64,000 bases of DNA from Saxibacter everestensis. Its GTDB lineage: Bacteria; Actinomycetota; Actinomycetes; Actinomycetales; Brevibacteriaceae. Positions 1 through 64,000 of the stretch are shown in pieces (positions within the stretch are counted from its first letter, which is position 1; every line of letters starts with the position of its first letter). Position numbers and translations under genes: made by a program. The stretch spans positions 897,856 to 961,855 of the forward strand of contig NZ_CP090958.1 in NCBI RefSeq assembly GCF_025787225.1, read 5' to 3'. The notes under the pieces were generated by a model that worked only from the letters and a program-made list of their open reading frames with translations, made no database searches and was not told where the DNA came from.

Positions 1-2
1 CG

Positions 3-917
3 GCCCTGCGCGGCGTCAGCTTCGCGGTGCCACGGGCAAGCGTTTTCGGGGTGATCGGGCCGAACGGCGCGGGAAAGACCACCACCATGCGCTCGCTCCT
101 TGACATCATCCGACCCAGCTCGGGGCACGCAACCGTGCTGGGCGTCGACTCCCGGAACGCGGGGCCCGAGCTGCGCAGGCGAATCGGTTTCCTGCCCGGT
201 GAACTGATCCTTGAAGGCAGGATCAACGGAAAGCGGCTGCTGCAGCATTACGCCGACATTTCCGGCCCGGTGCGCCGGGGCAGAATCGAGGAGCTCGCCG
301 ACCGCTTCTCCCTGGATCTGAATCGTCCGGTACGCAAGCTGTCCAAGGGAAACAAGCAGAAGCTGGGCATAGTTCAGGCGTTCATGCACCAGCCGGAACT
401 GTTGATCCTCGATGAGCCAACCAGCGGACTGGATCCGCTGATGCAGCAGGAATTTCTGCGGATGGTCCGCGAGGCGCGCGACGCGGGCCAGACTGTATTC
501 CTTTCGTCGCACGTGATCAGCGAAATCCAGCAGGCTGCGGACGAAGTCGCCATTCTGCGGGATGGCCAGATAGTCAAAACCGCCACGGTGGAGGAACTGC
601 GCAACTCCGCGATCCGGCACCTCCGGATCACCGCAACCGGGATAACTGCCCCGGAACTACGCCGCCGCCTTGCCGGACTCGACGGCCTGGGCGGCCTTGA
701 ATGCCGCGCTTCCGAGGATGGGGGAGCCGAGGCCACGGCCTCGCTGGAAGGCGATATTCAACCGTTTATCCAGGCCATCTCGACCTTGCGGCTCAGCGAT
801 CTGGTGCTGGAGGAGCCTGACCTGGAAGAGTCAGTGCTCAAGCTCTATGCCGGCTCAATCGATGGCGGCTCAATCGATGGCGGCTCAATCGATGGCAAGG
901 AGAACCGTCATGTCTAG
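3..917 (+). CDS. ABC transporter ATP-binding protein, 5' end outside the window
   Basis: ATPase subunit of an ABC-2 type exporter. The reading frame is open back to the first codon of the window and reads as a normal nucleotide-binding domain N-terminus (ALRGVSFAV), so the GTG at 27 is not the true start and the gene is truncated by the window edge. Walker A GPNGAGKT, signature LSKGNKQKLG, Walker B LLILDEPTSGLDP and the switch histidine in SSHVISEI are all present. The C-terminus carries three GSIDG units encoded by an exact 15-bp tandem repeat. The stop overlaps the following permease start by 8 bp, so the two subunits are co-translated. Substrate unknown; family resemblance is to drug or antibiotic exporters. 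Confidence 0.93.
   Translation, partial: ALRGVSFAVPRASVFGVIGPNGAGKTTTMRSLLDIIRPSSGHATVLGVDSRNAGPELRRRIGFLPGELILEGRINGKRLLQHYADISGPVRRGRIEELADRFSLDLNRPVRKLSKGNKQKLGIVQAFMHQPELLILDEPTSGLDPLMQQEFLRMVREARDAGQTVFLSSHVISEIQQAADEVAILRDGQIVKTATVEELRNSAIRHLRITATGITAPELRRRLAGLDGLGGLECRASEDGGAEATASLEGDIQPFIQAISTLRLSDLVLEEPDLEESVLKLYAGSIDGGSIDGGSIDGKENRHV
852..896 (+). repeat. Three exact copies of a 15-bp tandem repeat inside the ABC ATPase gene
   Basis: Unit GGCTCAATCGATGGC at 852-866, 867-881 and 882-896, in frame, encoding GSIDG three times just before the stop codon. The length is a multiple of three, so copy number could change without a frameshift. Confidence 0.97.
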
Positions 918-1755
918 TCCATCTGTTGCGGCCGCTACCAGGGGCGTGGATGTCAGCCGCTCGCAGCTGCCTGTTTTCACCAAGGCATTCAGCGACGGTT
1001 GGCGTTCCCTGCTTGGTTGGGCACTGGGACTGGCCGCCGCCATCTTCCTGTACCTGCCACTGTTCCCCAGCCTGGGTGGCAATGCCCAGATGCAGGACCT
1101 GATCGACACCCTGCCCAAGGAACTCACCGAGACAATTGGTTACAACCAGTTGAGCACCGGGGCGGGCTACACTCAGTCGACCATCTTCGGACTGATCGGC
1201 TTTCTGCTGGCAAGCATCGCCTCGATCGGCTGGGGCGCGGCCGCACTGGGCGGTGACGAGGAATCAGGGCAGCTTGAGCTCACATTGGCGCATGGCGTCA
1301 CCCGCGTCCAGGTCGCGGTGGAGCGTTTTGCCGCAATGGCGGTCAAGGTGCTGCTGCTCTCCGCGCTGGTCTTTGTTCTGGTGCTGCTGCTGAACGAGCC
1401 TGCCGAGCTGGACATCGACGGCGTTCACCTGCTCGGAAGCTGCCTGCTGTTCGGTGGCCTGGCGCTGCTGAGCGGGACTGTCGCCCTGCTGGCCGGGGCA
1501 CTCACCGGACGGCGGGTGTGGGGGATCGGTGGCGGTGCGTTCATTGCCGTGCTTGGCTACGTTTTCAATGCCATCGGCAACCAGGGCGCCGATTTCGAAT
1601 GGCTGCACGCACTGTCGCCGTACAGCTGGGCCTATGCGGATGATCCGATGACGAACGGCGCCGACTGGGGCGCCGTGATCGGGCTTTACGCCGTTTCTCT
1701 CGTCCTCGGAGCCGTAACAGCATTCACGCTGCGGCGGCGCGACATCGGGGTCTAG
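910..1755 (+). CDS. ABC-2 type transporter permease
   Basis: Membrane subunit of the exporter encoded with the preceding ATPase. ATG at 910 is chosen because AAGGAG (897-902) sits 7 nt upstream; the frame is open further upstream but only as overlap with the ATPase gene. The 281-residue product has about six hydrophobic segments (around residues 35-55, 95-115, 145-165, 175-195, 200-220, 255-275) and a GDEESGQLELTLAHGVTR stretch after TM2 that is characteristic of ABC-2 exporter permeases. It ends with the basic tail LRRRDIGV. Substrate not deducible. Confidence 0.9.
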   Translation: MSSPSVAAATRGVDVSRSQLPVFTKAFSDGWRSLLGWALGLAAAIFLYLPLFPSLGGNAQMQDLIDTLPKELTETIGYNQLSTGAGYTQSTIFGLIGFLLASIASIGWGAAALGGDEESGQLELTLAHGVTRVQVAVERFAAMAVKVLLLSALVFVLVLLLNEPAELDIDGVHLLGSCLLFGGLALLSGTVALLAGALTGRRVWGIGGGAFIAVLGYVFNAIGNQGADFEWLHALSPYSWAYADDPMTNGADWGAVIGLYAVSLVLGAVTAFTLRRRDIGV

Positions 1756-1777
1756 AGGAAACTCGGGCGACCAGTCG

Positions 1778-2020
1778 TTAGCCCGCGCGTTGGCTGCGTC
1801 CCCGGTTAGTGACTAGCAAGCCGATGATGGCGATGACTGATCCAGTCAACAGGATGACCGATGCCAGCAGAATTACCCATCCTGCGGTGTCGACTGAGAC
1901 CTCGGCCGGCGGGTCGGCGTCGATAGCAAGGCCCAGAAGAATCAGCCGGCTCGCCGAGATTGTCGCTGCGATCACACTGATGACGACTATTGCGGCGAGG
2001 GTGAACAGTGCTTTAGTCAA
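1778..2020 (-). CDS. Small two-TM membrane protein, unknown function
   Basis: An 80-residue protein with a hydrophobic N-terminal segment (about residues 5-32), a short acidic loop (DADPPAEVSVD) and a second membrane span (about 47-69), ending in a basic tail NRGRSQRAG. This two-span layout with positive C-terminus is coherent and the opposite strand gives only a Ser/Thr-rich shadow. It is convergent with the ABC permease gene and divergent from the Eis-like gene. No family recognised. Confidence 0.6.
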   Translation of the reverse strand: MTKALFTLAAIVVISVIAATISASRLILLGLAIDADPPAEVSVDTAGWVILLASVILLTGSVIAIIGLLVTNRGRSQRAG

Positions 2021-2111
2021 CAGCTCTCCTACTATCGGCGCGCGTTCGACTTGTGAAGAGACGAGCGCTGGTTCGAACTATAAACCCGCGCAGGCTGTCG
2101 GTGGTTCCGGC

Positions 2112-2117
2112 TAGGCT
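2112..2117 (+). promoter_or_regulatory. -10 hexamer of a probable leaderless promoter for the Eis-like gene
   Basis: TAGGCT followed by 6 nt and then the GTG start at 2124. Transcription from this -10 would begin at or next to the start codon; no Shine-Dalgarno is visible. Confidence 0.55.
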
Positions 2118-2123
2118 GAACCG

Positions 2124-3572
2124 GTGACTAATTTAGAACAGCAGACCGCCGACGCCTCGTTCGGGAACGTGGCAGGGGAGAATTCAGCAGAGCAGGCCGC
2201 CGGCTCGCCCGCAAAGCCAGCTGCCGGGAACCCGGCTCAGGGGCTGGCGTCGGAGCAGCAGGTGACGCGGCCGGTCAACTTGCCGGGCTACGAGCTTCGG
2301 ACGTTCCGCGCCGCCCGGGACGACGAGGCTGCCGGTGCGCAGACGGCTGCCTGGATGGCGGCAACATCGCAGGGCTTCCATATGAACGAGCCGACGGACG
2401 AACAGCTGAAGCAGCGAGTCGCTCTGGTTATCGAAGACAATCGCGCGCTGATCGGCGCATATCAGCTTGAGACGCCGGATGGCGCGCTCGGCATGGACCA
2501 TCCGGTGGCGACGTACAGCACATTCAACAACCCGATCAATATCGGCTTCGGCCAAAGCGTGAACGGCCATCTGATCACCTCCGTCACGGTGCGGCCCACC
2601 CATCGTCGCAAGGGCCTGTTGCGCACGCTGATCAGCAACGACCTGGCCGGTGCGAAAGAAGCCGGTTTTCCGATCGCCGCGCTGACCGTTTCCGAGGCAA
2701 GCATCTACCGTCGGTTCGGCTTTGGGCCGGCGACCTGGTCGCGGACTATTTCGGTCGACACGACTGGCGGGCTGTCTTTCCTCCGCCCCTCCACCGGCCG
2801 GGTGGAGTTGACGAAGCCGGCCGCGCTGCGCGAGCTGGCCCCGAAGATATTCGCGAAGTTTCACGCCGAAACACCGGGCTCGGTCGGCCGCCAGGCGTTC
2901 TACCGGGAGCTCGCCGCCGGAACAATCAGCGAGGATAGCGCCGAACCCGATCGCGGCGCGCGGGCCGCGCTGCACTACGACGAGAACGGCGAGATCGACG
3001 GCTACGTCCGGTACAAGTTCGCCGGCTGGGACACCGACCCCACCACTGTGAAGGTGAGCGACCTGGTCGCCGCCAACGGCGAGGCCCGACAGGGCCTTTG
3101 GCAGTTCCTCGGATCGATCGACCTGGTGAATCGGGTTACTTATGAAGAGGCGGCCATCGACGATCCGCTGCCATGGATGTTGACCGACTCCCGTCGGGTG
3201 AATACCACCCATACAGAGGACGTGCTGTGGCTACGCATTCTCGATCCGATTGCCGCGCTGCAAACCCGTCGCTATGCCGATGATGGAACACTTACCATCG
3301 CGCTGCAGGACCGACTCGGATTCGCCGATGGGTCCTACCGGATCTCGGTGACCGACGGCGTGGCCACGGTTGACAGTTTGGCCGGCGCCGAAACCGCGCA
3401 CCCGGACCTGAGCATGGACGTGTCGGCGCTCGCGTCGATCTACCTTGGCGGTGCCGATCCAGTCGTGCTCGCCGCCGGAGGTCAGATCGACGTGCATTCC
3501 GCCGGGAGCGCGGAGCGAGCCCGGAAGCTCTTCGCCCTGGATCGAGCGGCTTACTGCATAACCCACTTCTAA
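2124..3572 (+). CDS. Eis-like GNAT family N-acetyltransferase
   Basis: Predicted acetyl-CoA dependent N-acetyltransferase of the Eis family, which in mycobacteria acetylates aminoglycosides and other amines and forms hexamers. The acetyl-CoA-binding segment RPTHRRKGLLRTLI lies near residue 157, followed by SIYRRFGFGPAT with the Tyr matching the general-acid Tyr126 of M. tuberculosis Eis. The chain ends in ...ITHF, matching the C-terminal Phe carboxylate used catalytically by Eis. At 482 residues it is about 80 longer than Eis because of a low-complexity Ala/Pro/Asn N-terminus (residues 1-48); the true start could be internal, but the leaderless -10 favours GTG 2124. Substrate is inference only. 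Confidence 0.88.
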   Translation: MTNLEQQTADASFGNVAGENSAEQAAGSPAKPAAGNPAQGLASEQQVTRPVNLPGYELRTFRAARDDEAAGAQTAAWMAATSQGFHMNEPTDEQLKQRVALVIEDNRALIGAYQLETPDGALGMDHPVATYSTFNNPINIGFGQSVNGHLITSVTVRPTHRRKGLLRTLISNDLAGAKEAGFPIAALTVSEASIYRRFGFGPATWSRTISVDTTGGLSFLRPSTGRVELTKPAALRELAPKIFAKFHAETPGSVGRQAFYRELAAGTISEDSAEPDRGARAALHYDENGEIDGYVRYKFAGWDTDPTTVKVSDLVAANGEARQGLWQFLGSIDLVNRVTYEEAAIDDPLPWMLTDSRRVNTTHTEDVLWLRILDPIAALQTRRYADDGTLTIALQDRLGFADGSYRISVTDGVATVDSLAGAETAHPDLSMDVSALASIYLGGADPVVLAAGGQIDVHSAGSAERARKLFALDRAAYCITHF

Positions 3573-3597
3573 GCCGACGGCTACTAGCCGCGGGCCG

Positions 3598-4689
3598 CTA
3601 CGCGTCCTCGGGCTCGGCTTCGGGTTCGGTCAGCAGCCTGAGGCGTGAGCGCAGCTTGGCTTCCCGGTCTTCGCCGCCGTGTTGCACTGTGGCGGCGATG
3701 TGTTTTTCGCCGTATCGCTGCAGCAGGAGATCATCGATCAGCCGGGCCAGCCCGGGCTCATAGCTGTGCGCCATCCGCTTCCGGACCAGGGTGACATCCT
3801 CGGCCGAGATCAGGTCCATCAGTTCGCGGGTCGACGTGATGTCGTTGTCGGCCAGCAGCTGGACGGCGAATTCCAGGCTTTCCTCGGTGTTCCGGTCCAC
3901 GTGTGGCAGCACGATGTCACAGAGTTCGGTGAGGTTCTTGCTGTTGAGTTTCTCGGGTTCCTTGTGCCAGCGCAGCAGCTGCTGGTGATTGTCGTGAATT
4001 GAGGCGAACGCGGTCTCGGCCGCCTCGATCAGGCTTGCAGTCTGGGTGAATGCCCGGTCAAGCGCCGGGGTCCACGCCACTGGATTCGGATTCTTATAGC
4101 GGATGTCGTGCTCGATTTCCGCCCAGGCGTGGGACAGAATCGTACGAACCTGGATCTCGAAAGTGACTGCTCGCGAGGTGCGTCGGTGTGCCGCGCCGGT
4201 GCTGGCAGAGGTCAGCGGGATCTCTGCCTTGCCAAGCTCGCCCGTGCTGCGCACCGCGCACACCAGATGGCGGCTGATGTAGCCGTAGACACCGGACTCC
4301 CGGATCGTGGTGTCCTTTTCCTGATCGCGCAGGCAATAGAACCAACGACCCCGCTTGAGTGAGCGGACGACGTCGGGGACCTGTTCCGGAAGCGCGGTGA
4401 TAATGCGCAGCCCGCTCAGGTCGTGCATCTCGCGCACGGGATCGTCGAAATCCCGGCCGGCGGCATCAAGTCGGGCGAGCTTGCGCGCCAACGACTCGGG
4501 GGTCTTGGTACGGCCTTGAACGAACAGGACGTCCACCCCATCATCCGCAAGCGTCTCAATCACCCGGCGCTCCAGCGCCGTCGTGGTTTCGGAGAAGTCG
4601 CCGAGCGCTTCGGCGTACACGTCGACCGCATCGGCAATGGACACGGGTGATATCTGGGAGCTATTTCCCTCGCCGACGTCGTTGATCAC
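3598..4689 (-). CDS. RelA/SpoT-domain protein, small alarmone synthetase-like
   Basis: Likely (p)ppGpp synthetase of the short, hydrolase-free class. The synthetase fold is visible: GRTKTPESLARKL (about 59-71), HDLSGLRII (about 88-96) with the Mg-binding Asp, and EIQVRTILSHAWAEIEHDI (about 178-196). There is no HD hydrolase domain and no TGS/ACT region, so it is not the long RelA/Rel. The C-terminal 150 residues are mostly helical and not recognised. The GTG start at 4689 is preceded on its strand by TAGATT with a 6-nt gap, the leaderless arrangement seen at other genes here. Related proteins can be inactive or have other nucleotide products, so activity is inference. Confidence 0.87.
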   Translation of the reverse strand: MINDVGEGNSSQISPVSIADAVDVYAEALGDFSETTTALERRVIETLADDGVDVLFVQGRTKTPESLARKLARLDAAGRDFDDPVREMHDLSGLRIITALPEQVPDVVRSLKRGRWFYCLRDQEKDTTIRESGVYGYISRHLVCAVRSTGELGKAEIPLTSASTGAAHRRTSRAVTFEIQVRTILSHAWAEIEHDIRYKNPNPVAWTPALDRAFTQTASLIEAAETAFASIHDNHQQLLRWHKEPEKLNSKNLTELCDIVLPHVDRNTEESLEFAVQLLADNDITSTRELMDLISAEDVTLVRKRMAHSYEPGLARLIDDLLLQRYGEKHIAATVQHGGEDREAKLRSRLRLLTEPEAEPEDA

Positions 4690-4717
4690 AGTTCTAATCT
4701 AGCTGCTGGGTCAATCG

Positions 4718-5404
4718 TCAGTATTCTGCGCCGCCCGCAATCCGAAGGTCGGCCTCAACCGTGAGCGCTGCCAAAGCGGTCTCGATCAGGCCCGTCGCCA
4801 TCACATCTATCCCTAGTCCTGGTTTTCCCGAGCCGGCAGCCTGCTCAATGGAATTGGGGACGTGGACGAAGCCGGCCCGGATCCCGGTGGGGGCCTCAAC
4901 GCCATTGCCGATTTGCCGTCGATCGGCTTCGTCGGGCCCGGCCACCATATGCATCAGCTGGTAGAAGACGTGATTGCACACGAAGGTGCCGGCGGACTGC
5001 GACACCGAGGCGGGCACCCCCGCGGAGCGCATTGCGCTCACGGCGGCCTTGATGGGCAGGGTTGAGAAGTATGCCGTCGGCGCGTCGGGCACAACCGGTT
5101 CATCAACCGGCTGCTCGCCGGAATTGTCCGGAATACGGGCGTCGTCGATATTGATCGCCACCCGCTCAGGTGTCACGTCCGACCTGCCCGCCGCCTGCCC
5201 CACGCAGATCACAACGTCGGGCCGGTGCTCCTGCAACAGACCGCGAAGTGCCTCGGCTGATCGTGTGAAGACACACGGAAGCCGGGCAGTAACCAAGGGC
5301 TCCGGTCGATCCCAGATTGCGGCCGCTTGGCGTACTGCGTCCCAGGATGGATTGGACGATTCGCCGTCAAACGGCTCGAACCCGGTCATCAAGACACTTT
5401 TCAC
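4718..5404 (-). CDS. pcp: Pyroglutamyl-peptidase I (pyrrolidone-carboxylate peptidase)
   Basis: Cysteine peptidase (C15 family) removing N-terminal pyroglutamate from peptides in the cytoplasm. Catalytic residues are in place: Glu in VTPERVAINI, Cys in GTFVCNHVFYQLMH, His in AGFVHVP. The N-terminus VLMTGFEPFDGESSNPSW is the family signature. GTG at 5404 is preferred to the longer frame starting at 5467, because the extra 21 residues are absent from the family and a GGCAGG-type ribosome site lies upstream of 5404; this gives 228 residues, near the usual 215. Divergent from serA. Confidence 0.9.
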   Translation of the reverse strand: MKSVLMTGFEPFDGESSNPSWDAVRQAAAIWDRPEPLVTARLPCVFTRSAEALRGLLQEHRPDVVICVGQAAGRSDVTPERVAINIDDARIPDNSGEQPVDEPVVPDAPTAYFSTLPIKAAVSAMRSAGVPASVSQSAGTFVCNHVFYQLMHMVAGPDEADRRQIGNGVEAPTGIRAGFVHVPNSIEQAAGSGKPGLGIDVMATGLIETALAALTVEADLRIAGGAEY

Positions 5405-5481
5405 GCTTACCTGCCTTTCGTCGAATCTGCTTGGGAAATTCCGGATCGTGGACTCTCGTGAATGCATTCACAAGCGACCCG

Positions 5482-5487
5482 TAGACT
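5482..5487 (+). promoter_or_regulatory. Candidate -10 of the serA promoter
   Basis: TAGACT about 64 nt before the serA start, in the pcp-serA divergent region. It would give a short 5' UTR containing the AGGAGG ribosome site. No clear -35 is visible. Confidence 0.35.
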
Positions 5488-5550
5488 TGTAGCGCCCGAG
5501 TAACCCATCCGATTCTTTCACTCGACCATCATTCCCAGGAGGAAACCCGC

Positions 5551-7140
5551 GTGAGCAAGCCAGTAGTTCTTATTGCAGAAGAACTCTCACCGGCGACAAT
5601 CGAGGCCCTCGGCCCGGATTTCGAGATCCGGCACGTCGACGGCGCTTCCCGATCCGACCTCCTTCCGGCACTCGCCGACGTGGACGCCATCCTGGTACGT
5701 TCGGCCACCCAGGTGGATGCCGAGGCCCTAGAGGCAGCAAAAAACCTGAAGATCGTTGCCCGGGCAGGTGTCGGCCTGGACAATGTCGATGTTCCGGCAG
5801 CCACCCGCGCCGGCGTCATGGTCGTGAACGCACCGACCTCCAACATCATTTCAGCGGCGGAACTGACGCTCGCGCACATCCTTGCCTCTGCCCGCAATAT
5901 CGGCGCCGGCAACACCTCGCTGAAGGCAGGGGAGTGGAAGCGCTCGAAGTTCACCGGAACCGAACTGTATGAAAAGACACTCGGTATCGTCGGGCTCGGT
6001 CGGATCGGCGCCCTGGTCGCGGCGCGCGCAGCGGCGTTCGACATGAAGGTCGTTGCCTACGACCCCTACATTTCCTCGGCGCGAGCCGCTCAGATGGGCG
6101 TGCAACTGCTCAGCCTGGACGAGGTGCTCAGCGAGTCGGACTTCATCACGGTTCACATGCCGAAAACCCCCGAGACGATCGGCCTGATCGGCGAGGAGGC
6201 TTTTAACAAGGTCAAGCCGACCGTGCGGATCATCAACGTGGCCCGTGGCGGAATCGTTGACGAAGTCGCTTTGGCGAACGCCCTGGCCGATGGCCGGGTC
6301 GGCGGCGCCGGCATCGACGTGTTCGAAACGGAACCGACGACCGAATCGCCGCTCTTCGACTTCGATTCCGTCGTTGTGACGCCGCACCTGGGCGCTTCGA
6401 CCGAGGAAGCTCAGGAAAAGGCCGGTGTCGCGGTCGCGAGGTCGGTCCGCCTGGCGCTCTCCGGCGAGCTGGTGCCCGATGCCGTGAACGTCGCCGGCGG
6501 AGCCATTGATGAAGATGTCCGGCCCGGAATCCCGCTGATCGAACGCCTGGGCCGGGTCGTCACCGCGCTCGCCGGTTCGTCCATTACCTCGCTCGATGTC
6601 GAGGTACACGGCGAGATCGCCGACAAGGACGTATCCGCACTGAAGCTGGCAGCGCTCAAGGGACTCTTCCGCGATGTCGTGTCGGAGCAGGTGTCGTACG
6701 TGAACGCCCCGGTCCTTGCCGAGCAGCGCGGAATCGATGTCCGACTGATCACCGACGGCGAGGCAGACGAGTTCCGCAATGTGCTCACCCTCCGTGCCGC
6801 CAAGGCAGACGGCTCGCAGATCTCGGTGTCCGGAACGCTCACCGGGCCGAAGCAGATTCAGAAGCTGGTCGGCGTCAACGGTTTCGACCTGGAAATCCCG
6901 CTGAGCGACAATCTGCTGATCGTTTCGTATACCGACCGTCCGGGTGTTATCGGCGTGCTGGGCCAGGCATTGGGCGCCGAAAAGGTGAATATCGCCGGGA
7001 TGCAGGTCGCGCGGAAGAATGAGGGCGGAAATGCTCTCGCGGTACTCGCCGTCGATTCGCTGATTCCTTCGGAAACCGTCGGGCGGGTCGCCGATCAGAT
7101 CGGAGCCGACACAGTGACGGCGGTCAGCCTGGAAGACTGA
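5551..7140 (+). CDS. serA: D-3-phosphoglycerate dehydrogenase
   Basis: First committed step of serine synthesis: NAD-dependent oxidation of 3-phosphoglycerate to 3-phosphohydroxypyruvate. The dinucleotide site is GIVGLGRIG (about 144-152); the catalytic Arg, Glu and His are in NVARGGIVDE, DVFETEP and VVTPHLGAST. After residue about 300 come an intervening ASB-type domain and a C-terminal ACT domain (about 455-529), the long actinobacterial form that is usually inhibited by serine. GTG start with AGGAGG 10 nt upstream. 529 residues is the normal length. It heads a stretch rich in amino-acid biosynthesis genes. Confidence 0.97.
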   Translation: MSKPVVLIAEELSPATIEALGPDFEIRHVDGASRSDLLPALADVDAILVRSATQVDAEALEAAKNLKIVARAGVGLDNVDVPAATRAGVMVVNAPTSNIISAAELTLAHILASARNIGAGNTSLKAGEWKRSKFTGTELYEKTLGIVGLGRIGALVAARAAAFDMKVVAYDPYISSARAAQMGVQLLSLDEVLSESDFITVHMPKTPETIGLIGEEAFNKVKPTVRIINVARGGIVDEVALANALADGRVGGAGIDVFETEPTTESPLFDFDSVVVTPHLGASTEEAQEKAGVAVARSVRLALSGELVPDAVNVAGGAIDEDVRPGIPLIERLGRVVTALAGSSITSLDVEVHGEIADKDVSALKLAALKGLFRDVVSEQVSYVNAPVLAEQRGIDVRLITDGEADEFRNVLTLRAAKADGSQISVSGTLTGPKQIQKLVGVNGFDLEIPLSDNLLIVSYTDRPGVIGVLGQALGAEKVNIAGMQVARKNEGGNALAVLAVDSLIPSETVGRVADQIGADTVTAVSLED

Positions 7141-7142
7141 GG

Positions 7143-7208
7143 TCAATCGTGCCTTTGTCGCCGAGACGTGGGAAATAGCCCACGAGTCGGCAGCAAAGGC
7201 ACGACTGA
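7143..7208 (+). repeat. Long imperfect inverted repeat downstream of serA
   Basis: Outer arms at 7143-7157 and 7194-7208 match at 14 of 15 positions; an inner perfect stem CGTGGG/CCCACG (7167-7172 with 7179-7184) closes a 6-nt loop, with a mismatched middle section. It starts 3 nt after the serA stop and could end transcription, but has no T-tract. Its outer right arm is also the start of the direct repeat next to it. Confidence 0.8.
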
Positions 7209-7240
7209 GGTCCGCGGTTGGCACGACTGAGTCCGCGGTT
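7198..7240 (+). repeat. Direct repeat pair between serA and leuB
   Basis: Two adjacent copies, 7198-7219 and 7220-7240, of a 21-22 bp unit starting GGCACGACTGAG and ending TCCGCGGTT; copy two lacks one G. The unit shares its first half with the right arm of the preceding hairpin. Confidence 0.9.
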
Positions 7241-7304
7241 GGCTCGAAGCCCGCGGACCGTCTCGCTATTTGGCAGATGGTGTCGAATCGCGAGACGGGC
7301 GGGT

Positions 7305-7310
7305 TAGGCT
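7305..7310 (+). promoter_or_regulatory. -10 hexamer of a probable leaderless leuB promoter
   Basis: TAGGCT, then 6 nt, then the leuB ATG at 7317. TGTCGA at 7281-7286 is a possible -35 with an 18-nt spacer. No ribosome site precedes leuB, consistent with a leaderless mRNA. Confidence 0.6.
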
Positions 7311-7316
7311 AAAGCC

Positions 7317-8363
7317 ATGTCTTCCGAATTCAAGATTGCAGTCATTCCGGGCGATGGCATCGGACACGAAGTCGTCCCCGAAGGCCTCAAGGTTCTCGAA
7401 GCCGCGATTGAGGCTACCGGCACAGACGCGAGCCTGGACTTCACCCACTATGAACTCGGTGCGAAGCGCTGGCACGAAACCGGCGAAGCGCTAACCGATC
7501 AGGAGCTTGAGGAACTGCGCGGCTATGACGCCATTTTCTTCGGCGCCGTGGGCGATCCCGATGTGCCTTCCGGCGTGCTTGAGCGTGGCCTGCTGCTCAA
7601 GATGCGTTTCGGCTTCGACCACTACGTGAATCTCCGCCCGACCAAGCTGTTCGCCGGCGTCGAAAGCCCGCTGGCAAACCCCGGTGAAATCGACTTCGTG
7701 GTCGTCCGCGAGGGCACCGAAGGCCCATACACCGGTCAGGGTGGCGTTCTGCGCTACGGTACCGAGCACGAAGTTGCCACCGAGGTCTCGGTGAACACGG
7801 CCTACGGGGTCGAGCGGGTAGTTCGCGATGCCTTTGCCCGCGCGCAGTCCCGACGCAAGAAGCTCACCTACGTGCACAAGCACAACGTCATGGTGCACGC
7901 CGGCCACCTTTGGCGCCGCACGGTCGAAAAGGTCGCGCTGGAGTTCCCGGAGGTCGCGGTCGACTACCTGCACACGGATGCGTGCACAATTTTCATGGTC
8001 ACGAACCCTTCTCGTTTCGACGTCATCGTGACCGATAACCTCTTCGGTGACATCATCACCGACCTGGCAGCCGCAGTCAGCGGCGGAATCGGGCTGGCCG
8101 CCAGCGGGAACATCAACCCGGACCGGACGGCGCCCTCGCTGTTCGAGCCGATTCACGGCTCGGCACCGGATATCGCCGGGCAGCAGAAAGCGGACCCGAC
8201 GGCATGTGTGCTGTCTGCCGCCCTGATGGCCCAACATCTCGGCCTCGACGACGTTGCCGAGCTGATCGAGTCCGCCGTCGAGAAGGACCTCGCTGCCCGG
8301 GGCGGCGCGATCCGCAGCACGAGCGACATCGGGGATGCCCTCGCGGGATTGGTCGCCGGGTAA
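7317..8363 (+). CDS. leuB: 3-isopropylmalate dehydrogenase
   Basis: NAD-dependent oxidative decarboxylation of 3-isopropylmalate to 2-oxoisocaproate in leucine synthesis. The N-terminus [17 protein letters not shown], the [15 protein letters not shown] substrate loop, the catalytic Lys/Tyr region THVHKHNVM-like ([13 protein letters not shown]) and the metal-binding [20 protein letters not shown] are present. 348 residues is typical. The other leucine genes leuCD are 17 kb downstream, and ilvE follows directly. The start codon follows a -10 hexamer by 6 nt, so it is probably translated without a leader. Confidence 0.97.
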
Positions 8364-8538
8364 GGCCCGCACCGAACCACTGAGCGACGTCAACGGCTTG
8401 GGCGCGTCCGCAACGACCGAAAGGTCAGCGGCCGCGCCTATGCCATTCCCCGGGCGCATTTTCCATCCGGCCCTCGCCGCCGTCATCCGGTGGCGTTATC
8501 GTCATAGCTATATCCCACCGTCTTAAAAGGAAGCCACG

Positions 8539-9633
8539 ATGACTAGCTTCGACTTACGAAAGCACTCCCAGCCCACTTCCGACGCCGTGCGTGACGCCAT
8601 CCTGGCCAAGCCCGGATTCGGCGACTACTTCTCCGATCACATGGCGCATGTTCGCTACACGACCGAACAGGGCTGGCATGGCGCCGAGGTTGTTCCTTAC
8701 GGCCCGCTATCCCTGGACCCGGCGGCTGCCGTATTGCACTACGCGCAGGAGATCTTCGAAGGCATCAAGGCCTACCGGCATGCGGACGGTTCGGTCTGGA
8801 CCTTCCGCCCGGAGAAGAATGCCGAGCGCTTCAAGAAGTCGGCCCGGCGGCTCGCGCTGCCGGAGCTCGACACCGAGACCTTCCTCGATTCGCTTCGCGC
8901 GCTGGTGCGCACGGATGCCGCCTGGGTTCCGACGCCAACTTCCGATGCGGACGAGTGCAGCCTCTACCTGAGGCCGTTCATGATTGCGAGTGAGAAGTTC
9001 CTCGGCGTGCGCCCCTCGCACGAGGTCGACTATTACGTGATCGCTTCGCCGGCGGCCGCCTACTTCGGCGGAGAAGTGAAGCCGGTGTCTATCTGGCTGT
9101 CACAGACCTACAATCGCGCCGCGCCAGGCGGGACCGGCTTCGCGAAGTGCGGTGGGAACTACGCCGCATCGATGCTCGCACAGTCTGAGGCAGCAGCGAA
9201 CGGCTGCGCCCAGGTCGCCTTCCTTGACGCGGTCGAGCACAAGTACCTCGAAGAACTCGGCGGGATGAACCTGTTCCTGGTCTACAAGGACGGGCGGATC
9301 GTGACGCCCTCGCTCAGCGACTCGATCCTCGACGGCGTGACCCGCTCCTCGCTGCTTCAGCTGGCCAGGGAAAGCGGCTACACGCCGGAGGAGCGCCGGG
9401 TGTCGATCGACGAGTGGCGCGAGGGCGCAGCCAGCGGCGAGATCACCGAGGCGTTTGCCTGCGGAACCGCTGCCGTGATCACACCGATCGGGGAACTTGT
9501 CACCCCGGACGACCGGATCAAGCACGATACGGACGCCACCGGACCGGTGGCCAGCGCCCTTCGCAAGCAACTGCTCGACCTGCAGTACGGCCGGGTCGAG
9601 GACACTAACGGCTGGCTCACCCGGCTGGTCTAG
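8539..9633 (+). CDS. ilvE: Branched-chain amino acid aminotransferase
   Basis: PLP fold-type IV enzyme interconverting the branched-chain 2-oxo acids and Leu, Ile or Val with glutamate. The PLP lysine is in GFAKCGGNYAAS (about residue 202), and YLRPFMIASE and the C-terminal GTAAVITPIGEL are family motifs. 364 residues is the usual actinobacterial length. ATG is preceded by AAGGAA 6-10 nt upstream. The 175-nt gap after leuB holds no recognisable gene; TATATC near 8510 could serve as a -10. Followed by a probable terminator. Confidence 0.97.
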   Translation: MTSFDLRKHSQPTSDAVRDAILAKPGFGDYFSDHMAHVRYTTEQGWHGAEVVPYGPLSLDPAAAVLHYAQEIFEGIKAYRHADGSVWTFRPEKNAERFKKSARRLALPELDTETFLDSLRALVRTDAAWVPTPTSDADECSLYLRPFMIASEKFLGVRPSHEVDYYVIASPAAAYFGGEVKPVSIWLSQTYNRAAPGGTGFAKCGGNYAASMLAQSEAAANGCAQVAFLDAVEHKYLEELGGMNLFLVYKDGRIVTPSLSDSILDGVTRSSLLQLARESGYTPEERRVSIDEWREGAASGEITEAFACGTAAVITPIGELVTPDDRIKHDTDATGPVASALRKQLLDLQYGRVEDTNGWLTRLV

Positions 9634-9645
9634 GCAGCGATACCG

Positions 9646-9681
9646 AGGGGACCGGGCCGGATGTCGGTCTGGTCCCCTTTC
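9646..9681 (+). terminator. Probable intrinsic terminator after ilvE
   Basis: Arms AGGGGACC (9646-9653) and GGTCCCCT (9671-9678) form an 8-bp GC-rich stem, 17-nt loop, then a short TT tract. It begins 13 nt after the ilvE stop. Confidence 0.65.
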
Positions 9682-9761
9682 GCTGAGTGACTGCCGCCCA
9701 GACGACTGCCGCCCGATGACCGCGACTCGATGACCGCTGACTCGATGACTTGGAGCAATTG

Positions 9762-11126
9762 ATGATCGGCAATGCCGCGAGCCCGGCCCAGCGCGTCCTG
9801 CCCACCAGTGACCAGGTCGTTGGCAACTTGCCCTGGCGCTGGCGTACCCAAGGCGCCATCTTCGTGATCGGCGGCCTGGGATTCATGTTCGACGCCTGGG
9901 ACGTTGCGCTGAACGGCTTCCTGATTCCGCTGCTCAGCGAGGAATGGTCCCTGCGGCCGGGACAGGCAGCGTGGATGGCGACTTCCAACCTGATCGGGAT
10001 GGCACTCGGGGCATTCGTCTGGGGCGGCATCGCTGACCGGATCGGTCGAAAGCGCGCATTCACCCTCACACTGCTGATGTTCTCGCTGTTCACGGTTGCC
10101 GGCGCCGCGAGTCCGGGAATCGAGGTGTTCTGCCTCTTCAGGTTCCTGGCCGGCGTAGGCCTCGGCGGCTGCATACCGGTCGACTACGCACTGGTCGGCG
10201 AGTTCACCCCAACCAGGCAGCGCGGCCGCGTTCTGACCGCGATGGACGGCTGGTGGCCGATTGGTGCGACCCTGTGCGCCGTGGTTTCCGCCTCGCTCCT
10301 CGTCTTCGACAATTGGCGCCTGCTGATGCTCGTGATGGTGCTCCCCGCCTTGCTCGTCGTCTGGGTTCGCCGGTCAGTGCCGGAATCGCCGCTCTACCTG
10401 GCTCGCTCAGGTCAGCGCGATGAGGCGAACAAGGTGATCGGCTGGCTGGTGCAGCGAACCGGAGGTAGCCAAACGGAGTGGACCCTGCCGGCCGCCGGCA
10501 TCAAGCCGTCGATGAGCCTCTCCGCCCTCACCGGGCAGTTGGCCCGGCTATGGACATTTTCCTGGCGGATCACGCTGGTCAGCTGGCTGCTGTTCGTCAG
10601 CGTGCTGCTGACCTATTACGCCGCACTGACCTGGCTGCCGAAGATCCTGAAATCGGTCGGCTACGGCGACCAGGCGGCATTCATGGTGACGGCAGGTATG
10701 ACCGGAATCGGAATACTGGGCGTCATTGTCTGCGCCTGGCTGGTAGAAATCGTGGGCCGGAAATGGATTCTCGGTGTCTCCGCGGTCCTATCCGCGGCCT
10801 CATTGCTGGCGTTCGCCCTCATGCTTGGCAATCCAGTGGCGGCGCAAATCTCGATTCTGTGCTTCGGATTTTTCATCCAGGTATCGGTTCCTGCCCTCTA
10901 CACCTACGTCTCCGAGTTGTACCCGACCCAGCTGCGCGGTTCTGGATTTGGCTGGGCCTCCGCGGCATCCCGGCTCGCCACCGGCATAGCCCCGCTACTC
11001 TTCGCGATAATGTGGCCGCTTTTCGGTCTGACCTGGACCTTCGCCGGGACGGCGGCACTTGTGCTGGTAGCGGTAATCGCGATGGCCGTGCTCACCCGGG
11101 AAACCCGGGCCGAGCAACTGGCCTGA
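9762..11126 (+). CDS. MFS transporter, sugar/aromatic-acid porter-like
   Basis: Twelve-TM major facilitator of about 454 residues. The loop 2-3 motif is GGIADRIGRKRAF, PESPLYL occurs after TM6 and a YPTQLRGSGFGWASA motif before TM11, all typical of the sugar-porter/AAHS/NiaP branch. ATG at 9762 is chosen: GGAG lies 6 nt upstream, while the in-frame TTG at 9750 has none. Substrate cannot be assigned; NiaP-like niacin, aromatic acids and sugars are all possible. It stands between ilvE and the citramalate synthase locus without an obvious operon link to either. Confidence 0.9.
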   Translation: MIGNAASPAQRVLPTSDQVVGNLPWRWRTQGAIFVIGGLGFMFDAWDVALNGFLIPLLSEEWSLRPGQAAWMATSNLIGMALGAFVWGGIADRIGRKRAFTLTLLMFSLFTVAGAASPGIEVFCLFRFLAGVGLGGCIPVDYALVGEFTPTRQRGRVLTAMDGWWPIGATLCAVVSASLLVFDNWRLLMLVMVLPALLVVWVRRSVPESPLYLARSGQRDEANKVIGWLVQRTGGSQTEWTLPAAGIKPSMSLSALTGQLARLWTFSWRITLVSWLLFVSVLLTYYAALTWLPKILKSVGYGDQAAFMVTAGMTGIGILGVIVCAWLVEIVGRKWILGVSAVLSAASLLAFALMLGNPVAAQISILCFGFFIQVSVPALYTYVSELYPTQLRGSGFGWASAASRLATGIAPLLFAIMWPLFGLTWTFAGTAALVLVAVIAMAVLTRETRAEQLA

Positions 11127-11220
11127 CCGCTCGGCCGTGGCACACCGGTTCCGGGCGTGGCCGCCCAACGACTGAGACGTTGTTGCAGGGAGCCGGGAAA
11201 GCTGCAATTATGACCGGGTG

Positions 11221-11250
11221 ATGCACACCACGGCGATCAGTATTACCTAG
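11221..11250 (+). CDS. Candidate leader peptide MHTTAISIT of an attenuator
   Basis: A nine-codon ORF, ATG to TAG, in which three codons are Thr and two Ile. It lies 107 nt before cimA and is followed directly by a nested hairpin and then a strong terminator. Thr and Ile content fits the isoleucine-forming role of the downstream gene. The ribosome site is weak (CCGGGTG directly upstream) and GTG 11218 is an alternative in-frame start. Assigned by arrangement, not homology. Confidence 0.6.
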   Translation: MHTTAISIT

Positions 11251-11289
11251 CGCGCGAGTAGCGCCTTCTGACCGAAGGCACGCCGCGCG
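11251..11289 (+). promoter_or_regulatory. Nested hairpin of the cimA leader, possible pause/antiterminator element
   Basis: Outer arms CGCGCG at 11251-11256 and 11284-11289, inner stem GCCTTC/GAAGGC at 11263-11268 and 11274-11279 with loop TGACC. It starts at the stop codon of the leader ORF, where a stalled ribosome would prevent its folding. Confidence 0.55.
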
Positions 11290-11292
11290 TCT

Positions 11293-11320
11293 ACCCTCTG
11301 CCCGAAGCGGAGGGTTTTTT
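11293..11320 (+). terminator. Intrinsic terminator in the cimA leader (attenuator)
   Basis: Nine-bp stem ACCCTCTGC/GCGGAGGGT (11293-11301 with 11307-11315, one G-T pair), loop CCGAA, then TTTTTT at 11315-11320. It lies before, not after, a gene: 37 nt upstream of the cimA start. Confidence 0.88.
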
Positions 11321-11357
11321 GTTGGCAGAAATAGTTGGACTTGCAAGGAATCGGCTC

Positions 11358-12938
11358 ATGAGTAACTCGGTGCATATCTACGACACGACCCTGCGCGACG
11401 GCGCCCAGCAGGAGGGGCTCAACCTTTCGATCGCCGACAAGATCACCATCGCCGGGCTACTCGATGAACTCGGAGTTGACTTCATTGAAGGCGGCTGGCC
11501 GGGCGCCATCCCTAAAGACACCGAGTTCTTTGCCCGCGCCGGTGAACTGGACTTGAAACACGCCACACTCGCCGCGTTCGGTTCAACCCGGAAGGCCAAC
11601 GTTGCGGTTGAGGACGACGCGCAGGTCAATGCCTTGCTCGCTGCGAACACGAGCGTTGTCACTCTGGTGGCAAAAAGTCACCTGGGTCACGTGGAGCGGG
11701 CGCTGAAAACCACGGCTGACGAGAACCTGGCGATGATCACCGACACGATCCGGTTTCTGACCGCCCAGGGCCGGCGAGTGTTCCTCGACGCAGAGCACTT
11801 CTTCGATTCGTTCCGCTCGAGTACCTCCTACGCCCTCGACGTGGTTGCGGCATCGCATGAAGCGGGTGCCGAACTCGTGGCGCTCTGTGACACGAATGGC
11901 GGCATGCTGCCCAGCTGGATCACCGAAGCTGTCGGCCGGGTGCACGCCGAGGTGCCGAATGCACGGCTCGGCATTCACGCCCATAACGACACCGGCTGCG
12001 CGGCGGCCAACTCGATTGCCGCCGTCGAAGCGGGCGCAACGCACGTACAGGGCACGATCAACGGCTATGGCGAGCGAACCGGAAACGCGGACCTGCTCAC
12101 CGTGGCACTCAATCTGGATCTGAAGCTCGGACTGAATACGCTTCCGGAGGGCCATCGCGCTGAGGCCAGTTCCATCGCGCACGCAATCAGCGAGCATACG
12201 AACATTCCGGCCGGCGCACGGCAGCCCTACGTCGGCTCTAGCGCCTTTGCCCATAAGGCGGGCCTGCACGCCTCTGCGATCCGGGTCGATCCGGACCTGT
12301 ACCAGCACATCGACCCGGTCCAGGTGGGCAACGATATGCGGATGCTGATCTCGGACATGGCCGGACGGGCATCCATCGAACTCAAGGGCAAGGAACTTGG
12401 CTACGACCTGGCCGGCAACCACGACTTGCTCGGCCGGCTCACCAATCGGGTGAAGGAGCTCGAGGCAAAGGGCTATACCTTCGATGCCGCCGACGCCTCC
12501 TTCGAGCTGTTGCTGCGTGAAGAAGCAGACGGAAGTCGACCAGAGTTCTTCCAGGTGGCGAACTGGCGGACCATCGTAGTCGCCAAGGGCACCCATGGCG
12601 CGAACGACATCGACACCGCCGAGGCAACGGTCAAGGTCCGGGTCAAGGGCGAGAAGCTGATCACGACGGTCGAGGGCAACGGCCCGGTGAACGCGCTGGA
12701 CAAAGCATTACGCCAGGTGTTGTCCGGGGCCTATCCGCAGCTGTCCGCGGTCCGGCTGGTCGATTACAAGGTCCGCATCCTCGATTCCGCCAGCGGTACG
12801 GATGCCGTCACCCGGGTTCTGATTGAATCGACGGACGGTGATCGTCGGTGGACAACTGTCGGTGTCGCCTCGAATGTGGTGGAAGCCAGCTGGCAGGCGC
12901 TGCTCGATTCACTGGTCTACTTCCTGGTGAAGAACTAA
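11358..12938 (+). CDS. cimA: Citramalate synthase
   Basis: Condenses acetyl-CoA and pyruvate to (R)-citramalate, the entry to threonine-independent isoleucine synthesis; products then pass through LeuCD and LeuB, both encoded in this window. The N-terminus IYDTTLRDGAQQEGLNLS and EGGWPGAIPKDTEFF match CimA rather than LeuA; GIHAHNDTGCAAANS carries the metal-binding histidines, and the C-terminal part is the LeuA-type regulatory domain. ATG 11358 is chosen because AAGGA lies 8 nt upstream and the 13 extra residues from 11319 overlap the terminator. 526 residues fits the family. Expression is probably set by the leader attenuator upstream. Confidence 0.93.
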   Translation: MSNSVHIYDTTLRDGAQQEGLNLSIADKITIAGLLDELGVDFIEGGWPGAIPKDTEFFARAGELDLKHATLAAFGSTRKANVAVEDDAQVNALLAANTSVVTLVAKSHLGHVERALKTTADENLAMITDTIRFLTAQGRRVFLDAEHFFDSFRSSTSYALDVVAASHEAGAELVALCDTNGGMLPSWITEAVGRVHAEVPNARLGIHAHNDTGCAAANSIAAVEAGATHVQGTINGYGERTGNADLLTVALNLDLKLGLNTLPEGHRAEASSIAHAISEHTNIPAGARQPYVGSSAFAHKAGLHASAIRVDPDLYQHIDPVQVGNDMRMLISDMAGRASIELKGKELGYDLAGNHDLLGRLTNRVKELEAKGYTFDAADASFELLLREEADGSRPEFFQVANWRTIVVAKGTHGANDIDTAEATVKVRVKGEKLITTVEGNGPVNALDKALRQVLSGAYPQLSAVRLVDYKVRILDSASGTDAVTRVLIESTDGDRRWTTVGVASNVVEASWQALLDSLVYFLVKN

Positions 12939-12953
12939 GCAAGTAGGGGGAGC

Positions 12954-14003
12954 ATGCACGGCGAGTACAAAGTGCCCGGCGGAAAGCTGGTCGTTGTGGA
13001 CCTTGAGGTCCGCGATGGAAGGATCGATGACTTCCAGCTCAGCGGTGACTTCTTCCTCGAACCCGAAGAGGCATTGGACGACATCAACCGGGCAGTCAGG
13101 GGTGCTCCAGCGGACACCGATCAGGCAACGCTTGCGTCCCGGATTCAGGCGGCGCTTCGACTCGACGCAGAGCTGAACGGCTTCACGCCCGATGCGGTGG
13201 CCATCGCCGTCCGCCGGGCGATCGGTAATGCCGCGGACTGGAGAGACTTCGACTGGCAGATCATCCACTCGCCGGTGCTGCCGACAGTGCAGAACGTCGC
13301 GTTGGATGAGGTGCTCGCGCAGGAGGTCGCGGCCGGGCGACGCAAGCCAACCGTTCGGTTCTGGGAGTGGGAGGACAAGGCAGTCGTCATCGGATCGTTC
13401 CAGTCCGTGAAGAATGAGGTCGATCCCGAGGGGGCCGCCCGGCACGGAGTGCAGGTAACCCGCCGGGTATCGGGCGGCGGAGCAATGTTCATGGAGGGCG
13501 GCAACTGCATTACCTATTCGCTGTACTTCCCGTCCAAGCTGGTGTCGGGGCTGTCATTCGTTGATTCGTACGCCTACCTGGACGACTGGGTGTTATCCGC
13601 ACTGAAAAGCGCGGGGGTCGAGGCCTGGTACGTGCCGATCAACGACATCACCTCGGCGAACGGCAAGATCGGAGGCGCGGCCCAGAAGCGCTTCGGTGCT
13701 GGAACCGTGCTGCATCACGTGACGATGTCGTACGACATCGACGCCGACAAGATGGTCGAGGTGCTGCGGATCGGGAAGGAAAAGCTCTCCGACAAGGGCC
13801 ACGGCTCGGCGAAGAAACGGGTCGATCCGCTTCGCCGGCAGACCGGCATGCCCCGGGAGGACATCATCGAGCGGATGATCGATACATTCGTATCGCGCTA
13901 TGGCGCCAGTGCCGACACGATCTCCGATCATGAGATGGCTCTCGCCGAGAAGAGCGTTGCCACCAAGTTCGGCACCAGGGAGTGGACCGAAAGGGTGCCC
14001 TAG
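12954..14003 (+). CDS. Lipoate-protein ligase family protein with N-terminal LplB-like domain
   Basis: Predicted to activate lipoate (or octanoate) and attach it to lipoyl domains. The C-terminal two thirds (about 105-349) is the biotin/lipoate A/B ligase fold: NVALDEVLAQE, the lipoate-loop RRVSGGGAMFMEGGN, and the lysine in GKIGGAAQKR. Residues 1-85 (EYKVPGGKLVVVDLEV...) resemble the accessory domain that is C-terminal in E. coli LplA or separate (LplB) in archaea, here placed first. ATG with GGGGAG 5 nt upstream; the gene starts 15 nt after cimA and is probably in the same transcript. Exact acyl donor is uncertain. Confidence 0.85.
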   Translation: MHGEYKVPGGKLVVVDLEVRDGRIDDFQLSGDFFLEPEEALDDINRAVRGAPADTDQATLASRIQAALRLDAELNGFTPDAVAIAVRRAIGNAADWRDFDWQIIHSPVLPTVQNVALDEVLAQEVAAGRRKPTVRFWEWEDKAVVIGSFQSVKNEVDPEGAARHGVQVTRRVSGGGAMFMEGGNCITYSLYFPSKLVSGLSFVDSYAYLDDWVLSALKSAGVEAWYVPINDITSANGKIGGAAQKRFGAGTVLHHVTMSYDIDADKMVEVLRIGKEKLSDKGHGSAKKRVDPLRRQTGMPREDIIERMIDTFVSRYGASADTISDHEMALAEKSVATKFGTREWTERVP

Positions 14004-14103
14004 CAAAAGTGGCGGTACCCGAGGGCCCGACGGTATTACGGTAATCTGGCTTTCAGTGCCCATCGGGCACGCGTCCTAATAGTCTTCATTCCCTGGAGTA
14101 CCC

Positions 14104-14889
14104 TTGCGTCAGGTTCAGCCCAGCGTTCAGCTCATTGCCAAGCCTCAAATCGACTGGGATGCCATTCGCGGATACCTCGATGAGGTCGGCGGCACCACCT
14201 GGGCTGACCGTGTCCAGGAGGCGGATAGCCCCGATGGTGAGGATCTGGTCGAGTTCTCCGGACGGATGTGCTATCGGTCCTGGGAGCCCGGGCTGAACCC
14301 GAATGTCTCCAAAGTGCGCACCGACTCCTCTTCGTACCTGGCGAACGTTATCTCCTCGCAGCATGGCTCGGTGATGGAGCACGCGAACTACACATTCATC
14401 CTGCACAATGTCTCGCGGGTCTACACCCATGAGCTGATCCGGCATCGGGCCGGATGTGCCTACAGCCAGGAGTCGCTGCGCTTCGTGCGGCTGGAGGACC
14501 TGCCGTTCTGGTTCCCGGACTGGGCCAAGGAAGACCCCGAACTGATGGAGCGTTCGCTCAAGCTGCTCGACCAGATGGAAGAGCACCAGAAGTGGATGGC
14601 CGGGCACTTCGATCTCGACAAGGCAGGCCTGCCGTTCTCGGAGAAGAAGCACAAGACGTCGTTCATGCGGCGGTTCGCGCCAGAAGGCCTCGCCACGGGC
14701 ATTGTCTACACCGCAAACCTGCGCTCGCTGCGGCACGTTATCGAAATGCGCACCGCCAAGGGAGCAGAAGAGGAAATTCGTCTGGTGTTCGGCCAGGTCG
14801 CCGACATCATGAAGCAGGAGGCGCCAGCTATCTTTGCCGATTACACCGTCGAAGACGGCAGCTGGATTCCCGGGACGCGCAAGGCATAG
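14104..14889 (+). CDS. thyX: FAD-dependent thymidylate synthase, variant motif
   Basis: ThyX-family flavin-dependent methylation of dUMP using methylenetetrahydrofolate. The signature is present at about residues 113-124 as [12 protein letters not shown], with eight rather than seven residues between RHR and Ser, and the usual AQWEIR region reads [28 protein letters not shown] and [25 protein letters not shown] also fit the fold. TTG start with GGAG 5 nt upstream; no nearer ATG. 261 residues is normal. No thyA is in the window. The variant spacing may mark a divergent subfamily. Confidence 0.85.
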
Positions 14890-14924
14890 GCCGGGCACCG
14901 GGCGAGTCAGGCAGACTGTTAACC

Positions 14925-16013
14925 ATGACTTCCTTTCAATGCAGCGCCGCGGACCGGGATTGGTGTTCCGAGGCAATCCGGAAGGTTGAGGCCGATGCGC
15001 AACGTTCGGCGGACACCCACCTGCACCAGATCCCGCTGCCGGAGTCGTGGGGGATCGACCTCTATCTCAAAGACGAGTCGGTACACCCGACCGGCAGCCT
15101 GAAGCACCGCCTGGCCAGGTCGCTGTTCCTATACGCGCTGTCCAACGGCTGGTTACGCGAAGGCACGACAGTGATCGAAGCCACCAGCGGCAATACAGCC
15201 GTGTCCGAGGCCTACTTCGCCCGGATGATCGGCCTGCCTTTCGTCGCGGTGATGCCGCGCAGCACGAGTCCGGTGAAGATTGCCCGGATTGAGGCGTATG
15301 GCGGCAGCTGCCATTTCGTCGATGCCGCGCCGGATATCTACGCGGAGGCCGAGCGGCTCGCCGCCGAGTGCGATGGCCATTACCTGGATCAGTTCACCTA
15401 TGCCGAACGGGCCACCGACTGGCGTGGCAATAACAACATCGCCGAATCGATCTACGGACAGCTCGAGCTGGAACGGCATCCGATTCCGAGCTGGATCGTG
15501 GTGGCTGCAGGAACTGGCGGGACGTCATCCACGATTGGCCGTTACATTCGCTATCGGCGGCATCAGACCAGGCTGGCAGTCGTCGACCCGGAGAACTCCT
15601 CGTACTATCCGGGCTGGGCCGACAACATCAGCGACTATTCGACCGGGATGCCTTCTCGAATCGAGGGGATCGGCCGTCCGCGGATGGAGCCTAGTTTCAT
15701 CCCGACCGTCATCGATCAGATGATCCCGGTGCCGGATGCCGCCAGCATCGCCGCGATGCGCCAGCTGGCGGCGTACACCGGCCGCAGCGTGGGCGGGTCC
15801 ACCGGGACCTGCATGTGGGGAGTGTGGACCCTGATTGCGCAGATGCTTGAGCGAGGCGAACGCGGCAGTGTCGTCACACTGCTGTGCGACGCCGGAGATC
15901 TGTACGCCACGACCTACTACGATGACGAGTGGCTGGCCGCCAAGGGACTACAGCCGGAGCCCTACGAACAGCAGATCGCGGGCTTGCTTGCCACCGGATC
16001 GTTTACCGCCTGA
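14925..16013 (+). CDS. PLP-dependent cysteine synthase family protein, CysK2-like
   Basis: Fold-type II PLP enzyme of the O-acetylserine sulfhydrylase/cystathionine beta-synthase group. PLP lysine K60 in TGSLKHR and the substrate loop TSGNTA (about 87-92) are present. The N-terminus with [20 protein letters not shown] and the 362-residue length resemble mycobacterial CysK2, which forms S-sulfocysteine from O-phosphoserine and thiosulfate; this is by memory of the family, not a search. ATG 14925 is taken because the frame upstream only overlaps thyX. Gap to thyX is 35 nt. Confidence 0.82.
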
Positions 16014-16094
16014 GCCGTGCCGCGGGAAGCCGTGGCAGACAAAGGAGAAGACATACTCGGCCGACTGAGCCGTTTCACGAATAAGGAGCAATCT

Positions 16095-17741
16095 ATGGGG
16101 TGGCGGATCACCAGGCCGGCAGCGATTTTACTGACTTTGGCACTCGTTGTCAGCGGATGTACCGCAACCGCCGAGCAGGAAGCGCCTTCGTCCCCGACGC
16201 TGGCGGCAGTCCGGGACAAGGTTTCCGTGATTGATGGCTCCGCCGCGGAAATGTCGATAGCGGCAAGTGGGCGGTTCTTCAAGACGAGCCCAACAGTTGT
16301 CGTTGCGGTGGACGGGGATTACGCCGCAATCGGACACGCCTCGACTGCCGCAGTCGGCCTCGGCGTTCCGCTGATTGTCGCCGAGCGAGGTTCCGGCGAC
16401 ACCGGCCCCATCGCTGCCGAGCTCGATCGACTGGGGTCCGGCACCGTCGTGGCATTCGGCTCGCCGACGGGCGGCTGGCAGCCTTACACCGGCGATCGCA
16501 CGGTCGTTGCAGGACCGGACAGCGCCGAGGGTTTCGACAAGAACCTGGGTCTGAAGGCTACGCCGGCCGACAGCAAGGTAAACGAACTGCAGCAGAGCGT
16601 GGCCGCGCTGCAGCGCGATAAGCTCGGCCTGATCAGCGTTCAGGATGCCGATACGGCCGGGCGCACCACGACCGAACCCTCGGATGAGAAACTCCCGGAT
16701 ACAGCCGCGTCGGCAAAGTCGGTGGACGCTACGGTGGTCGCTGGCCGGCAGGGCACCGCCGCCGCCCCCGCCCTGGCGACGGCCCGGGCGGCAAACTCGC
16801 CGGTTCTCAACGCCGACAGCGAAAACGTGTTCGGTTCGCAGGAAGTTATCGACGCGGTTCATAAGCGTCAGGACAAGCCGGTTATCGGCATCGGCATCGG
16901 TCCCGAATCGGTGGTTCAGTACCGGCTGGAAAGCGCTCAAACCGGATACCAGCTCCCCGGCGGCGGCCAGACGGTGTTTCCGGGGCGACGAATGATTGCG
17001 CTGTACGGCCACCCGGGCACGAAGTCGATGGGAGTGCTCGGTGAGCAGGGCATCGATGAATCGATCGCCCGGGCAAAGAAGGTCGCCAAAAGCTACCAGA
17101 AGCACAGCGAAGAACCGGTGGTGCCCACCTTCGAACTGATCGCCACGGTTGCATCCGCTGCCAAAGGCAAGGACGGCGACTACTCCTATGAGACCCCGGC
17201 GAAGGACATCGAGCCGTGGATCGACGCCGCCGAGAAGGCTGGCGTTTATGTGGTGCTCGATATCCAGCCCGGGCGCACCGATTTCCTTACCCAGGCAAAG
17301 CTCTACGAGGACCTGCTCAAGCGTCCGAACGTGGGACTTGCCCTGGACCCGGAGTGGCGTCTGAAGTCGAACCAGAAGCACCTGGCGCAGGTCGGCTCGG
17401 TGAAAGTTGAGGAGGTCAACGAGGTATTGAACTGGCTGGCCGACCTCACCCGGGAGAACAAGCTTCCGCAGAAGGTTTTCACGCTGCACCAGTTCAAACT
17501 GAAGATGATCCAGGATCGCGAGCGGCTCGACACATCCCGCGAGGAACTCGCAATCGTACTGCACGCCGACGGGCACGGCAGCCCAGGGGAGAAGATGTCG
17601 ACGTGGCAGGCGTTGCAAAAAGGCCTGCCGAAGTCGGTCTGGATGGGGTGGAAAAACTTCTATGACGAAGACAAGCCGACATTCTCGCCCGAGCAGACGT
17701 ACGCTATTGATCCCAAGCCGTGGTTTGTCTCCTATCAATGA
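16095..17741 (+). CDS. Lipoprotein of unknown function
   Basis: Signal peptide with hydrophobic core (AAILLTLALVV) and lipobox VSGC at about residues 18-21, so a secreted lipid-anchored protein. ATG 16095 is chosen by AAGGAG 6 nt upstream; the longer frame from 16017 would hide the signal. Residues about 50-250 contain repeated VVVAVDGDYAAIGHAS- and GSGTVVAFGS-like units that faintly recall CW_binding_2 repeats. Residues about 340-548 look like a TIM-barrel (VYVVLDIQPGRTDF, VGLALDPEW, KVFTLHQF, IVLHADGHG, WMGWKNFYDED). I do not recognise a named family. Neighbours, CysK2-like and DUF1206, give no functional clue. Confidence 0.8.
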   Translation: MGWRITRPAAILLTLALVVSGCTATAEQEAPSSPTLAAVRDKVSVIDGSAAEMSIAASGRFFKTSPTVVVAVDGDYAAIGHASTAAVGLGVPLIVAERGSGDTGPIAAELDRLGSGTVVAFGSPTGGWQPYTGDRTVVAGPDSAEGFDKNLGLKATPADSKVNELQQSVAALQRDKLGLISVQDADTAGRTTTEPSDEKLPDTAASAKSVDATVVAGRQGTAAAPALATARAANSPVLNADSENVFGSQEVIDAVHKRQDKPVIGIGIGPESVVQYRLESAQTGYQLPGGGQTVFPGRRMIALYGHPGTKSMGVLGEQGIDESIARAKKVAKSYQKHSEEPVVPTFELIATVASAAKGKDGDYSYETPAKDIEPWIDAAEKAGVYVVLDIQPGRTDFLTQAKLYEDLLKRPNVGLALDPEWRLKSNQKHLAQVGSVKVEEVNEVLNWLADLTRENKLPQKVFTLHQFKLKMIQDRERLDTSREELAIVLHADGHGSPGEKMSTWQALQKGLPKSVWMGWKNFYDEDKPTFSPEQTYAIDPKPWFVSYQ

Positions 17742-17772
17742 TGAGCCCGCGTTCAACTAAGGAGGAAACGTC

Positions 17773-18642
17773 ATGGTGACGGGTAAGGGAGCCAAGGACG
17801 CCGCGGATGATGCATCGGAATCCGCCGCCCACGCCGGAAAACAGGCCGGTAACGCGGCGCGGCAGGCGGGGGACAGCAAGACTCTGGAAACAGTCGGCCG
17901 CTGGGGCTTCTTCTTCTCCGGGCTACTGCATGTGTTGATCGGGCTACTGGCCCTGCGCATCGGTTTCGGCGGCAGCGGAGGCAACGCCGACCAAACCGGG
18001 GCGTTGGCAGAGATAGCTGGCAAACCCGGCGGAGCGGCCGTGCTTTGGGTGGCAGTTTGCGCGTTTTTTGCCCTCGGCCTCTGGCAGGTGACCGAGATTC
18101 TGTTCGGCGCCAGGGCGGCGAAAGACCGGGAGAAGCTGAAACACAGGGCAAAATCGCTTGGCCAGGCGATTGTCTACTTCGCACTTGGTTCCAGCGCCCT
18201 GACCTTCGCACTTGGTGGCAGCAAAGACAGCGGAAAACAGAGCAGCGGCGTCAGTGCCCAGTTGATGCAGTCGACTGCGGGCAAGGGCGTGCTGATTGTC
18301 GGCGGAGCGATCATTCTCGGCGTCGGCGTGTATTACGTGGTCAAGGGCCTGCGGCAGAAGCATCGTGAGCAACTCAAGGACACATCGAGCACGCTGGGCA
18401 GGACCGTGGTGTGGCTGGGCACGATCGGCTATCCAGCCAAAGGCGTAGCACTCGGCGTGGTCGGGATCCTGTTTGCGTTCGCAGCGATTACCGCCGATCC
18501 GAAAAAGGCTCAGGGTATCGACGCCGCGGTGAAGACGCTGGGCAGTTCTCCGGCCGGATCGGTGCTGCTGATCATCGTTGGGCTCGGCGTCATCGTCTTC
18601 GGCCTTTACCTGATGGGGCGGACCAAGACGGGCAAGATGTAA
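17773..18642 (+). CDS. DUF1206 membrane protein
   Basis: 289-residue integral membrane protein with three repeated pairs of membrane segments, the DUF1206 architecture: WGFFFSGLLHVLIGLLALRIG near residue 42, a second unit near 120 (QAIVYFALGSSALTFALGG) and a third near 215 (GTIGYPAKGVALGVVGILF). The first 35 residues are polar, Ala/Gln-rich and probably cytosolic. ATG with GGAGG 7 nt upstream, 31 nt after the lipoprotein gene. Function of the family is not known. Confidence 0.9.
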   Translation: MVTGKGAKDAADDASESAAHAGKQAGNAARQAGDSKTLETVGRWGFFFSGLLHVLIGLLALRIGFGGSGGNADQTGALAEIAGKPGGAAVLWVAVCAFFALGLWQVTEILFGARAAKDREKLKHRAKSLGQAIVYFALGSSALTFALGGSKDSGKQSSGVSAQLMQSTAGKGVLIVGGAIILGVGVYYVVKGLRQKHREQLKDTSSTLGRTVVWLGTIGYPAKGVALGVVGILFAFAAITADPKKAQGIDAAVKTLGSSPAGSVLLIIVGLGVIVFGLYLMGRTKTGKM

Positions 18643-18649
18643 AGAAGCT

Positions 18650-19573
18650 TCAGCGCGGCGCCACGTTGATCGCTTCCAGCGCGGCCAGCAAACGAGCTCT
18701 TAGCCGGTTGCCGCGGTCGCCGAACTCCCGTTGCGCGGAAACATACGCGGCCTTACCGTCCGGTGTCTCGATGGCCACCGGAACATAGCCCCAGCCGCTC
18801 AGGTCATATGGCGAAGCCCGCATATCCAGTTCACGAATGTCCTGGGCGAGGTCGAAGCAGTCGAGCAGCAGTTCCCCGGGCACCAGGGGCCCGAGTTTCG
18901 CGGCCCATTTGTAGAGGTCCATGCCGGCGTGCAGGCACCCAGGCTGCTCCAGCTCGCGCATCCGCTCCCGGGTCGGCTGGAATTCGTTCATCGGCGCGGC
19001 TTCGTCGGTGAAGAACCGGAACGCATCGAAATGACTGCAACGAATCCGGTGCCGCTCGACGACCGCGTCGGTTCCATCGGAGCCCAGTCGTAGCGGCACA
19101 CCATTGTGGCGCACATCGTCATCTGACTGCCGGTACACCATCGCCCACTCGTGCAAGCCGAAGCAGCCGAACTCCGCCCGCCGCTCGCTCGTGTTCAGCA
19201 ACAGCTCCCGGATGAACAGCAGCCCATCGCCGCGATCGGCCAGGTACCTGTCGGCATCGACGGACGCCGTTCCAGCCGGATCGACCGAGTACCAGCGCCA
19301 ATCGGCACGCTCGGCGGCGCCGACGAGCTCAACTTCCGCACCCGGGTGCCAGCGCTTCAACTGGCCCGGTTTGAACGGATAGTAGGTGAATAGAAAGTCC
19401 TGCACCGGGTGCGTTTCGGCCCGGGAGCGCCTGGCCAGGTGCGCCTCGGTCAGTGCGGTCGCCCGCTCCAGATGCGCTGCCTCCCGAGCGCGCCACTCGG
19501 CCGGACTGAGCCGTGGCCGCGAGAGGCCGGCGTCGCCGCTGGTCGAAGCGAGGTGCGAACCATTACCGTGCAT
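18650..19573 (-). CDS. Conserved actinobacterial hypothetical protein (often labelled 3-methyladenine DNA glycosylase)
   Basis: A soluble, about 307-residue protein with strongly conserved segments EWRAREAAH, HPVQDFLFTYYPFKPGQLKRWHPG, FGCFGLHEWAMVYR, RIRCSHFDAFRFFT, QPTRERM, EQPGCLHAGMDLYKWA and DIRELDMRASPYDLSGWGY. I recognise these as a widespread actinobacterial family that databases often call a methyladenine glycosylase, but no helix-hairpin-helix or glycosylase motif is visible, so I do not adopt that name. ATG 19573 is preferred over 19645 because CACAAT lies 6 nt before it in the leaderless arrangement. Conserved His and Cys residues could bind metal. Confidence 0.8.
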   Translation of the reverse strand: MHGNGSHLASTSGDAGLSRPRLSPAEWRAREAAHLERATALTEAHLARRSRAETHPVQDFLFTYYPFKPGQLKRWHPGAEVELVGAAERADWRWYSVDPAGTASVDADRYLADRGDGLLFIRELLLNTSERRAEFGCFGLHEWAMVYRQSDDDVRHNGVPLRLGSDGTDAVVERHRIRCSHFDAFRFFTDEAAPMNEFQPTRERMRELEQPGCLHAGMDLYKWAAKLGPLVPGELLLDCFDLAQDIRELDMRASPYDLSGWGYVPVAIETPDGKAAYVSAQREFGDRGNRLRARLLAALEAINVAPR

Positions 19574-19722
19574 AGCCCCATTGTGCCCGCAGCGGGGACT
19601 GGCTCGGAAACGAGCGCCAGGCAGATCGTGAGGTTCTGCAGCCATCTACCTTTCGGAACCCGGACCTCGGAGGCCCGGGCGAGGAAAAGCGCGGGCGTCC
19701 AGGCCGGATATGGTTGGGCGCT

Positions 19723-20250
19723 ATGACCGCCCAGCAGCAAATCCACGATCTAACCGCCAGCGTTCCCGGTTTCCCGAAACCGGGAATCACCTTCCGCGAC
19801 CTGACGCCGGTATTCGCCGATCCATCGGCATTCCGGGCAGTCACGGACGAACTCCTTGCCCCCTTCGCCGGCTCAATCGATGCTGTCGCAGGCGTAGAGG
19901 CCAGGGGATTCCTGGTGGCGTCTGCGGCCGCCTACGCGGCGGGCCTCGGCGTGATCACGATTCGCAAAGCCGGCAAGCTGCCGGGCCGGGTGTTAGCGCA
20001 CAGTTATGACCTTGAGTACGGCACTGCGACGCTGGAGATCCAGCCGGACGGGCTTGCCGCAGGCGCCCGGGTACTGCTGCTCGATGACGTGCTCGCAACC
20101 GGCGGCACACTTGGGGCCAGTTGCGAACTGCTTGAGGAGGCGGGCTGCACCGTCGCCGGCATCGGGGTCGTACTCGAACTCGAGGGACTCTCCGGCCGGG
20201 CGAACCTGGCCGGCCGCACGGTGCACGCATTGGCTGCCCTGCCGGGGTGA
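19723..20250 (+). CDS. apt: Adenine phosphoribosyltransferase
   Basis: Purine salvage: adenine plus PRPP gives AMP. The PRPP-binding motif VLLLDDVLATGGT (about residues 117-129), GFPKPGITFRDLTPVF at the N-terminus and GVEARGFLVASAAAY are diagnostic. 175 residues, normal. ATG 19723 is chosen; the TTG at 19714 is nearer a TATGGT hexamer (19709-19714) that may be the -10. In actinobacteria apt often lies next to rel and secDF, but here it is divergent from a hypothetical gene and followed by a fumarylacetoacetase-family gene. Confidence 0.95.
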   Translation: MTAQQQIHDLTASVPGFPKPGITFRDLTPVFADPSAFRAVTDELLAPFAGSIDAVAGVEARGFLVASAAAYAAGLGVITIRKAGKLPGRVLAHSYDLEYGTATLEIQPDGLAAGARVLLLDDVLATGGTLGASCELLEEAGCTVAGIGVVLELEGLSGRANLAGRTVHALAALPG

Positions 20251-20262
20251 TAGCCGGGGCAG

Positions 20263-20268
20263 TAGGCT
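20263..20268 (+). promoter_or_regulatory. -10 hexamer of a probable leaderless promoter
   Basis: TAGGCT followed by 7 nt and the GTG at 20276, with no ribosome site between. Confidence 0.5.
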
Positions 20269-20275
20269 TGGGGGC

Positions 20276-21073
20276 GTGCGTATCGCGAGATTTACCCTGG
20301 AAGATGAACCCCACTACGGCATCGTCGAAGGCGATCTGAGGACTGACGACGCCGACGGCTTCGGGAACCTCGAGCTCGTTGTGCTGTCCGGCGACCCCTT
20401 CTTCTCGCCGGCCGAGCCGACCGGTCAGCGGGTCAAGGTCGACGACGTGCGTCTGCTCGCGCCGATTATTCCGCGGTCAAAGGTAGTCGGCATCGGCCGC
20501 AACTACGCCGAACACGCGGCCGAACTCGGCAATGAAGTGCCAAAGGAACCGCTGATGTTCTTCAAGCCGAACACAGCGGTAATCGGACCGGACGACCCGA
20601 TCCGGTTGCCGGCACGCTCGGAGAACGTCAGCTACGAGGCGGAACTCGCCGTCGTCATCTCACGAATCTGCAAGAACGTGCCGCGCGAACGTGCGCAGGA
20701 CTGCATTCTCGGCTACACCATCGCCAATGACGTCACCGCACGAGACCTGCAGAAGACCGACGGCCAATGGGCACGGGCCAAGGGGTTCGACACGTCATGC
20801 CCGCTCGGGCCGTGGATCGAAACCGACCTGGATGTCGAAGACCTTGCGATCCGGTCCTGGGTTGACGGCGACCTCAAACAGGACGGCCGAACCTCGCAAA
20901 TGATCCACGACGTGCCCGATCTGATTTCCTACGTTTCCGAGATGATCACCCTGCTTCCCGGCGATGTCATCCTGACCGGCACGCCGGCCGGGGTCGGACA
21001 GATTGTTGCCGGCCAGCGGGTCCGAATCGATATCGAGGGCATCGGCGTCCTCAGCAATCCAGTTCTCGACTAG
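20276..21073 (+). CDS. Fumarylacetoacetate hydrolase family protein
   Basis: Metal-dependent FAH-fold enzyme; members hydrolyse or decarboxylate 2-oxo acids such as fumarylpyruvate, acylpyruvates or oxaloacetate. Seen: [32 protein letters not shown], the metal-binding [23 protein letters not shown] and [16 protein letters not shown] 20276 is chosen because the frame upstream overlaps apt in another frame and a -10 hexamer precedes it. 265 residues, normal for the single-domain group. It commonly precedes gltX in actinobacteria, as here with a 32-nt gap. Substrate not known. Confidence 0.93.
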
Positions 21074-21105
21074 ACCTTCCCCCAACACCAGAAAGCTGTC
21101 ACAAA

Positions 21106-22581
21106 GTGAGCTCCGATGTACGCGTCCGTTTCTGTCCTTCGCCAACCGGCACGCCTCATGTCGGCCTGATCCGCACCGCCCTTTTCAACTGGGCTTATGC
21201 CCGGCACACCGGCGGCAAGCTGGTCTTCCGAATCGAAGACACCGATGCCGCCCGGGATTCCGAAGAGAGCTACCAGCAGCTCCTTGAGGCATTGTCCTGG
21301 CTCGGGCTGGGCTGGGACGAGGGTGTAGAGGTCGGTGGCCCGCATGAGCCGTATCGCCAGTCGCAGCGCGCGGACATCTACCGCGACGTGATCAACAAAC
21401 TGGTGACCGGCGGGCACGTCTACGAGTCATACTCGAGCCCGGACGAAGTCGAGGCGCGGCACAAGGCTGCCGGGCGCGACCCCAAGCTTGGCTACGACAA
21501 CTTCGATCGCGAACTGACCGAGGAGCAGAAAGAGGCCTTCCGCTCCGAGGGTCGCGACCCGGTGCTCCGGTTGCGGATGCCGGACGAGGACATAGTCGTC
21601 AACGACCTGGTCCGCGGCACGATCACATTTCCGGCCGGATCGGTTCCGGACTTCGTCGTGGTGCGTGCCAACGGCAAACCGCTCTACACGCTGGTCAACC
21701 CCGTGGACGATGCCCTGATGGACATCACCCACGTGCTCCGCGGCGAAGACCTGCTCTCCTCCACACCACGACAGGTAGCGCTGTACCAGGCCCTGATCGC
21801 TGTCGGCGTTGCGGAGATCGTCCCGCAGTTCGGCCACCTGCCGTACGTGATGGGCCAGGGCAATAAGAAGCTGTCAAAGCGAGATCCCGAATCGAACCTG
21901 TTCCTGCACCGTGACCGGGGGTTCATTCCGGAAGGCCTGCTGAACTACCTGGCGCTGCTTGGCTGGTCGATCGGCCCCGATCGGGACGTGTTCTCCATCG
22001 ACGAACTGATCGAGAAGTTCGATATCCAGGACGTCAACCCCAATCCCGCGCGTTTCGACCAGAAGAAGGCCGAGGCGATCAATGGATCGCAGATTCGGCT
22101 GCTGGATCCTGAGACCTTCCGCGCCCGGCTCGTGCCGTACCTGCAGGCGGAAGGATATCTGGGGGAGTCGCTCAGCGCCGAACAGGAACAAATCCTGACC
22201 GATGCTGCGCCGCTGATCCAGGAGCGAATCGCCCTGCTGGGTGAGGCACCCGACATGCTGGGCTTCCTGTTCGTCTCCGATGCGGCGCTCGACATCCAGG
22301 AGGACGCGCTCGCCGGGCTCAAGGGTGATCCGGCCGAGGTGCTGACCAGCAGTATCGCTGTCCTCGATGAACTGGACGACTGGACCGTTGAGGCCTTGCA
22401 GACCGCGCTGAAGGCGGAACTGGTCGAGAGGCTGGGGATGAAGCCACGACTGGCCTTCGGGCCGCTGCGCACCGCGGTTTCCGGCCGGCGGGTGTCGCCA
22501 CCGCTGTTCGAGTCGATGGAGATCCTCGGCCGGGAGTCGACGCTGACCCGGTTGCGGGCTCTGGCCGGCAAGCTGGGCTGA
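21106..22581 (+). CDS. gltX: Glutamyl-tRNA synthetase
   Basis: Class I aminoacyl-tRNA synthetase charging tRNA-Glu and, since actinobacteria generally lack glutaminyl-tRNA synthetase, probably also misacylating tRNA-Gln for later amidation by GatCAB. HIGH-type motif PHVG (17-20), KMSKS-type KLSKR (about 254), [14 protein letters not shown] and [12 protein letters not shown]. 491 residues, GTG start. Both tRNA substrates, tRNA-Gln(CTG) and tRNA-Glu(CTC), are encoded about 1 kb downstream. No glnS or gat genes are in the window. Confidence 0.97.
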
Positions 22582-22585
22582 TGGG

Positions 22586-23440
22586 GTGACCCGAGTGCAC
22601 CACGTCGGCAAAGGCAGCGGCACTCCATTGTTGATGATCCACGGCTTCTGCGTCGATCATCGATTGCTGCTCAGCTTGGAACCGCTGTTCGAGCCCAGGA
22701 CCGGGTGGCGACGAATCTATGTCGACCTGCCCGGAATGGGACACACCGTCGCCGGACCGGAAATCGACAGCGCCGACGCCGTCGCGGCATCCGTCGTGGA
22801 CTTCGTCCGGGCGGAGATCGGGGATCAGCGCTTCGCGGTTCTCGGCAACTCCTTTGGCGGCTTGATCGCCCGTCACGTTGCCTCGGTCTTCGGTGACCAG
22901 GTGGCCGGCCTGGCCCTGCTCTGTCCTGTGGTCATCTCCGACGCGGCGGGCCGCACGGTGCCGCCGCGATCCGTCGTGGTCGAGGATGCCGATCTGCTAT
23001 CGGGGCTGGATCCTGACGATGCAGCGGAGTACGCCGACATCGCCGTGATTCAGTCCGCGGAGAACTTCGAACGATTCCGCACCTGGGTCTTGCCCGGCCT
23101 ACGGTGCCGGGACCGGCGGGCCACAGCTCGAATTGCCGGCCGATATTCGCTCAGCCGTGATCCGGAAGCATCCGCGCCGGCCTTTGGCGGGCCCGTCGTG
23201 TTCATTACCGGTCGCCGGGACCATGTCGTCGGTTACTCGGACGTTGAGCGCCTGCTGGAGCACTATCCGCAGGCGGTAAGCGCAGTGCTTGAGGACGCGG
23301 GCCACAACGCGCACCTGGATCAGCCAGAGCGCACGGAGACGCTGCTGGGCGATTGGCTCGATCGGGTCGAGCTCAACGTAGGCGCAACCAACGGACTCGA
23401 AGCATGCGCAGGCAGCCGGCCGAAAATGTGGCGTGCCTAA
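22586..23440 (+). CDS. Alpha/beta hydrolase
   Basis: 284-residue serine hydrolase. Nucleophile elbow GNSFGG (about residues 90-95), oxyanion region MIHGFCVDH, acid in GRRDHVVGYSD and catalytic His in DAGHNAHLDQPE. GTG start 4 nt after gltX, so co-transcribed and probably translationally coupled. No substrate-specific feature is recognised. The last about 25 residues (ATNGLEACAGSRPKMWRA) extend beyond the fold. Confidence 0.88.
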   Translation: MTRVHHVGKGSGTPLLMIHGFCVDHRLLLSLEPLFEPRTGWRRIYVDLPGMGHTVAGPEIDSADAVAASVVDFVRAEIGDQRFAVLGNSFGGLIARHVASVFGDQVAGLALLCPVVISDAAGRTVPPRSVVVEDADLLSGLDPDDAAEYADIAVIQSAENFERFRTWVLPGLRCRDRRATARIAGRYSLSRDPEASAPAFGGPVVFITGRRDHVVGYSDVERLLEHYPQAVSAVLEDAGHNAHLDQPERTETLLGDWLDRVELNVGATNGLEACAGSRPKMWRA

Positions 23441-23554
23441 CAAATTGGCGCTGACGGTCGATCTCGTTTTGGCGAAAGGGCGTTCATCCGGTAATGTTTT
23501 TCGACGGTACGACTTGCGAAAAACAACTTCGGTTTAGCGCGGGTTATACCCTGT

Positions 23555-23626
23555 TGGGGTATGGTGTAATTGGCAGCACGAGTGATTCTGGTTCATTTAG
23601 TCTAGGTTCGAGTCCTGGTACCCCAG
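23555..23626 (+). tRNA. tRNA-Gln (anticodon CTG)
   Basis: Acceptor TGGGGTA (23555-23561) pairs with TACCCCA (23619-23625); discriminator G. Anticodon stem AGTGA/TCATT with loop TTCTGGT, anticodon CTG at 23588-23590. T-arm GGTTCGAGTCC is canonical. CCA is not encoded. Confidence 0.96.
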
Positions 23627-23702
23627 CTCGCAGGAGCAACGCAAAGTGCGAAAGCATGATGTGCGTTCTTGCAGGTTGCCTCGCATCCGCGAAGCAGCAA
23701 AG

Positions 23703-23775
23703 GCCCCCGTCGTCTAGTGGCCTAGGACGCCGCCCTCTCAAGGCGGTAACGGCAGTTCGAATCTGCTCGGGGGTA
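23703..23775 (+). tRNA. tRNA-Glu (anticodon CTC)
   Basis: Acceptor GCCCCCG (23703-23709) pairs with CGGGGGT (23768-23774); anticodon stem CCGCC/GGCGG, loop CTCTCAA, anticodon CTC at 23737-23739; T-loop TTCGAAT. CCA is not encoded. 76 nt after tRNA-Gln and probably co-transcribed with it. Confidence 0.96.
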
Positions 23776-23780
23776 CAGCT

Positions 23781-23817
23781 GAAGCCCGTCTCCATTAATG
23801 GAGACGGGCTTCTTTTT
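23781..23817 (+). terminator. Terminator of the tRNA-Gln/tRNA-Glu unit
   Basis: Perfect 32-bp palindrome (23781-23812) with arms GAAGCCCGTCTCCATT and its complement, followed by TTTTT. Begins 5 nt after tRNA-Glu. Confidence 0.95.
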
Positions 23818-23887
23818 GGTTTGGCGGCGAGCCAGAACACGTCTGCCCGCGAGCCAGAACGCGAACTTCCGGCCGGCCCTCGATCAG

Positions 23888-23950
23888 GATCGCGAGCTGC
23901 GTGCAGGAACGGGTCTGAATGCGCGCGCGGTCTTGCACAGGGCTCGCGGT
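23888..23950 (+). repeat. 63-bp intergenic repeat, copy A
   Basis: Matches 42982-43044 at 52 of 63 positions without gaps. It lies between the tRNA terminator and the 3' end of the IclR gene. The most conserved part is the central CGGGTCTGAAT and the following GC-alternating run. Confidence 0.85.
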
Positions 23951-23970
23951 CTGTCGCCAGGGGCGAGGAC

Positions 23971-24690
23971 TCAGACGCTGGACTTGGCGAGGGAGTCGGT
24001 CAGGGCATTTGCCGCGTTGACCACACTTGGCGCGTGCAGGCGACCGGGCTGGCGGGTGAGGCGTTCGATCGGGCCCGAGATGGACACCGCCGCAACAACC
24101 CGGCCGCTCGGCCCGCGGACCGGCGCGGAGACAGACGCAACGCCGGCTTCCCGCTCGGAAACGCTCTGCGCCCAGCCACGGCGCCGGACGCCGGATAGGA
24201 CGGTGGCGCTGAACCTGGCTCCGCGAAGCCCGAGGTGCAGACGGTCCGGCTCTTCCCAGGCCAGCAGGACCTGGGCTGCCGAGCCAGCCTGCATGCTGAG
24301 CGTCGCGCCGACCGGAATCGAGTCCCGGAGGCCGATCGGACGTTCTGCCGCGGCAACGCAGATCCGCACATCGCCTTGCCGGCGGTACAGCTGGGCGCTT
24401 TCGGCGGTTCTATCCCGGAGCGTGCTCAGGACCGGGCCTGCGGTTGCGAGCAGCCGGTCTTCGCCCGCTGCGGCCGCCAGCTCGGCCAGCCGGGGCCCGA
24501 GTACGAACCGGCCCTGTAGATCTCGGCTGACCAGCCTGTGGTGCTCCAGGGCGACCGCCAGTCGATGGGCCGTGGGCCGGGCCAGCTGTGTGGCTGCCAC
24601 TAATTCGGCAAGGCTTGCCGGGCCGGCTTCCAGGGCCGAGAGCACCGTGGCCGCCTTGTCGATGACGCCAACTCCGCTACTATTGTCCAT
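23971..24690 (-). CDS. IclR-family regulator, NdgR/LtbR-like
   Basis: DNA-binding regulator with an N-terminal winged helix (about 9-60: [33 protein letters not shown]) and a C-terminal effector domain (about 85-235). It is divergent from leuCD, the location of LtbR in Corynebacterium and NdgR in Streptomyces, which control leuCD and other amino-acid genes; the assignment rests on this synteny and family. 239 residues, normal. A 19-bp near-palindrome overlaps its own start codon and suggests autoregulation. Confidence 0.92.
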
Positions 24691-24699
24691 AGGACGATA
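24681..24699. promoter_or_regulatory. Candidate operator between the IclR gene and leuC
   Basis: Near-palindrome TATTGTCCATAGGACGATA: eight-base arms around a 3-nt centre with one mismatched pair. It covers the IclR gene start codon (24688-24690). Confidence 0.5.
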
Positions 24700-24816
24700 T
24701 TGCCGTCTCGAAGCGTGAGATGCAAATCCGAAGGCGCATTACGGCGTTCTACAGTGTTAATTCGCCGCCATCGCGGCTTGCTCGTTCAATTGCTAGGTAT
24801 TGCCAAGGAGGACTCA

Positions 24817-26250
24817 ATGGGCCAGACACTGGCTGAGAAGGTGTGGGACGCACACGTCGTGCGTCGAGGTGAGGATGGAACACCGGACACTCTCTACATT
24901 GATCTCCACCTCGTGCACGAGGTCACGTCACCGCAGGCGTTCGAGGGCCTGCGCCTGGCCGGCCGCCAGGTGCGCCGCCGCGACCTGACCATCGCGACCG
25001 AAGACCACAACACGCCGACCTGGGACATCGACAAGCCTATTGCCGATCTCACCTCGCGGACGCAGATCGAGACGCTTCGGAACAACGCGAAGGAATTCGG
25101 CATCCGGATTCATTCACTTGGCGATGCCGAGCAGGGCATCGTTCACGTTGTCGGCCCGCAGCTGGGCCTGACGCAGCCGGGTATGACTGTTGTGTGCGGC
25201 GACTCGCACACCTCGACACACGGCGCGTTCGGTGCGCTGGCCTTCGGCATCGGCACCAGCGAGGTTGAGCATGTCATGGCTACCCAGACGCTGTCGCTGG
25301 CGCCGTTCAAGACCATGTCGATCCTGATCGAGGGCGATCTGCCGGAAGGGTCGAGCGCCAAGGACATCATCCTGGCCGTTATCGCCAAGATCGGCACCGG
25401 CGGAGGCCAGGGCTATGTGCTGGAGTATCGCGGCGAAGCGATCAAGGCGCTGAGCATGGAAGCCCGGATGACGATCTGCAATATGTCGATCGAGGCCGGC
25501 GCACGAGCCGGCATGATTGCGCCTGACGAGACGACGTTCGACTACGTCAATGGCCGTGATCACGCCGCCACCGGTGCCGACTGGGATGACGCCGTCGAGT
25601 ACTGGAAGACACTGCACACCGACGACGACGCGGTTTTCGATGCCGAGGTTGTGCTGCAGGCCGCAGATATCGAGCCGTTCGTGACCTGGGGAACGAACCC
25701 CGGCCAGGGACTGCCGCTTTCGGCCAATGTGCCCGACCCTGCGGACTTCGCCGACGAAAGCGACCGGGTCGCGGCGGAGAATGCGCTGCGGTACATGGAT
25801 CTGCAGCCCGGCACCAGGCTGAAGGACATTGCGGTCGACACAGTGTTCCTCGGCTCATGCACCAACGGCCGGATCGAGGATTTGCGTGCCGCTGCCGATA
25901 TCGTCAAGGGCCGCACGAAAGCCGACGGTGTCCGGGTGATGGTCGTTCCCGGATCTGCCCGGGTGCGCCTCGAGGCGGAGGCCGAAGGCCTCGACCAGGT
26001 GTTCAAGGACTTCGGCGCCGAATGGCGGTTTGCCGGCTGCTCGATGTGCCTTGGGATGAATCCGGACCAGCTGAAGCCGGGAGAGCGTGCCGCCTCAACC
26101 TCGAATCGAAACTTCGAAGGCAGGCAGGGCAAGGGCGGTCGTACCCATCTCGTCAGCCCGCAGGTAGCTGCCGCCACGGCCGTGCGGGGCACGCTGTCGT
26201 CACCCGCCGACCTGGTACCCGTCGCCGCGGAACTCGCGGACGCCAAGTAA
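24817..26250 (+). CDS. leuC: 3-isopropylmalate dehydratase large subunit
   Basis: Aconitase-family isomerase interconverting 2- and 3-isopropylmalate; with LeuD it also acts on citramalate-derived intermediates of isoleucine synthesis. Iron-sulfur cysteines are in FLGSCTNGR and [33 protein letters not shown] is a family signature. ATG 24817 with AAGGAGG 5-8 nt upstream is chosen over the longer frame. 477 residues, normal. Its last 15 bp and stop are part of a 24-bp tandem duplication. Operon with leuD. Confidence 0.97.
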
Positions 26251-26279
26251 GTAAAGCTCGCGGACGCCAAGTAAGTAAA
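26233..26279 (+). repeat. 24-bp tandem duplication spanning the leuC stop codon
   Basis: The 23-bp sequence at 26233-26255 recurs exactly at 26257-26279, separated by one base. The first copy contains the last five leuC codons and its TAA; the second lies in the leuC-leuD gap and ends just before the leuD ribosome site. Confidence 0.97.
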
Positions 26280-26292
26280 AGGATTAAGCATC

Positions 26293-26886
26293 ATGGAAAA
26301 GTTCTCATCGCACACCGGAGTCGGTGTGCCGCTGCGCCGCAGCAACGTCGACACCGATCAGATCATCCCCGCCGTCTATCTGAAGCGGGTCTCCCGCACG
26401 GGCTTCGAGGACGGGCTCTTCTCCGCATGGCGTCAGGACGAGAATTTCGTCCTGAATCAGGAACCGTTCAGGAACGGTTCTGTGCTGGTGGCCGGCGCCG
26501 ATTTCGGCACCGGGTCCTCCCGTGAGCATGCGGTCTGGGCGCTGAAGGACTATGGCTTCAAGGCAGTGCTTTCGAACCGGTTCGCGGACATCTTCCGGGG
26601 CAATTCGGGCAAGCAGGGGCTGGTCGCTGCCCAGCTGGCGCAGGACGACATCGAGCTGATCTGGAAGATCCTGGAGAATCATCCGGGCACCGAGGTGACG
26701 GTCGATCTAGAAGCCCGCATCGTGCATTGCGACACCCTCACCGTTCCGTTCCAGATCGATGATTACACCCGCTGGCGCCTGCTCGAGGGCCTGGACGACA
26801 TCGGCCTGACCCTGCGCCACGAGGACGAAATCACAGACTTCGAAGCGCGGCGCGCTGCCTGGCGTCCAAAAACGCTCTCGCTCTGA
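26293..26886 (+). CDS. leuD: 3-isopropylmalate dehydratase small subunit
   Basis: Swivelling subunit of isopropylmalate isomerase. [34 protein letters not shown] and [20 protein letters not shown] are diagnostic. 197 residues, normal. ATG follows AAAGGATTAAGC. The 42-nt gap to leuC has been lengthened by the duplication described separately. With leuC and leuB it completes the isomerase/dehydrogenase steps used for both leucine and CimA-derived isoleucine. Confidence 0.97.
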
Positions 26887-26913
26887 GCGGCATCGAAAAG
26901 CGGGTAAAGTCTA

Positions 26914-26935
26914 TCCCGGTGACTTTTCACCGGGA
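26914..26935 (+). promoter_or_regulatory. Perfect hairpin in the murA leader
   Basis: TCCCGGTGA and TCACCGGGA with a CTTT loop; the right arm runs into the GGGAAGGA ribosome site of murA. It has no T-tract after it, so regulation or mRNA protection is more likely than termination. Confidence 0.55.
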
Positions 26936-26947
26936 AGGACTAAATCT

Positions 26948-28267
26948 ATGCTGACAGTTCAGGGCGGGACTCCGCTTCGCGGCACCGTGAGTGTGCGCGG
27001 TGCCAAAAATCTGGTGCCAAAGGCAATGGTGGCTTCGCTACTCGGCTCAGAACCGAGTGTGTTGCGAAATGTGCCAGGAATTCGCGATGTCGATGTCGTC
27101 CGGGGCCTGCTCGAGCTGCACGGCGCAACGGTTTCCTCCGGCCCGGATGCGGGCAACCCGGATGGCGAACTGGTCGTTGACCCGCGCAACGTTGAGTCCG
27201 CTCACGTCGCCGACATCGACGCGCACGCCGGTTCCAGCCGGATCCCGATCCTGTTTTGCGGGCCGCTGCTGCACCGGCTCGGCGAGGCATTCATCCCGGA
27301 TCTCGGCGGTTGCCGGATCGGCGATCGGCCGATCAACTACCACCTCGATGTGCTCCGGAGCTTCGGCGCCACGGTCGACAAGCTGGACTCGGGTATTCAC
27401 ATCTACACCCGGGACAGGCTCCGCGGCACGAAGGTGCAGTTGCCATATCCCAGCGTCGGTACCACGGAACAGGTCCTGCTGACAGCGGTATGCGCCGAGG
27501 GCCTGACTGAACTCACCGGCGCGGCCATCGAACCCGAAATCATGGATCTGATCGCGATCCTGCAGAAGATGGGCGCGATCATCAGCGTCGACACCGACCG
27601 GGTGATCCGGATCGAGGGCGTCGAGAAGCTTGGCGGCTACGTTCACCGTGCATTGCCGGACCGGATGGAAACCGGTTCCTGGGCATCTGCCGCATTGGCG
27701 ACCCGGGGCGAGATCTACGTGCGCGGCGCCAACCAGCCGGACATGATGACCTACCTCAACGTCTTTCGCCGGATCGGTGGCGAATTCGATGTCGACGAAG
27801 ATGGCATCCTGTTCCGGCATCCGGGCGGCGACCTGAATTCCCTCGTGCTGGAGACAGACGTCCATCCTGGTTTCATGACTGACTGGCAGCAGCCGCTCGT
27901 CGTTGCGCTGACCCAGGCCCGCGGACTCTCGATCATTCACGAGACTGTCTACGAGAACCGGTTTGGTTTCACCGAGGCGCTCGGCAGGATGGGCGCCGTC
28001 ATCCAGGTGTACAAGGAATGCCTCGGCGGCATCCCCTGCCGGTTCGGCCAGCGCAACTTCAACCATTCGGCCGTCGTCTCCGGTCCGGCAAAGCTGCATG
28101 GCACTGACATAGTGGTGCCCGATCTGCGTGGCGGCTTCAGCCACCTGATCGCCGCGCTTGCCGCCGAAGGCGAATCGACCGTGCAGGGCATCGAGCTGAT
28201 CAACCGCGGTTACGAGAACTTCATGGAAAAGCTGAACGCACTCGGCGCGAACGTCACCCTTTCATGA
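26948..28267 (+). CDS. murA: UDP-N-acetylglucosamine 1-carboxyvinyltransferase
   Basis: First committed step of peptidoglycan precursor synthesis, transferring enolpyruvate from PEP to UDP-GlcNAc. The N-terminal GAKNLVPKAMVASLL, the active-site Cys in LGGCRIGDRP (about residue 120; Cys, hence fosfomycin-sensitive type) and TDWQQPLVVALTQA are present. 439 residues, slightly longer than E. coli. First gene of a murA-plsC-gpsA operon, with the next start overlapping its stop (ATGA). Confidence 0.95.
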   Translation: MLTVQGGTPLRGTVSVRGAKNLVPKAMVASLLGSEPSVLRNVPGIRDVDVVRGLLELHGATVSSGPDAGNPDGELVVDPRNVESAHVADIDAHAGSSRIPILFCGPLLHRLGEAFIPDLGGCRIGDRPINYHLDVLRSFGATVDKLDSGIHIYTRDRLRGTKVQLPYPSVGTTEQVLLTAVCAEGLTELTGAAIEPEIMDLIAILQKMGAIISVDTDRVIRIEGVEKLGGYVHRALPDRMETGSWASAALATRGEIYVRGANQPDMMTYLNVFRRIGGEFDVDEDGILFRHPGGDLNSLVLETDVHPGFMTDWQQPLVVALTQARGLSIIHETVYENRFGFTEALGRMGAVIQVYKECLGGIPCRFGQRNFNHSAVVSGPAKLHGTDIVVPDLRGGFSHLIAALAAEGESTVQGIELINRGYENFMEKLNALGANVTLS

Positions 28268-28971
28268 CCGACGCTCACGACCCCGGCGTTGATCTGCTGG
28301 CCAATGCGCTGCGCCCGGTCATCAACATCATGGCGCGGCACAAGTGGATGGGCCTGGAGAACATCCCCGCTTCCGGCCCGGCCATCGTCTGCCCGAATCA
28401 CCTGAGCCACGTCGACCCGATCCTGATCGGCCATTACCTGTACAACAGCGGACGGCTGCCGTACTTTCTGGCGAAGTCATCGCTGTTCAAGTTCCGGCCG
28501 GCCGGCTGGGCGCTGACCCGCGGTGGGCAGATTCCGGTATTGCGCGACACCCGGGACGCCTCGAAGGCGCTCACGTTCGCCAGGCAGGCGATTGCCGAGG
28601 GCAAACTGGTGGTCATCTATCCCGAGGGAACACTCACCCGGGACCCGGAGCTCTGGCCGATGCGAGGCAGGACCGGTGCCGCCCGGCTGGCGTTGGAAAC
28701 CGGCGCTCCTGTCATCCCGATGGCGCACTGGGGGATCCAGAAGGTGCTGGCGCCCTACTCCAAAGCGCCCAAGATCTTTCCGCGACGACAGTTCACGGTG
28801 ACAGCTGGCAAGCCGGTCGACCTTTCGGCCTATGCCGATCGTTCGCTCGACGGCGGAACACTGCGGGAGGCGACGAGTACCATCCAGGATGCGACCGTCG
28901 AACTACTTGCGAAGCTTCGGGGCGAGACTCCGCCGGAACGTCGTTTTGTTTACAGAGGAGCCAAACCGTGA
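28264..28971 (+). CDS. 1-acyl-sn-glycerol-3-phosphate acyltransferase family protein
   Basis: PlsC-type acyltransferase of phospholipid synthesis. HX4D catalytic motif in NHLSHVDPI (about residues 44-52), FAKSSLFKF, and the substrate motif YPEGTLTRD (about 120). 235 residues. ATG overlaps the murA stop by 4 nt, and its own stop overlaps the gpsA GTG. Being beside gpsA, which makes sn-glycerol-3-phosphate, supports the lipid role. Confidence 0.93.
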   Translation: MTDAHDPGVDLLANALRPVINIMARHKWMGLENIPASGPAIVCPNHLSHVDPILIGHYLYNSGRLPYFLAKSSLFKFRPAGWALTRGGQIPVLRDTRDASKALTFARQAIAEGKLVVIYPEGTLTRDPELWPMRGRTGAARLALETGAPVIPMAHWGIQKVLAPYSKAPKIFPRRQFTVTAGKPVDLSAYADRSLDGGTLREATSTIQDATVELLAKLRGETPPERRFVYRGAKP

Positions 28972-29993
28972 GCGTGTCAGTACCCGAAGCCGACCTCGAC
29001 GTAGCCGTGATGGGCTGCGGCAGCTGGGGGACAACCTTCGCCCAGGTCGTCGCCCATGCCGGTCACAACGTGATGATGTGGGGCCGGCGTCAGGAAGTTG
29101 TCGACGAAATCAACACTCGTCACCAGAACTCCGACTATCTCGGCGATATCGCGCTGTCCGACCGGATCCGTGCCACGACGGATCCTTCGGAGGCGCTCGC
29201 GGGCCGGCCGATCGTCATTCTAGCCGTGCCCGCGCAGTCCCTGCGGGCGCAGCTCGAGATCTGGAAACCCCAGCTTCGCCACGACGCAATTCTGGTCAGC
29301 CTGATGAAGGGGGTCGAGCGGGGCACCCATCTGCGGATGAGCCAGGTGATCGTAGAAGCGACCGGCTGGCCCGAGGAGCAGGTCGCCGTCGTCTCCGGCC
29401 CCAATCTCGCAATGGAGATCGCCCAGCGTCAGCCGTGTGCGACGGTCGTCGCCTCGAGAAGCGAGGCGACCGCTGAGCTGCTTGCGCACGCGACCGCCAA
29501 CTCATACTTCCGGCCGTACACCAACACCGATGTGATCGGTGTTGAGCTTGGCGGGGCGGTGAAGAACGTGATCGCGCTGGCCTGCGGAATTGCCGAAGGC
29601 CGGGGCCTTGGCGATAACAGCAAGGCTTCGCTGATAACCCGCGGCCTTGCCGAGACCACGCGTCTGGCTGTCGCAATGGGCGCCGACCCGCAGACCATGT
29701 CCGGCCTGGCGGGCCTTGGCGACCTGGTGGCCACCTGCGCCTCGCCGTTGTCGCGCAACCATTCGGTGGGCGTGCTGCTCGGCAAGGGCCTAAGCCTCGA
29801 GGAAGTTGTCGCGAAGACCAAGCAGACTGCCGAAGGCGTCAAGTCGTCCGCCGCCATTTTGCAGCTGGCCGCGAGTGTTGGCGCGGACATGCCGATAACG
29901 GAGGCCGTTGTCGCGGTTATCGCCGGCAAACTGTCGGTCGAGGACCTCGCCGATCTGCTGTTGTCCCGCGCCCGGAAATCCGAGAACAAATAG
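28968..29993 (+). CDS. gpsA: Glycerol-3-phosphate dehydrogenase [NAD(P)+]
   Basis: Reduces dihydroxyacetone phosphate to sn-glycerol-3-phosphate for phospholipids. Nucleotide site VMGCGSWGTTFAQV (about 14-27), SGPNLAMEIA, the catalytic Lys in GGAVKNVIALACGIAEG, and GLAGLGDLVATC. GTG 28968 is chosen by GAGGAG 7 nt upstream and the GTGA overlap with the preceding stop. 341 residues, normal. No ddl directly downstream, unlike many relatives; ddl is 2.7 kb away after an insertion of unrelated genes. Confidence 0.96.
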   Translation: MSVSVPEADLDVAVMGCGSWGTTFAQVVAHAGHNVMMWGRRQEVVDEINTRHQNSDYLGDIALSDRIRATTDPSEALAGRPIVILAVPAQSLRAQLEIWKPQLRHDAILVSLMKGVERGTHLRMSQVIVEATGWPEEQVAVVSGPNLAMEIAQRQPCATVVASRSEATAELLAHATANSYFRPYTNTDVIGVELGGAVKNVIALACGIAEGRGLGDNSKASLITRGLAETTRLAVAMGADPQTMSGLAGLGDLVATCASPLSRNHSVGVLLGKGLSLEEVVAKTKQTAEGVKSSAAILQLAASVGADMPITEAVVAVIAGKLSVEDLADLLLSRARKSENK

Positions 29994-30088
29994 CTGCATC
30001 CAGCCCGCGTTGCGAAACGTGGACAGTGAAACGTGGACAATCCCGGAACAAGTCAGGAATCGAGAAGCGCCGTAGGCTGAACGGCGGC

Positions 30089-30094
30089 TAGTCT
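30089..30094 (+). promoter_or_regulatory. -10 hexamer of a leaderless promoter before a short upstream ORF
   Basis: TAGTCT, 7 nt, then ATG 30102 of a 13-codon ORF ending at 30143 inside the next gene's first codons. Confidence 0.45.
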
Positions 30095-30101
30095 GGCTGC
30101 C

Positions 30102-30143
30102 ATGGAGATCACGACCCACGTCCGGGAGCGGTGCAATGGCTGA
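30102..30143 (+). CDS. Short upstream ORF overlapping the YdeI-like gene
   Basis: Thirteen codons (MEITTHVRERCNG) with a leaderless -10 placed 7 nt upstream. Its TGA (30141-30143) lies just past the next ATG (30136), a layout suited to translational coupling. No homology; judged by arrangement only. Confidence 0.35.
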   Translation: MEITTHVRERCNG

Positions 30144-30720
30144 GAAAACACTTCAACGAAACGCATCTGATCCGCCGGCGATCGGATTCGAAGGGCACGT
30201 GCAAAGTATCGGCGACCGGACGATAGTGCGGTTCCCCGATGATGCAAGCGCCAGGCTGCCGTCCCGTGGCCAGGTCGCGGTGAAGGCCGTGCTGACTGTC
30301 AAGGCGGCACCGAACGGGCACGCTTTCGACGCAGTTGTCGAACCGGATGGCATGCGGGGTCATTGGCTCGAGGTCGGTAAGAAGTTGCTGAAAGCCCTGA
30401 CACTCGGTGATGGCGACACCGTGTCCATCGAGGTCGAACCGACCAAAGACTGGCCAGAGCCCGACATCCCGGCGGACTTCCAGGCTGCTCTGGCCGACGC
30501 CCCGGATATCACCGAGGAGTGGAAAAGCATCACGCCGATGGCGCGCTGGGAATGGGTGCGCTGGATCAACGCCACGAAGAACGCCGAAACACGCAAGCGA
30601 CGAGTCGAAGTCAGTATCTCGAAACTTCGATCCGGTAAGCGGCGGCCATGCTGCTTCGATCTTGCGGCGTGCACCGACCCCGACCTTTCGAAGAGCGGCA
30701 AACTCGTCGACACTGTGTGA
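30136..30720 (+). CDS. YdeI/OmpD-associated (OmdA) family protein with DUF1905 domain
   Basis: Two-part protein: DUF1905 beta-rich domain at about residues 15-100 (RTIVRFPDDASARLPSRG, GHWLEVGKKLL) and a helical OmdA segment at about 110-170 (IPADFQAALADAP, WVRWINATKNAETRKRRVE). 194 residues. GGGAG 8 nt before ATG. The C-terminus after the helical region is Cys-containing and basic. The biochemical function of the family is unknown to me. Confidence 0.85.
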   Translation: MAEKTLQRNASDPPAIGFEGHVQSIGDRTIVRFPDDASARLPSRGQVAVKAVLTVKAAPNGHAFDAVVEPDGMRGHWLEVGKKLLKALTLGDGDTVSIEVEPTKDWPEPDIPADFQAALADAPDITEEWKSITPMARWEWVRWINATKNAETRKRRVEVSISKLRSGKRRPCCFDLAACTDPDLSKSGKLVDTV

Positions 30721-30730
30721 AGCACTCCGC

Positions 30731-30762
30731 AGGCCAGCAGGCCAGCAGGCCAGCAGGCCAGC
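30731..30762 (+). repeat. Four copies of an 8-bp tandem repeat
   Basis: AGGCCAGC repeated four times between the convergent YdeI-like and DinB genes. Simple-sequence tract; no function seen. Confidence 0.9.
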
Positions 30763-30772
30763 CGACCCGGGC

Positions 30773-31351
30773 TCAGCCCTTGGCCATTTCCCGTGGGAGC
30801 ATCGGCCAGTCGGCCGGCGGGTCTTCCCCGACGCGCCCGTCGATCGCCTCGCGCAGCAGGTCCATGTGGCCGGTGTGACGGCCGTACTCCTCGATGATGT
30901 CGTGCAGGTGCCGGCGCACGCTGGGGTGCGCCCCCTCGAACTCGAGGTGGCCCGGCTGATCCAGCCCGCCATCGCCCACGAGTTCGCCCAGCCTGGCGCG
31001 GGAGCGACCGACAGCGGCCTCCCAGAGGGCGTAGACCTGCTCCGCCGTCTCGTCGGGATCCACCGTGAACTGCCAGCGCGCTACGTCGTCCTCCGGCGCC
31101 GACATCCAGGTGACCGGCGGCTGACCGGACATCCGCCAGCAGAAGACGTCGTCTTCGCATACCGCCAGGTGCTTGAGGAGGCCGCCCACTGTCAGGTCGG
31201 AGGTGGGCACGGCCCGGGCACGGAGCTGGTCCACGTCGAGGCCGTCCGCCTTCCAGCGGAACGTCGCGCGGAGTCGCTCTAGCGTCCCGGCGAGGTGCTC
31301 CAGGTCGGTGCCGGCTAACGGGGGTTCCCAGGATGGGTCTTGAACAGCCAT
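30773..31351 (-). CDS. DinB family protein (DUF664)
   Basis: Four-helix metal-binding protein of the DinB superfamily, related to mycothiol/bacillithiol transferases. ERLRATFRWKADGLDVDQL, VGGLLKHLAVCEDDVFCW, and EEYGRHTGHMDLLREAIDG supply the expected histidines (HLAV, RHTGHMD). 192 residues, common length. ATG 31351. It is convergent with the YdeI-like gene. Actual substrate, if any, unknown; S-transferase activity is inference from relatives. Confidence 0.88.
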   Translation of the reverse strand: MAVQDPSWEPPLAGTDLEHLAGTLERLRATFRWKADGLDVDQLRARAVPTSDLTVGGLLKHLAVCEDDVFCWRMSGQPPVTWMSAPEDDVARWQFTVDPDETAEQVYALWEAAVGRSRARLGELVGDGGLDQPGHLEFEGAHPSVRRHLHDIIEEYGRHTGHMDLLREAIDGRVGEDPPADWPMLPREMAKG

Positions 31352-31443
31352 GGCGTCTCGTCCTCAGGATGTGGGGTATCTGGTGAGTCCGATAGTAAGC
31401 GCAAGGCCGCCAAGGCGAAATGGGCCGCGTTGTCGCCTGAGGC

Positions 31444-32607
31444 TCAGTCGGACAGCGCCTGATCGATGTCGGCCCAGAGGTCGTCGATATGCTCGATGCC
31501 GGTGCTGATCCGGATTGTTGCGGCCGGCACCGTGCCGGGTTCGCCATGTCGATGCCGACGTTCCCAGCTGCTTTCAACCCCACCGAGGCTTGTCGCGCTC
31601 ACCAGCAGCTTCGCGCGCGAGATCGCGGCATCCGCGCGGGCTACGCGTTCCTGCTCCGAGTCTCCCGCAGGCACGAACGACAGCATGCCACCGAAGTCGG
31701 ACCACAGCGATTTCGCCAGCTGATGCCCGGGATCTGCCGGAAGCGATGGATGGTAGACGTGCGCGACGGCTGGATGCCGGGCCAGGCGGGCTGCCAGCTC
31801 GCTCGCGTTCTGACTGGCCCGATCTAGCCGGACGCCGAGGGTGCGGATGCCGCGTAGTGCGAGCCAGGCCTCCTGCGGGCCCAGAATCGCTCCGCGATGT
31901 GTCCGGTAATCGTGCAGGCGCTCGGCGGTCGCCTCGTCCCGGACTGCGATGGCCCCAGCTACGACGTCGGAATGACCGGAAAGATATTTCGTCACCGAGT
32001 GCACGACCAGGTCGGCTCCGTGCTCCAGCGGTCGGACGAGCAGGGGAGTGGTGAACGTGTTGTCGACCACCAGGGTGCCGCCGCAGTCCTGGGTTATCTT
32101 CGCCAGCGAAGGCAGATCGAGCACCTCGATCATTGGATTCGTGCTGCTCTCGGCCCAGACCATGATCGGTCCTTGACCGGCCGCCTGCTCCACCGTTTGC
32201 CGGGTCTCGGCCAGGTCGGTGAAATCGCAGCTCATGAACGTTATGCCGCGAGTTTCGACGTGATCGCGCATCAGCACAAGCGACCCCGCATACAGGTGGC
32301 GATGCGAGACAACCGTGCCGTGTGCCGGCAGGAGCGACAGGGCGGCATCCATTGCGGCGGTGCCGGAGGAGAACACCAGGGCGTCACGGGCCGATTCCAG
32401 GTCGGCGATAGTCGCCTCGAGATCTTCCCAGTTCGGCTGCGAGGAGCGCGCGTAGGTCCGGCCGGGCGGCTGCTGGGAATCGTGGTCGGCGACGTAGGTC
32501 GACGACATGGTGAGCGGGGACACGACCGGTGCGTCTGGGACTTTCGCCGGGCGCCCGGCGACGACGGTCCGGGTGTACAGGCTGGAACCGGCTGCGATGT
32601 GGGTCAT
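31444..32607 (-). CDS. Trans-sulfuration family PLP enzyme (cystathionine gamma-lyase/synthase-like)
   Basis: Fold-type I gamma-family enzyme acting on cystathionine, O-acylhomoserine or methionine-like substrates. The PLP lysine is in [32 protein letters not shown] and [23 protein letters not shown] are family signatures. ATG 32607 (387 residues) is preferred to GTG 32616. It ends with SCS-type [14 protein letters not shown], where lyase and synthase subgroups differ; I cannot separate them. Divergent from ddl with a 65-nt gap. Confidence 0.9.
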
Positions 32608-32672
32608 GAAAATCACCGTACTCGACCGGGAAATGCGCGGCCTCGGGCAGGTTCCCTATAAGCTTGCCGGTG

Positions 32673-33809
32673 ATGAATACCGAGCATGAGATGCCCCAGC
32701 CGCAAAGCCGCAAACCACGAGTGGCCGTGATATTCGGCGGCCGTTCCAGTGAGCACTCGGTCAGCTGCGCGACAGCCGCCGGAGTGCTGGGTGCGATTGA
32801 TCGCGAGCGTTATGACGTCGTTCCGCTGGGCATCACCCGGCAGGGGCAGTGGGTCAGGGGAAGCGATGCGTCCCGGTACGTCCTTGAGGCCGCCAACCTG
32901 CCGGAGGTCGACGGCTCGGAATCCTCGATCGTGCCGCCGCTGTCCACAACGTCTGCGCAGCTGGTGGAGCTCACCCCGGGCCATGTCCCGCAGGAGCTCG
33001 GCGCCGTCGACGTCGTATTCCCGTTGCTGCACGGACCGTACGGTGAGGACGGCACGCTGCAGGGAATGCTGGAACTCAGCGACACCAGGTATGTCGGCGC
33101 AGGTGTTTTCGCCTCGGCAGCCAGCATGGACAAGCACTACATGAAGGTCGTCCTCGAGGGGGCCGGTATCCCGGTCGGGCCCTACACGGTGATCACCGAC
33201 CGGCAGTGGCGCACCGACCCGGAATCGGCAACCAAGCGCGCGCTCGCCCTGGGCTTCCCGCTCTTCGTCAAGCCTGCGCGGGCCGGCTCGAGTATCGGGA
33301 TCAGCAAGGTCGAATCGGCCAAAGACCTCGCGGCGGCGATCGAGCAGGCTCGTGAACACGATCGAAAAGTCATTGTTGAAGCGGGGATCGTCGGCCGGGA
33401 AATCGAGTGCGGCGTCCTGCAGGGATTCGGCGACGCTCCTCCGGAGGCCTCGAAGCTCGGGGAGATCGTCGTTGACGCGGCGACGGCGTTCTATGACTTC
33501 GATTCCAAGTACCTCGATGAGGGCAACGTTGAACTCCGTTGCCCGGCCGACCTGCCGGACGACATCACGGCGCGCGTGCAGGAGCTGGCAGCTCAGACAT
33601 TCGACGCCGTTGGCGCGGAGGGGCTGGCCAGGGTCGACGTCTTCGTGACCGATGACGGTTCGGTGATTGTTAACGAACTCAACACCATGCCTGGATTCAC
33701 GCCGTTCTCGATGTTTCCCCGGGTGTGGCAGGCGTCGGGACTCGACTATCCCGAGCTCGTCGACCGGCTGATCCAACTGGCCCTCAGCCGGCCCATCGGG
33801 TTGCGCTAG
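32673..33809 (+). CDS. ddl: D-alanine--D-alanine ligase
   Basis: ATP-grasp ligase making D-Ala-D-Ala for peptidoglycan. VIFGGRSSEHSVSCATA (about 19-35), LHGPYGEDGTLQGML, PARAGSSIGISKV and NELNTMPGFTPFSMFP are diagnostic. ATG 32673 is chosen over the TTG 32664. A TATAAG/TAAGCT hexamer ends 8-10 nt upstream with no ribosome site, so the mRNA may be leaderless (GTG 32670 is an in-frame alternative). 378 residues, usual for actinobacteria. Confidence 0.95.
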   Translation: MNTEHEMPQPQSRKPRVAVIFGGRSSEHSVSCATAAGVLGAIDRERYDVVPLGITRQGQWVRGSDASRYVLEAANLPEVDGSESSIVPPLSTTSAQLVELTPGHVPQELGAVDVVFPLLHGPYGEDGTLQGMLELSDTRYVGAGVFASAASMDKHYMKVVLEGAGIPVGPYTVITDRQWRTDPESATKRALALGFPLFVKPARAGSSIGISKVESAKDLAAAIEQAREHDRKVIVEAGIVGREIECGVLQGFGDAPPEASKLGEIVVDAATAFYDFDSKYLDEGNVELRCPADLPDDITARVQELAAQTFDAVGAEGLARVDVFVTDDGSVIVNELNTMPGFTPFSMFPRVWQASGLDYPELVDRLIQLALSRPIGLR

Positions 33810-33844
33810 GCAGTTGGAAGCTGGATCGACGTCGGCCAGTGCCG

Positions 33845-34315
33845 TTACGGCGCCGGGTCGGCGTCCTGCGTGCCGACGCACGCGCCGGTTTTCGGCAGGT
33901 TCGCGACGGCCGGCGTAACGCTGTTCAGCACGCTCTGTCCCGAGGTGTCGGTGGTCGAGATCAGCACCTCGACCGCGGGGGTGCGGCCATAGCTGGTGAA
34001 CCGCCAGTGATCTCCCTCGTCTTCTGAGAGCCAGTCGACATCGTTGACCGATACGCAGGGGGTTGTGGTTGGGCCGGGGGGCTTGAGCCCGCAGCGCAGC
34101 ACAGCGACCGTGGGATCTCCCCAGGCGGCAGTGGCCTGGGACGTCGTGTCACGCAGTGCATTGCCGCCAAGGTCCTGGGGCAACTGAATCATTACCTTCG
34201 CGCACGCTGGGTCGGCAGCGTTCGTTGCCGGATTCACATTGACCACGTCGGAACACCCGGCCAGGGCAGCCAGGCCGGCGAGCAGGACTGCGGGAATACG
34301 GAAGGAACGTGCCAC
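33845..34315 (-). CDS. DUF3515 lipoprotein
   Basis: Secreted protein with N-terminal signal (PAVLLAGLAALAGC, lipobox LAGC) and the DUF3515 body: CAKVMIQLPQDLGG, WGDPTVAVLRCG, DWLSEDEGDHWRFTSYGRTPAVEVLI. GTG 34315 is taken because the longer frame to 34396 runs into the tandem repeats and would bury the signal peptide. About 156 residues. Found next to ddl and thiL in many actinobacteria. Function unknown; four cysteines besides the lipid-anchored one could form disulfides. Confidence 0.88.
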   Translation of the reverse strand: MARSFRIPAVLLAGLAALAGCSDVVNVNPATNAADPACAKVMIQLPQDLGGNALRDTTSQATAAWGDPTVAVLRCGLKPPGPTTTPCVSVNDVDWLSEDEGDHWRFTSYGRTPAVEVLISTTDTSGQSVLNSVTPAVANLPKTGACVGTQDADPAP

Positions 34316-34331
34316 TCCTGCACGGTATAAC

Positions 34332-34488
34332 GACAGTGTGCGACGGACATAAACGGCAGTGGCCGGCAGACATAAACGGCAGTGGCCGGCGGGCATAAAC
34401 GACGGTGCGCAGCGCGCATAACGCTGGCACGCAGGGTCCTAACCGGCGGCACGCAGGGGGCGAACCGGCGGCATGTCGGCGGGATAGG
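34332..34488. repeat. Array of about seven degenerate 21-23-bp tandem repeats
   Basis: Units at 34332-34354, 34355-34377, 34378-34400, 34401-34422, 34423-34443, 34444-34465 and 34466-34488. Units two and three differ at two positions; identity decays to the right. The first three end in CATAAAC and carry CAGTG near the start. The array fills the gap between the divergent DUF3515 and thiL genes. No spacers, so not CRISPR. Confidence 0.85.
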
Positions 34489-34535
34489 TAAAACTAAGGG
34501 TGAACAACCACGAGTAGGAGGGTCAGTCTAAGTCC

Positions 34536-35513
34536 ATGGTGAGCTGCGCCGAGCTGGGAGAAGACGGGGTGCTGAGCCGGATCCTCCCATTGCTGACCTC
34601 TCGCGGCCCGGTGGTCCTGGGGCCCGGAGACGATGCTGCCGTGCTGACCGTAGCCGGAGACCTGGTGGTCACCGCCGACGCGCTGGTTGAAAATCACGAC
34701 TTCGTCGTTCGTTGGTCCAGTGGTGAGGACGTCGGGCACAAGGCCGCGGCACAGAACCTGGCGGACGTCGCAGCGATGGGGGCGCGGCCGGTCGGCCTGC
34801 TGGTTTCGCTGGCAGTGCCGGAACTGACCGACATTTCCTGGCTTGAGGGTCTGGCCCGCGGCCTGGATGCCGAATGCGCGCAGCTCGATACCTCCGTTGC
34901 GGGCGGAGACCTCTCGGGTGCGGAACAGATCATGGTGTCGATAACGGCCTTCGGCCAGCTGGAGGGCCGGCAACCGGTACGCCGGGACGGCGCGCGGCCA
35001 GGCGACGTCGTTGCACTTGCCGGTACCGTCGGGCTGGCTGCCGCAGGGCTCGACCTGCTGGTCGATGACGCCGAGCAGCACCGGGCCGACCCTGCGCTTG
35101 CCGGGCTGATCATGGCCCAATTGCGTCCCGAACCGCCCTACCTGTCCGGCGTTGCCGCAGCCGAAGCCGGGGCGTCGGCGATGCTCGACGTTTCCGACGG
35201 TCTGGTCAAGGACGCCTCGCGGATCGCTCGCGCCAGCGGCGTCCGGCTGGAGATCCATGATGCCTTCGTCGACCTGGCCGAACGCCTCGCCCCAGCCGCG
35301 AAGGTGCTGGGCGCCCCCGCACTGAAGTGGCTGCACGGCGGCGGGGAAGACCACGGCCTGCTTGCCTGCTTCCCGCCCGACGTGCCCCTGCCGGAAGGCT
35401 TCCGCGAAATCGGCACCGTGCTCAGTGCGTCGGAGGCTGGCCCCGGCGTCACGTTCAACGGGAGCCCAAGCCGGTTCAACGCCGGCTGGCAGCACTTCGC
35501 GGGTGGACAATGA
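34536..35513 (+). CDS. thiL: Thiamine-monophosphate kinase
   Basis: ATP-dependent phosphorylation of thiamine monophosphate to the diphosphate cofactor. N-terminal ELGEDGVLSRILPLL, Mg-binding LGPGDDAAVL (about 29-38), AAAQNLADVAAMGARPVG and AGGDLSGAEQIMVS, with MLDVSDGLVKDASRIA near 210, are diagnostic. 325 residues. AGGAGGG lies 13 nt before the ATG, rather far. Start of a tightly packed run thiL-fakA-recG in which successive genes overlap by 4 nt. Confidence 0.95.
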   Translation: MVSCAELGEDGVLSRILPLLTSRGPVVLGPGDDAAVLTVAGDLVVTADALVENHDFVVRWSSGEDVGHKAAAQNLADVAAMGARPVGLLVSLAVPELTDISWLEGLARGLDAECAQLDTSVAGGDLSGAEQIMVSITAFGQLEGRQPVRRDGARPGDVVALAGTVGLAAAGLDLLVDDAEQHRADPALAGLIMAQLRPEPPYLSGVAAAEAGASAMLDVSDGLVKDASRIARASGVRLEIHDAFVDLAERLAPAAKVLGAPALKWLHGGGEDHGLLACFPPDVPLPEGFREIGTVLSASEAGPGVTFNGSPSRFNAGWQHFAGGQ

Positions 35514-37255
35514 CCAGCGGCAGCCATTCAGCGGTGGCATTCAACGCCCACGTTGCTCGAGCATGGTCGCGACGGGCGGTCGCCCAGCTCAAGCAGGAGC
35601 GGGAAGCGATCGACGACCTGAACGTGTTCCCGGTGCCGGATGGAGACACCGGGACCAACCTGTTCTTCACCCTGCGCTCGGCCAACGCTGCCGTCGACCG
35701 GCTGCCGGCGTCGGCCTCGTTGCCCGACGTGATCGGCGCGATGGCGACCGGCGCACTGCGCGGCGCCCGGGGCAACTCCGGTCTCATCCTGAGCGTTGCG
35801 CTTCGTGGCTGTGCCGACGCGCTGGAAACTATTGAGGTTGCCGACTCCAACTCCCTGGCCAGGGCGCTGATGCTCGCCAGCTCGCGGGCGCGCCGGGCGG
35901 TCGCGGACCCGGTCGAGGGCACCATGCTGACAGTGCTCGCCGCAATTGCCGAGGAGGCGCAGGCTCAGGCCGAGGCGGGAGCCAGCATTCCGGAGATGCT
36001 CACCCACTGCCGGACGGTAGGCGCCTCTGCCCTGCAGGCCACGACCGAGCAGCTCGAGGTGCTTGCGGAGGCTGACGTCGTGGATGCCGGCGCCACCGGC
36101 ATCATCGAACTGCTTTCTGCGCTCTGCGAGGTCGCAGGCGGAGAGCCGCGGCTGACCGGCACCGGGAGCGCCCTCGGCGGGTCGACCGGTTCCGGACCCT
36201 CCACATCGAACCAGCACCCGCGCCCAGCCAGCTCGAACCAGCGCGGCTCGAACCGGCACCCGCGCCCGGCGCACCCGGCTAGCGGAACCGCGCCGAATCG
36301 TCCCGGCGTCGAGGTCGTCGCCCGGGTCGAGGGTGGAAGTCCGGCCGACACCCTGAGCCAGGGGTTGAGCGCACTCGGCGGCGACTCTCTGGTCATCTCC
36401 GAGGAGCCGTCCCGGTTCCGGGAACGGACGTCGTTCATCGTGCACGTGCATCTCCCGGATGACCTGAGCGCACGCGCCGCGGTCGGATTGTTCGCCGAGG
36501 TTGCCGACGTAATGGAGTTGCGGGTTGAACCCCTGGTCGAAGGCGGCCATGGCCGAGGTGCGATCGACGCAGAGGGCGGCTTCGGTCCGCTGATGATCGC
36601 GCTGGCCCGTGGCGCCGGCCTGATGTACACATTCGCCGCGGCCGGCGCGGAAGTCCTCTCCCTCGACGTGAAGGCCGATGAGCTCGCGGCATCGCTATGG
36701 GACGTCATCGATGGGAACGCCGGCCGGCCGATGATCCTGCTGCCGAACAACTCGATCGCGATGGGTCTCGCACGCGACGTCGAGGCGCGGATGACGTCAC
36801 AGCAGCAGGGTGCTGAAACCGAACTCGCGGTAATCCCTGCGCGCGGACACGTTCAAGGCCTGGCCGCCGCCGCCGTTTTCGATCCCGCGGCCGGCTTCCG
36901 TCAACTGACCGCGTCGATGACAGCTGCCGCTGCCGGAACCCGTCAGGCCGCTGTGTTCATCGCTGAACATCCCGGCAACTCGGCGGCAGGGGCCTGGCGG
37001 GAAGGCGATGCGCTGGCCCGGATCAATGGCAGCATCCGCGCCATTGATCCCGATCCGGGCGAACTGAGCTGGCGCCTGGTGGAAAGGCTGCTCGGCGCCG
37101 GAGGCGAGATCATCACCCTCGTGCCCGGGGCGCACTGCCCGGCGGCGCTGATCTCCTCATTACGGGAACGCCTGGAACGCGAGTATCCCGACCTCGACGT
37201 CAGCGTGATCGACGGCAAGCAGGAAACCGCGCTGTTGCTGGTCGGTGTTGAATGA
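35510..37255 (+). CDS. DAK2/DegV-like protein, FakA-type
   Basis: Related to the fatty-acid/dihydroxyacetone kinase family (YloV/FakA of Firmicutes). N-terminal DAK2 domain (about 1-200) with the Mg-ATP site in NVFPVPDGDTGTNL, GARGNSGLILS and EGTMLTVL; a Pro/Ser/His/Asn-rich linker with SNQHPRPA- and SNRHPRPA-type repeats (about 223-265); then a DegV-like C-terminal region (about 270-580). ATG 35510 overlaps the thiL stop, which rejects the longer frame. The next gene is recG, as in Bacillus yloV-recG. 581 residues. Substrate is inference. Confidence 0.88.
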   Translation: MTSGSHSAVAFNAHVARAWSRRAVAQLKQEREAIDDLNVFPVPDGDTGTNLFFTLRSANAAVDRLPASASLPDVIGAMATGALRGARGNSGLILSVALRGCADALETIEVADSNSLARALMLASSRARRAVADPVEGTMLTVLAAIAEEAQAQAEAGASIPEMLTHCRTVGASALQATTEQLEVLAEADVVDAGATGIIELLSALCEVAGGEPRLTGTGSALGGSTGSGPSTSNQHPRPASSNQRGSNRHPRPAHPASGTAPNRPGVEVVARVEGGSPADTLSQGLSALGGDSLVISEEPSRFRERTSFIVHVHLPDDLSARAAVGLFAEVADVMELRVEPLVEGGHGRGAIDAEGGFGPLMIALARGAGLMYTFAAAGAEVLSLDVKADELAASLWDVIDGNAGRPMILLPNNSIAMGLARDVEARMTSQQQGAETELAVIPARGHVQGLAAAAVFDPAAGFRQLTASMTAAAAGTRQAAVFIAEHPGNSAAGAWREGDALARINGSIRAIDPDPGELSWRLVERLLGAGGEIITLVPGAHCPAALISSLRERLEREYPDLDVSVIDGKQETALLLVGVE

Positions 37256-39525
37256 CTGGCGCCGAATCCATTCTGGACAAACCGCTGACGAAGGTCCTTG
37301 GCACTCGCTCGGGCAATCTGTTCAGCAAGAAGCTTCGCCTGGAGACGCTCGGCGACTTGCTGCGCCACTACCCGCGTCGATATATTCAGCCCGGTGAACT
37401 CACCGACCTCTCCGGCCTGATCGAGGGCGAGGAAGTCACCGTACAGGCGAAGGTGACAGCCATCTCGACTCGCAGTATGCGGCAAAAGCGCGGCTCCATC
37501 ACCGAGGTCACCATCAGTGATGACGTCAGCTCCGGAACTGTCACGTTCTTCAATCAGGCATGGCTGGCGGACAAACTTCCGGTCGGCACGCTGGCCGTCT
37601 TCACCGGAAAAGTCAGTCGCTACCGGAACAAGCTCCAGCTGGCATCGCCCGTTTGGTTCGACCTTTCCGACCTGATCGACAGCGAGGAGCGGCCGGCCGA
37701 CGACCGCCTGGCAGCGGCAGACGTGACCCGTCCGATACCGGTGTACCGCGCCACCGAAAAACTCGGGACCATGACGATATTCGCCGCCGTCCGCACTCTG
37801 CTGAAGACAGTCGACCTGGATGCCATCCCCGACCCGCTGCCGGCCGGGATCGTCGAACGGCGCGATCTGCCATCGGTCAAGGAAGCGTTCCTTGCCGTGC
37901 ATCGGCCGATGTCGATCGGCCACGCCTATTCAGGCCTTGCCCGCTTCCGCTTCGAGGAGGCTTTCGCCCTGCAGACTGCACTGGCGCAGCGCCGAGTCGT
38001 GAGCCTTGGGCAGACAACGACGGCGCGACCCGGTGCTCAAGCAGAACCCGGACTGCTGCAGATCTTCGACCAGCGCTTGCCGTTCCAACTCACCGGTAGC
38101 CAGAAGGAAGTTGGTGCGCAGATCGCCGACGACCTATCCCAGCCACATCCGATGCACCGCCTGCTGCATGGCGAGGTGGGTTCAGGAAAGACGCTGGTCG
38201 CGCTGCGTGCCATGCTGCAGGTCATCGATTCCGGCGGTCAGGCCGCGCTGCTCGCGCCAACCGAAGTGCTTGCCGCCCAGCACTACCGTTCAATCAGCAA
38301 GTTTCTCGGAGAACTAGGCCAGGGCACGATCCTGATCGGCAACGACGAGGGCATGCCGGTCACCCGGGTCGGCCTGCTCACCGGTTCGATGACGAATGGC
38401 GCGAAACAACGTGTCCTGCTCGACCTGATCGCAGGGGACATCGGCATCCTGATCGGCACGCATGCATTGATCCAGGACTCGGTCACCTTCAACGACCTTG
38501 GCTTGGTCGTCGTCGATGAGCAGCACCGATTCGGCGTGAAGCAGCGCGATGCGCTGCGCGGCAAGACCCTCGGCGGCGAGGCACCGCACACCCTCGTGAT
38601 GACCGCGACGCCGATTCCGCGCACCGTCGCAATGACGGTTTTCGGCGACCTCGATGTGTCCACCCTGACCGACCTGCCCGGCGGCGAAAAGGATATAGCG
38701 ACTCACCTGGTGTCGGTGACGGAGCATCCGGGCTGGGTGGCCAGGATCTGGCAGCGGGTGCGCGAGGAAATCGATGCCGGCCGGCAAGCCTATGTCGTGG
38801 CGCCCCGGATCACCGGAAACGATGACGCCGCCACCCCGGAGATCGGTGACGGACCTGATGTCTTCGACCAGCCGGAACTCGCCGAAGCCCCCGACAGCTC
38901 GGAGCAACCGCCGCTGAACGCGGTGACGGACGTGGTGCAGGAACTGCGCGATCTCGAGGTGTTCGACGGCGTACGCATCGAGGTACTGCACGGACAACTT
39001 ACGCCGGAGGACAAAGAGCGCACCATGGACCGCTTCGCCGCCGGCGACGTCGGGATCCTGGTGTCGACGACGGTCATCGAGGTGGGCGTCGACGTCGAGA
39101 ATGCCGCCGTGATGGTGATCCTGGACGCGGATCGGTTCGGCATCGCGCAACTGCACCAGCTGAGGGGCCGGGTGGGGCGCGGGCGGTTTCCCGGGCTGTG
39201 TTTCCTCGTCACCGCGATGCAGTCCGGCCATCCCAGCTATGAGAGGCTGCAGGCGGTTGCGGACACCCTCGACGGCTTCGAGCTGTCAAAGATCGACGTC
39301 GGTGCGAGGCGCGAGGGCGATGTGCTCGGTAGCGCCCAGTCCGGCGGAAAGTCATCGCTAAAGTTGCTGAGAGTGCTGCACGATGAAAAGGTGATCTCTG
39401 AGGCTCGTGACGACGCCACCGGGATAGTAGAGGCCGATCCGCTGCTCAGTGCATACCCAGATCTGCGGGCGCTGATGGGCGCACTGCTGAATGAAGAAAA
39501 CGAGGAATACCTTGAGCGCGGCTAA
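37252..39525 (+). CDS. recG: ATP-dependent DNA helicase RecG
   Basis: Superfamily 2 helicase that remodels stalled forks and Holliday junctions. N-terminal wedge/OB region (about 45-150), Walker A GEVGSGKT (about 307-314), DEQH box in VVDEQHRFGVKQRDAL (about 423), TATPIPRTVAM, and the helicase C domain with VSTTVIEVGVDVENA and QLRGRVGRG. 757 residues, slightly long owing to an acidic insert near 525-555. Start overlaps the fakA-like stop by 4 nt. Confidence 0.96.
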   Translation: MTGAESILDKPLTKVLGTRSGNLFSKKLRLETLGDLLRHYPRRYIQPGELTDLSGLIEGEEVTVQAKVTAISTRSMRQKRGSITEVTISDDVSSGTVTFFNQAWLADKLPVGTLAVFTGKVSRYRNKLQLASPVWFDLSDLIDSEERPADDRLAAADVTRPIPVYRATEKLGTMTIFAAVRTLLKTVDLDAIPDPLPAGIVERRDLPSVKEAFLAVHRPMSIGHAYSGLARFRFEEAFALQTALAQRRVVSLGQTTTARPGAQAEPGLLQIFDQRLPFQLTGSQKEVGAQIADDLSQPHPMHRLLHGEVGSGKTLVALRAMLQVIDSGGQAALLAPTEVLAAQHYRSISKFLGELGQGTILIGNDEGMPVTRVGLLTGSMTNGAKQRVLLDLIAGDIGILIGTHALIQDSVTFNDLGLVVVDEQHRFGVKQRDALRGKTLGGEAPHTLVMTATPIPRTVAMTVFGDLDVSTLTDLPGGEKDIATHLVSVTEHPGWVARIWQRVREEIDAGRQAYVVAPRITGNDDAATPEIGDGPDVFDQPELAEAPDSSEQPPLNAVTDVVQELRDLEVFDGVRIEVLHGQLTPEDKERTMDRFAAGDVGILVSTTVIEVGVDVENAAVMVILDADRFGIAQLHQLRGRVGRGRFPGLCFLVTAMQSGHPSYERLQAVADTLDGFELSKIDVGARREGDVLGSAQSGGKSSLKLLRVLHDEKVISEARDDATGIVEADPLLSAYPDLRALMGALLNEENEEYLERG

Positions 39526-40207
39526 GAAAACTCCTCAGGTCGCGATCGCCGCCGAAGAGATGCTGGTCGGCTACGACCAGGGCACGGTGTGCGGCGAACT
39601 GAATTTCTCCGTCGAACCCGGTGATGTGCTCGCGCTGATCGGCGCCAACGGAACCGGCAAGTCGACGGTGCTTAAGGCGTTACTGGGAGCGCTAGAGCCG
39701 GCAGAGGGCAAGGTGTACCTGCTCGGCAGTCCGGTTGACGATCGCGAGCTGACGTTTCGCCGGGATGTTTCGTCAGTGATGGACGAGGACGCGTTCTTCC
39801 CGTCGCTCACCGTCCGCGAGCACCTCATTCTGATGGCGAAGGGCCACGGTCTGCCCGATCCGGAAGCTGCAGTCAATGCCGAAATCAGCGCCTTCGGCCT
39901 CATCGATCGCGAGGATGCGCTGCCCTCCGAGTTATCGTCCGGCCAGCGGCGCCGAATGCTGCTGGCCAGTGCCTTCATCCGGCCGTTCAGAGTTTTGGTG
40001 CTCGACGAACCGGAACAACGGCTCGACCCGGCCACCCGGCTGGCATTGGCCGATCGGCTGCGCGGCATTGCCGCCGACGGCGCGGCGATCGTGATGGCAA
40101 CCCACGATGCAGAACTGCTCTCGGGCTGCGCGGACTGGGCGATCGTGATCGACGACGAACCGTACGCGCTCACCGTCGAAGAAGCGGTAGCGCACCTCCA
40201 GTCATGA
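39512..40207 (+). CDS. ABC transporter ATP-binding protein
   Basis: Nucleotide-binding subunit: Walker A GANGTGKS (about 45-52), signature LSSGQRRR (about 137), Walker B VLVLDEPEQRLDP and switch His in MATHDAEL. TTG 39512 is chosen because GAGGA sits 5 nt upstream; ATG 39491 has no ribosome site. It overlaps the end of recG by 14 nt and its stop overlaps the next start, so it is locked into the recG operon and paired with the DUF6297 membrane protein. Confidence 0.9.
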   Translation: MSAAKKTPQVAIAAEEMLVGYDQGTVCGELNFSVEPGDVLALIGANGTGKSTVLKALLGALEPAEGKVYLLGSPVDDRELTFRRDVSSVMDEDAFFPSLTVREHLILMAKGHGLPDPEAAVNAEISAFGLIDREDALPSELSSGQRRRMLLASAFIRPFRVLVLDEPEQRLDPATRLALADRLRGIAADGAAIVMATHDAELLSGCADWAIVIDDEPYALTVEEAVAHLQS

Positions 40208-41850
40208 CAACCCAGCACCCAGAGGTTGACGAACGGTCACAGCTTTCGGCCCGCCAGATCAAGGCGCTCACCGCAAGTGCCACCCGTAAACGCTCCGACA
40301 AGAGTTTCTCCGTTGTGTTGGGCGACCTGTATACGGCCCTGATCAGCATCGGCGTCGCGGTCGCCATGATGGGTGGCGCCGTGGTCGGCCTGGAACGCAG
40401 CGCCGGCGGCCCGGGCGGCGGGGGCCTGCTCCGGACGCTTGCCCCGGCAACGCCGATTCCGGTTTTCTGGGTTGCGGTGATGTTGCTGCTCGCCGGTACG
40501 GCGATTGCCGCAGGGCTGCTTGCCAGGCTCGGCCCGATCTCGGCGTCCGAGGACCAGGCCGTCTGGTGGCTTTCGCTGCCGGTCAGCCGGCGTGCCTTCA
40601 TCGCACCGTCTGTGTGGCGGCTCAGCGGCGTGCTCGCCATTGTCGGCGCGTGCGGAGCAATCCTGGCCAGCATCGGCGCCGCAGCGGTGTCCGCGTCCGG
40701 TATCGCGGTGGGAATCATCGGCGGCGCGCTGCTGGCCTCCCTGGTCATTCTGGGACAGATTCTCGGCTGGCGGCGCGGCATCGTGGTGGTTGCGGATATC
40801 GCCGCTGTCGTTTTGCCCGGCGTGCTTGTCGTTCTGTTGAGCCTGGGCCAGCTCAGCGATGCCTCGCTGACCTCGTTCGCGCTTGCGATTCCACCGCTGT
40901 GGCCGCTGCTGAATGGGCCCGGCGGCAACCTTGCGCTGGCACTGGCGATCGTGTTGTTCGTCGGCGCCGTCATTACTGCCGTGCTCAGGGTTGACCGGCT
41001 TCGGTTGCGCCAGCTTCGCGCGGCGGGCTCCGTATCCAGCCGGGTGGCCTCGTCCGTGATGACCTTCGACACCAGGGAAATATCCCGGGTGCTGAACCCG
41101 ACGGTGAGCCGCTCGCGCCGGAAGAGCGCGAAATTCCGGTTGGTGGACACCCCGGTGGCCGCATTGCTGGCCAGCGAGATCAAGCTGTTCATTCGTAGCC
41201 CCCGTCGGTTCGGCCAACTGATTGTGCTTGCCTGCGTGCCGCCGGTTGTCGCCATCATCCAGGGCGTGCTGTCGTCGGTGGCGATGGTCTACGTCGCCAT
41301 GCTGATCAGCGCGTACTTCGCCGCGCTCACCTGCGTTGAATCTGCACGGCAGGCGGAGCTGAACCCGAGTCTGGACAGGTTGCTGCCGCTGCCGGCGACA
41401 ACGGTTTTCCGGGTGCGCAGCGTTATCGCCCTCGTGGTGATGACTGTGTGGATGGCAGTTGTCTGCAGCGTGATTGCCGGAATTGCCGGAATGGGCTGGC
41501 AGCTCGTGCTTCTCGGAGTGGTGAGCGTGCCCGGCTTCGCCGCCGCCGGCCTGCGAAGCGCTTACCGCACCGCGCCGAACTGGTCGGGCAGCGTCGTGGC
41601 CACGCCTGCGGGCCCGATACCGCTCTCGGCGATCGCCTCGCTGCGCCGCGGACCCGACTTCGCGCTGATCGGCAGCCTGGCCCTTGGAGTCGCACTGTTC
41701 CTCGGTGCCGTGCCCGAGGTCGTGCTGGTCGCCGGCCTCGCGCTTGGCGCACTGCTGTGGATGCTTGCCTCCCGCAACCCGATCCCGCCGAAGAAGTCGT
41801 GGATGGAGCGAATGAGCGAAGAGGCTGAAAAACAGAAACAGAATCAGTGA
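40204..41850 (+). CDS. DUF6297-type membrane protein, probable ABC exporter permease
   Basis: 548-residue membrane protein with about 10-12 hydrophobic segments in two halves separated by a soluble stretch (about 270-320, VSSRVASSVMTFDTREISRVLNPTV). A basic polar N-terminus precedes TM1. WWLSLPVSRRAF after TM2-3 and LDRLLPLPATT in the second half resemble permeases of exporter type. ATGA overlap with the ATPase gene indicates the two form a transporter. I connect it to DUF6297 from memory. Substrate unknown; the location between recG and rsmD is conserved in relatives as far as I recall. Confidence 0.82.
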   Translation: MTTQHPEVDERSQLSARQIKALTASATRKRSDKSFSVVLGDLYTALISIGVAVAMMGGAVVGLERSAGGPGGGGLLRTLAPATPIPVFWVAVMLLLAGTAIAAGLLARLGPISASEDQAVWWLSLPVSRRAFIAPSVWRLSGVLAIVGACGAILASIGAAAVSASGIAVGIIGGALLASLVILGQILGWRRGIVVVADIAAVVLPGVLVVLLSLGQLSDASLTSFALAIPPLWPLLNGPGGNLALALAIVLFVGAVITAVLRVDRLRLRQLRAAGSVSSRVASSVMTFDTREISRVLNPTVSRSRRKSAKFRLVDTPVAALLASEIKLFIRSPRRFGQLIVLACVPPVVAIIQGVLSSVAMVYVAMLISAYFAALTCVESARQAELNPSLDRLLPLPATTVFRVRSVIALVVMTVWMAVVCSVIAGIAGMGWQLVLLGVVSVPGFAAAGLRSAYRTAPNWSGSVVATPAGPIPLSAIASLRRGPDFALIGSLALGVALFLGAVPEVVLVAGLALGALLWMLASRNPIPPKKSWMERMSEEAEKQKQNQ

Positions 41851-42425
41851 CCAGGATCATTGCCGGGGCGTTCGGCGGGCTCCGGCTGGCCACCCCGAAG
41901 GGCGAAAGCACCCGGCCGACCAGCGACCGGGTACGTGAGTCGCTGTTCTCATCTCTACAACATGCCGGGCTAATCGACGACGCCCGGGTGCTCGATCTTT
42001 TCGCTGGTTCCGGCGCGCTCGGGCTGGAAAGCCTGAGCAGGGGAGCCCGCAAGGTCGTGCTGGTCGATCGATGGCAACCGGCGGTCGCCGCGGCGAAAAC
42101 GAACGTCACCGCGATCGTGAAGGCCGTCCCGGGCTGCCAGGGCAGTGCAGAAGTGGTGAAGTCGCCGGTCGACGGCTTCCTGGACAAGTCCGTCGCCACT
42201 CCGTTCGACCTGATCTTCGCCGATCCGCCATACCCGCTGGCAGAAGCCGAGCTTGCCGCTTTGCTCGCGGCAGTCACCGACAATGGCTGGTTGGAACCTG
42301 GCGGTGTGATTGTGGTGGAGCGTTCCTCTCGTTCGCCGGAGCCTGTTTGGCCGGAAGAGCTTGCCCGGTACCGTCGCGCGAAGCATGGCGAAACGATGCT
42401 GTGGTTTGCAGAACGTCCGATTTAG
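41847..42425 (+). CDS. rsmD: 16S rRNA (guanine(966)-N(2))-methyltransferase RsmD
   Basis: SAM-dependent methyltransferase: RIIAGAFGGLRLATPKG start, TSDRVRESLFSSL, motif I LDLFAGSGALGLESLSRGA (about 52-70), and catalytic DPPYPL in motif IV (about 127). 192 residues. GTG overlaps the DUF6297 stop (GTGA). Followed by coaD, the standard rsmD-coaD pair. Confidence 0.95.
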   Translation: MTRIIAGAFGGLRLATPKGESTRPTSDRVRESLFSSLQHAGLIDDARVLDLFAGSGALGLESLSRGARKVVLVDRWQPAVAAAKTNVTAIVKAVPGCQGSAEVVKSPVDGFLDKSVATPFDLIFADPPYPLAEAELAALLAAVTDNGWLEPGGVIVVERSSRSPEPVWPEELARYRRAKHGETMLWFAERPI

Positions 42426-42468
42426 GGCGCGCCGGCCTGTCCGCGGCCGGTACCTGACGACGGTCGGT

Positions 42469-42474
42469 TACGGT
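42469..42474 (+). promoter_or_regulatory. -10 hexamer of a probable leaderless coaD promoter
   Basis: TACGGT, 6 nt, then ATG 42481; no ribosome site is present upstream of coaD. Confidence 0.5.
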
Positions 42475-42480
42475 TGGTCC

Positions 42481-42960
42481 ATGCGAGTGGTGTGCCCAGG
42501 CTCATACGATCCCGTGACCAACGGACATGTCGACGTCATCCGGCGAGCAGCGAGACTCTGCGACGAGGTGATTGTCGCGGTCGTGCACAATCCTGCCAAG
42601 GAGGGCACCTTCTCGATCGAGGAGCGGGTCGAACTGCTCGAGGCCAGCATCGGAGATCTCGGTAATGTCCGGATCGAGGAACTGTCAGCCGGGTTGCTGG
42701 TCGACTTCTGCCGCGATGTGGACGCGCCAGCCGTGATCAAGGGACTACGGTCCGGCACTGACTTCGCATACGAACTTCCGATGGCGCTGATGAACAAGCA
42801 CCTCACGACACTCGAAACAATCTTCATCCCCGGCGATCCGCGGTTCGAGCATGTCTCGTCGTCCCTGGTCAAAGAGGTCGCTAGTCACGGTGGCGACGTC
42901 GCGGGCCTGGTGCCGGACGCCGTCCTCGGGCCACTGCTGCACCGGCTCCGTTTACTCTGA
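42481..42960 (+). CDS. coaD: Phosphopantetheine adenylyltransferase
   Basis: Penultimate step of coenzyme A synthesis: 4'-phosphopantetheine plus ATP gives dephospho-CoA. Nucleotidyltransferase motif PGSYDPVTNGHVDVI (about 6-20), KGLRSGTDFAYE, and ISSS-type VSSSLVKEVA near 128. ATG 42481 gives 159 residues, exactly the family length, so the longer upstream frame is rejected. Confidence 0.97.
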   Translation: MRVVCPGSYDPVTNGHVDVIRRAARLCDEVIVAVVHNPAKEGTFSIEERVELLEASIGDLGNVRIEELSAGLLVDFCRDVDAPAVIKGLRSGTDFAYELPMALMNKHLTTLETIFIPGDPRFEHVSSSLVKEVASHGGDVAGLVPDAVLGPLLHRLRLL

Positions 42961-42981
42961 CCGCCGGAAGGACCCGACGAG

Positions 42982-43044
42982 GAACGCGGGCAGCGTGCAG
43001 GATCGGGTCTGAATACGCGCGCGGCCTGACGCCGTGCTCGCGGT
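42982..43044 (+). repeat. 63-bp intergenic repeat, copy B
   Basis: Matches 23888-23950 at 52 of 63 positions, same orientation. It begins 22 nt after coaD. The rest of the 271-nt coaD-DUF177 gap shows no gene; a ribosome site TTAGGAG precedes the DUF177 start. Confidence 0.85.
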
Positions 43045-43231
43045 TCTCACCACCGGGAATGCGGTGAAGTGTGCGGGCGGCACTAGGCTTTATCGCGAAC
43101 GTCGGCCTCGTTTTGAGTGTTTGGCACTTCCTGCGGTAACCTGAGAAGTCGCCTGATGCCGAGGTCTGTTCAAGACACCCGGATACGGCGCTTTGTCGAA
43201 GAATCTCAAGTAACTAGCTCTTAGGAGTGTC

Positions 43232-43765
43232 GTGGCAGACGCACGCTCCGATCTGGTGTTCAACACGCGCCAGCTCGGGTTGTACCGGAAGCCGGGATCC
43301 TGGCGAAAGCTTGAGCTCGTCGTCAAGGCACCGGCCGATCTTAAGATCGAGGTCATTGGGATCGAAGAGGGAAGCGACCTCTCGCTGGATCTCCAACTGG
43401 AGTCCGTCGTCGAGGGCGTATACGTTTCGGGAACGGTTCGGGGCCTCGCGTCCGGTATCGATATCCGGACTCTTGAACCGCTGGAACGCGAAATCGTTGC
43501 AGAGATCCAGGAGCTGTTCGTCTACCCGGACGAGGAGTTCGATTCGGACGATGAATTGTATTCCCTCGACGTTGAACGACTGGACTTCGAGCCGGCACTG
43601 CGGGACGCCATGGTTATGGCACTTCCGTTCCGGCCGGTGGCAGAAGAGGACGACACCGAGTTCAGCTATCAGACTGGCGACAGTGCTGAGAGTGACAATG
43701 AAGAGAGCGACGATCCTCGATGGTCGGCGCTGAAGAGTTTGTTGGACGAGAAGAAAGAGAGCTAG
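43232..43765 (+). CDS. DUF177 (YceD) family protein
   Basis: Small acidic protein encoded directly upstream of rpmF, the universal position of YceD/DUF177, which is linked to 23S rRNA or 50S biogenesis. The pattern [20 protein letters not shown] and a middle acidic region are typical, as is [18 protein letters not shown]. It lacks the cysteine pairs seen in some members. GTG with AGGAG 6 nt upstream. 177 residues with an acidic tail. Confidence 0.92.
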
Positions 43766-43767
43766 AC

Positions 43768-43971
43768 GTGGCTGTTCCAAAGCGGAAACTTTCGCGCAGC
43801 AACACCCGCCACCGTCGGTCGCAGTGGAAGGCCACCGCGCCAACCCTGGTGAAGACTGTTGAGAACGGTCGCGTTGTGTACTCGCGCCCCCACCACGCGA
43901 AGGTCGTGGAAGACTCGGCTGGCACCGCGCTGTTCCTGGAGTACAAGGGCCGCAAGGTCGCCGACGCCTAA
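43768..43971 (+). CDS. rpmF: 50S ribosomal protein L32
   Basis: [21 protein letters not shown] start is diagnostic of L32. GTG 43768, 2 nt after the DUF177 stop, gives 67 residues. No cysteines: the CxxC pairs of zinc-binding L32 are absent, so this is the zinc-independent form. Followed 12 nt later by rnc. Confidence 0.97.
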
Positions 43972-43983
43972 TCGAGCCAGTTC

Positions 43984-44724
43984 GTGACATCGCCTAAAAA
44001 GGTGCGCGATCTTGCTCGTGCGGACGACGCACAGCTTTGTCAGCGTCTCGGGGTCAACCTTGACCCCGAGACGCTTTCGCTTGCCCTGACGCATCGCTCC
44101 TTCGCCTTCGAGAACGGCGGGCTGCCGACAAATGAACGCCTGGAGTTCCTCGGCGACTCCGTGCTGGGCCTGGTCGTCACATCGGCGCTCTACAACGACA
44201 ATCCTGGGCTGCCGGAGGGCCAGTTGGCCAAGCGCAGATCTGCCGTGGTCAACACACGTGCCCTGGCAGGCGTCGCCCGTCGGCTGAGTATCGGCGATCA
44301 CCTCTACCTGGGTAAAGGTGAGGAAGCCACCGGTGGCCGCGACAAGGACTCGATCCTTGCCGACAGCGTCGAGGCGCTGATCGGCGCCACCTACAACACA
44401 CTTGGCATGGCCGCCGCGCACGACCTGGTGCACCGGTTGATCGACCCGTTGCTGGACAACGCCGAGAAACTCGGGGCCGGGATGGACTGGAAGACCAGCC
44501 TGCAGGAAGCCAGCTCCGGCTACGGCCTTGGCGTGCCCGTGTACGCCGTCGAGGGTGCCGGCCCCGACCACAATCGGGTGTTCACGGCCACAGTGCTGCT
44601 CGGAGAAGACCGTTGGGGCACCGGAAGCGGAAAGTCTAAGAAGGAGGCGGAGGCGGTAGCCGCCGAATCCGCAATCAACGCCTTGGCGGCCGCGTTCGGC
44701 GACGCAGCCGGTCAGGATGCCTGA
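43984..44724 (+). CDS. rnc: Ribonuclease III
   Basis: Double-strand-specific endoribonuclease for rRNA and mRNA processing. Signature [14 protein letters not shown] (about 49-62), second acidic site [18 protein letters not shown] (about 118-136), and a C-terminal dsRNA-binding domain (about 165-240: [30 protein letters not shown]). 246 residues, GTG start. Overlaps mutM by 8 nt. Confidence 0.97.
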
Positions 44725-45661
44725 GCTACCAGAGGTAGAGGTCGTCCGGCGCGGTCTGGCGAACTGGGTGCTGGGCGCCCGGATCGCCGACATCGATGTC
44801 CTCGAGGCTCGCAGCCTGCGCCGGCACCTGGATGGGCCGGATGATTTCGTCGCCGGGGTCAGAATGTCGACGATAACGGATGTCGTCCGGCGCGGTAAGT
44901 TCCTCTGGCTGGTGCTCGACCACCCGGACACAGCTGAACCGACGGCGATGGTCGCACACCTTGGCATGAGTGGTCAGATCCTGCTGCTGGATTCGGCTGC
45001 CCCTGACGAACGGCATCTGCGAATCCGGATGTCGCTGGACAACGTCGGTTCGAACTCGCCCGCGCAACCCGGCGGTTCGCCGGTCGACGAACTGCGCTTC
45101 GTGGATCAGCGGATCTTCGGCGGCCTGCAGCACGCGCCTATGGTGCCGACACGGGACGGATTCCCGGGTGGCCTGAGCGCCCACCCCGAAATGGCTCTGC
45201 CATTGATTCCACCTGCCGTGGCGCACATTGAGCGCGATCCTCTCGATCCGTTCTTCGATGCCGAAGCGTTCAGTATTGCGATCCGCCGCCGGAAAACCGG
45301 CCTCAAACGCGCCATCCTCGACCAGGGGCTGATCTCGGGCATCGGCAATATCTATGCAGACGAGGCGTTATGGCTTGCCCGGCTGCACTACGCCCGGCCG
45401 ACCGAAGCACTGACCGAGGCCGACATCGAGTCCCTGCTTGAGGGCGTGCGGGAGGTCATGACGGCTGCCCTCGACCAGGGCGGAACCAGCTTCGATGCGC
45501 TTTACGTCAACGTCAACGGAGAGTCCGGCTACTTCGACCGCTCGCTGAACGTGTACGGCCAGGCCGGTGAGGAATGCCGGCGGTGCGGCGGAATCATCGA
45601 GCGGGAGAAGTTCATGAACCGCTCGTCGTACTTTTGCCCGGTCTGTCAGCGACCACGCTGA
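44717..45661 (+). CDS. mutM: Formamidopyrimidine-DNA glycosylase
   Basis: Base-excision repair glycosylase/AP lyase for 8-oxoguanine and Fapy lesions. [13 protein letters not shown] with catalytic Pro2 and Glu3, the Lys in the [10 protein letters not shown] region nearby, [17 protein letters not shown] helix-two-turn-helix, and a C-terminal zinc finger CRRCGG...[12 protein letters not shown]. 314 residues. The final 48 bp before the last four codons are duplicated at 47726-47773; both ends encode a plausible finger tail, so the present C-terminus may have been replaced when the downstream island arrived. Confidence 0.96.
45602..45649 (+). repeat. 48-bp direct repeat, copy 1 (mutM 3' end)
   Basis: Identical to 47726-47773 at 47 of 48 positions (T at 45642, C at 47766). 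It encodes the second half of the mutM zinc finger and marks the left edge of the island. Confidence 0.96.
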
Positions 45662-45752
45662 AGACGGGTAGGGCGGAGCCGTGGCCCTGAGGGCCCCGTC
45701 GATTCGTTCATCGGGTGGACACGACTGAACGGCGCAGACGCGTCGAATTCAG

Positions 45753-45770
45753 TATATAAACATCCATATA
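45753..45770. promoter_or_regulatory. AT-rich palindrome before vapB, candidate operator/promoter
   Basis: TATAT (45753-45757) and ATATA (45766-45770) flank an 8-nt centre, 17 nt before the antitoxin start. Type II antitoxins usually bind such promoter palindromes to autoregulate. Confidence 0.45.
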
Positions 45771-45786
45771 GCGAGAGGAGCGCATC

Positions 45787-46011
45787 ATGGCACTGACGAG
45801 CGTTGACCTGGACCCGCAGCTGATCGAGCGCGCCAGGGCGCTCACCGGCGAGAAGTCGAACCGCGCCGTCCTCGACCTCGCGCTGCGCCGCCTCATCGCC
45901 TCGAAGCAGAAGGGTGCGATGATCGATGGCATCGCGGCGCTGACCGACCTGGAGGCGGAGCTCGGCGCGCCGGTCGTCCCGCCTGCGTCTCCCAGGCCTC
46001 CGGTCTCGTGA
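45787..46011 (+). CDS. VapB-like antitoxin
   Basis: 74-residue protein: N-terminal ribbon-helix-helix-type region (LTSVDLDPQLIERARALTG, NRAVLDLALRRLIASKQK) and a C-terminal arm that would wrap the toxin. ATG with AGGAG 6 nt upstream. Overlaps the PIN-domain gene by 4 nt (GTGA), typical of a toxin-antitoxin operon. Subfamily (DUF2191-like) from memory. Confidence 0.85.
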   Translation: MALTSVDLDPQLIERARALTGEKSNRAVLDLALRRLIASKQKGAMIDGIAALTDLEAELGAPVVPPASPRPPVS

Positions 46012-46421
46012 CCGACTATCTGGTCGACAACTCCGTCTGCGCCAGGCTCGCGTCCGGCGACGCAGGCGTCGCCTCGCGGCTGCGGCGCATCGAGCGCGCT
46101 CAGTCGGATCTCTTCGTCACCTGCCCACCGCAGGTGCTGGAGTTCTGCCACAGTGCCCGGACTCCCGAGGAGCATGCGCGCTACCGGGAGCAAGTCTCCC
46201 TCGGATTCCCGCTGGAGCACGCGCCCGACGAGTCGCTGGTGCTCGACTTCCAGAGCGCCCTGTGGAATTTGGGCCCCGTTCGCGCGGCGGGCTCCCTCGA
46301 CATCCTCATCGCGGCGTACGCCATCGCGAACGATGCGACGGTGCTGGCCGCGGACCACGACTTCGACCATATCGCGAGGGTGGCCGACCTAAGGAACGAG
46401 TACGTCGAGCCCTCGTCGTGA
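46008..46421 (+). CDS. VapC-like PIN-domain toxin (ribonuclease)
   Basis: 137-residue PIN domain with the expected acidic site: D7 (LVDNSVCARL), E45 (VLEFCHSA), D98 (SLDILIAAYAIAND) and D116/D118 (LAADHDFDHIA). PIN toxins cleave tRNA or rRNA in a Mg-dependent way; the target here is unknown. GTG start overlapping the antitoxin stop. All acidic residues are intact, so it is predicted active. Part of the 45.65-47.77 kb island. Confidence 0.88.
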   Translation: MTDYLVDNSVCARLASGDAGVASRLRRIERAQSDLFVTCPPQVLEFCHSARTPEEHARYREQVSLGFPLEHAPDESLVLDFQSALWNLGPVRAAGSLDILIAAYAIANDATVLAADHDFDHIARVADLRNEYVEPSS

Positions 46422-46451
46422 CGCCACGGTCGTGTCACCAACCGGTGCGGT

Positions 46452-47009
46452 TCAGCGGGTCCGGTAGCGCGCGTAGATCAGGCCGCTGTCGAAGGTCCGC
46501 TCTTCGACCAGGTCGAGATCAAGGCGGACGCCGTCGGGGAAGAACCGCTTGCCGCCGCCGACTACGCTCGTGGTGATGAACAGGTGGTACTCGTCCACCA
46601 GCCCGGCAGCGATCGCCTGGGCGGCGAGGTTCGGGCCGTCAATTGTGAGATCGTGATCAGCCTCGGCCTTGAGCCTGCGCACCGCATCCGGGTCGAAGCT
46701 CCGCTCGATCCGGGTCTTCGCGCTTGACGCCGACTCCAGCGTTGTGGAGTACACGACCTTCTCTGCGGCCTTCCAGTCGTTGGCGTATTGCAGGATGTGC
46801 GGCGGCACGTCGGGCTGGCTGTGCACCGTCTCCCAGTAGACCATCGTCTCGTACATCCGTCGGCCGTAGAGGAACGTGCCCACGTGACGGAAGACATCGC
46901 CGATGAATGTATGCACCTCCGGATCCTCTGGACCTCTGCCGAGGTCACCTTCCGTCGCTTCGGCGTAGCCGTCGAGCGAGGTGATCATCGAATAGATGAG
47001 CTTGGCCAT
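46452..47009 (-). CDS. Dihydrofolate reductase family protein (RibD C-terminal fold)
   Basis: 185-residue NADPH-binding reductase-like protein: KLIYSMITSLDGYAE start, FLYGRRMYETMVYWE, DLTIDGPNLAAQAIAAGLVDEY and TTSVVGGGKRFFPDG are the family pattern. Such genes are common accessory reductases with unknown substrates; not a housekeeping folA. ATG with AGGAGG 8 nt upstream on its strand. Divergent from the TetR gene, with two palindromic operators between, so it is the probable target of that regulator. Confidence 0.9.
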   Translation of the reverse strand: MAKLIYSMITSLDGYAEATEGDLGRGPEDPEVHTFIGDVFRHVGTFLYGRRMYETMVYWETVHSQPDVPPHILQYANDWKAAEKVVYSTTLESASSAKTRIERSFDPDAVRRLKAEADHDLTIDGPNLAAQAIAAGLVDEYHLFITTSVVGGGKRFFPDGVRLDLDLVEERTFDSGLIYARYRTR

Positions 47010-47025
47010 GTTCGACTCCTCCTTT

Positions 47026-47057
47026 CATTGAGGTGAGTCAATCGGCTCACCTCAATG
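47026..47057. promoter_or_regulatory. TetR operator 1
   Basis: Perfect 12-bp arms CATTGAGGTGAG/CTCACCTCAATG around an 8-nt spacer TCAATCGG, just upstream of the reductase ribosome site. Confidence 0.85.
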
Positions 47058-47071
47058 AGCGTATCGATTTT

Positions 47072-47101
47072 CATGAGGTGAGTCAATGGGCTCACCTCAT
47101 G
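47072..47101. promoter_or_regulatory. TetR operator 2
   Basis: Perfect 11-bp arms CATGAGGTGAG/CTCACCTCATG around TCAATGGG, ending 13 nt before the TetR start. Core and spacer nearly identical to operator 1; centres 45 bp apart. Confidence 0.85.
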
Positions 47102-47114
47102 TCATACTGGGTGC

Positions 47115-47741
47115 ATGTCACGCGAGCTCCCGGCCTACCATCGACAGGTCGCCGCAACCAACCGTGCGGCGATTCTCGACGCGGCCACGGATCTGTTCCT
47201 CGCTTCCGGCTACGACCGGACCTCGCTGGCGCGCGTCGCTGCGAGCGCCGGAGTCTCCAAAGCGACCCTGTTCAAGCAGTTCCCGACGAAAGCGGAGCTT
47301 TTCGAGGCCACGGTGCTCGCGGCGGGCGGCACGCCTGACGGAGAGCTCGTGGACTTGCCGCCCGGAGACTTCCATGCGGGTTTGACCGCCTTGGGCATCG
47401 CGTACGCGGAGCTGCTGACCCGGCCCGGGATAGAAGACCTGATCCGGGTCGTGATCGCCGAGTCCCCGAAGTTCCCGGAACTGCGTGAGCGGACGTTCGA
47501 TTTCGGCACCTTGCCCGTGCTCGCGGCGCTAGGGCGCCACCTCCGAGCGGAGAACGCCGCGGGAACCGCAAACGTCGACGATCCGGACACGGCGGCAGCA
47601 CAGTTCCTTGGCATGATCTCCACTGTCGTCTTCTGGCCCCGCCTCATCCACGGCGGGTGGTCGCTCAGCGAAGAAGAGACGCGCAAAGTGATAGACGAAG
47701 CAGCTCGGACGATCGTCGCGCGCTACGGGAGAAGTTCATGA
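47115..47741 (+). CDS. TetR family transcriptional regulator
   Basis: 208 residues with N-terminal helix-turn-helix (about 15-60: AAILDAATDLFLASGYDRTSLARVA, AGVSKATLFKQFPTKAELF) and a C-terminal effector domain similar to TetR_C_33-type members (FLGMISTVVFWPRLIHGGWSL). ATG 47115 is used. It is divergent from the reductase gene and probably represses it and itself through the two palindromes. The last codons and TGA (47739-47741) lie in the second copy of the mutM repeat, so the insertion boundary supplied its stop. Confidence 0.92.
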   Translation: MSRELPAYHRQVAATNRAAILDAATDLFLASGYDRTSLARVAASAGVSKATLFKQFPTKAELFEATVLAAGGTPDGELVDLPPGDFHAGLTALGIAYAELLTRPGIEDLIRVVIAESPKFPELRERTFDFGTLPVLAALGRHLRAENAAGTANVDDPDTAAAQFLGMISTVVFWPRLIHGGWSLSEEETRKVIDEAARTIVARYGRSS

Positions 47742-47773
47742 ACCGCTCGTCGTACTTTTGCCCGGCCTGTCAG
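47726..47773 (+). repeat. 48-bp direct repeat, copy 2 (mutM tail relic)
   Basis: Second copy of the mutM 3' sequence. Read in the mutM frame it continues for a further eight codons (CPACQNVARNSRW, then TAG), a plausible original mutM end. Marks the right edge of the island, 115 nt before smc. Confidence 0.96.
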
Positions 47774-47887
47774 AACGTTGCCCGCAACTCACGGTGGTAG
47801 CCGATTGTGGTTTTGCCGCTTAACCGCGGCGGTTTAGCTAAGGTAAGAGCGGATTCGCAACTCGCCGGAGGGAGGTAACGCACCGAA

Positions 47888-50800
47888 ATGCACCTGAAGA
47901 CTCTGACCCTCCGGGGCTTTAAGTCGTTTGCCTCCGCAACCACCCTGCAATTCGAGCCCGGCGTCACCTGCGTCGTTGGCCCGAATGGATCCGGTAAGTC
48001 GAACGTCGTCGACGCGCTGTCGTGGGTGATGGGCGAGCAGGGAGTCAAGAGCCTGCGCGGCGGGAAGATGGAGGACGTCATCTTCGCCGGGACGTCTGGC
48101 CGGGCGCCGCTCGGCCGGGCAGAGGTGTCTCTGACCATCGACAACACCGATGGCGCGCTGCCGATCGAATACACAGAAGTCACCATTTCCCGGACGCTTT
48201 TCCGTTCCGGCGGCTCGGAATACGCGATCAACGGCACGCCTGCCCGCCTGCTCGACATCCAGGACCTGCTGTCCGATTCGGGCCTCGGCCGCGAGATGCA
48301 CGTCATCGTCGGTCAGGGGCAGCTCGATACCGTGCTGCGAGCGACACCCGAAGACCGGCGTGGCTTCATCGAAGAGGCTGCCGGTGTGCTCAAGCACCGC
48401 AAACGCAAGGAAAAAGCGGTGCGCAAGCTCGAGGCGATGCAGGCCAACCTGACCCGGTTGAATGACCTGACATCCGAAATTCGCCGCCAGCTGGGACCGC
48501 TCGGCCGGCAGGCGGATATCGCCCGCCGGGCGCAAACCGTGCAGATCGCCGTCCGGGATGCGCGGGCCCGTCTGCTCGCCGACGACCTGGTACAGCTGAC
48601 CGCCAACCTGCAGCAGGAAGTCGCGGACGAATCGGCGCTGCGAGCAAAGCGCGCTTCAGTTGAGAAGTCCCTTGCCGTGGCCAGGACCCGACACAACCAC
48701 CTCGAAAAACAGCTGGCCGAGGCAGCACCGGAACTCAGCCGGCACCGGGACACCTGGTACCGGTTGTCATCGCTTCAGGAGCGCGTTCAGGGACTCGGGC
48801 AGCTGGCATCCGAGCGGATCAGGCTACTCGGCACCGGCTCGCAGCAGCAGGAGACCGGGCGGGACCCGGACGAACTCGAGGGCCAGGCCAAGAAGGTGGC
48901 AGCCGAGGAAGCGGCTTTGAAAGCAGAAGTTGCCGGGCTGCAGACCGCCCTCGATGAGGCGGTGGCGGAGCGGAACGCCGCCGAGGCGGCACACGGAGCC
49001 GAGGAGAAACGAATCGCCGGGCTGATTCGGGCCGCCGCCGACCGGAGGGAAGGGCTGGCAAGGCTTACCGGCGTGGTGGCGGCGCAGCGTTCCCGGGTCG
49101 AGGCGTCCGAGGCCGAGATCGGCCGGCTTCGTGAGTCGCTTGCCGAAGCGCACAAGCGGCATTTCGCGGCACAGGAAGAATTCACCCTGGTCGAGAACCA
49201 GGTGGCCGGGGTTGAAGAAGGCGAAGAAGGACTCGACCAGGCTCATGAAGAAGCCCTCGCGGCTCTGGAAGCCGTCCAGGCGAAGCTTGACGGACTCATC
49301 GACCGGGAACGCGAGCTCGAAGGTCGGCGGAACTCGCTCCAGGCTCGGATCGAGGCGCTGCACATCGGGCTGGCACGCAAGGACGGTGCCGGTGCCCTGC
49401 TCGAATCGGAAACCCCCGGTCTGCTCGGGTTGGTCACCGAACTGGTGGCGGTCGAGGCCGGCTATGAGACCGCGATCACCGCGGCGCTTGGACAACTGGC
49501 GCTCGGTGTCGCCGCGGAATCCGTCGACACTGCGGTCGATTCCATCCGCTTCCTCAAGGACAACAAAGGCGGCCTGACCCAGGTCCTGGTCGCGGGCGGC
49601 CAACCGTCGGCTGCTGCTACCCACCGGACGAAACTCACCGGCGAGGAACGCTGGGCGATCGATGTCGTCACGCCCGCCGCTTCGGTCGCGGCACCGATCA
49701 ACCGACTGCTCAGTGATATCGCCATCGTGCCCGGTCTGGCGGAGGCCCGGGAACTGATAGCGGCTCATCCGCAACTCACTGCGGTGACCACGGCTGGTGA
49801 TGTGCTGTCCGGCACCGTGGTGTCGGGCGGCAGTCAGGAGGACGCACCGAGCCTGCTTCAACTGCAGACAGCTTACGCCGAGGCCGAAGGCACACTGGAC
49901 GACGTCACGAGTGACCTGGAACGAACCCGGTTCGAGCTGAAGGTGGTTCGCGAGGATCACGCCGCGGCAAAGCAGGCCGCCGACGGAACACTCGAAGGGT
50001 TGCACTCATCGGATGCCCGGCTGGCGGCAGTCGCCGAGCAGCTTGGTCAGCTTGGCTCTGCGGCCCGATCGGCCTCCGCAGAAGCCGAGCGGGCCGAAAA
50101 GGCCATTGCCAGCACTGAGACCGCGCTTGCCGTGGAACGGGAGAAGCTGAGCGCCGCCGTCAGCCGGCTCGCCGACGCAGAAAGCGCACCCGATGACGCC
50201 GCCGAGCCGAGTACGGCGGAACGGGACCGGCTGGCCGCGGTCGCCCGGACTGCGCGCGCAGCGGACATGGACGCCCGCCTCGCCCTGCGCACCGGGGAGG
50301 AGCGGGTGAAGGCTCTGTCGTCCCGGGTGCAGTCGCTGCAGCACGCCGCGCGAACCGAACGGGTCGCCCGCGAACGCGCGGCGGAACGGGCCGAACAACG
50401 ACGGCGCCAGGCCGCGACCGCGCAGGCCGTGGCGATTGGCGCCGAGCGGCTGACCGCGGCATTGTCAGCATCCGTGCGCCTGGCCGCCGAGGAACGAGAC
50501 GTGGCCGAACGGCAGCACGGCGAGGGGGAGGAACAGCTCGCGGAACTACGGAAGGCGCTCGACGCGCTGCAGGCTGAGCTCGCCGAATTGACCGACACCG
50601 TGCACCGGGACGAGGTGGCCCGCACACAGCAGAAGCTGCGCATCGAGGCGCTGGAGACGAAGGCGATCGAAGAACTTGGCATCTCGGCCGAGAAACTCAT
50701 GGAGGAGTTCGGCCCCGACAAGCCGGTTCCGGTGTTCGCGACCCCGGCACGGTCTACCGGCACGGACGACGACGAGGATGCCGACACGCCCGAACAGATA

Positions 50801-51463
50801 CCGTATGTTCGCAGCGAGCAGGAAAAGCGGCTGAAGAAGGCAGAGCGGGACTTGAGCCAGCTCGGCCGGGTGAATCCGCTGGCACTCGAGGAGTTCGCCG
50901 CGCTCGAGGAACGGCACAAATTCCTGGAGACCCAGCTCGACGACCTGAAGAAATCGCGGCGGGATCTGCTCGACATCGTGCGCGAGGTCGACGAGCGGGT
51001 CGAACAGGTTTTCACCGCAGCCTTCCACGACACCGCCACACAGTTCGAACGTGTCTTCGGCCGGCTGTTTCCCGGAGGCGAGGGCCGGCTGGTGCTTACC
51101 GACCCCGACGACATGCTGACCACCGGGATCGAGGTCGAGGCGCGGCCTGCCGGTAAGAAAGTGAAGCGGCTGTCACTGCTGTCAGGCGGGGAACGCTCGC
51201 TCACCGCCGTTGCCCTGCTGGTGGCGATTTTCAAGGCTCGGCCGAGCCCGTTCTACGTTATGGACGAAGTCGAGGCCGCGCTGGACGATACGAACCTTTC
51301 GAGACTCATCACAATATTCGAAGAACTCCGTGAGTCTTCCCAGCTGATTGTGATTACGCACCAGAAGCGGACCATGGAGGTTGCGGACGCCTTATACGGT
51401 GTCACGATGCGCGGCGACGGGGTCACCACGGTGATTAGTCAGCGACTTAGAGACCTCACCTGA
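47888..51463 (+). CDS. smc: Chromosome segregation protein SMC
   Basis: Condensin ATPase. Walker A GPNGSGKS (31-38), two long coiled coils (about 165-500 and 670-1000) around a hinge (about 505-640, with TPGLLGLVTELVAVEAGYE and the VVSGGSQED segment), signature LLSGGERSLTAVALL (about 1096) and Walker B PFYVMDEVEAALDDTN (about 1121). 1191 residues, full length. GGAGG upstream of ATG 47888. Normally directly downstream of mutM; here separated by the island. Confidence 0.97.
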   Translation: MHLKTLTLRGFKSFASATTLQFEPGVTCVVGPNGSGKSNVVDALSWVMGEQGVKSLRGGKMEDVIFAGTSGRAPLGRAEVSLTIDNTDGALPIEYTEVTISRTLFRSGGSEYAINGTPARLLDIQDLLSDSGLGREMHVIVGQGQLDTVLRATPEDRRGFIEEAAGVLKHRKRKEKAVRKLEAMQANLTRLNDLTSEIRRQLGPLGRQADIARRAQTVQIAVRDARARLLADDLVQLTANLQQEVADESALRAKRASVEKSLAVARTRHNHLEKQLAEAAPELSRHRDTWYRLSSLQERVQGLGQLASERIRLLGTGSQQQETGRDPDELEGQAKKVAAEEAALKAEVAGLQTALDEAVAERNAAEAAHGAEEKRIAGLIRAAADRREGLARLTGVVAAQRSRVEASEAEIGRLRESLAEAHKRHFAAQEEFTLVENQVAGVEEGEEGLDQAHEEALAALEAVQAKLDGLIDRERELEGRRNSLQARIEALHIGLARKDGAGALLESETPGLLGLVTELVAVEAGYETAITAALGQLALGVAAESVDTAVDSIRFLKDNKGGLTQVLVAGGQPSAAATHRTKLTGEERWAIDVVTPAASVAAPINRLLSDIAIVPGLAEARELIAAHPQLTAVTTAGDVLSGTVVSGGSQEDAPSLLQLQTAYAEAEGTLDDVTSDLERTRFELKVVREDHAAAKQAADGTLEGLHSSDARLAAVAEQLGQLGSAARSASAEAERAEKAIASTETALAVEREKLSAAVSRLADAESAPDDAAEPSTAERDRLAAVARTARAADMDARLALRTGEERVKALSSRVQSLQHAARTERVARERAAERAEQRRRQAATAQAVAIGAERLTAALSASVRLAAEERDVAERQHGEGEEQLAELRKALDALQAELAELTDTVHRDEVARTQQKLRIEALETKAIEELGISAEKLMEEFGPDKPVPVFATPARSTGTDDDEDADTPEQIPYVRSEQEKRLKKAERDLSQLGRVNPLALEEFAALEERHKFLETQLDDLKKSRRDLLDIVREVDERVEQVFTAAFHDTATQFERVFGRLFPGGEGRLVLTDPDDMLTTGIEVEARPAGKKVKRLSLLSGGERSLTAVALLVAIFKARPSPFYVMDEVEAALDDTNLSRLITIFEELRESSQLIVITHQKRTMEVADALYGVTMRGDGVTTVISQRLRDLT

Positions 51464-51468
51464 ACCAA

Positions 51469-51498
51469 AACGTGATTTTTGCTTGACGGAATCACGTT
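51469..51498 (+). promoter_or_regulatory. 9-bp hairpin downstream of smc
   Basis: AACGTGATT and AATCACGTT with a 12-nt loop that contains TTGACG. No T-tract after it, so either a weak terminator or a protein-binding palindrome near a promoter. Confidence 0.45.
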
Positions 51499-51577
51499 AA
51501 GCTTGGCCTGACAGATGTGAAACCGCGATGTACTGGAGCCAACACGTGGCTGAGAGCCGTCTCTTGGAGGTAGCACG

Positions 51578-52009
51578 ATGAGTGTTATCGTCATCGGACT
51601 GATCGTCTGTGTCGCGATCGCGGCGATAATCGTCCTGCTGGTCGCGCTGCCGGGGCTCCGGGCCGAGGGCCGGCTTCCCGACAATGAGTCGGACGCGTTC
51701 CGGCTCCCATCGTCGTGGACGGGCTCCGACGACGATCGCGAGGGGATCAGCCTTTTCGACGATGTCGACGAGTATCAGGCCGAAGTGCCCGACACGGCGC
51801 AGGAATCGGAAGGCGCTCAGGGGAGCGTCGCCGTCCTCGAAGCCGAGGAGCAGCCGCTGGAAGCGCCGATGCTGCAGAACCTTCGGCACGCCGTCCCGCC
51901 GGTCTGGACAGTCCGCCCCAGGACTCGTCACTGGGAGGTACCTGAATCCGGCACGGGAATGAAGACCGGGCTGCGTCTGCTGTTCGGAAAAGGCGCCGAC
52001 AGGCAGTAA
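51578..52009 (+). CDS. Small single-TM membrane protein, unknown function
   Basis: 143 residues: N-terminal membrane anchor (about 2-28, VIVIGLIVCVAIAAIIVLLVALPG), then an acidic soluble domain (about 40-100) and a basic tail. TTGGAGG ribosome site 7-12 nt before ATG. Between smc and ftsY, 34 nt before ftsY. No family recognised; codon use is like its neighbours. Confidence 0.75.
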   Translation: MSVIVIGLIVCVAIAAIIVLLVALPGLRAEGRLPDNESDAFRLPSSWTGSDDDREGISLFDDVDEYQAEVPDTAQESEGAQGSVAVLEAEEQPLEAPMLQNLRHAVPPVWTVRPRTRHWEVPESGTGMKTGLRLLFGKGADRQ

Positions 52010-52043
52010 ACCGCACTCGGCGGTCGCGGGTGGTTCAGCGAGC

Positions 52044-53261
52044 ATGACAAACTTGTCTCTCGTGGACGCCTTACCTCTTATCATCGCCGTATTCGTGCTG
52101 GCAGTTATTGTCAGCTCTATCACCGTCGGGCTGCAATCCCGCGCCAAACGTCGCCGGGGGGAGCCAAAGCCGCCACCCGAGACGCTGCCGGGAGTTGGCG
52201 ATGACGCCGAAGAGCCCAGGGATTCCGCCCGACCTGATGTCGACGTTGTCCCGCTGCCCGGCGACGAAGTGGAAACCCTGCAGCCGGGACAGGTCGCCAC
52301 CGAAGTCCCGGCTCTCGACCGGCCGACGGAACCCACGACGCGGCTCGCCCGGCTCAGGGCCCGGCTGGCCCAGTCCAACTCTGGGCTAGGCCGTGGCCTG
52401 CTGTCTTTGCTGTCCCGGGAGACGCTCGATGAAGAGACCTGGGAAGAGATCGAGGACACCCTCCTGCTCGCTGATGTGGGCGTCGACCCGGCGACTGAGC
52501 TGGTCGAGACACTCAGGCAGCGAGTCCGGGTTCTCGGCACCCGGGAGCCGGCGGAAGTCAAGGCGCTGCTGCGCGAGGAACTGATTAAGCTGGTCGATCC
52601 GAGCCTCGACCGCCGGCTGAACGTGGCACGCAAGGGAACTGATCCCCAGGTTGCCCTGGTGGTCGGGGTCAACGGAACCGGCAAGACCACAACTGTCGGA
52701 AAGCTGGCCCGCGTGCTCGTCGCCGAGAACCTCGACGTCGTCCTTGGTGCCGCAGACACGTTCCGCGCCGCCGCGGCAGACCAGCTCGAGACCTGGGGAA
52801 GCCGGGTAGGAGTTCCCACAGTGCGCTCCGACAAAGACGGAGCCGACCCGGCATCCGTTGCCTTCGACGCCGTGACGGCCGGCATTTCGACCGACGCGGA
52901 TGTCGTGCTGATCGACACCGCAGGCCGGCTGCAGAACAAGGTCGGCCTGATGGACGAGCTCGGCAAGGTGAAGCGGATCGCCGAACGACCGCTGAGCGAG
53001 GGCCACACAATTGACGAAGTGCTTTTGGTGCTCGACGCGACCACCGGCCAGAACGGGTTACAACAGGCGAAGGTCTTCGCCGAGGTCGTCGACGTGACCG
53101 GCATCGTGCTGACCAAGCTCGATGGCACAGCGAAAGGCGGCATCGTGATCGCCGTGCAGCGTGCGCTGGGCGTTCCGGTCAAGCTGATCGGCCTGGGCGA
53201 AGGAGCCGACGATCTGGCGCCGTTCACGGCCGAAGGGTTTGTGGACGCGCTGCTCGACTAG
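52044..53261 (+). CDS. ftsY: Signal recognition particle receptor FtsY
   Basis: SRP receptor GTPase. N-terminal membrane helix (about 8-30), acidic/Pro-rich A region (about 35-110), then NG domain with GVNGTGKTTTVGKLA (about 207), ADTFRAAAADQLETW, DTAGRLQNK (about 290), TKLDGTAKGG and GLGEGADDLAPF. 405 residues. The N-terminal TM is typical of high-GC Gram-positives, where FtsY is anchored. Partner Ffh is encoded 2 kb downstream. Confidence 0.97.
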   Translation: MTNLSLVDALPLIIAVFVLAVIVSSITVGLQSRAKRRRGEPKPPPETLPGVGDDAEEPRDSARPDVDVVPLPGDEVETLQPGQVATEVPALDRPTEPTTRLARLRARLAQSNSGLGRGLLSLLSRETLDEETWEEIEDTLLLADVGVDPATELVETLRQRVRVLGTREPAEVKALLREELIKLVDPSLDRRLNVARKGTDPQVALVVGVNGTGKTTTVGKLARVLVAENLDVVLGAADTFRAAAADQLETWGSRVGVPTVRSDKDGADPASVAFDAVTAGISTDADVVLIDTAGRLQNKVGLMDELGKVKRIAERPLSEGHTIDEVLLVLDATTGQNGLQQAKVFAEVVDVTGIVLTKLDGTAKGGIVIAVQRALGVPVKLIGLGEGADDLAPFTAEGFVDALLD

Positions 53262-53330
53262 GGCGCTTGTCCTATGACCCATCTCACATGCTGGTCAGGT
53301 TCATCACCTTTTAACATCCGCAGCCGCCAC

Positions 53331-53346
53331 GTCATCTGCCCGAAAC
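53331..53346 (+). promoter_or_regulatory. Candidate GlnR-type site upstream of amtB
   Basis: GTCAT, 6 nt, GAAAC, matching nine of ten defined positions of the Streptomyces/Mycobacterium GTNAC-n6-GAAAC half-site pair; at the next 6-nt phases stand CGCGC and GCAAC, a weaker second pair. About 90 nt before the amtB start. Confidence 0.4.
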
Positions 53347-53436
53347 ATAAGCCGCGCTCGCAGGCAACATTTGCGAACAATCCTTGTTTCATCACGCGCC
53401 GATCGGCGCACCGTGCGGATGACTATGAGGTGAGAC

Positions 53437-55202
<1,766 letters not shown>

Positions 55203-55232
55203 CAGGGCGCTGAGCCCCTCGCTGCGAGCTAG

Positions 55233-55238
55233 TAGGCT
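55233..55238 (+). promoter_or_regulatory. -10 hexamer before ffh
   Basis: TAGGCT followed by 6 nt (AGGAGA) and the ffh ATG at 55245. The AGGAG is too near to be a normal ribosome site, so a leaderless transcript is likely. Confidence 0.5.
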
Positions 55239-55244
55239 AGGAGA

Positions 55245-56831
55245 ATGTTCTCTTCGCTCTCTGACCGGCTGACAGCCACGTTTAAGAACCTCCGCGGCAA
55301 AGGTCGCCTATCCGAGGCCGATGTCGACGCGACAGTCCGTGAGATCCGCCGTGCGCTGCTCGATGCCGATGTTGCGTTGCCCGTCGTCAAGCAGTTCACC
55401 GCAGCCGTGCGGGAGCGCGCGCTGTCGGATGAGGTCTCGGGGGCGCTGAATCCGGCGCAACAGGTCGTCAAGATCGTCAACGACCAGCTGGTCGAGATTC
55501 TTGGCGGGCAGAGCCGCCGGTTGCAGTTCGCCAAGAACCCGCCGACCGTCATCATGCTGGCCGGACTTCAGGGTTCAGGAAAGACGACGCTTGCCGGAAA
55601 GCTCGGCAAATGGCTGAACGGGCAGGGGCATAAGCCGCTGCTGGTGGCCTGCGACCTTCAGCGTCCCAACGCAGTGAACCAGCTTCAGGTGGTCGGCCAG
55701 CGGGCCGGAGTTCAGGTCTTCGCACCGGAACCCGGTAACGGCGTGGGCGATCCGGTTGCGGTTGCGCGGGCCGGAGTGGCAGAGGCTGTAAGCAGACAGC
55801 ACGATATCGTCATCGTCGACACCGCGGGACGCCTCGGCATCGACGCGGAGCTGATGCAGCAGGCAACCGATATCCGCGACGCGGTCAGCCCCGATGAGGT
55901 GCTGTTCGTGATCGACGCGATGATCGGTCAGGACGCCGTGCAAACCGCCCAGGCGTTCGCCGACGGCGTGGACTTCACCGGGGTCGTGCTCTCCAAGCTC
56001 GACGGCGACGCACGGGGTGGTGCGGCGCTTTCGGTCGCCCAGGTAACCCAGCGTCCGGTGATGTTTGCCTCAACGGGTGAGGGCCTCGACGACTTCGAGC
56101 CTTTCCACCCCGATCGAATGGCCTCGCGCATCCTCGACATGGGTGACGTGCTCACCCTGATCGAGCAGGCCGAGAAGGCCTTCGACAACAAGGACGCCGA
56201 GGCCCTGGCATCGAAACTCGAAGGCGGCGAGGACTTCGACCTCAACGACTTCCTGACCCAGATGGCCAGCCTGCGCAATATGGGTTCGATCAAGAAGATG
56301 ATCGCTATGATGCCAGGTGCCGCGCAGATGCGTGAGCAGCTTGAGGCTTTCGACGAGCGTGAGGTCGACCGGGTCGAGGCAATCGTTCGGTCAATGACTC
56401 CGCACGAGCGGACCAACCCGAAAATTCTCAACGGTTCGCGCCGCTCCCGGATTGCCCGTGGCTCCGGAATGACAGTCACGGACGTCAATCAGCTGATGGA
56501 GCGCTTCAGCCAGGCGCAGAAGATGATGCGCCAGATGCGCTCCGGCAAGGGCATGCCGAACATGCCAGGTATGGGGGGCATGCCTGGGATGGGCGGCGGG
56601 ACGCCGGGCATGGGTGGATTCAGTGGTGGGTCCAAGAAGTCGAAGGGCAAGGCTCTGTCGAAGAACAAGCGCAAGGGCGGAAAGTCGGGCAACCCGGCGA
56701 AGCGGGCGCAGGAAGCCACCGGCGTGACGGCGAAGAAGTCCGAGCCCGGTGCGGCATTCGGCGGTAAGTCGGAGGACGCGTTCGACCCGTCCAACCTGCC
56801 GAAGGATTTCAGCTCGTTCCTGGGCAAGTAG
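55245..56831 (+). CDS. ffh: Signal recognition particle protein Ffh
   Basis: SRP54 GTPase delivering nascent membrane and secreted proteins to FtsY. N domain (1-90), G domain with GLQGSGKTTLAGKLG (about 106), DTAGRLGID (about 191), TKLDGDARGG-type SKLDGDARGG, then Met-rich M domain (about 310-445, GSRRSRIARGSG RNA-binding). A Gly/Met/Pro repeat stretch (about 440-465) and a basic Lys-rich tail follow, making 528 residues, somewhat long. ATG 55245. Confidence 0.97.
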   Translation: MFSSLSDRLTATFKNLRGKGRLSEADVDATVREIRRALLDADVALPVVKQFTAAVRERALSDEVSGALNPAQQVVKIVNDQLVEILGGQSRRLQFAKNPPTVIMLAGLQGSGKTTLAGKLGKWLNGQGHKPLLVACDLQRPNAVNQLQVVGQRAGVQVFAPEPGNGVGDPVAVARAGVAEAVSRQHDIVIVDTAGRLGIDAELMQQATDIRDAVSPDEVLFVIDAMIGQDAVQTAQAFADGVDFTGVVLSKLDGDARGGAALSVAQVTQRPVMFASTGEGLDDFEPFHPDRMASRILDMGDVLTLIEQAEKAFDNKDAEALASKLEGGEDFDLNDFLTQMASLRNMGSIKKMIAMMPGAAQMREQLEAFDEREVDRVEAIVRSMTPHERTNPKILNGSRRSRIARGSGMTVTDVNQLMERFSQAQKMMRQMRSGKGMPNMPGMGGMPGMGGGTPGMGGFSGGSKKSKGKALSKNKRKGGKSGNPAKRAQEATGVTAKKSEPGAAFGGKSEDAFDPSNLPKDFSSFLGK

Positions 56832-56894
56832 CCCTTTCCCGGAGGGTAGTCGTCTCCGGGCAGGGGCGATTGGGCGAACGGCCCGGCTTTCTGG

Positions 56895-56900
56895 CACAAT
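56895..56900 (+). promoter_or_regulatory. Candidate -10 of the rpsP operon promoter
   Basis: CACAAT with TTGGGC at 56870-56875, spacer 19 nt. It lies about 140 nt before the rpsP start; a GC hairpin CCCGGAG/CTCCGGG (56838-56860) without T-tract separates it from ffh. Confidence 0.4.
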
Positions 56901-57039
56901 AGCTAGCTGTACCCGGTGTGCTTCAGGCCCTCTAAATCTGAGGTACGTGCCGTGTCCATGTAGTCCATGACTCGTAGCCAACCCCACGGCTATGTCTCGC
57001 CAGACTCAACAAATCACAGAACCAGGAGACACCACCCAA

Positions 57040-57456
57040 GTGGCAGTCAAAATTCGTTTAAAGCGTTTCGGCAAGATTCGCGCCCCGTTCTACCGAGTTG
57101 TCGTCGCCGACGCACGCACCAAGCGTGACGGCCGCGCCATCGAAGAGATCGGGATGTACCACCCACTTCGTGAGCCATCGCTCATCGAGATCAACTCCGA
57201 GCGGGCACAGTACTGGCTCAGCGTTGGCGCACAGCCGACCGAGCAGGTCGCCGCTCTGCTGAAGATCACCGGTGACTGGCAGAAGTTCAAGGGCCTGCCC
57301 GGCGCCGAAGGAACTCTTCGCCAGCCAGAGGCCAAGGCAGAGTTCGTTGCTCCGAGCGGTGAGTCGGTTGTGCGTGAAGCCGTCACCCCGAAGAGCAAGA
57401 AGTCTGAGGAAGCTCCGGCCGAAGAGGCAAGCACAGAAGAATCCACAGAGGGCTGA
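57040..57456 (+). CDS. rpsP: 30S ribosomal protein S16
   Basis: [31 protein letters not shown] is the S16 signature at the N-terminus. GTG 57040 is chosen since the longer frame adds non-homologous residues; AGGAG is 11 nt upstream. 138 residues, with a Glu/Ala/Ser-rich C-terminal extension (about 90-138) typical of actinobacteria. First gene of rpsP-khpA-rimM-trmD. Confidence 0.96.
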
Positions 57457-57458
57457 CA

Positions 57459-57692
57459 ATGCTGTCTGAAGCACTCGAACACCTGGTCAAAGGCATCGTA
57501 GACAACCCTGACGATGTCGAGGTCCGCGCGAAAGAAAGCCGCCGCGGCCAGTTGCTGGAAGTTCGGGTGCATCCGGACGATCTCGGCCGGGTGATTGGCC
57601 GCGCCGGACGCACAGCGAAAGCACTGCGCACCGTCGTGACCTCCCTAGCCGGAAACGAGCCGGTGCGGGTCGATCTTGTGGAGACCTGCTAG
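57459..57692 (+). CDS. khpA: KH-domain RNA-binding protein
   Basis: 77-residue single KH domain with the GXXG loop in RVIGRAGRTAKALR (about 44-57). Position between rpsP and rimM is conserved. In relatives KhpA pairs with KhpB and affects cell division and RNA stability. ATG starts 2 nt after the rpsP stop. Confidence 0.93.
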   Translation: MLSEALEHLVKGIVDNPDDVEVRAKESRRGQLLEVRVHPDDLGRVIGRAGRTAKALRTVVTSLAGNEPVRVDLVETC

Positions 57693-57717
57693 AAGAACGA
57701 CGCATGAGTGAAGAAGC

Positions 57718-57753
57718 GACTTTCGACTCCGAACGGAGCTCAAGGTCGCTTCT
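57718..57753 (+). terminator. Hairpin between khpA and rimM
   Basis: AGCGACTTTCGA... and the later AAGGTCGCTT share complementary AGCGAC/GTCGCT arms, followed by CTTTGCTTTT. A T-rich stretch follows the right arm, as in a terminator, but the stem is interrupted. Confidence 0.4.
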
Positions 57754-57815
57754 TTGCTTTTAGCGCACTCTCTGCCCCCAGTGGACGAATCACCGAAGAT
57801 GAACTAAGGACGACG

Positions 57816-58331
57816 ATGAATGTTGTTGCACGGATCGGCAAGCCGCACGGCATCCGTGGCGAGGTGACCGTCGAGGTGCGCACCGACGCGCCCGACCAGC
57901 GGTTCGTAGCCGGCGCCGGGTTCGCCACGCTTCCTGACCGGGGGACGCTGACGCTCAAATCGGCCAGATGGCACAACTCGCGTCTTCTGCTGACCTTCGA
58001 CGAACTGTCCGACCGGAACCGCGCCGAGGAGTTTCGCAACACCGAGCTGCTTGTCGCGGCCGACGACATCGTCGACGAGGACGACGCCTGGGACAGCGAT
58101 GAGCTGGAGGGGCTGACCGTTGAGATCGAGGATGCCGACGGCCGCCGGAAGGTCGGCGAGGTCCTTCGGGTCGATTACGGCGTTGCACAGGACCTGCTGG
58201 TCTTCCGCCACGTTGCAGGTCACGAGGTGCTCGTGCCGTTCGTGGAACAGATCGTTCCTGAGGTGGACGTCGACGCCGGCCGGATTCTGCTCGATCCTCC
58301 GGGCGGTCTGCTCGACCCGCCGGACGCTTAA
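57816..58331 (+). CDS. rimM: 16S rRNA processing protein RimM
   Basis: 30S maturation factor binding S19. [24 protein letters not shown] start, then [21 protein letters not shown] and a PRC-barrel C-terminal domain (about 90-165). ATG 57816 with AAGGA 5 nt upstream gives 171 residues; the frame from 57708 adds a non-homologous segment. 123 nt after khpA; a palindrome at about 57718-57753 could be a weak terminator or attenuator. Confidence 0.95.
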
Positions 58332-58345
58332 GGAGTTTGGCAGGT

Positions 58346-59134
58346 ATGAGACTAGATGTGCTCTCGATCTTCCCGGATTACCTCGCGCCGTTGCGGCTCT
58401 CACTGATTGGTAAGGCCCAGGCGGCTGGGACGATCCGGCTTTCGGTTCACGATCTCCGCGACTACACCCATGACCGGCATCGCACAGTTGACGACACTCC
58501 GTACGGCGGCGGTGCCGGCATGGTGATGCGGCCGGAACCGTGGGGGGAGGCGTTCGACGATCTGCTGTCGACTGCGGACGGTGATCCACGTCCGCTGGTG
58601 ATAGTGCCGAGCCCGGCGGGAATACGGTTCAACCAGCAGCTGGCCCGTGAACTGGCGATCGAGCCGTGGCTCGTCTTTGCCTGCGGTCGCTATGAGGGCA
58701 TCGATCAGCGGGTGTTCGATCACACAGCGACAGTGGCCAGGGTCATCCCGGTCAGCCTGGGTGACTATGTGCTCAACGGGGGAGAAGTCGCCGCGATGGC
58801 GATGATTGAGGCTATCGCGCGCCTGATCCCCGGTGTCGTGGGCAACCCTGAGTCACTGACCGAAGAATCGCACGAAGACGGTCTGCTCGAGTATCCGGTG
58901 TACACCAAACCTTCGACCTGGCGCGGGCTGGCAGTTCCGGAGATACTGCTCTCCGGCAATCACGCAAAAATCGACCGGTGGCGGCGCGACGAGTCGCTGC
59001 GCCGGACTGCCCGACAGCGCCCCGACCTGCTGCAGGAGCTTCCGGCAACGGAGCTGGACAAGGCAGACCTCGCCATCCTGGCCGAGCTCGGGTTCACACC
59101 AGGGGACGACGGCCGGATCCGCGCTCACATCTGA
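58346..59134 (+). CDS. trmD: tRNA (guanine(37)-N(1))-methyltransferase
   Basis: SPOUT methyltransferase preventing +1 frameshifts at proline codons. [12 protein letters not shown], the [18 protein letters not shown] loop, [13 protein letters not shown] and the knot [15 protein letters not shown] are diagnostic. ATG 58346 with AAGGAG 10 nt upstream; the TTG at 58337 is too close to it. 262 residues, about 10-20 longer than E. coli TrmD. 14 nt after rimM. Confidence 0.96.
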
Positions 59135-59333
59135 CGATTTCGGCTCGCAGGCGATGCTGTGGCAGAATTGAGCCTTGTGTCTGCCGATGGCGCCCTGCCA
59201 CAGGGGAGTCGTCATCTACTGGCTGCGGTTTGGCAGCTGATGGCAGACAGACTCTCACTTTGACAATGCAGGCCTTTGAGTTCTGCACGTGAAAATCGCG
59301 GGTGGCCTGTGGCACCTGCAGGGAAGAGAAACA

Positions 59334-59675
59334 ATGCACAAGCTTGATGCTCTAGATGCCGCCTCGCTGCGGTCCGACGTACCGGACTTCCGTCCCGGCG
59401 ACACGCTGAAGGTACACGTTAAGGTCGTGGAAGGCACCCGCTCGCGCGTGCAGGTCTTCCAGGGTGTCGTCATCCGCCGTCAGGGCCACGGCGTACGCGA
59501 GACGTTCACGATCCGCAAAATCAGCTTCGGCGTTGGCGTCGAGCGCACCTTCCCGGTGCATTCGCCGGTCCTCGACAAGATCGAACTGCTGACTCGCGGC
59601 GACGTTCGCCGCGCCAAGCTGTACTACCTGCGCAAGCTGCGCGGTAAGGCCGCGAAGATTCGCGAAAAGCGCTAA
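59334..59675 (+). CDS. rplS: 50S ribosomal protein L19
   Basis: [21 protein letters not shown] start and [20 protein letters not shown] are diagnostic. ATG 59334 with GGGAAGAG upstream; 113 residues. Preceded by 199 nt of leader without a gene, which may carry its own promoter and L19 regulation, though I see no known leader motif. A strong terminator follows 34 nt after the stop. Confidence 0.96.
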
Positions 59676-59689
59676 TCAGCCACGCACGC

Positions 59690-60355
59690 GTGACATCAGC
59701 TTCAGAAGAGAAAACCCCCAGGGCTCGTCCTCGGGGGTTTTCTTGGCGTCGATGGCCGGCATGGTTGCTGGTGTCGATCCTGCTGGCCGCCCTGATTCGT
59801 GGATTTCTTGTGCAGACGTACTCGATTCCGTCCGATTCGATGGAGCCCACGCTTTCGGTCGGTGATCAGATTGTGGTCTGGCGCCCGGCGTACACGATCT
59901 CCGGGCCTGAGCGGGGTGACATCGTTGTCTTCGACGGCCGTGGCACGTTCATTCCCGACGAGGAAGTTCCAACCGGGCTGGCCGCGCTCGGCTCCGAGGT
60001 GGGCTCCTGGTTCGGCCTCACGAACAGAAATGCCTATGTGGTGAAACGGGTGATCGGCGTCGGTGGCGATCGCATCACTTGCTGCACCGATGGCGGCAAA
60101 CTTGTAGTCAATGGCGAACCACTGGACGAACCGTACGTCCAGAATGGCGACGTTCCCAGCGAACGCGACTTCGACGTGACGGTGCCAGAGGGCAGACTGT
60201 GGCTGATGGGCGATCATCGCAGTGACTCGGCAGATTCCCGCGCCCATCTGGGCGACCCCGGCGGCGGCATGCTGCCTGCCGGACGGGTGGTCGGGAAAGT
60301 CACCGGAATTGTGCTGCCACCGGCTCGCTTCGGTACGGTAAAACACGGGTCCTAG
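59690..60355 (+). CDS. lepB: Signal peptidase I, first copy
   Basis: Type I signal peptidase with one N-terminal membrane helix (about 25-43), catalytic Ser in PSDSMEPTL (about 48), catalytic Lys in VVKRVIGVGGDRI (about 117) and the GDHRSDSADSR box. GTG 59690 (221 residues) is the only start giving a normal cytosolic N-terminus, yet the rplS terminator lies over codons 7-19; TTG/GTG codons at about 59762-59770 are alternatives that would leave almost no cytosolic part. Second signal peptidase gene follows. Confidence 0.88.
   Translation: MTSASEEKTPRARPRGFSWRRWPAWLLVSILLAALIRGFLVQTYSIPSDSMEPTLSVGDQIVVWRPAYTISGPERGDIVVFDGRGTFIPDEEVPTGLAALGSEVGSWFGLTNRNAYVVKRVIGVGGDRITCCTDGGKLVVNGEPLDEPYVQNGDVPSERDFDVTVPEGRLWLMGDHRSDSADSRAHLGDPGGGMLPAGRVVGKVTGIVLPPARFGTVKHGS
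59710..59744 (+). terminator. Strong terminator overlapping the 5' end of lepB copy 1
   Basis: Ten-bp stem GAAAACCCCC/GGGGGTTTTC (59710-59719 with 59733-59742), extended by AGG/CCT in the loop, then TT. Located 35 nt after rplS and inside the annotated lepB frame. Confidence 0.88.
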
Positions 60356-60392
60356 CCGGTCGGCACGCGACCATCAGTTAAGAGGAGAACGA

Positions 60393-61112
60393 GTGGCAAG
60401 GAATATCGAGGCGGCTTTCGCCGACGAACTTGCCCGGTTCGACCGTCCGTCGCCGCGGGTACGGGTGGCAGGCTGGTTGCGTGAACTCGCCTTCATCGTC
60501 GTCGCGGCGCTCCTGCTATCGGTGCTGTTCAAGCTGTTTCTGGTGCGGGCCTTTTACATTCCATCCGCATCGATGGAATCCACACTTGATGTCGACGACC
60601 GGATCCTGGTCAACCAGCTGTCGCCTGGGCTGATGCCGCTGGAGCGAGGCGACATCGTGGTGTTCAACGACCCGGGCGGCTGGCTGCCGGAGACCGAGCA
60701 GGAGAATTCCGTGGTCGGTGGTGCGCTGACCTTCATCGGGCTGCTGCCGCAGGATGCCGGCGAGCAGGTGGTCAAGCGCGTCATCGGTCTTCCCGGAGAC
60801 CGGATCGAATGCTGTTCCGCTGATGGGAACCTGATCGTCAATGGTCAGCCGATCAGGGAGAAGTACGTCCACCGAGGCTCACCGCCGTCAGATATTGCCT
60901 TCGACGTCGAGGTGCCCGACGACCGGATCTGGGTGATGGGTGACAACCGGTCCAACTCGGCGGACTCCCGTTACCATATGGACCAGCAGGGGCACGGAAC
61001 GATTCCGGTGTCGTCGGTCGTCGGCACAGTCTTCGTGATTAACTGGCCACTGGAGCGATTCCGCTGGATCTCCAACCCTGCCGATGTGTTCGCGCACGTC
61101 CCGGAAAGTTAG
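60393..61112 (+). CDS. lepB: Signal peptidase I, second copy
   Basis: Paralogue of the preceding gene: TM helix (about 32-55), catalytic Ser in PSASMESTL (about 61), Lys in VVKRVIGLPGDRI (about 128), GDNRSNSADSR box. Lacks an unusual insertion; 239 residues, GTG with AGAGGAG 5-8 nt upstream. Tandem lepB genes are known in high-GC Gram-positives (several in Streptomyces) and may divide substrates. Followed 5 nt later by rnhB. Confidence 0.95.
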   Translation: MARNIEAAFADELARFDRPSPRVRVAGWLRELAFIVVAALLLSVLFKLFLVRAFYIPSASMESTLDVDDRILVNQLSPGLMPLERGDIVVFNDPGGWLPETEQENSVVGGALTFIGLLPQDAGEQVVKRVIGLPGDRIECCSADGNLIVNGQPIREKYVHRGSPPSDIAFDVEVPDDRIWVMGDNRSNSADSRYHMDQQGHGTIPVSSVVGTVFVINWPLERFRWISNPADVFAHVPES

Positions 61113-61117
61113 CCGCA

Positions 61118-61960
61118 ATGTCCGCAGCACCCACCCTGAAACTGGAACGATCGCTGATGGCAGAAGGCCACCGGCTGATCGCTGCCGTTGACGAAGTCGG
61201 ACGCGGTGCGCTGGCCGGGCCGGTGAGCGTCGGCGTTGTCCTCGTCGATGTGACGGTCGCCCGCAGCCTGCGCGGTGTGCGCGATTCCAAGCTACTGCCA
61301 CCGGCGCGGCGCGAGGCGCTCGTCGACGGAATCCGTCGCTGGTCGGTTGGTTGCGCGGTCGGTCATGCCGGGCCGGAGGAAATTGACGACGTCGGGCTCA
61401 CAGCCGCATTGGGCATTGCCGGACGACGTGCCCTGGGTCAGTTGCAATCCGTTCCGGACGTCGTCCTGCTTGACGGCAACCATGACTGGATCTCCGGCCG
61501 CGGTCTTCAGCTGGACCTGCTCGGCAGCGCGGACGTTGACGACACGGCCAGTGTGCATGTGCCCCCGGTAGTCACGTCGATCAAGGCGGATATGCGCTGC
61601 TCGTCGGTCGCAGCTGCCAGCGTGCTCGCCAAGGTCGCACGCGACGCGATCATGGTCGAGAGCGCGCAGCAGTTCCCGGGTTTCGGCTGGGAGGTAAACA
61701 AGGGCTATGGCACGGTCGCCCATCGCGAGCGGATTGCCGCGGTTGGTCCCACGCCTTTGCACCGGCAGACCTGGCGACTGATTGCGGATCCCGTCGTTGG
61801 CGCTGGCGACGGGCTTGGTGAGGACCTCGGTGGTGGCGTCGGCGAGGACCTTGGTGACGCCGTCGGCGAGGACCTTGGTGACGCCGTCGGCCTCGCCGCA
61901 GACGGCGGGTTGTCCGATCTGCCGGGGCAGGCTGTGCGGCCCATTGGCGTAGAGGCATGA
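61118..61960 (+). CDS. rnhB: Ribonuclease HII with a repetitive C-terminal extension
   Basis: Removes ribonucleotides and RNA primers from DNA. Catalytic residues D25/E26 in AAVDEVGRGALAG, Asp in VVLLDGNHDW (about 117) and the KVARDAIM region. The conserved fold ends around residue 222 (HRQTWRLIADPV); the following about 58 residues are Gly/Asp/Glu-rich and contain three 8-residue units GEDLG-type encoded by 24-bp tandem repeats. Extension is not part of the family. ATG 61118. Confidence 0.93.
   Translation: MSAAPTLKLERSLMAEGHRLIAAVDEVGRGALAGPVSVGVVLVDVTVARSLRGVRDSKLLPPARREALVDGIRRWSVGCAVGHAGPEEIDDVGLTAALGIAGRRALGQLQSVPDVVLLDGNHDWISGRGLQLDLLGSADVDDTASVHVPPVVTSIKADMRCSSVAAASVLAKVARDAIMVESAQQFPGFGWEVNKGYGTVAHRERIAAVGPTPLHRQTWRLIADPVVGAGDGLGEDLGGGVGEDLGDAVGEDLGDAVGLAADGGLSDLPGQAVRPIGVEA
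61817..61888 (+). repeat. Three 24-bp tandem repeats in rnhB
   Basis: Units at 61817-61840, 61841-61864 and 61865-61888; the last two are identical, the first diverged. In frame, encoding eight residues each (GEDLGDAV). Confidence 0.95.
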
Positions 61961-61967
61961 TTGAGTA

Positions 61968-62285
61968 ATGAGCGCCGAAGATCTTGAGAATTACGAAACT
62001 GATATGGAGCTTCAGCTCTATCGGGAGTACCGCGATGTCGTTGGCCTCTTCAGCTACGTTGTGGAGACCGAGCGCCGGTTCTATCTGGCGAACCATGTGG
62101 ATTTGCGGGCGTGCAGCGATAACGGCGAGGTCTACTTCGAGCTGACCTTGAAGGACGCCTGGGTTTGGGACGTCTACCGCTCTGCCCGCTTCGTTAAAAC
62201 AGTTCGCGTCGTCACGTTCAAGGACGTCAACGTCGAGGAACTTTCAAAGAGTGACCTGGAACTGCCGAAAGGCCTGGAAAACTAG
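61968..62285 (+). CDS. DUF2469 family protein
   Basis: 105 residues, strongly conserved in actinobacteria: MSAEDLENYETDMELQLYRE start, VVETERRFYLANHVDL and VWDVYRSARFVKTVRVVTFKDVNVEEL. Position between rnhB and yraN is conserved. Function unknown. Starts 7 nt after rnhB. Confidence 0.95.
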   Translation: MSAEDLENYETDMELQLYREYRDVVGLFSYVVETERRFYLANHVDLRACSDNGEVYFELTLKDAWVWDVYRSARFVKTVRVVTFKDVNVEELSKSDLELPKGLEN

Positions 62286-62349
62286 GCTGTACGTTCCGGA
62301 GAACACCGCCTGAGGAGAGCTCGGCCAGAGGTCTGAAAGGATGACGCAA

Positions 62350-62937
62350 ATGGCCGAACCCCATGTGTACAGACAGCGCTGGAGCATCGTTGTCTTGATT
62401 GTCACCGCCCTCTTCAGCATCGTCGTGCCGATACTCACTTTCATCTATGAAACGCCCTTGGCAGGACTACAAGATCTAGCCCAACTGGCTGTTCTTCCGA
62501 CTGCGGTGCTGTTCATCTTCGTAATTCCGAAGCTCGAGGTAGCCGCTGACTACGTCAGAATCAGGAACGTTTTTCGTACGATCACGGTGCCGTGGTCTCA
62601 GATACTCGCAGTAGAAATGCGATGGGCTTTGAGAATAAGAACCCCTGAAGGCACGCACGCCGCATGGGCTGTGCCCCTCCCTGGCCGGACAACAGGGGTG
62701 GGCTCACTCGTTGGCGGCAGACCATCGGTCGCTGTCCCTTTTGAACCATCGCGGACTCAGGAGATGCGCGCGGCCCCGGAGGCAGCGCAACACATACTCA
62801 GGCACCTCGAGTCGACGACGCAAGAGACCGAGATCGCAAACGATCAGCGAGTGGCGGTGCGCTGGAATTGGGTGAGTGCAGTAATGCTAGCTATCACTCT
62901 GACGCTCAGCCTCGCCATCAATCTTGCAACTAAATAG
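62350..62937 (+). CDS. PH-like domain membrane protein
   Basis: 195 residues with two N-terminal TM helices (about 12-34 and 42-60), a PH-like beta region (about 65-125: LEVAADYVRIRNVFRTITVPWSQI) and a C-terminal TM (about 172-192). ATG 62350 is chosen because AAAGGA is 8 nt upstream; ATG 62341 abuts it. Codon and base composition are visibly more AT-rich than its neighbours, and it separates DUF2469 from yraN, suggesting later acquisition. Function unknown. Confidence 0.78.
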   Translation: MAEPHVYRQRWSIVVLIVTALFSIVVPILTFIYETPLAGLQDLAQLAVLPTAVLFIFVIPKLEVAADYVRIRNVFRTITVPWSQILAVEMRWALRIRTPEGTHAAWAVPLPGRTTGVGSLVGGRPSVAVPFEPSRTQEMRAAPEAAQHILRHLESTTQETEIANDQRVAVRWNWVSAVMLAITLTLSLAINLATK

Positions 62938-63065
62938 GCGGTCGCGACCAGGACTGCTCGACCAGACCTGCTTCGCTGAGTAGGTGAACCAGATCGGATG
63001 TCAGAACCGGCTGAACCTTAAAGTCCTCAGAACACTGTCGTCCACAGGAAGCACCGCAACGTAAG

Positions 63066-63074
63066 TTATCCACA
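63066..63074 (+). promoter_or_regulatory. Consensus DnaA box
   Basis: TTATCCACA, a perfect match to the 9-mer consensus. A second, seven of nine match (TCGTCCACA) is at 63038-63046. Isolated from any origin-type gene in the window. Confidence 0.55.
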
Positions 63075-63083
63075 ATTTCCGTT

Positions 63084-63135
63084 CACCTCCGCCCTGGCTG
63101 TGCCCCGCATCTCATGCTTGGTTCAGGCGGAGGTG
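63084..63135 (+). promoter_or_regulatory. Inverted repeat sequestering the yraN ribosome site
   Basis: CACCTCCGCC (63084-63093) is the exact complement of GGCGGAGGTG (63126-63135), which contains the yraN Shine-Dalgarno. Loop of 32 nt. Confidence 0.65.
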
Positions 63136-63143
63136 TACGGAAA

Positions 63144-63503
63144 ATGCAGGTCAAGGACGAACTGGGGCGGTGGGGCGAGCAGCGTGCCGTGGAGCACGTG
63201 CGGTCGCTCGGTTACCGCGTGCTGGACACGAACTGGCGATGTCGGGACGGCGAGATCGATGCGGTGGCCCTCGACGGAGACTGCCTTGTGGTCGTCGAGG
63301 TGAAGACCCGGCGCGGGGTTTCGGCCGGTCATCCCTGCGAGGCGATCACCTACCGGAAGCTGGCGACACTGCGGCTGCTGGCAGCGCTGTGGTTGCGGGC
63401 GCACACGGTCGAAGCAGCGGGCATCCGGATTGATGTGATCGGCATCGTGGCACGGCGTGGATCGAGCCCGGAGCTTACGCATATCAGGGGTGCACATTGG
63501 TAG
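63144..63503 (+). CDS. yraN: YraN family endonuclease-like protein (UPF0102)
   Basis: 119-residue restriction-endonuclease-like fold with the active-site pattern DGEIDAVALDG...VVVEVKTRR (Asp near 40, EVK near 54). ATG 63144 with GGAGG 10 nt upstream is preferred over ATG 63114. yraN is typically followed by yifB/comM, as here. Cellular role unclear; linked to DNA uptake genes by position. Confidence 0.92.
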   Translation: MQVKDELGRWGEQRAVEHVRSLGYRVLDTNWRCRDGEIDAVALDGDCLVVVEVKTRRGVSAGHPCEAITYRKLATLRLLAALWLRAHTVEAAGIRIDVIGIVARRGSSPELTHIRGAHW

Positions 63504-64000
63504 CGCGGGCAATTATCGGCCGAAGCAAATCGGTGTCACTTGATGCTCTGCGGGGCGACATGGTTGAGGTGCAGGCGTCGTTCAACGACGGGTTGCCCGG
63601 CATAGCCGTGGTGGGGCTGCCGGATGCGTCGGTGTCCGAGTCGAAACAACGGGTCAGGGCGGCGCTGGCTAACTCCGGTGTCACTCTGCCGGCCCGCAGG
63701 CTGACGGTCAACCTTCGTCCGGCCGACCTCAAGAAGGTGGGCACGGGGTTCGACCTCGGCATTGCGCTGGCAATCCTTGCCGCGGATTCCCGGGTCGACA
63801 ACGAAAGCACGAGCAGAACTGTCCACCTGGCCGAGCTAGGACTGGACGGGCGCCTTCAGGCGGTTCCCGGGGTGCTGCCGGCCATACTGGCAGCGAAGCG
63901 GAAGACGAACAAGGAGTTTATGGTAGCGCCCGGCAACCTGCGCGAAGCGCAGATGGTCGCCGGCGTTACGGTCAGAGCCGCCGAATCATTGGCGGAGGCG
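63497..64000 (+). CDS. YifB/ComM family Mg chelatase-like AAA+ ATPase, 3' end outside the window
   Basis: N-terminal domain only (168 codons): ARAIIGRSKSVSLDAL, FNDGLPGIAVVGLPDASVSESKQRVRAAL, LPARRLTVNLRPADLKKVGTGFDLGIALAIL and LAELGLDGRLQAVPGVLPA are diagnostic of YifB/ComM, a helicase-like factor promoting branch migration in natural transformation. TTG 63497, overlapping the yraN stop, is chosen with AGGGG upstream. The Walker motifs lie beyond the window. Confidence 0.92.
   Translation, partial: MVARAIIGRSKSVSLDALRGDMVEVQASFNDGLPGIAVVGLPDASVSESKQRVRAALANSGVTLPARRLTVNLRPADLKKVGTGFDLGIALAILAADSRVDNESTSRTVHLAELGLDGRLQAVPGVLPAILAAKRKTNKEFMVAPGNLREAQMVAGVTVRAAESLAEA

Follow-up and report, generated by a model that had tools for sequence, protein, structure and literature searches.

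A terminator-like hairpin within the first codons of the signal peptidase gene lepB is conserved among relatives and probably belongs to the preceding ribosomal protein gene rplS

Which gene owns a terminator-like hairpin that lies within the first codons of a signal peptidase gene, a short distance behind the gene for a ribosomal protein? The question arises at the rplS–lepB junction of Saxibacter everestensis, within a 64,000 nt stretch of DNA (hereafter the window), the relevant features of which are collected in Table 1.

Table 1. Features of the rplS–lepB junction and the in-gene palindrome of rnc (window coordinates)
Feature	Position	Strand	Basis or remark
rplS (ribosomal protein L19)	59334..59675	+	NCBIfam TIGR01024, E 2.1e-47; stop TAA 59673-59675
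lepB, first copy (signal peptidase I)	59690..60355	+	TIGR02227, E 2.2e-37
Hairpin, 12-bp stem	59708..59744	+	codons 7-19 of lepB; folding, stem scoring, pattern search
U-tract TTTTCTT	59738..59744	+	sequence; largely paired to A-tract in 12-bp stem form
lepB, second copy	60393..61112	+	TIGR02227, E 6.3e-39; GTG 60393
In-ORF palindrome, 15 bp	44042..44075	+	codons ~20-31 of rnc (GTG 43984)

The frame from GTG 59690 opens 14 nt after the rplS stop and encodes 221 aa, with the TIGR02227 match covering residues 24–210. The only later in-frame starts ahead of this conserved part, TTG 59765 and GTG 59771, both fall within the membrane helix, so that GTG 59690 is very probably the true start of lepB. 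The preliminary description of this DNA had entertained a start further downstream, and this alternative fails both on the position of the later candidates and on the 52 of 60 family junctions in which an in-frame lepB start precedes the strong stem. That the terminator-like hairpin sits within the probable true lepB start is confirmed, and the location and frame first proposed for it are borne out by sequence and folding. Neither a Shine–Dalgarno (SD) sequence nor a TAnnnT box is visible on reading the sequence upstream of GTG 59690. The two lepB genes stand in tandem (59690–61112), with a strong SD-like AGAGGAG (60381–60387) at the second copy only, and we infer that both copies are co-transcribed.

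The core of the hairpin comprises 10 Watson–Crick pairs between GAAAACCCCC (59710–59719) and GGGGGTTTTC (59733–59742), extended by two extra outer pairs and by inner AGG/CCT pairs, and its first base lies 32 nt past the rplS stop. The two elements of an intrinsic terminator, a stable GC-rich stem–loop and a U-rich tract, are both present. Its minimum free energy (MFE) of -25.7 kcal/mol (z -2.9) is equalled in 1 of 200 shuffles, whilst the stem pattern, searched with up to 3 mismatches and derived from the hairpin itself, occurs once in the 64 kb and in 0 of 100 shuffles. Its billing as the best terminator in the region holds only roughly, as a scan of the window for stems with U-tracts ranks it 8th of 13 on the + strand and 5th on the - strand. 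The structure is thus also terminator-like when read on the - strand, the only strand on which a simple terminator scanner lists it; over 8 kb, this scanner finds terminator-like sites in no excess (4 found versus 5.1 expected). At the + strand score of the hairpin, 8 sites are observed in the window against approximately 2.8 expected per shuffled window. When set against synonymous recodings, the lepB start of the window gives p=0.023 by stem score (3000 recodings) and p=0.29 by window MFE (100 recodings). A covariance-model search of positions 57000–61200 against Rfam returned no match up to an E-value of 1. Taken singly, therefore, the hairpin of the window is good and statistically unremarkable, and it is conservation that makes the case.

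For comparison, 249 loci were taken: 60 from the family of the window, 80 from a named set of LepB-like matches and 109 from the class, with rplS found in 246 and lepB in 240. The family set spans four genera, that of the window being represented by one genome; all 60 junctions were read, and rplS was found in every one. A strong stem within 300 nt of the rplS stop is present in 56 of the 60 family loci, versus 2.8 by shuffling, and the four below threshold (L002, which is the window, L004, L006 and L127) possess hairpins that are still visible by reading. No further start occurs between stem and membrane helix in 42 of the 52 junctions where lepB begins upstream of the strong stem; as with the other counts across loci, lepB starts here were picked by rule and the loci are related, hence the counts are not independent. 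In L007, L010, L130 and L135 the script finds no start upstream of the stem, L010 being misread, with the lepB motif far downstream. The family also contains the ordinary layout: in L130 and L135, the hairpin holds an in-frame stop and precedes the lepB ATG. By stem score, 55 of the 60 family loci, the window included, outperform their synonymous recodings at p<=0.05 and 47 do so at p<=0.01; the corresponding figures by MFE (100 recodings) are 54 and 48.

The peptides encoded at the N-terminus vary across relatives (ENATFGSRF, EDATFGSRL, EGATRSTGSRPRA, TTTGVPLRRRPWFL, EKTPSGNPRGFSW) with the hairpin being kept, and hairpin sequences turn over among family loci, as do the encoded peptides. Hairpin-encoding codons replaced under a retained protein N-terminus were named in the preliminary description as the pattern that would speak against it; what relatives display is the reverse, a retained hairpin under a changing N-terminus. 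Amongst 39 family loci with a GCGACC/GGTCGC core (one row of which, by inference L010, is out of frame), the third pair counted outward is G-C in 21, A-T in 16, G-U in 2 and mismatched in none, and the fourth is broken in 1. Both sides of this co-varying third pair are first codon positions, specifying Asp/Asn with Leu/Phe, so that amino acids change with it. On a tree built with L010 left out, the third pair changed only 3–4 times, with joint change in 3 of 4 independent pairs (p 0.25); such changes are too few for significance. Together, the family-wide recoding test and the paired changes support selection on the stem rather than on the protein, and related bacteria appear to keep the overlap although the hairpin would dictate part of the signal peptidase sequence. 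The T fraction at the stem end is 0.39 in the family, 0.24 in the named set and 0.27 in the class versus a background of 0.185, a purely descriptive comparison, and U-tracts are weak in many family hairpins (e.g. CCCTCGTGCGTC). In the 35 family loci where lepB starts with GTGCCG or ATGCCG, the second position of the hexamer lying 6 nt upstream is A in 33 and its sixth is T in 31, whilst its first is T in only 2.

With regard to loci outside the family, a strong stem within 300 nt of the rplS stop is found in 27 of 77 named loci (3.1 by shuffling) and 47 of 109 class loci (4.4 by shuffling), the class set being uneven in that 29 new loci were returned by search and 80 were picked for genus spread from the listed matches of 217 genomes. 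When internal stems are counted up to 100 nt past the lepB start, 38 of 173 non-family loci have a strong hairpin before lepB, 24 have one inside it, 1 has both and 110 have no strong hairpin in either place (Fisher p 0.009). Under a laxer threshold, double occupancy is seen in 2 loci (p 0.002). In the family it amounts to 0 of 59, or 6 of 59 under the laxer threshold. The median rplS–lepB gap of non-family loci is 81.5 nt with the hairpin before lepB and 44.5 nt with it inside, a tendency for the hairpin to move inside the next gene at short gaps. At p<=0.05, only 17 of 75 loci in the named set and 12 of 100 in the class surpass their synonymous recodings by stem score, and 15 of 100 in the class do so by MFE, figures on which an in-gene hairpin universal to actinobacteria is rejected. 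A genome-wide habit of in-gene terminators is likewise unsupported in a 464-kb sample (20 stretches plus the window, with 400 genes called by a crude script), where the 42 terminator-like sites scoring at least 19 divide into 25 intergenic, 8 sense and 9 antisense, and where, taking a distance of 120 nt, 5 sense sites lie near a start and 4 antisense ones near a gene end, which amounts to no clear excess near starts. The stricter stem rule of this sample omitted the lepB site, and only the rnc site scores at least 22 among sense sites near starts.

Some of these relatives possess a promoter-like box ahead of lepB. In Streptomyces (L033, L062, L082, L098), TAAGCT or TAGGCT stands 7–9 nt before the lepB ATG, with the hairpin next, inside the gene, an order shared by Janibacter (L079, L081, L103, L109), Pedococcus (L061) and Phycicoccus (L073); in Tetrasphaera (L057, L070), the hairpin lies upstream of the promoter-like box. 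Overall, a TAnnnT box 5–12 nt before the lepB start occurs in 16 of the 29 unique non-family loci with a hairpin past the start (counted with no upper distance, such that 5 of the 29 stems lie more than 100 nt past it), with 1 box at 13–38 nt. Such boxes are also found in 13 of 38 loci with the hairpin before lepB and in 36 of 98 with no strong hairpin, and so are not tied to the hairpin. SD sequences, counted for internal hairpins up to 110 nt past the start, accompany 2 of 24 non-family lepB starts with the hairpin inside versus 14 of 39 where it precedes lepB (p 0.018, a value that ignores kinship), whilst family counts show no contrast (3 of 29 inside, 0 of 7 before). The low number of SDs where the hairpin is internal would fit a role in keeping rplS transcripts from translation past their end.

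The window holds a second in-gene hairpin, the rnc palindrome, which follows rpmF (stop 43969–43971; named from a conserved motif by script rather than by family search) and is the strongest terminator-like hairpin of the window. It measures at least 15 bp in 29 of the best 30 family loci among the 60 genomes searched, the window's included, and 11 bp in the other, and in family loci it mostly encodes LG(V/I)DIDPET. In 29 further class loci, the best rnc stem is centred at about the same place in 11, only 3 having at least 11 bp, and the four f22-family loci amongst these 29 show no rnc stem at that place. By analogy with Streptomyces, the palindrome may be a site of RNase III autoregulation, or it may be a terminator of rpmF; it is not claimed to share the mechanism of the lepB hairpin. 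Elsewhere in the window, a terminator-like hairpin at 57712–57753 lies between a KH-domain-like gene and rimM (both named by eye), within the longest rimM frame and ahead of its likely ATG start, and a strong terminator at 23781–23812 is situated 3′ of what by eye appears to be a tRNA gene.

Comparison across loci establishes that the hairpin exists, that it lies in the lepB frame and that it is conserved as a paired structure, and supports its assignment to rplS. As judged from these sequences, it is probably the terminator or 3′-end hairpin of rplS, which at a short gap comes to lie inside lepB, with lepB being expressed by read-through. The 14 nt between the genes would leave no intergenic room, and the terminator would for this reason be placed in the first codons of lepB. 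The majority of rplS transcripts would then stop at the hairpin and a minority continue into both lepB genes, the outcome being abundant L19 and little signal peptidase. At loci of the Streptomyces or Janibacter type, lepB may be fed by the promoter-like box upstream of the hairpin, in which case its own transcripts would also have to cross it. Where the lepB start is devoid of an SD, rplS transcripts ending within lepB may escape ribosome loading and a non-stop fate. In E. coli, the terminator tR2 is fully efficient once it lies more than 27 nt beyond a stop codon (PMC4824070), and the tR2 results make a working rplS terminator with read-through the plain model; the coupling suggested in the preliminary description, whereby lepB expression would depend on translation at its own start, becomes the minority model. 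As to the weak U-tracts, a Streptomyces lividans study accepts U-poor 3′ ends as genuine, though leaky (PMC6742748).

Ownership by rplS is backed by the near mutual exclusion of hairpins before and inside lepB, by gap length and by T-rich stem ends, and is favoured because a single element found now before, now after the lepB start fits a movable rplS terminator. The rival view, that the structure is lepB's own and unrelated to rplS, acting as a promoter-proximal attenuator or as a hairpin for pausing or stability, is rather doubtful: in addition to this exclusion, hairpins are also found 3′ of rplS where lepB starts later, and the family stem keeps to the rplS stop (interquartile range 3 nt, a figure that includes shared homology). 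What speaks for a lepB element is the spacing in the 16 box-bearing non-family loci, where the hairpin centre lies 38–54.5 nt past the lepB start (SD 3.9 nt) and its distance from the rplS stop varies far more (SD 27 nt). This constancy may equally stem from shared ancestry, several of the loci being from Streptomyces or Janibacter, or from the hairpin occupying the first free place past a lepB promoter. Nor is a fixed spacing from rplS the rule, since hairpins before lepB lie nearer to the rplS stop than internal ones: where the hairpin precedes lepB, only 12 of 41 non-family loci (median 18 nt) and 1 of 4 in the family place it at least 27 nt from that stop, versus 49 of 52 in the family and 23 of 29 outside it where the hairpin is internal. 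The 27-nt ribosome shadow of E. coli is rejected on these counts as the cause of displacement, which lowers confidence in the rplS reading and raises it for an element of lepB. We favour rplS over lepB as the owner by a margin that is not large.

Other explanations concern what the hairpin does rather than whose it is. An RNase (e.g. RNase III) processing site, or a 3′-protecting hairpin, that separates the rplS and lepB messages is improbable, as a 12-bp stem such as that of the window would be short for an RNase III substrate and the stem end is enriched in T. In its favour, some family members have weak U-tracts and the window's rnc has its palindrome 3′ of another ribosomal-protein gene; moreover, RNase III of S. 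coelicolor cuts a stem–loop in the rnc cistron, as recounted in a review (PMC10126417). Translation-coupled antitermination, in which lepB ribosomes trailing RNA polymerase keep the hairpin unfolded and untranslated transcripts stop, is unlikely; with a leaderless lepB start, only lepB transcripts would be translated at this point, such that those from rplS would be stopped and those of lepB spared. This reading draws on the TAnnnT boxes and the few SDs of non-family loci with internal hairpins, and on precedents at pyrBI (PMC5021804, PMC4824070) and bmrB (PMC4191407). Against it, the boxes also accompany hairpins before lepB or no strong hairpin, the genome of the window is without visible box or SD, and, by analogy, an E. 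coli reporter with tR2 30 bp past the start saw termination cut by translation by only ~10% (PMC4824070). It seems similarly doubtful, or marginally more so, that the terminator of a highly expressed ribosomal-protein gene, lodged in the start of a leaderless or SD-less downstream gene, would stop transcripts arriving untranslated and spare those already read from their own 5′ end; were it so, rplS–lepB, and perhaps rpmF–rnc, would be the first members of a class of overlapping transcription units in which RNA structure dictates an N-terminus. Chance folding of a GC-rich 5′ coding region is hardly credible: the MFE test on the window genome by itself and the number of equally good sites expected in a shuffled window would allow it, but family-wide conservation and paired changes stand against it.

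If the hairpin is indeed a terminator of rplS, gene starts in compact actinobacterial genomes can hold the terminator of the preceding gene, terminator annotation restricted to intergenic regions would miss such elements, and some N-terminal codons would be constrained by RNA structure. Expression of signal peptidase I would, moreover, be set by read-through of a ribosomal-protein terminator.

In-frame terminators as such are already known (PMC4824070, PMC4191407). A natural terminator inside a downstream gene, or the rplS–lepB locus itself, was not found in the titles and abstract openings covered by a partial literature search, and a term search for 'rplS' in the texts of PMC8914203 and PMC4681348 gave no occurrence. 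The rplS–lepB hairpin resembles intrinsic terminators in its GC-rich stem, T-rich 3′ flank and location 32 nt past a stop codon, and departs from them in that it falls within the coding sequence of the gene that follows and in the poor U-tracts of many relatives. With actinobacterial leaderless transcripts, which account for about 20% of ORFs in S. lividans (PMC6742748), it has in common the TAnnnT box that 16 relatives with an internal hairpin show 6–9 nt ahead of lepB, a box not seen in the window's genome. Ribosome-mediated attenuators of the pyrBI, bmrB and trp type similarly harbour a terminator within a translated frame (the lepB frame being predicted); theirs, however, are short leader peptides with regulatory input, whereas the frame of lepB is that of a structural gene, a 221-aa signal peptidase, rather than a short leader-peptide frame ending near the attenuator. 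Closest in layout is the tR2-in-ORF reporter of Li et al. (PMC4824070), which likewise places a terminator 30 bp past a start codon behind an upstream gene. That construct is an artificial E. coli plasmid with a working start site, whereas the lepB case is natural, conserved and devoid of an SD.
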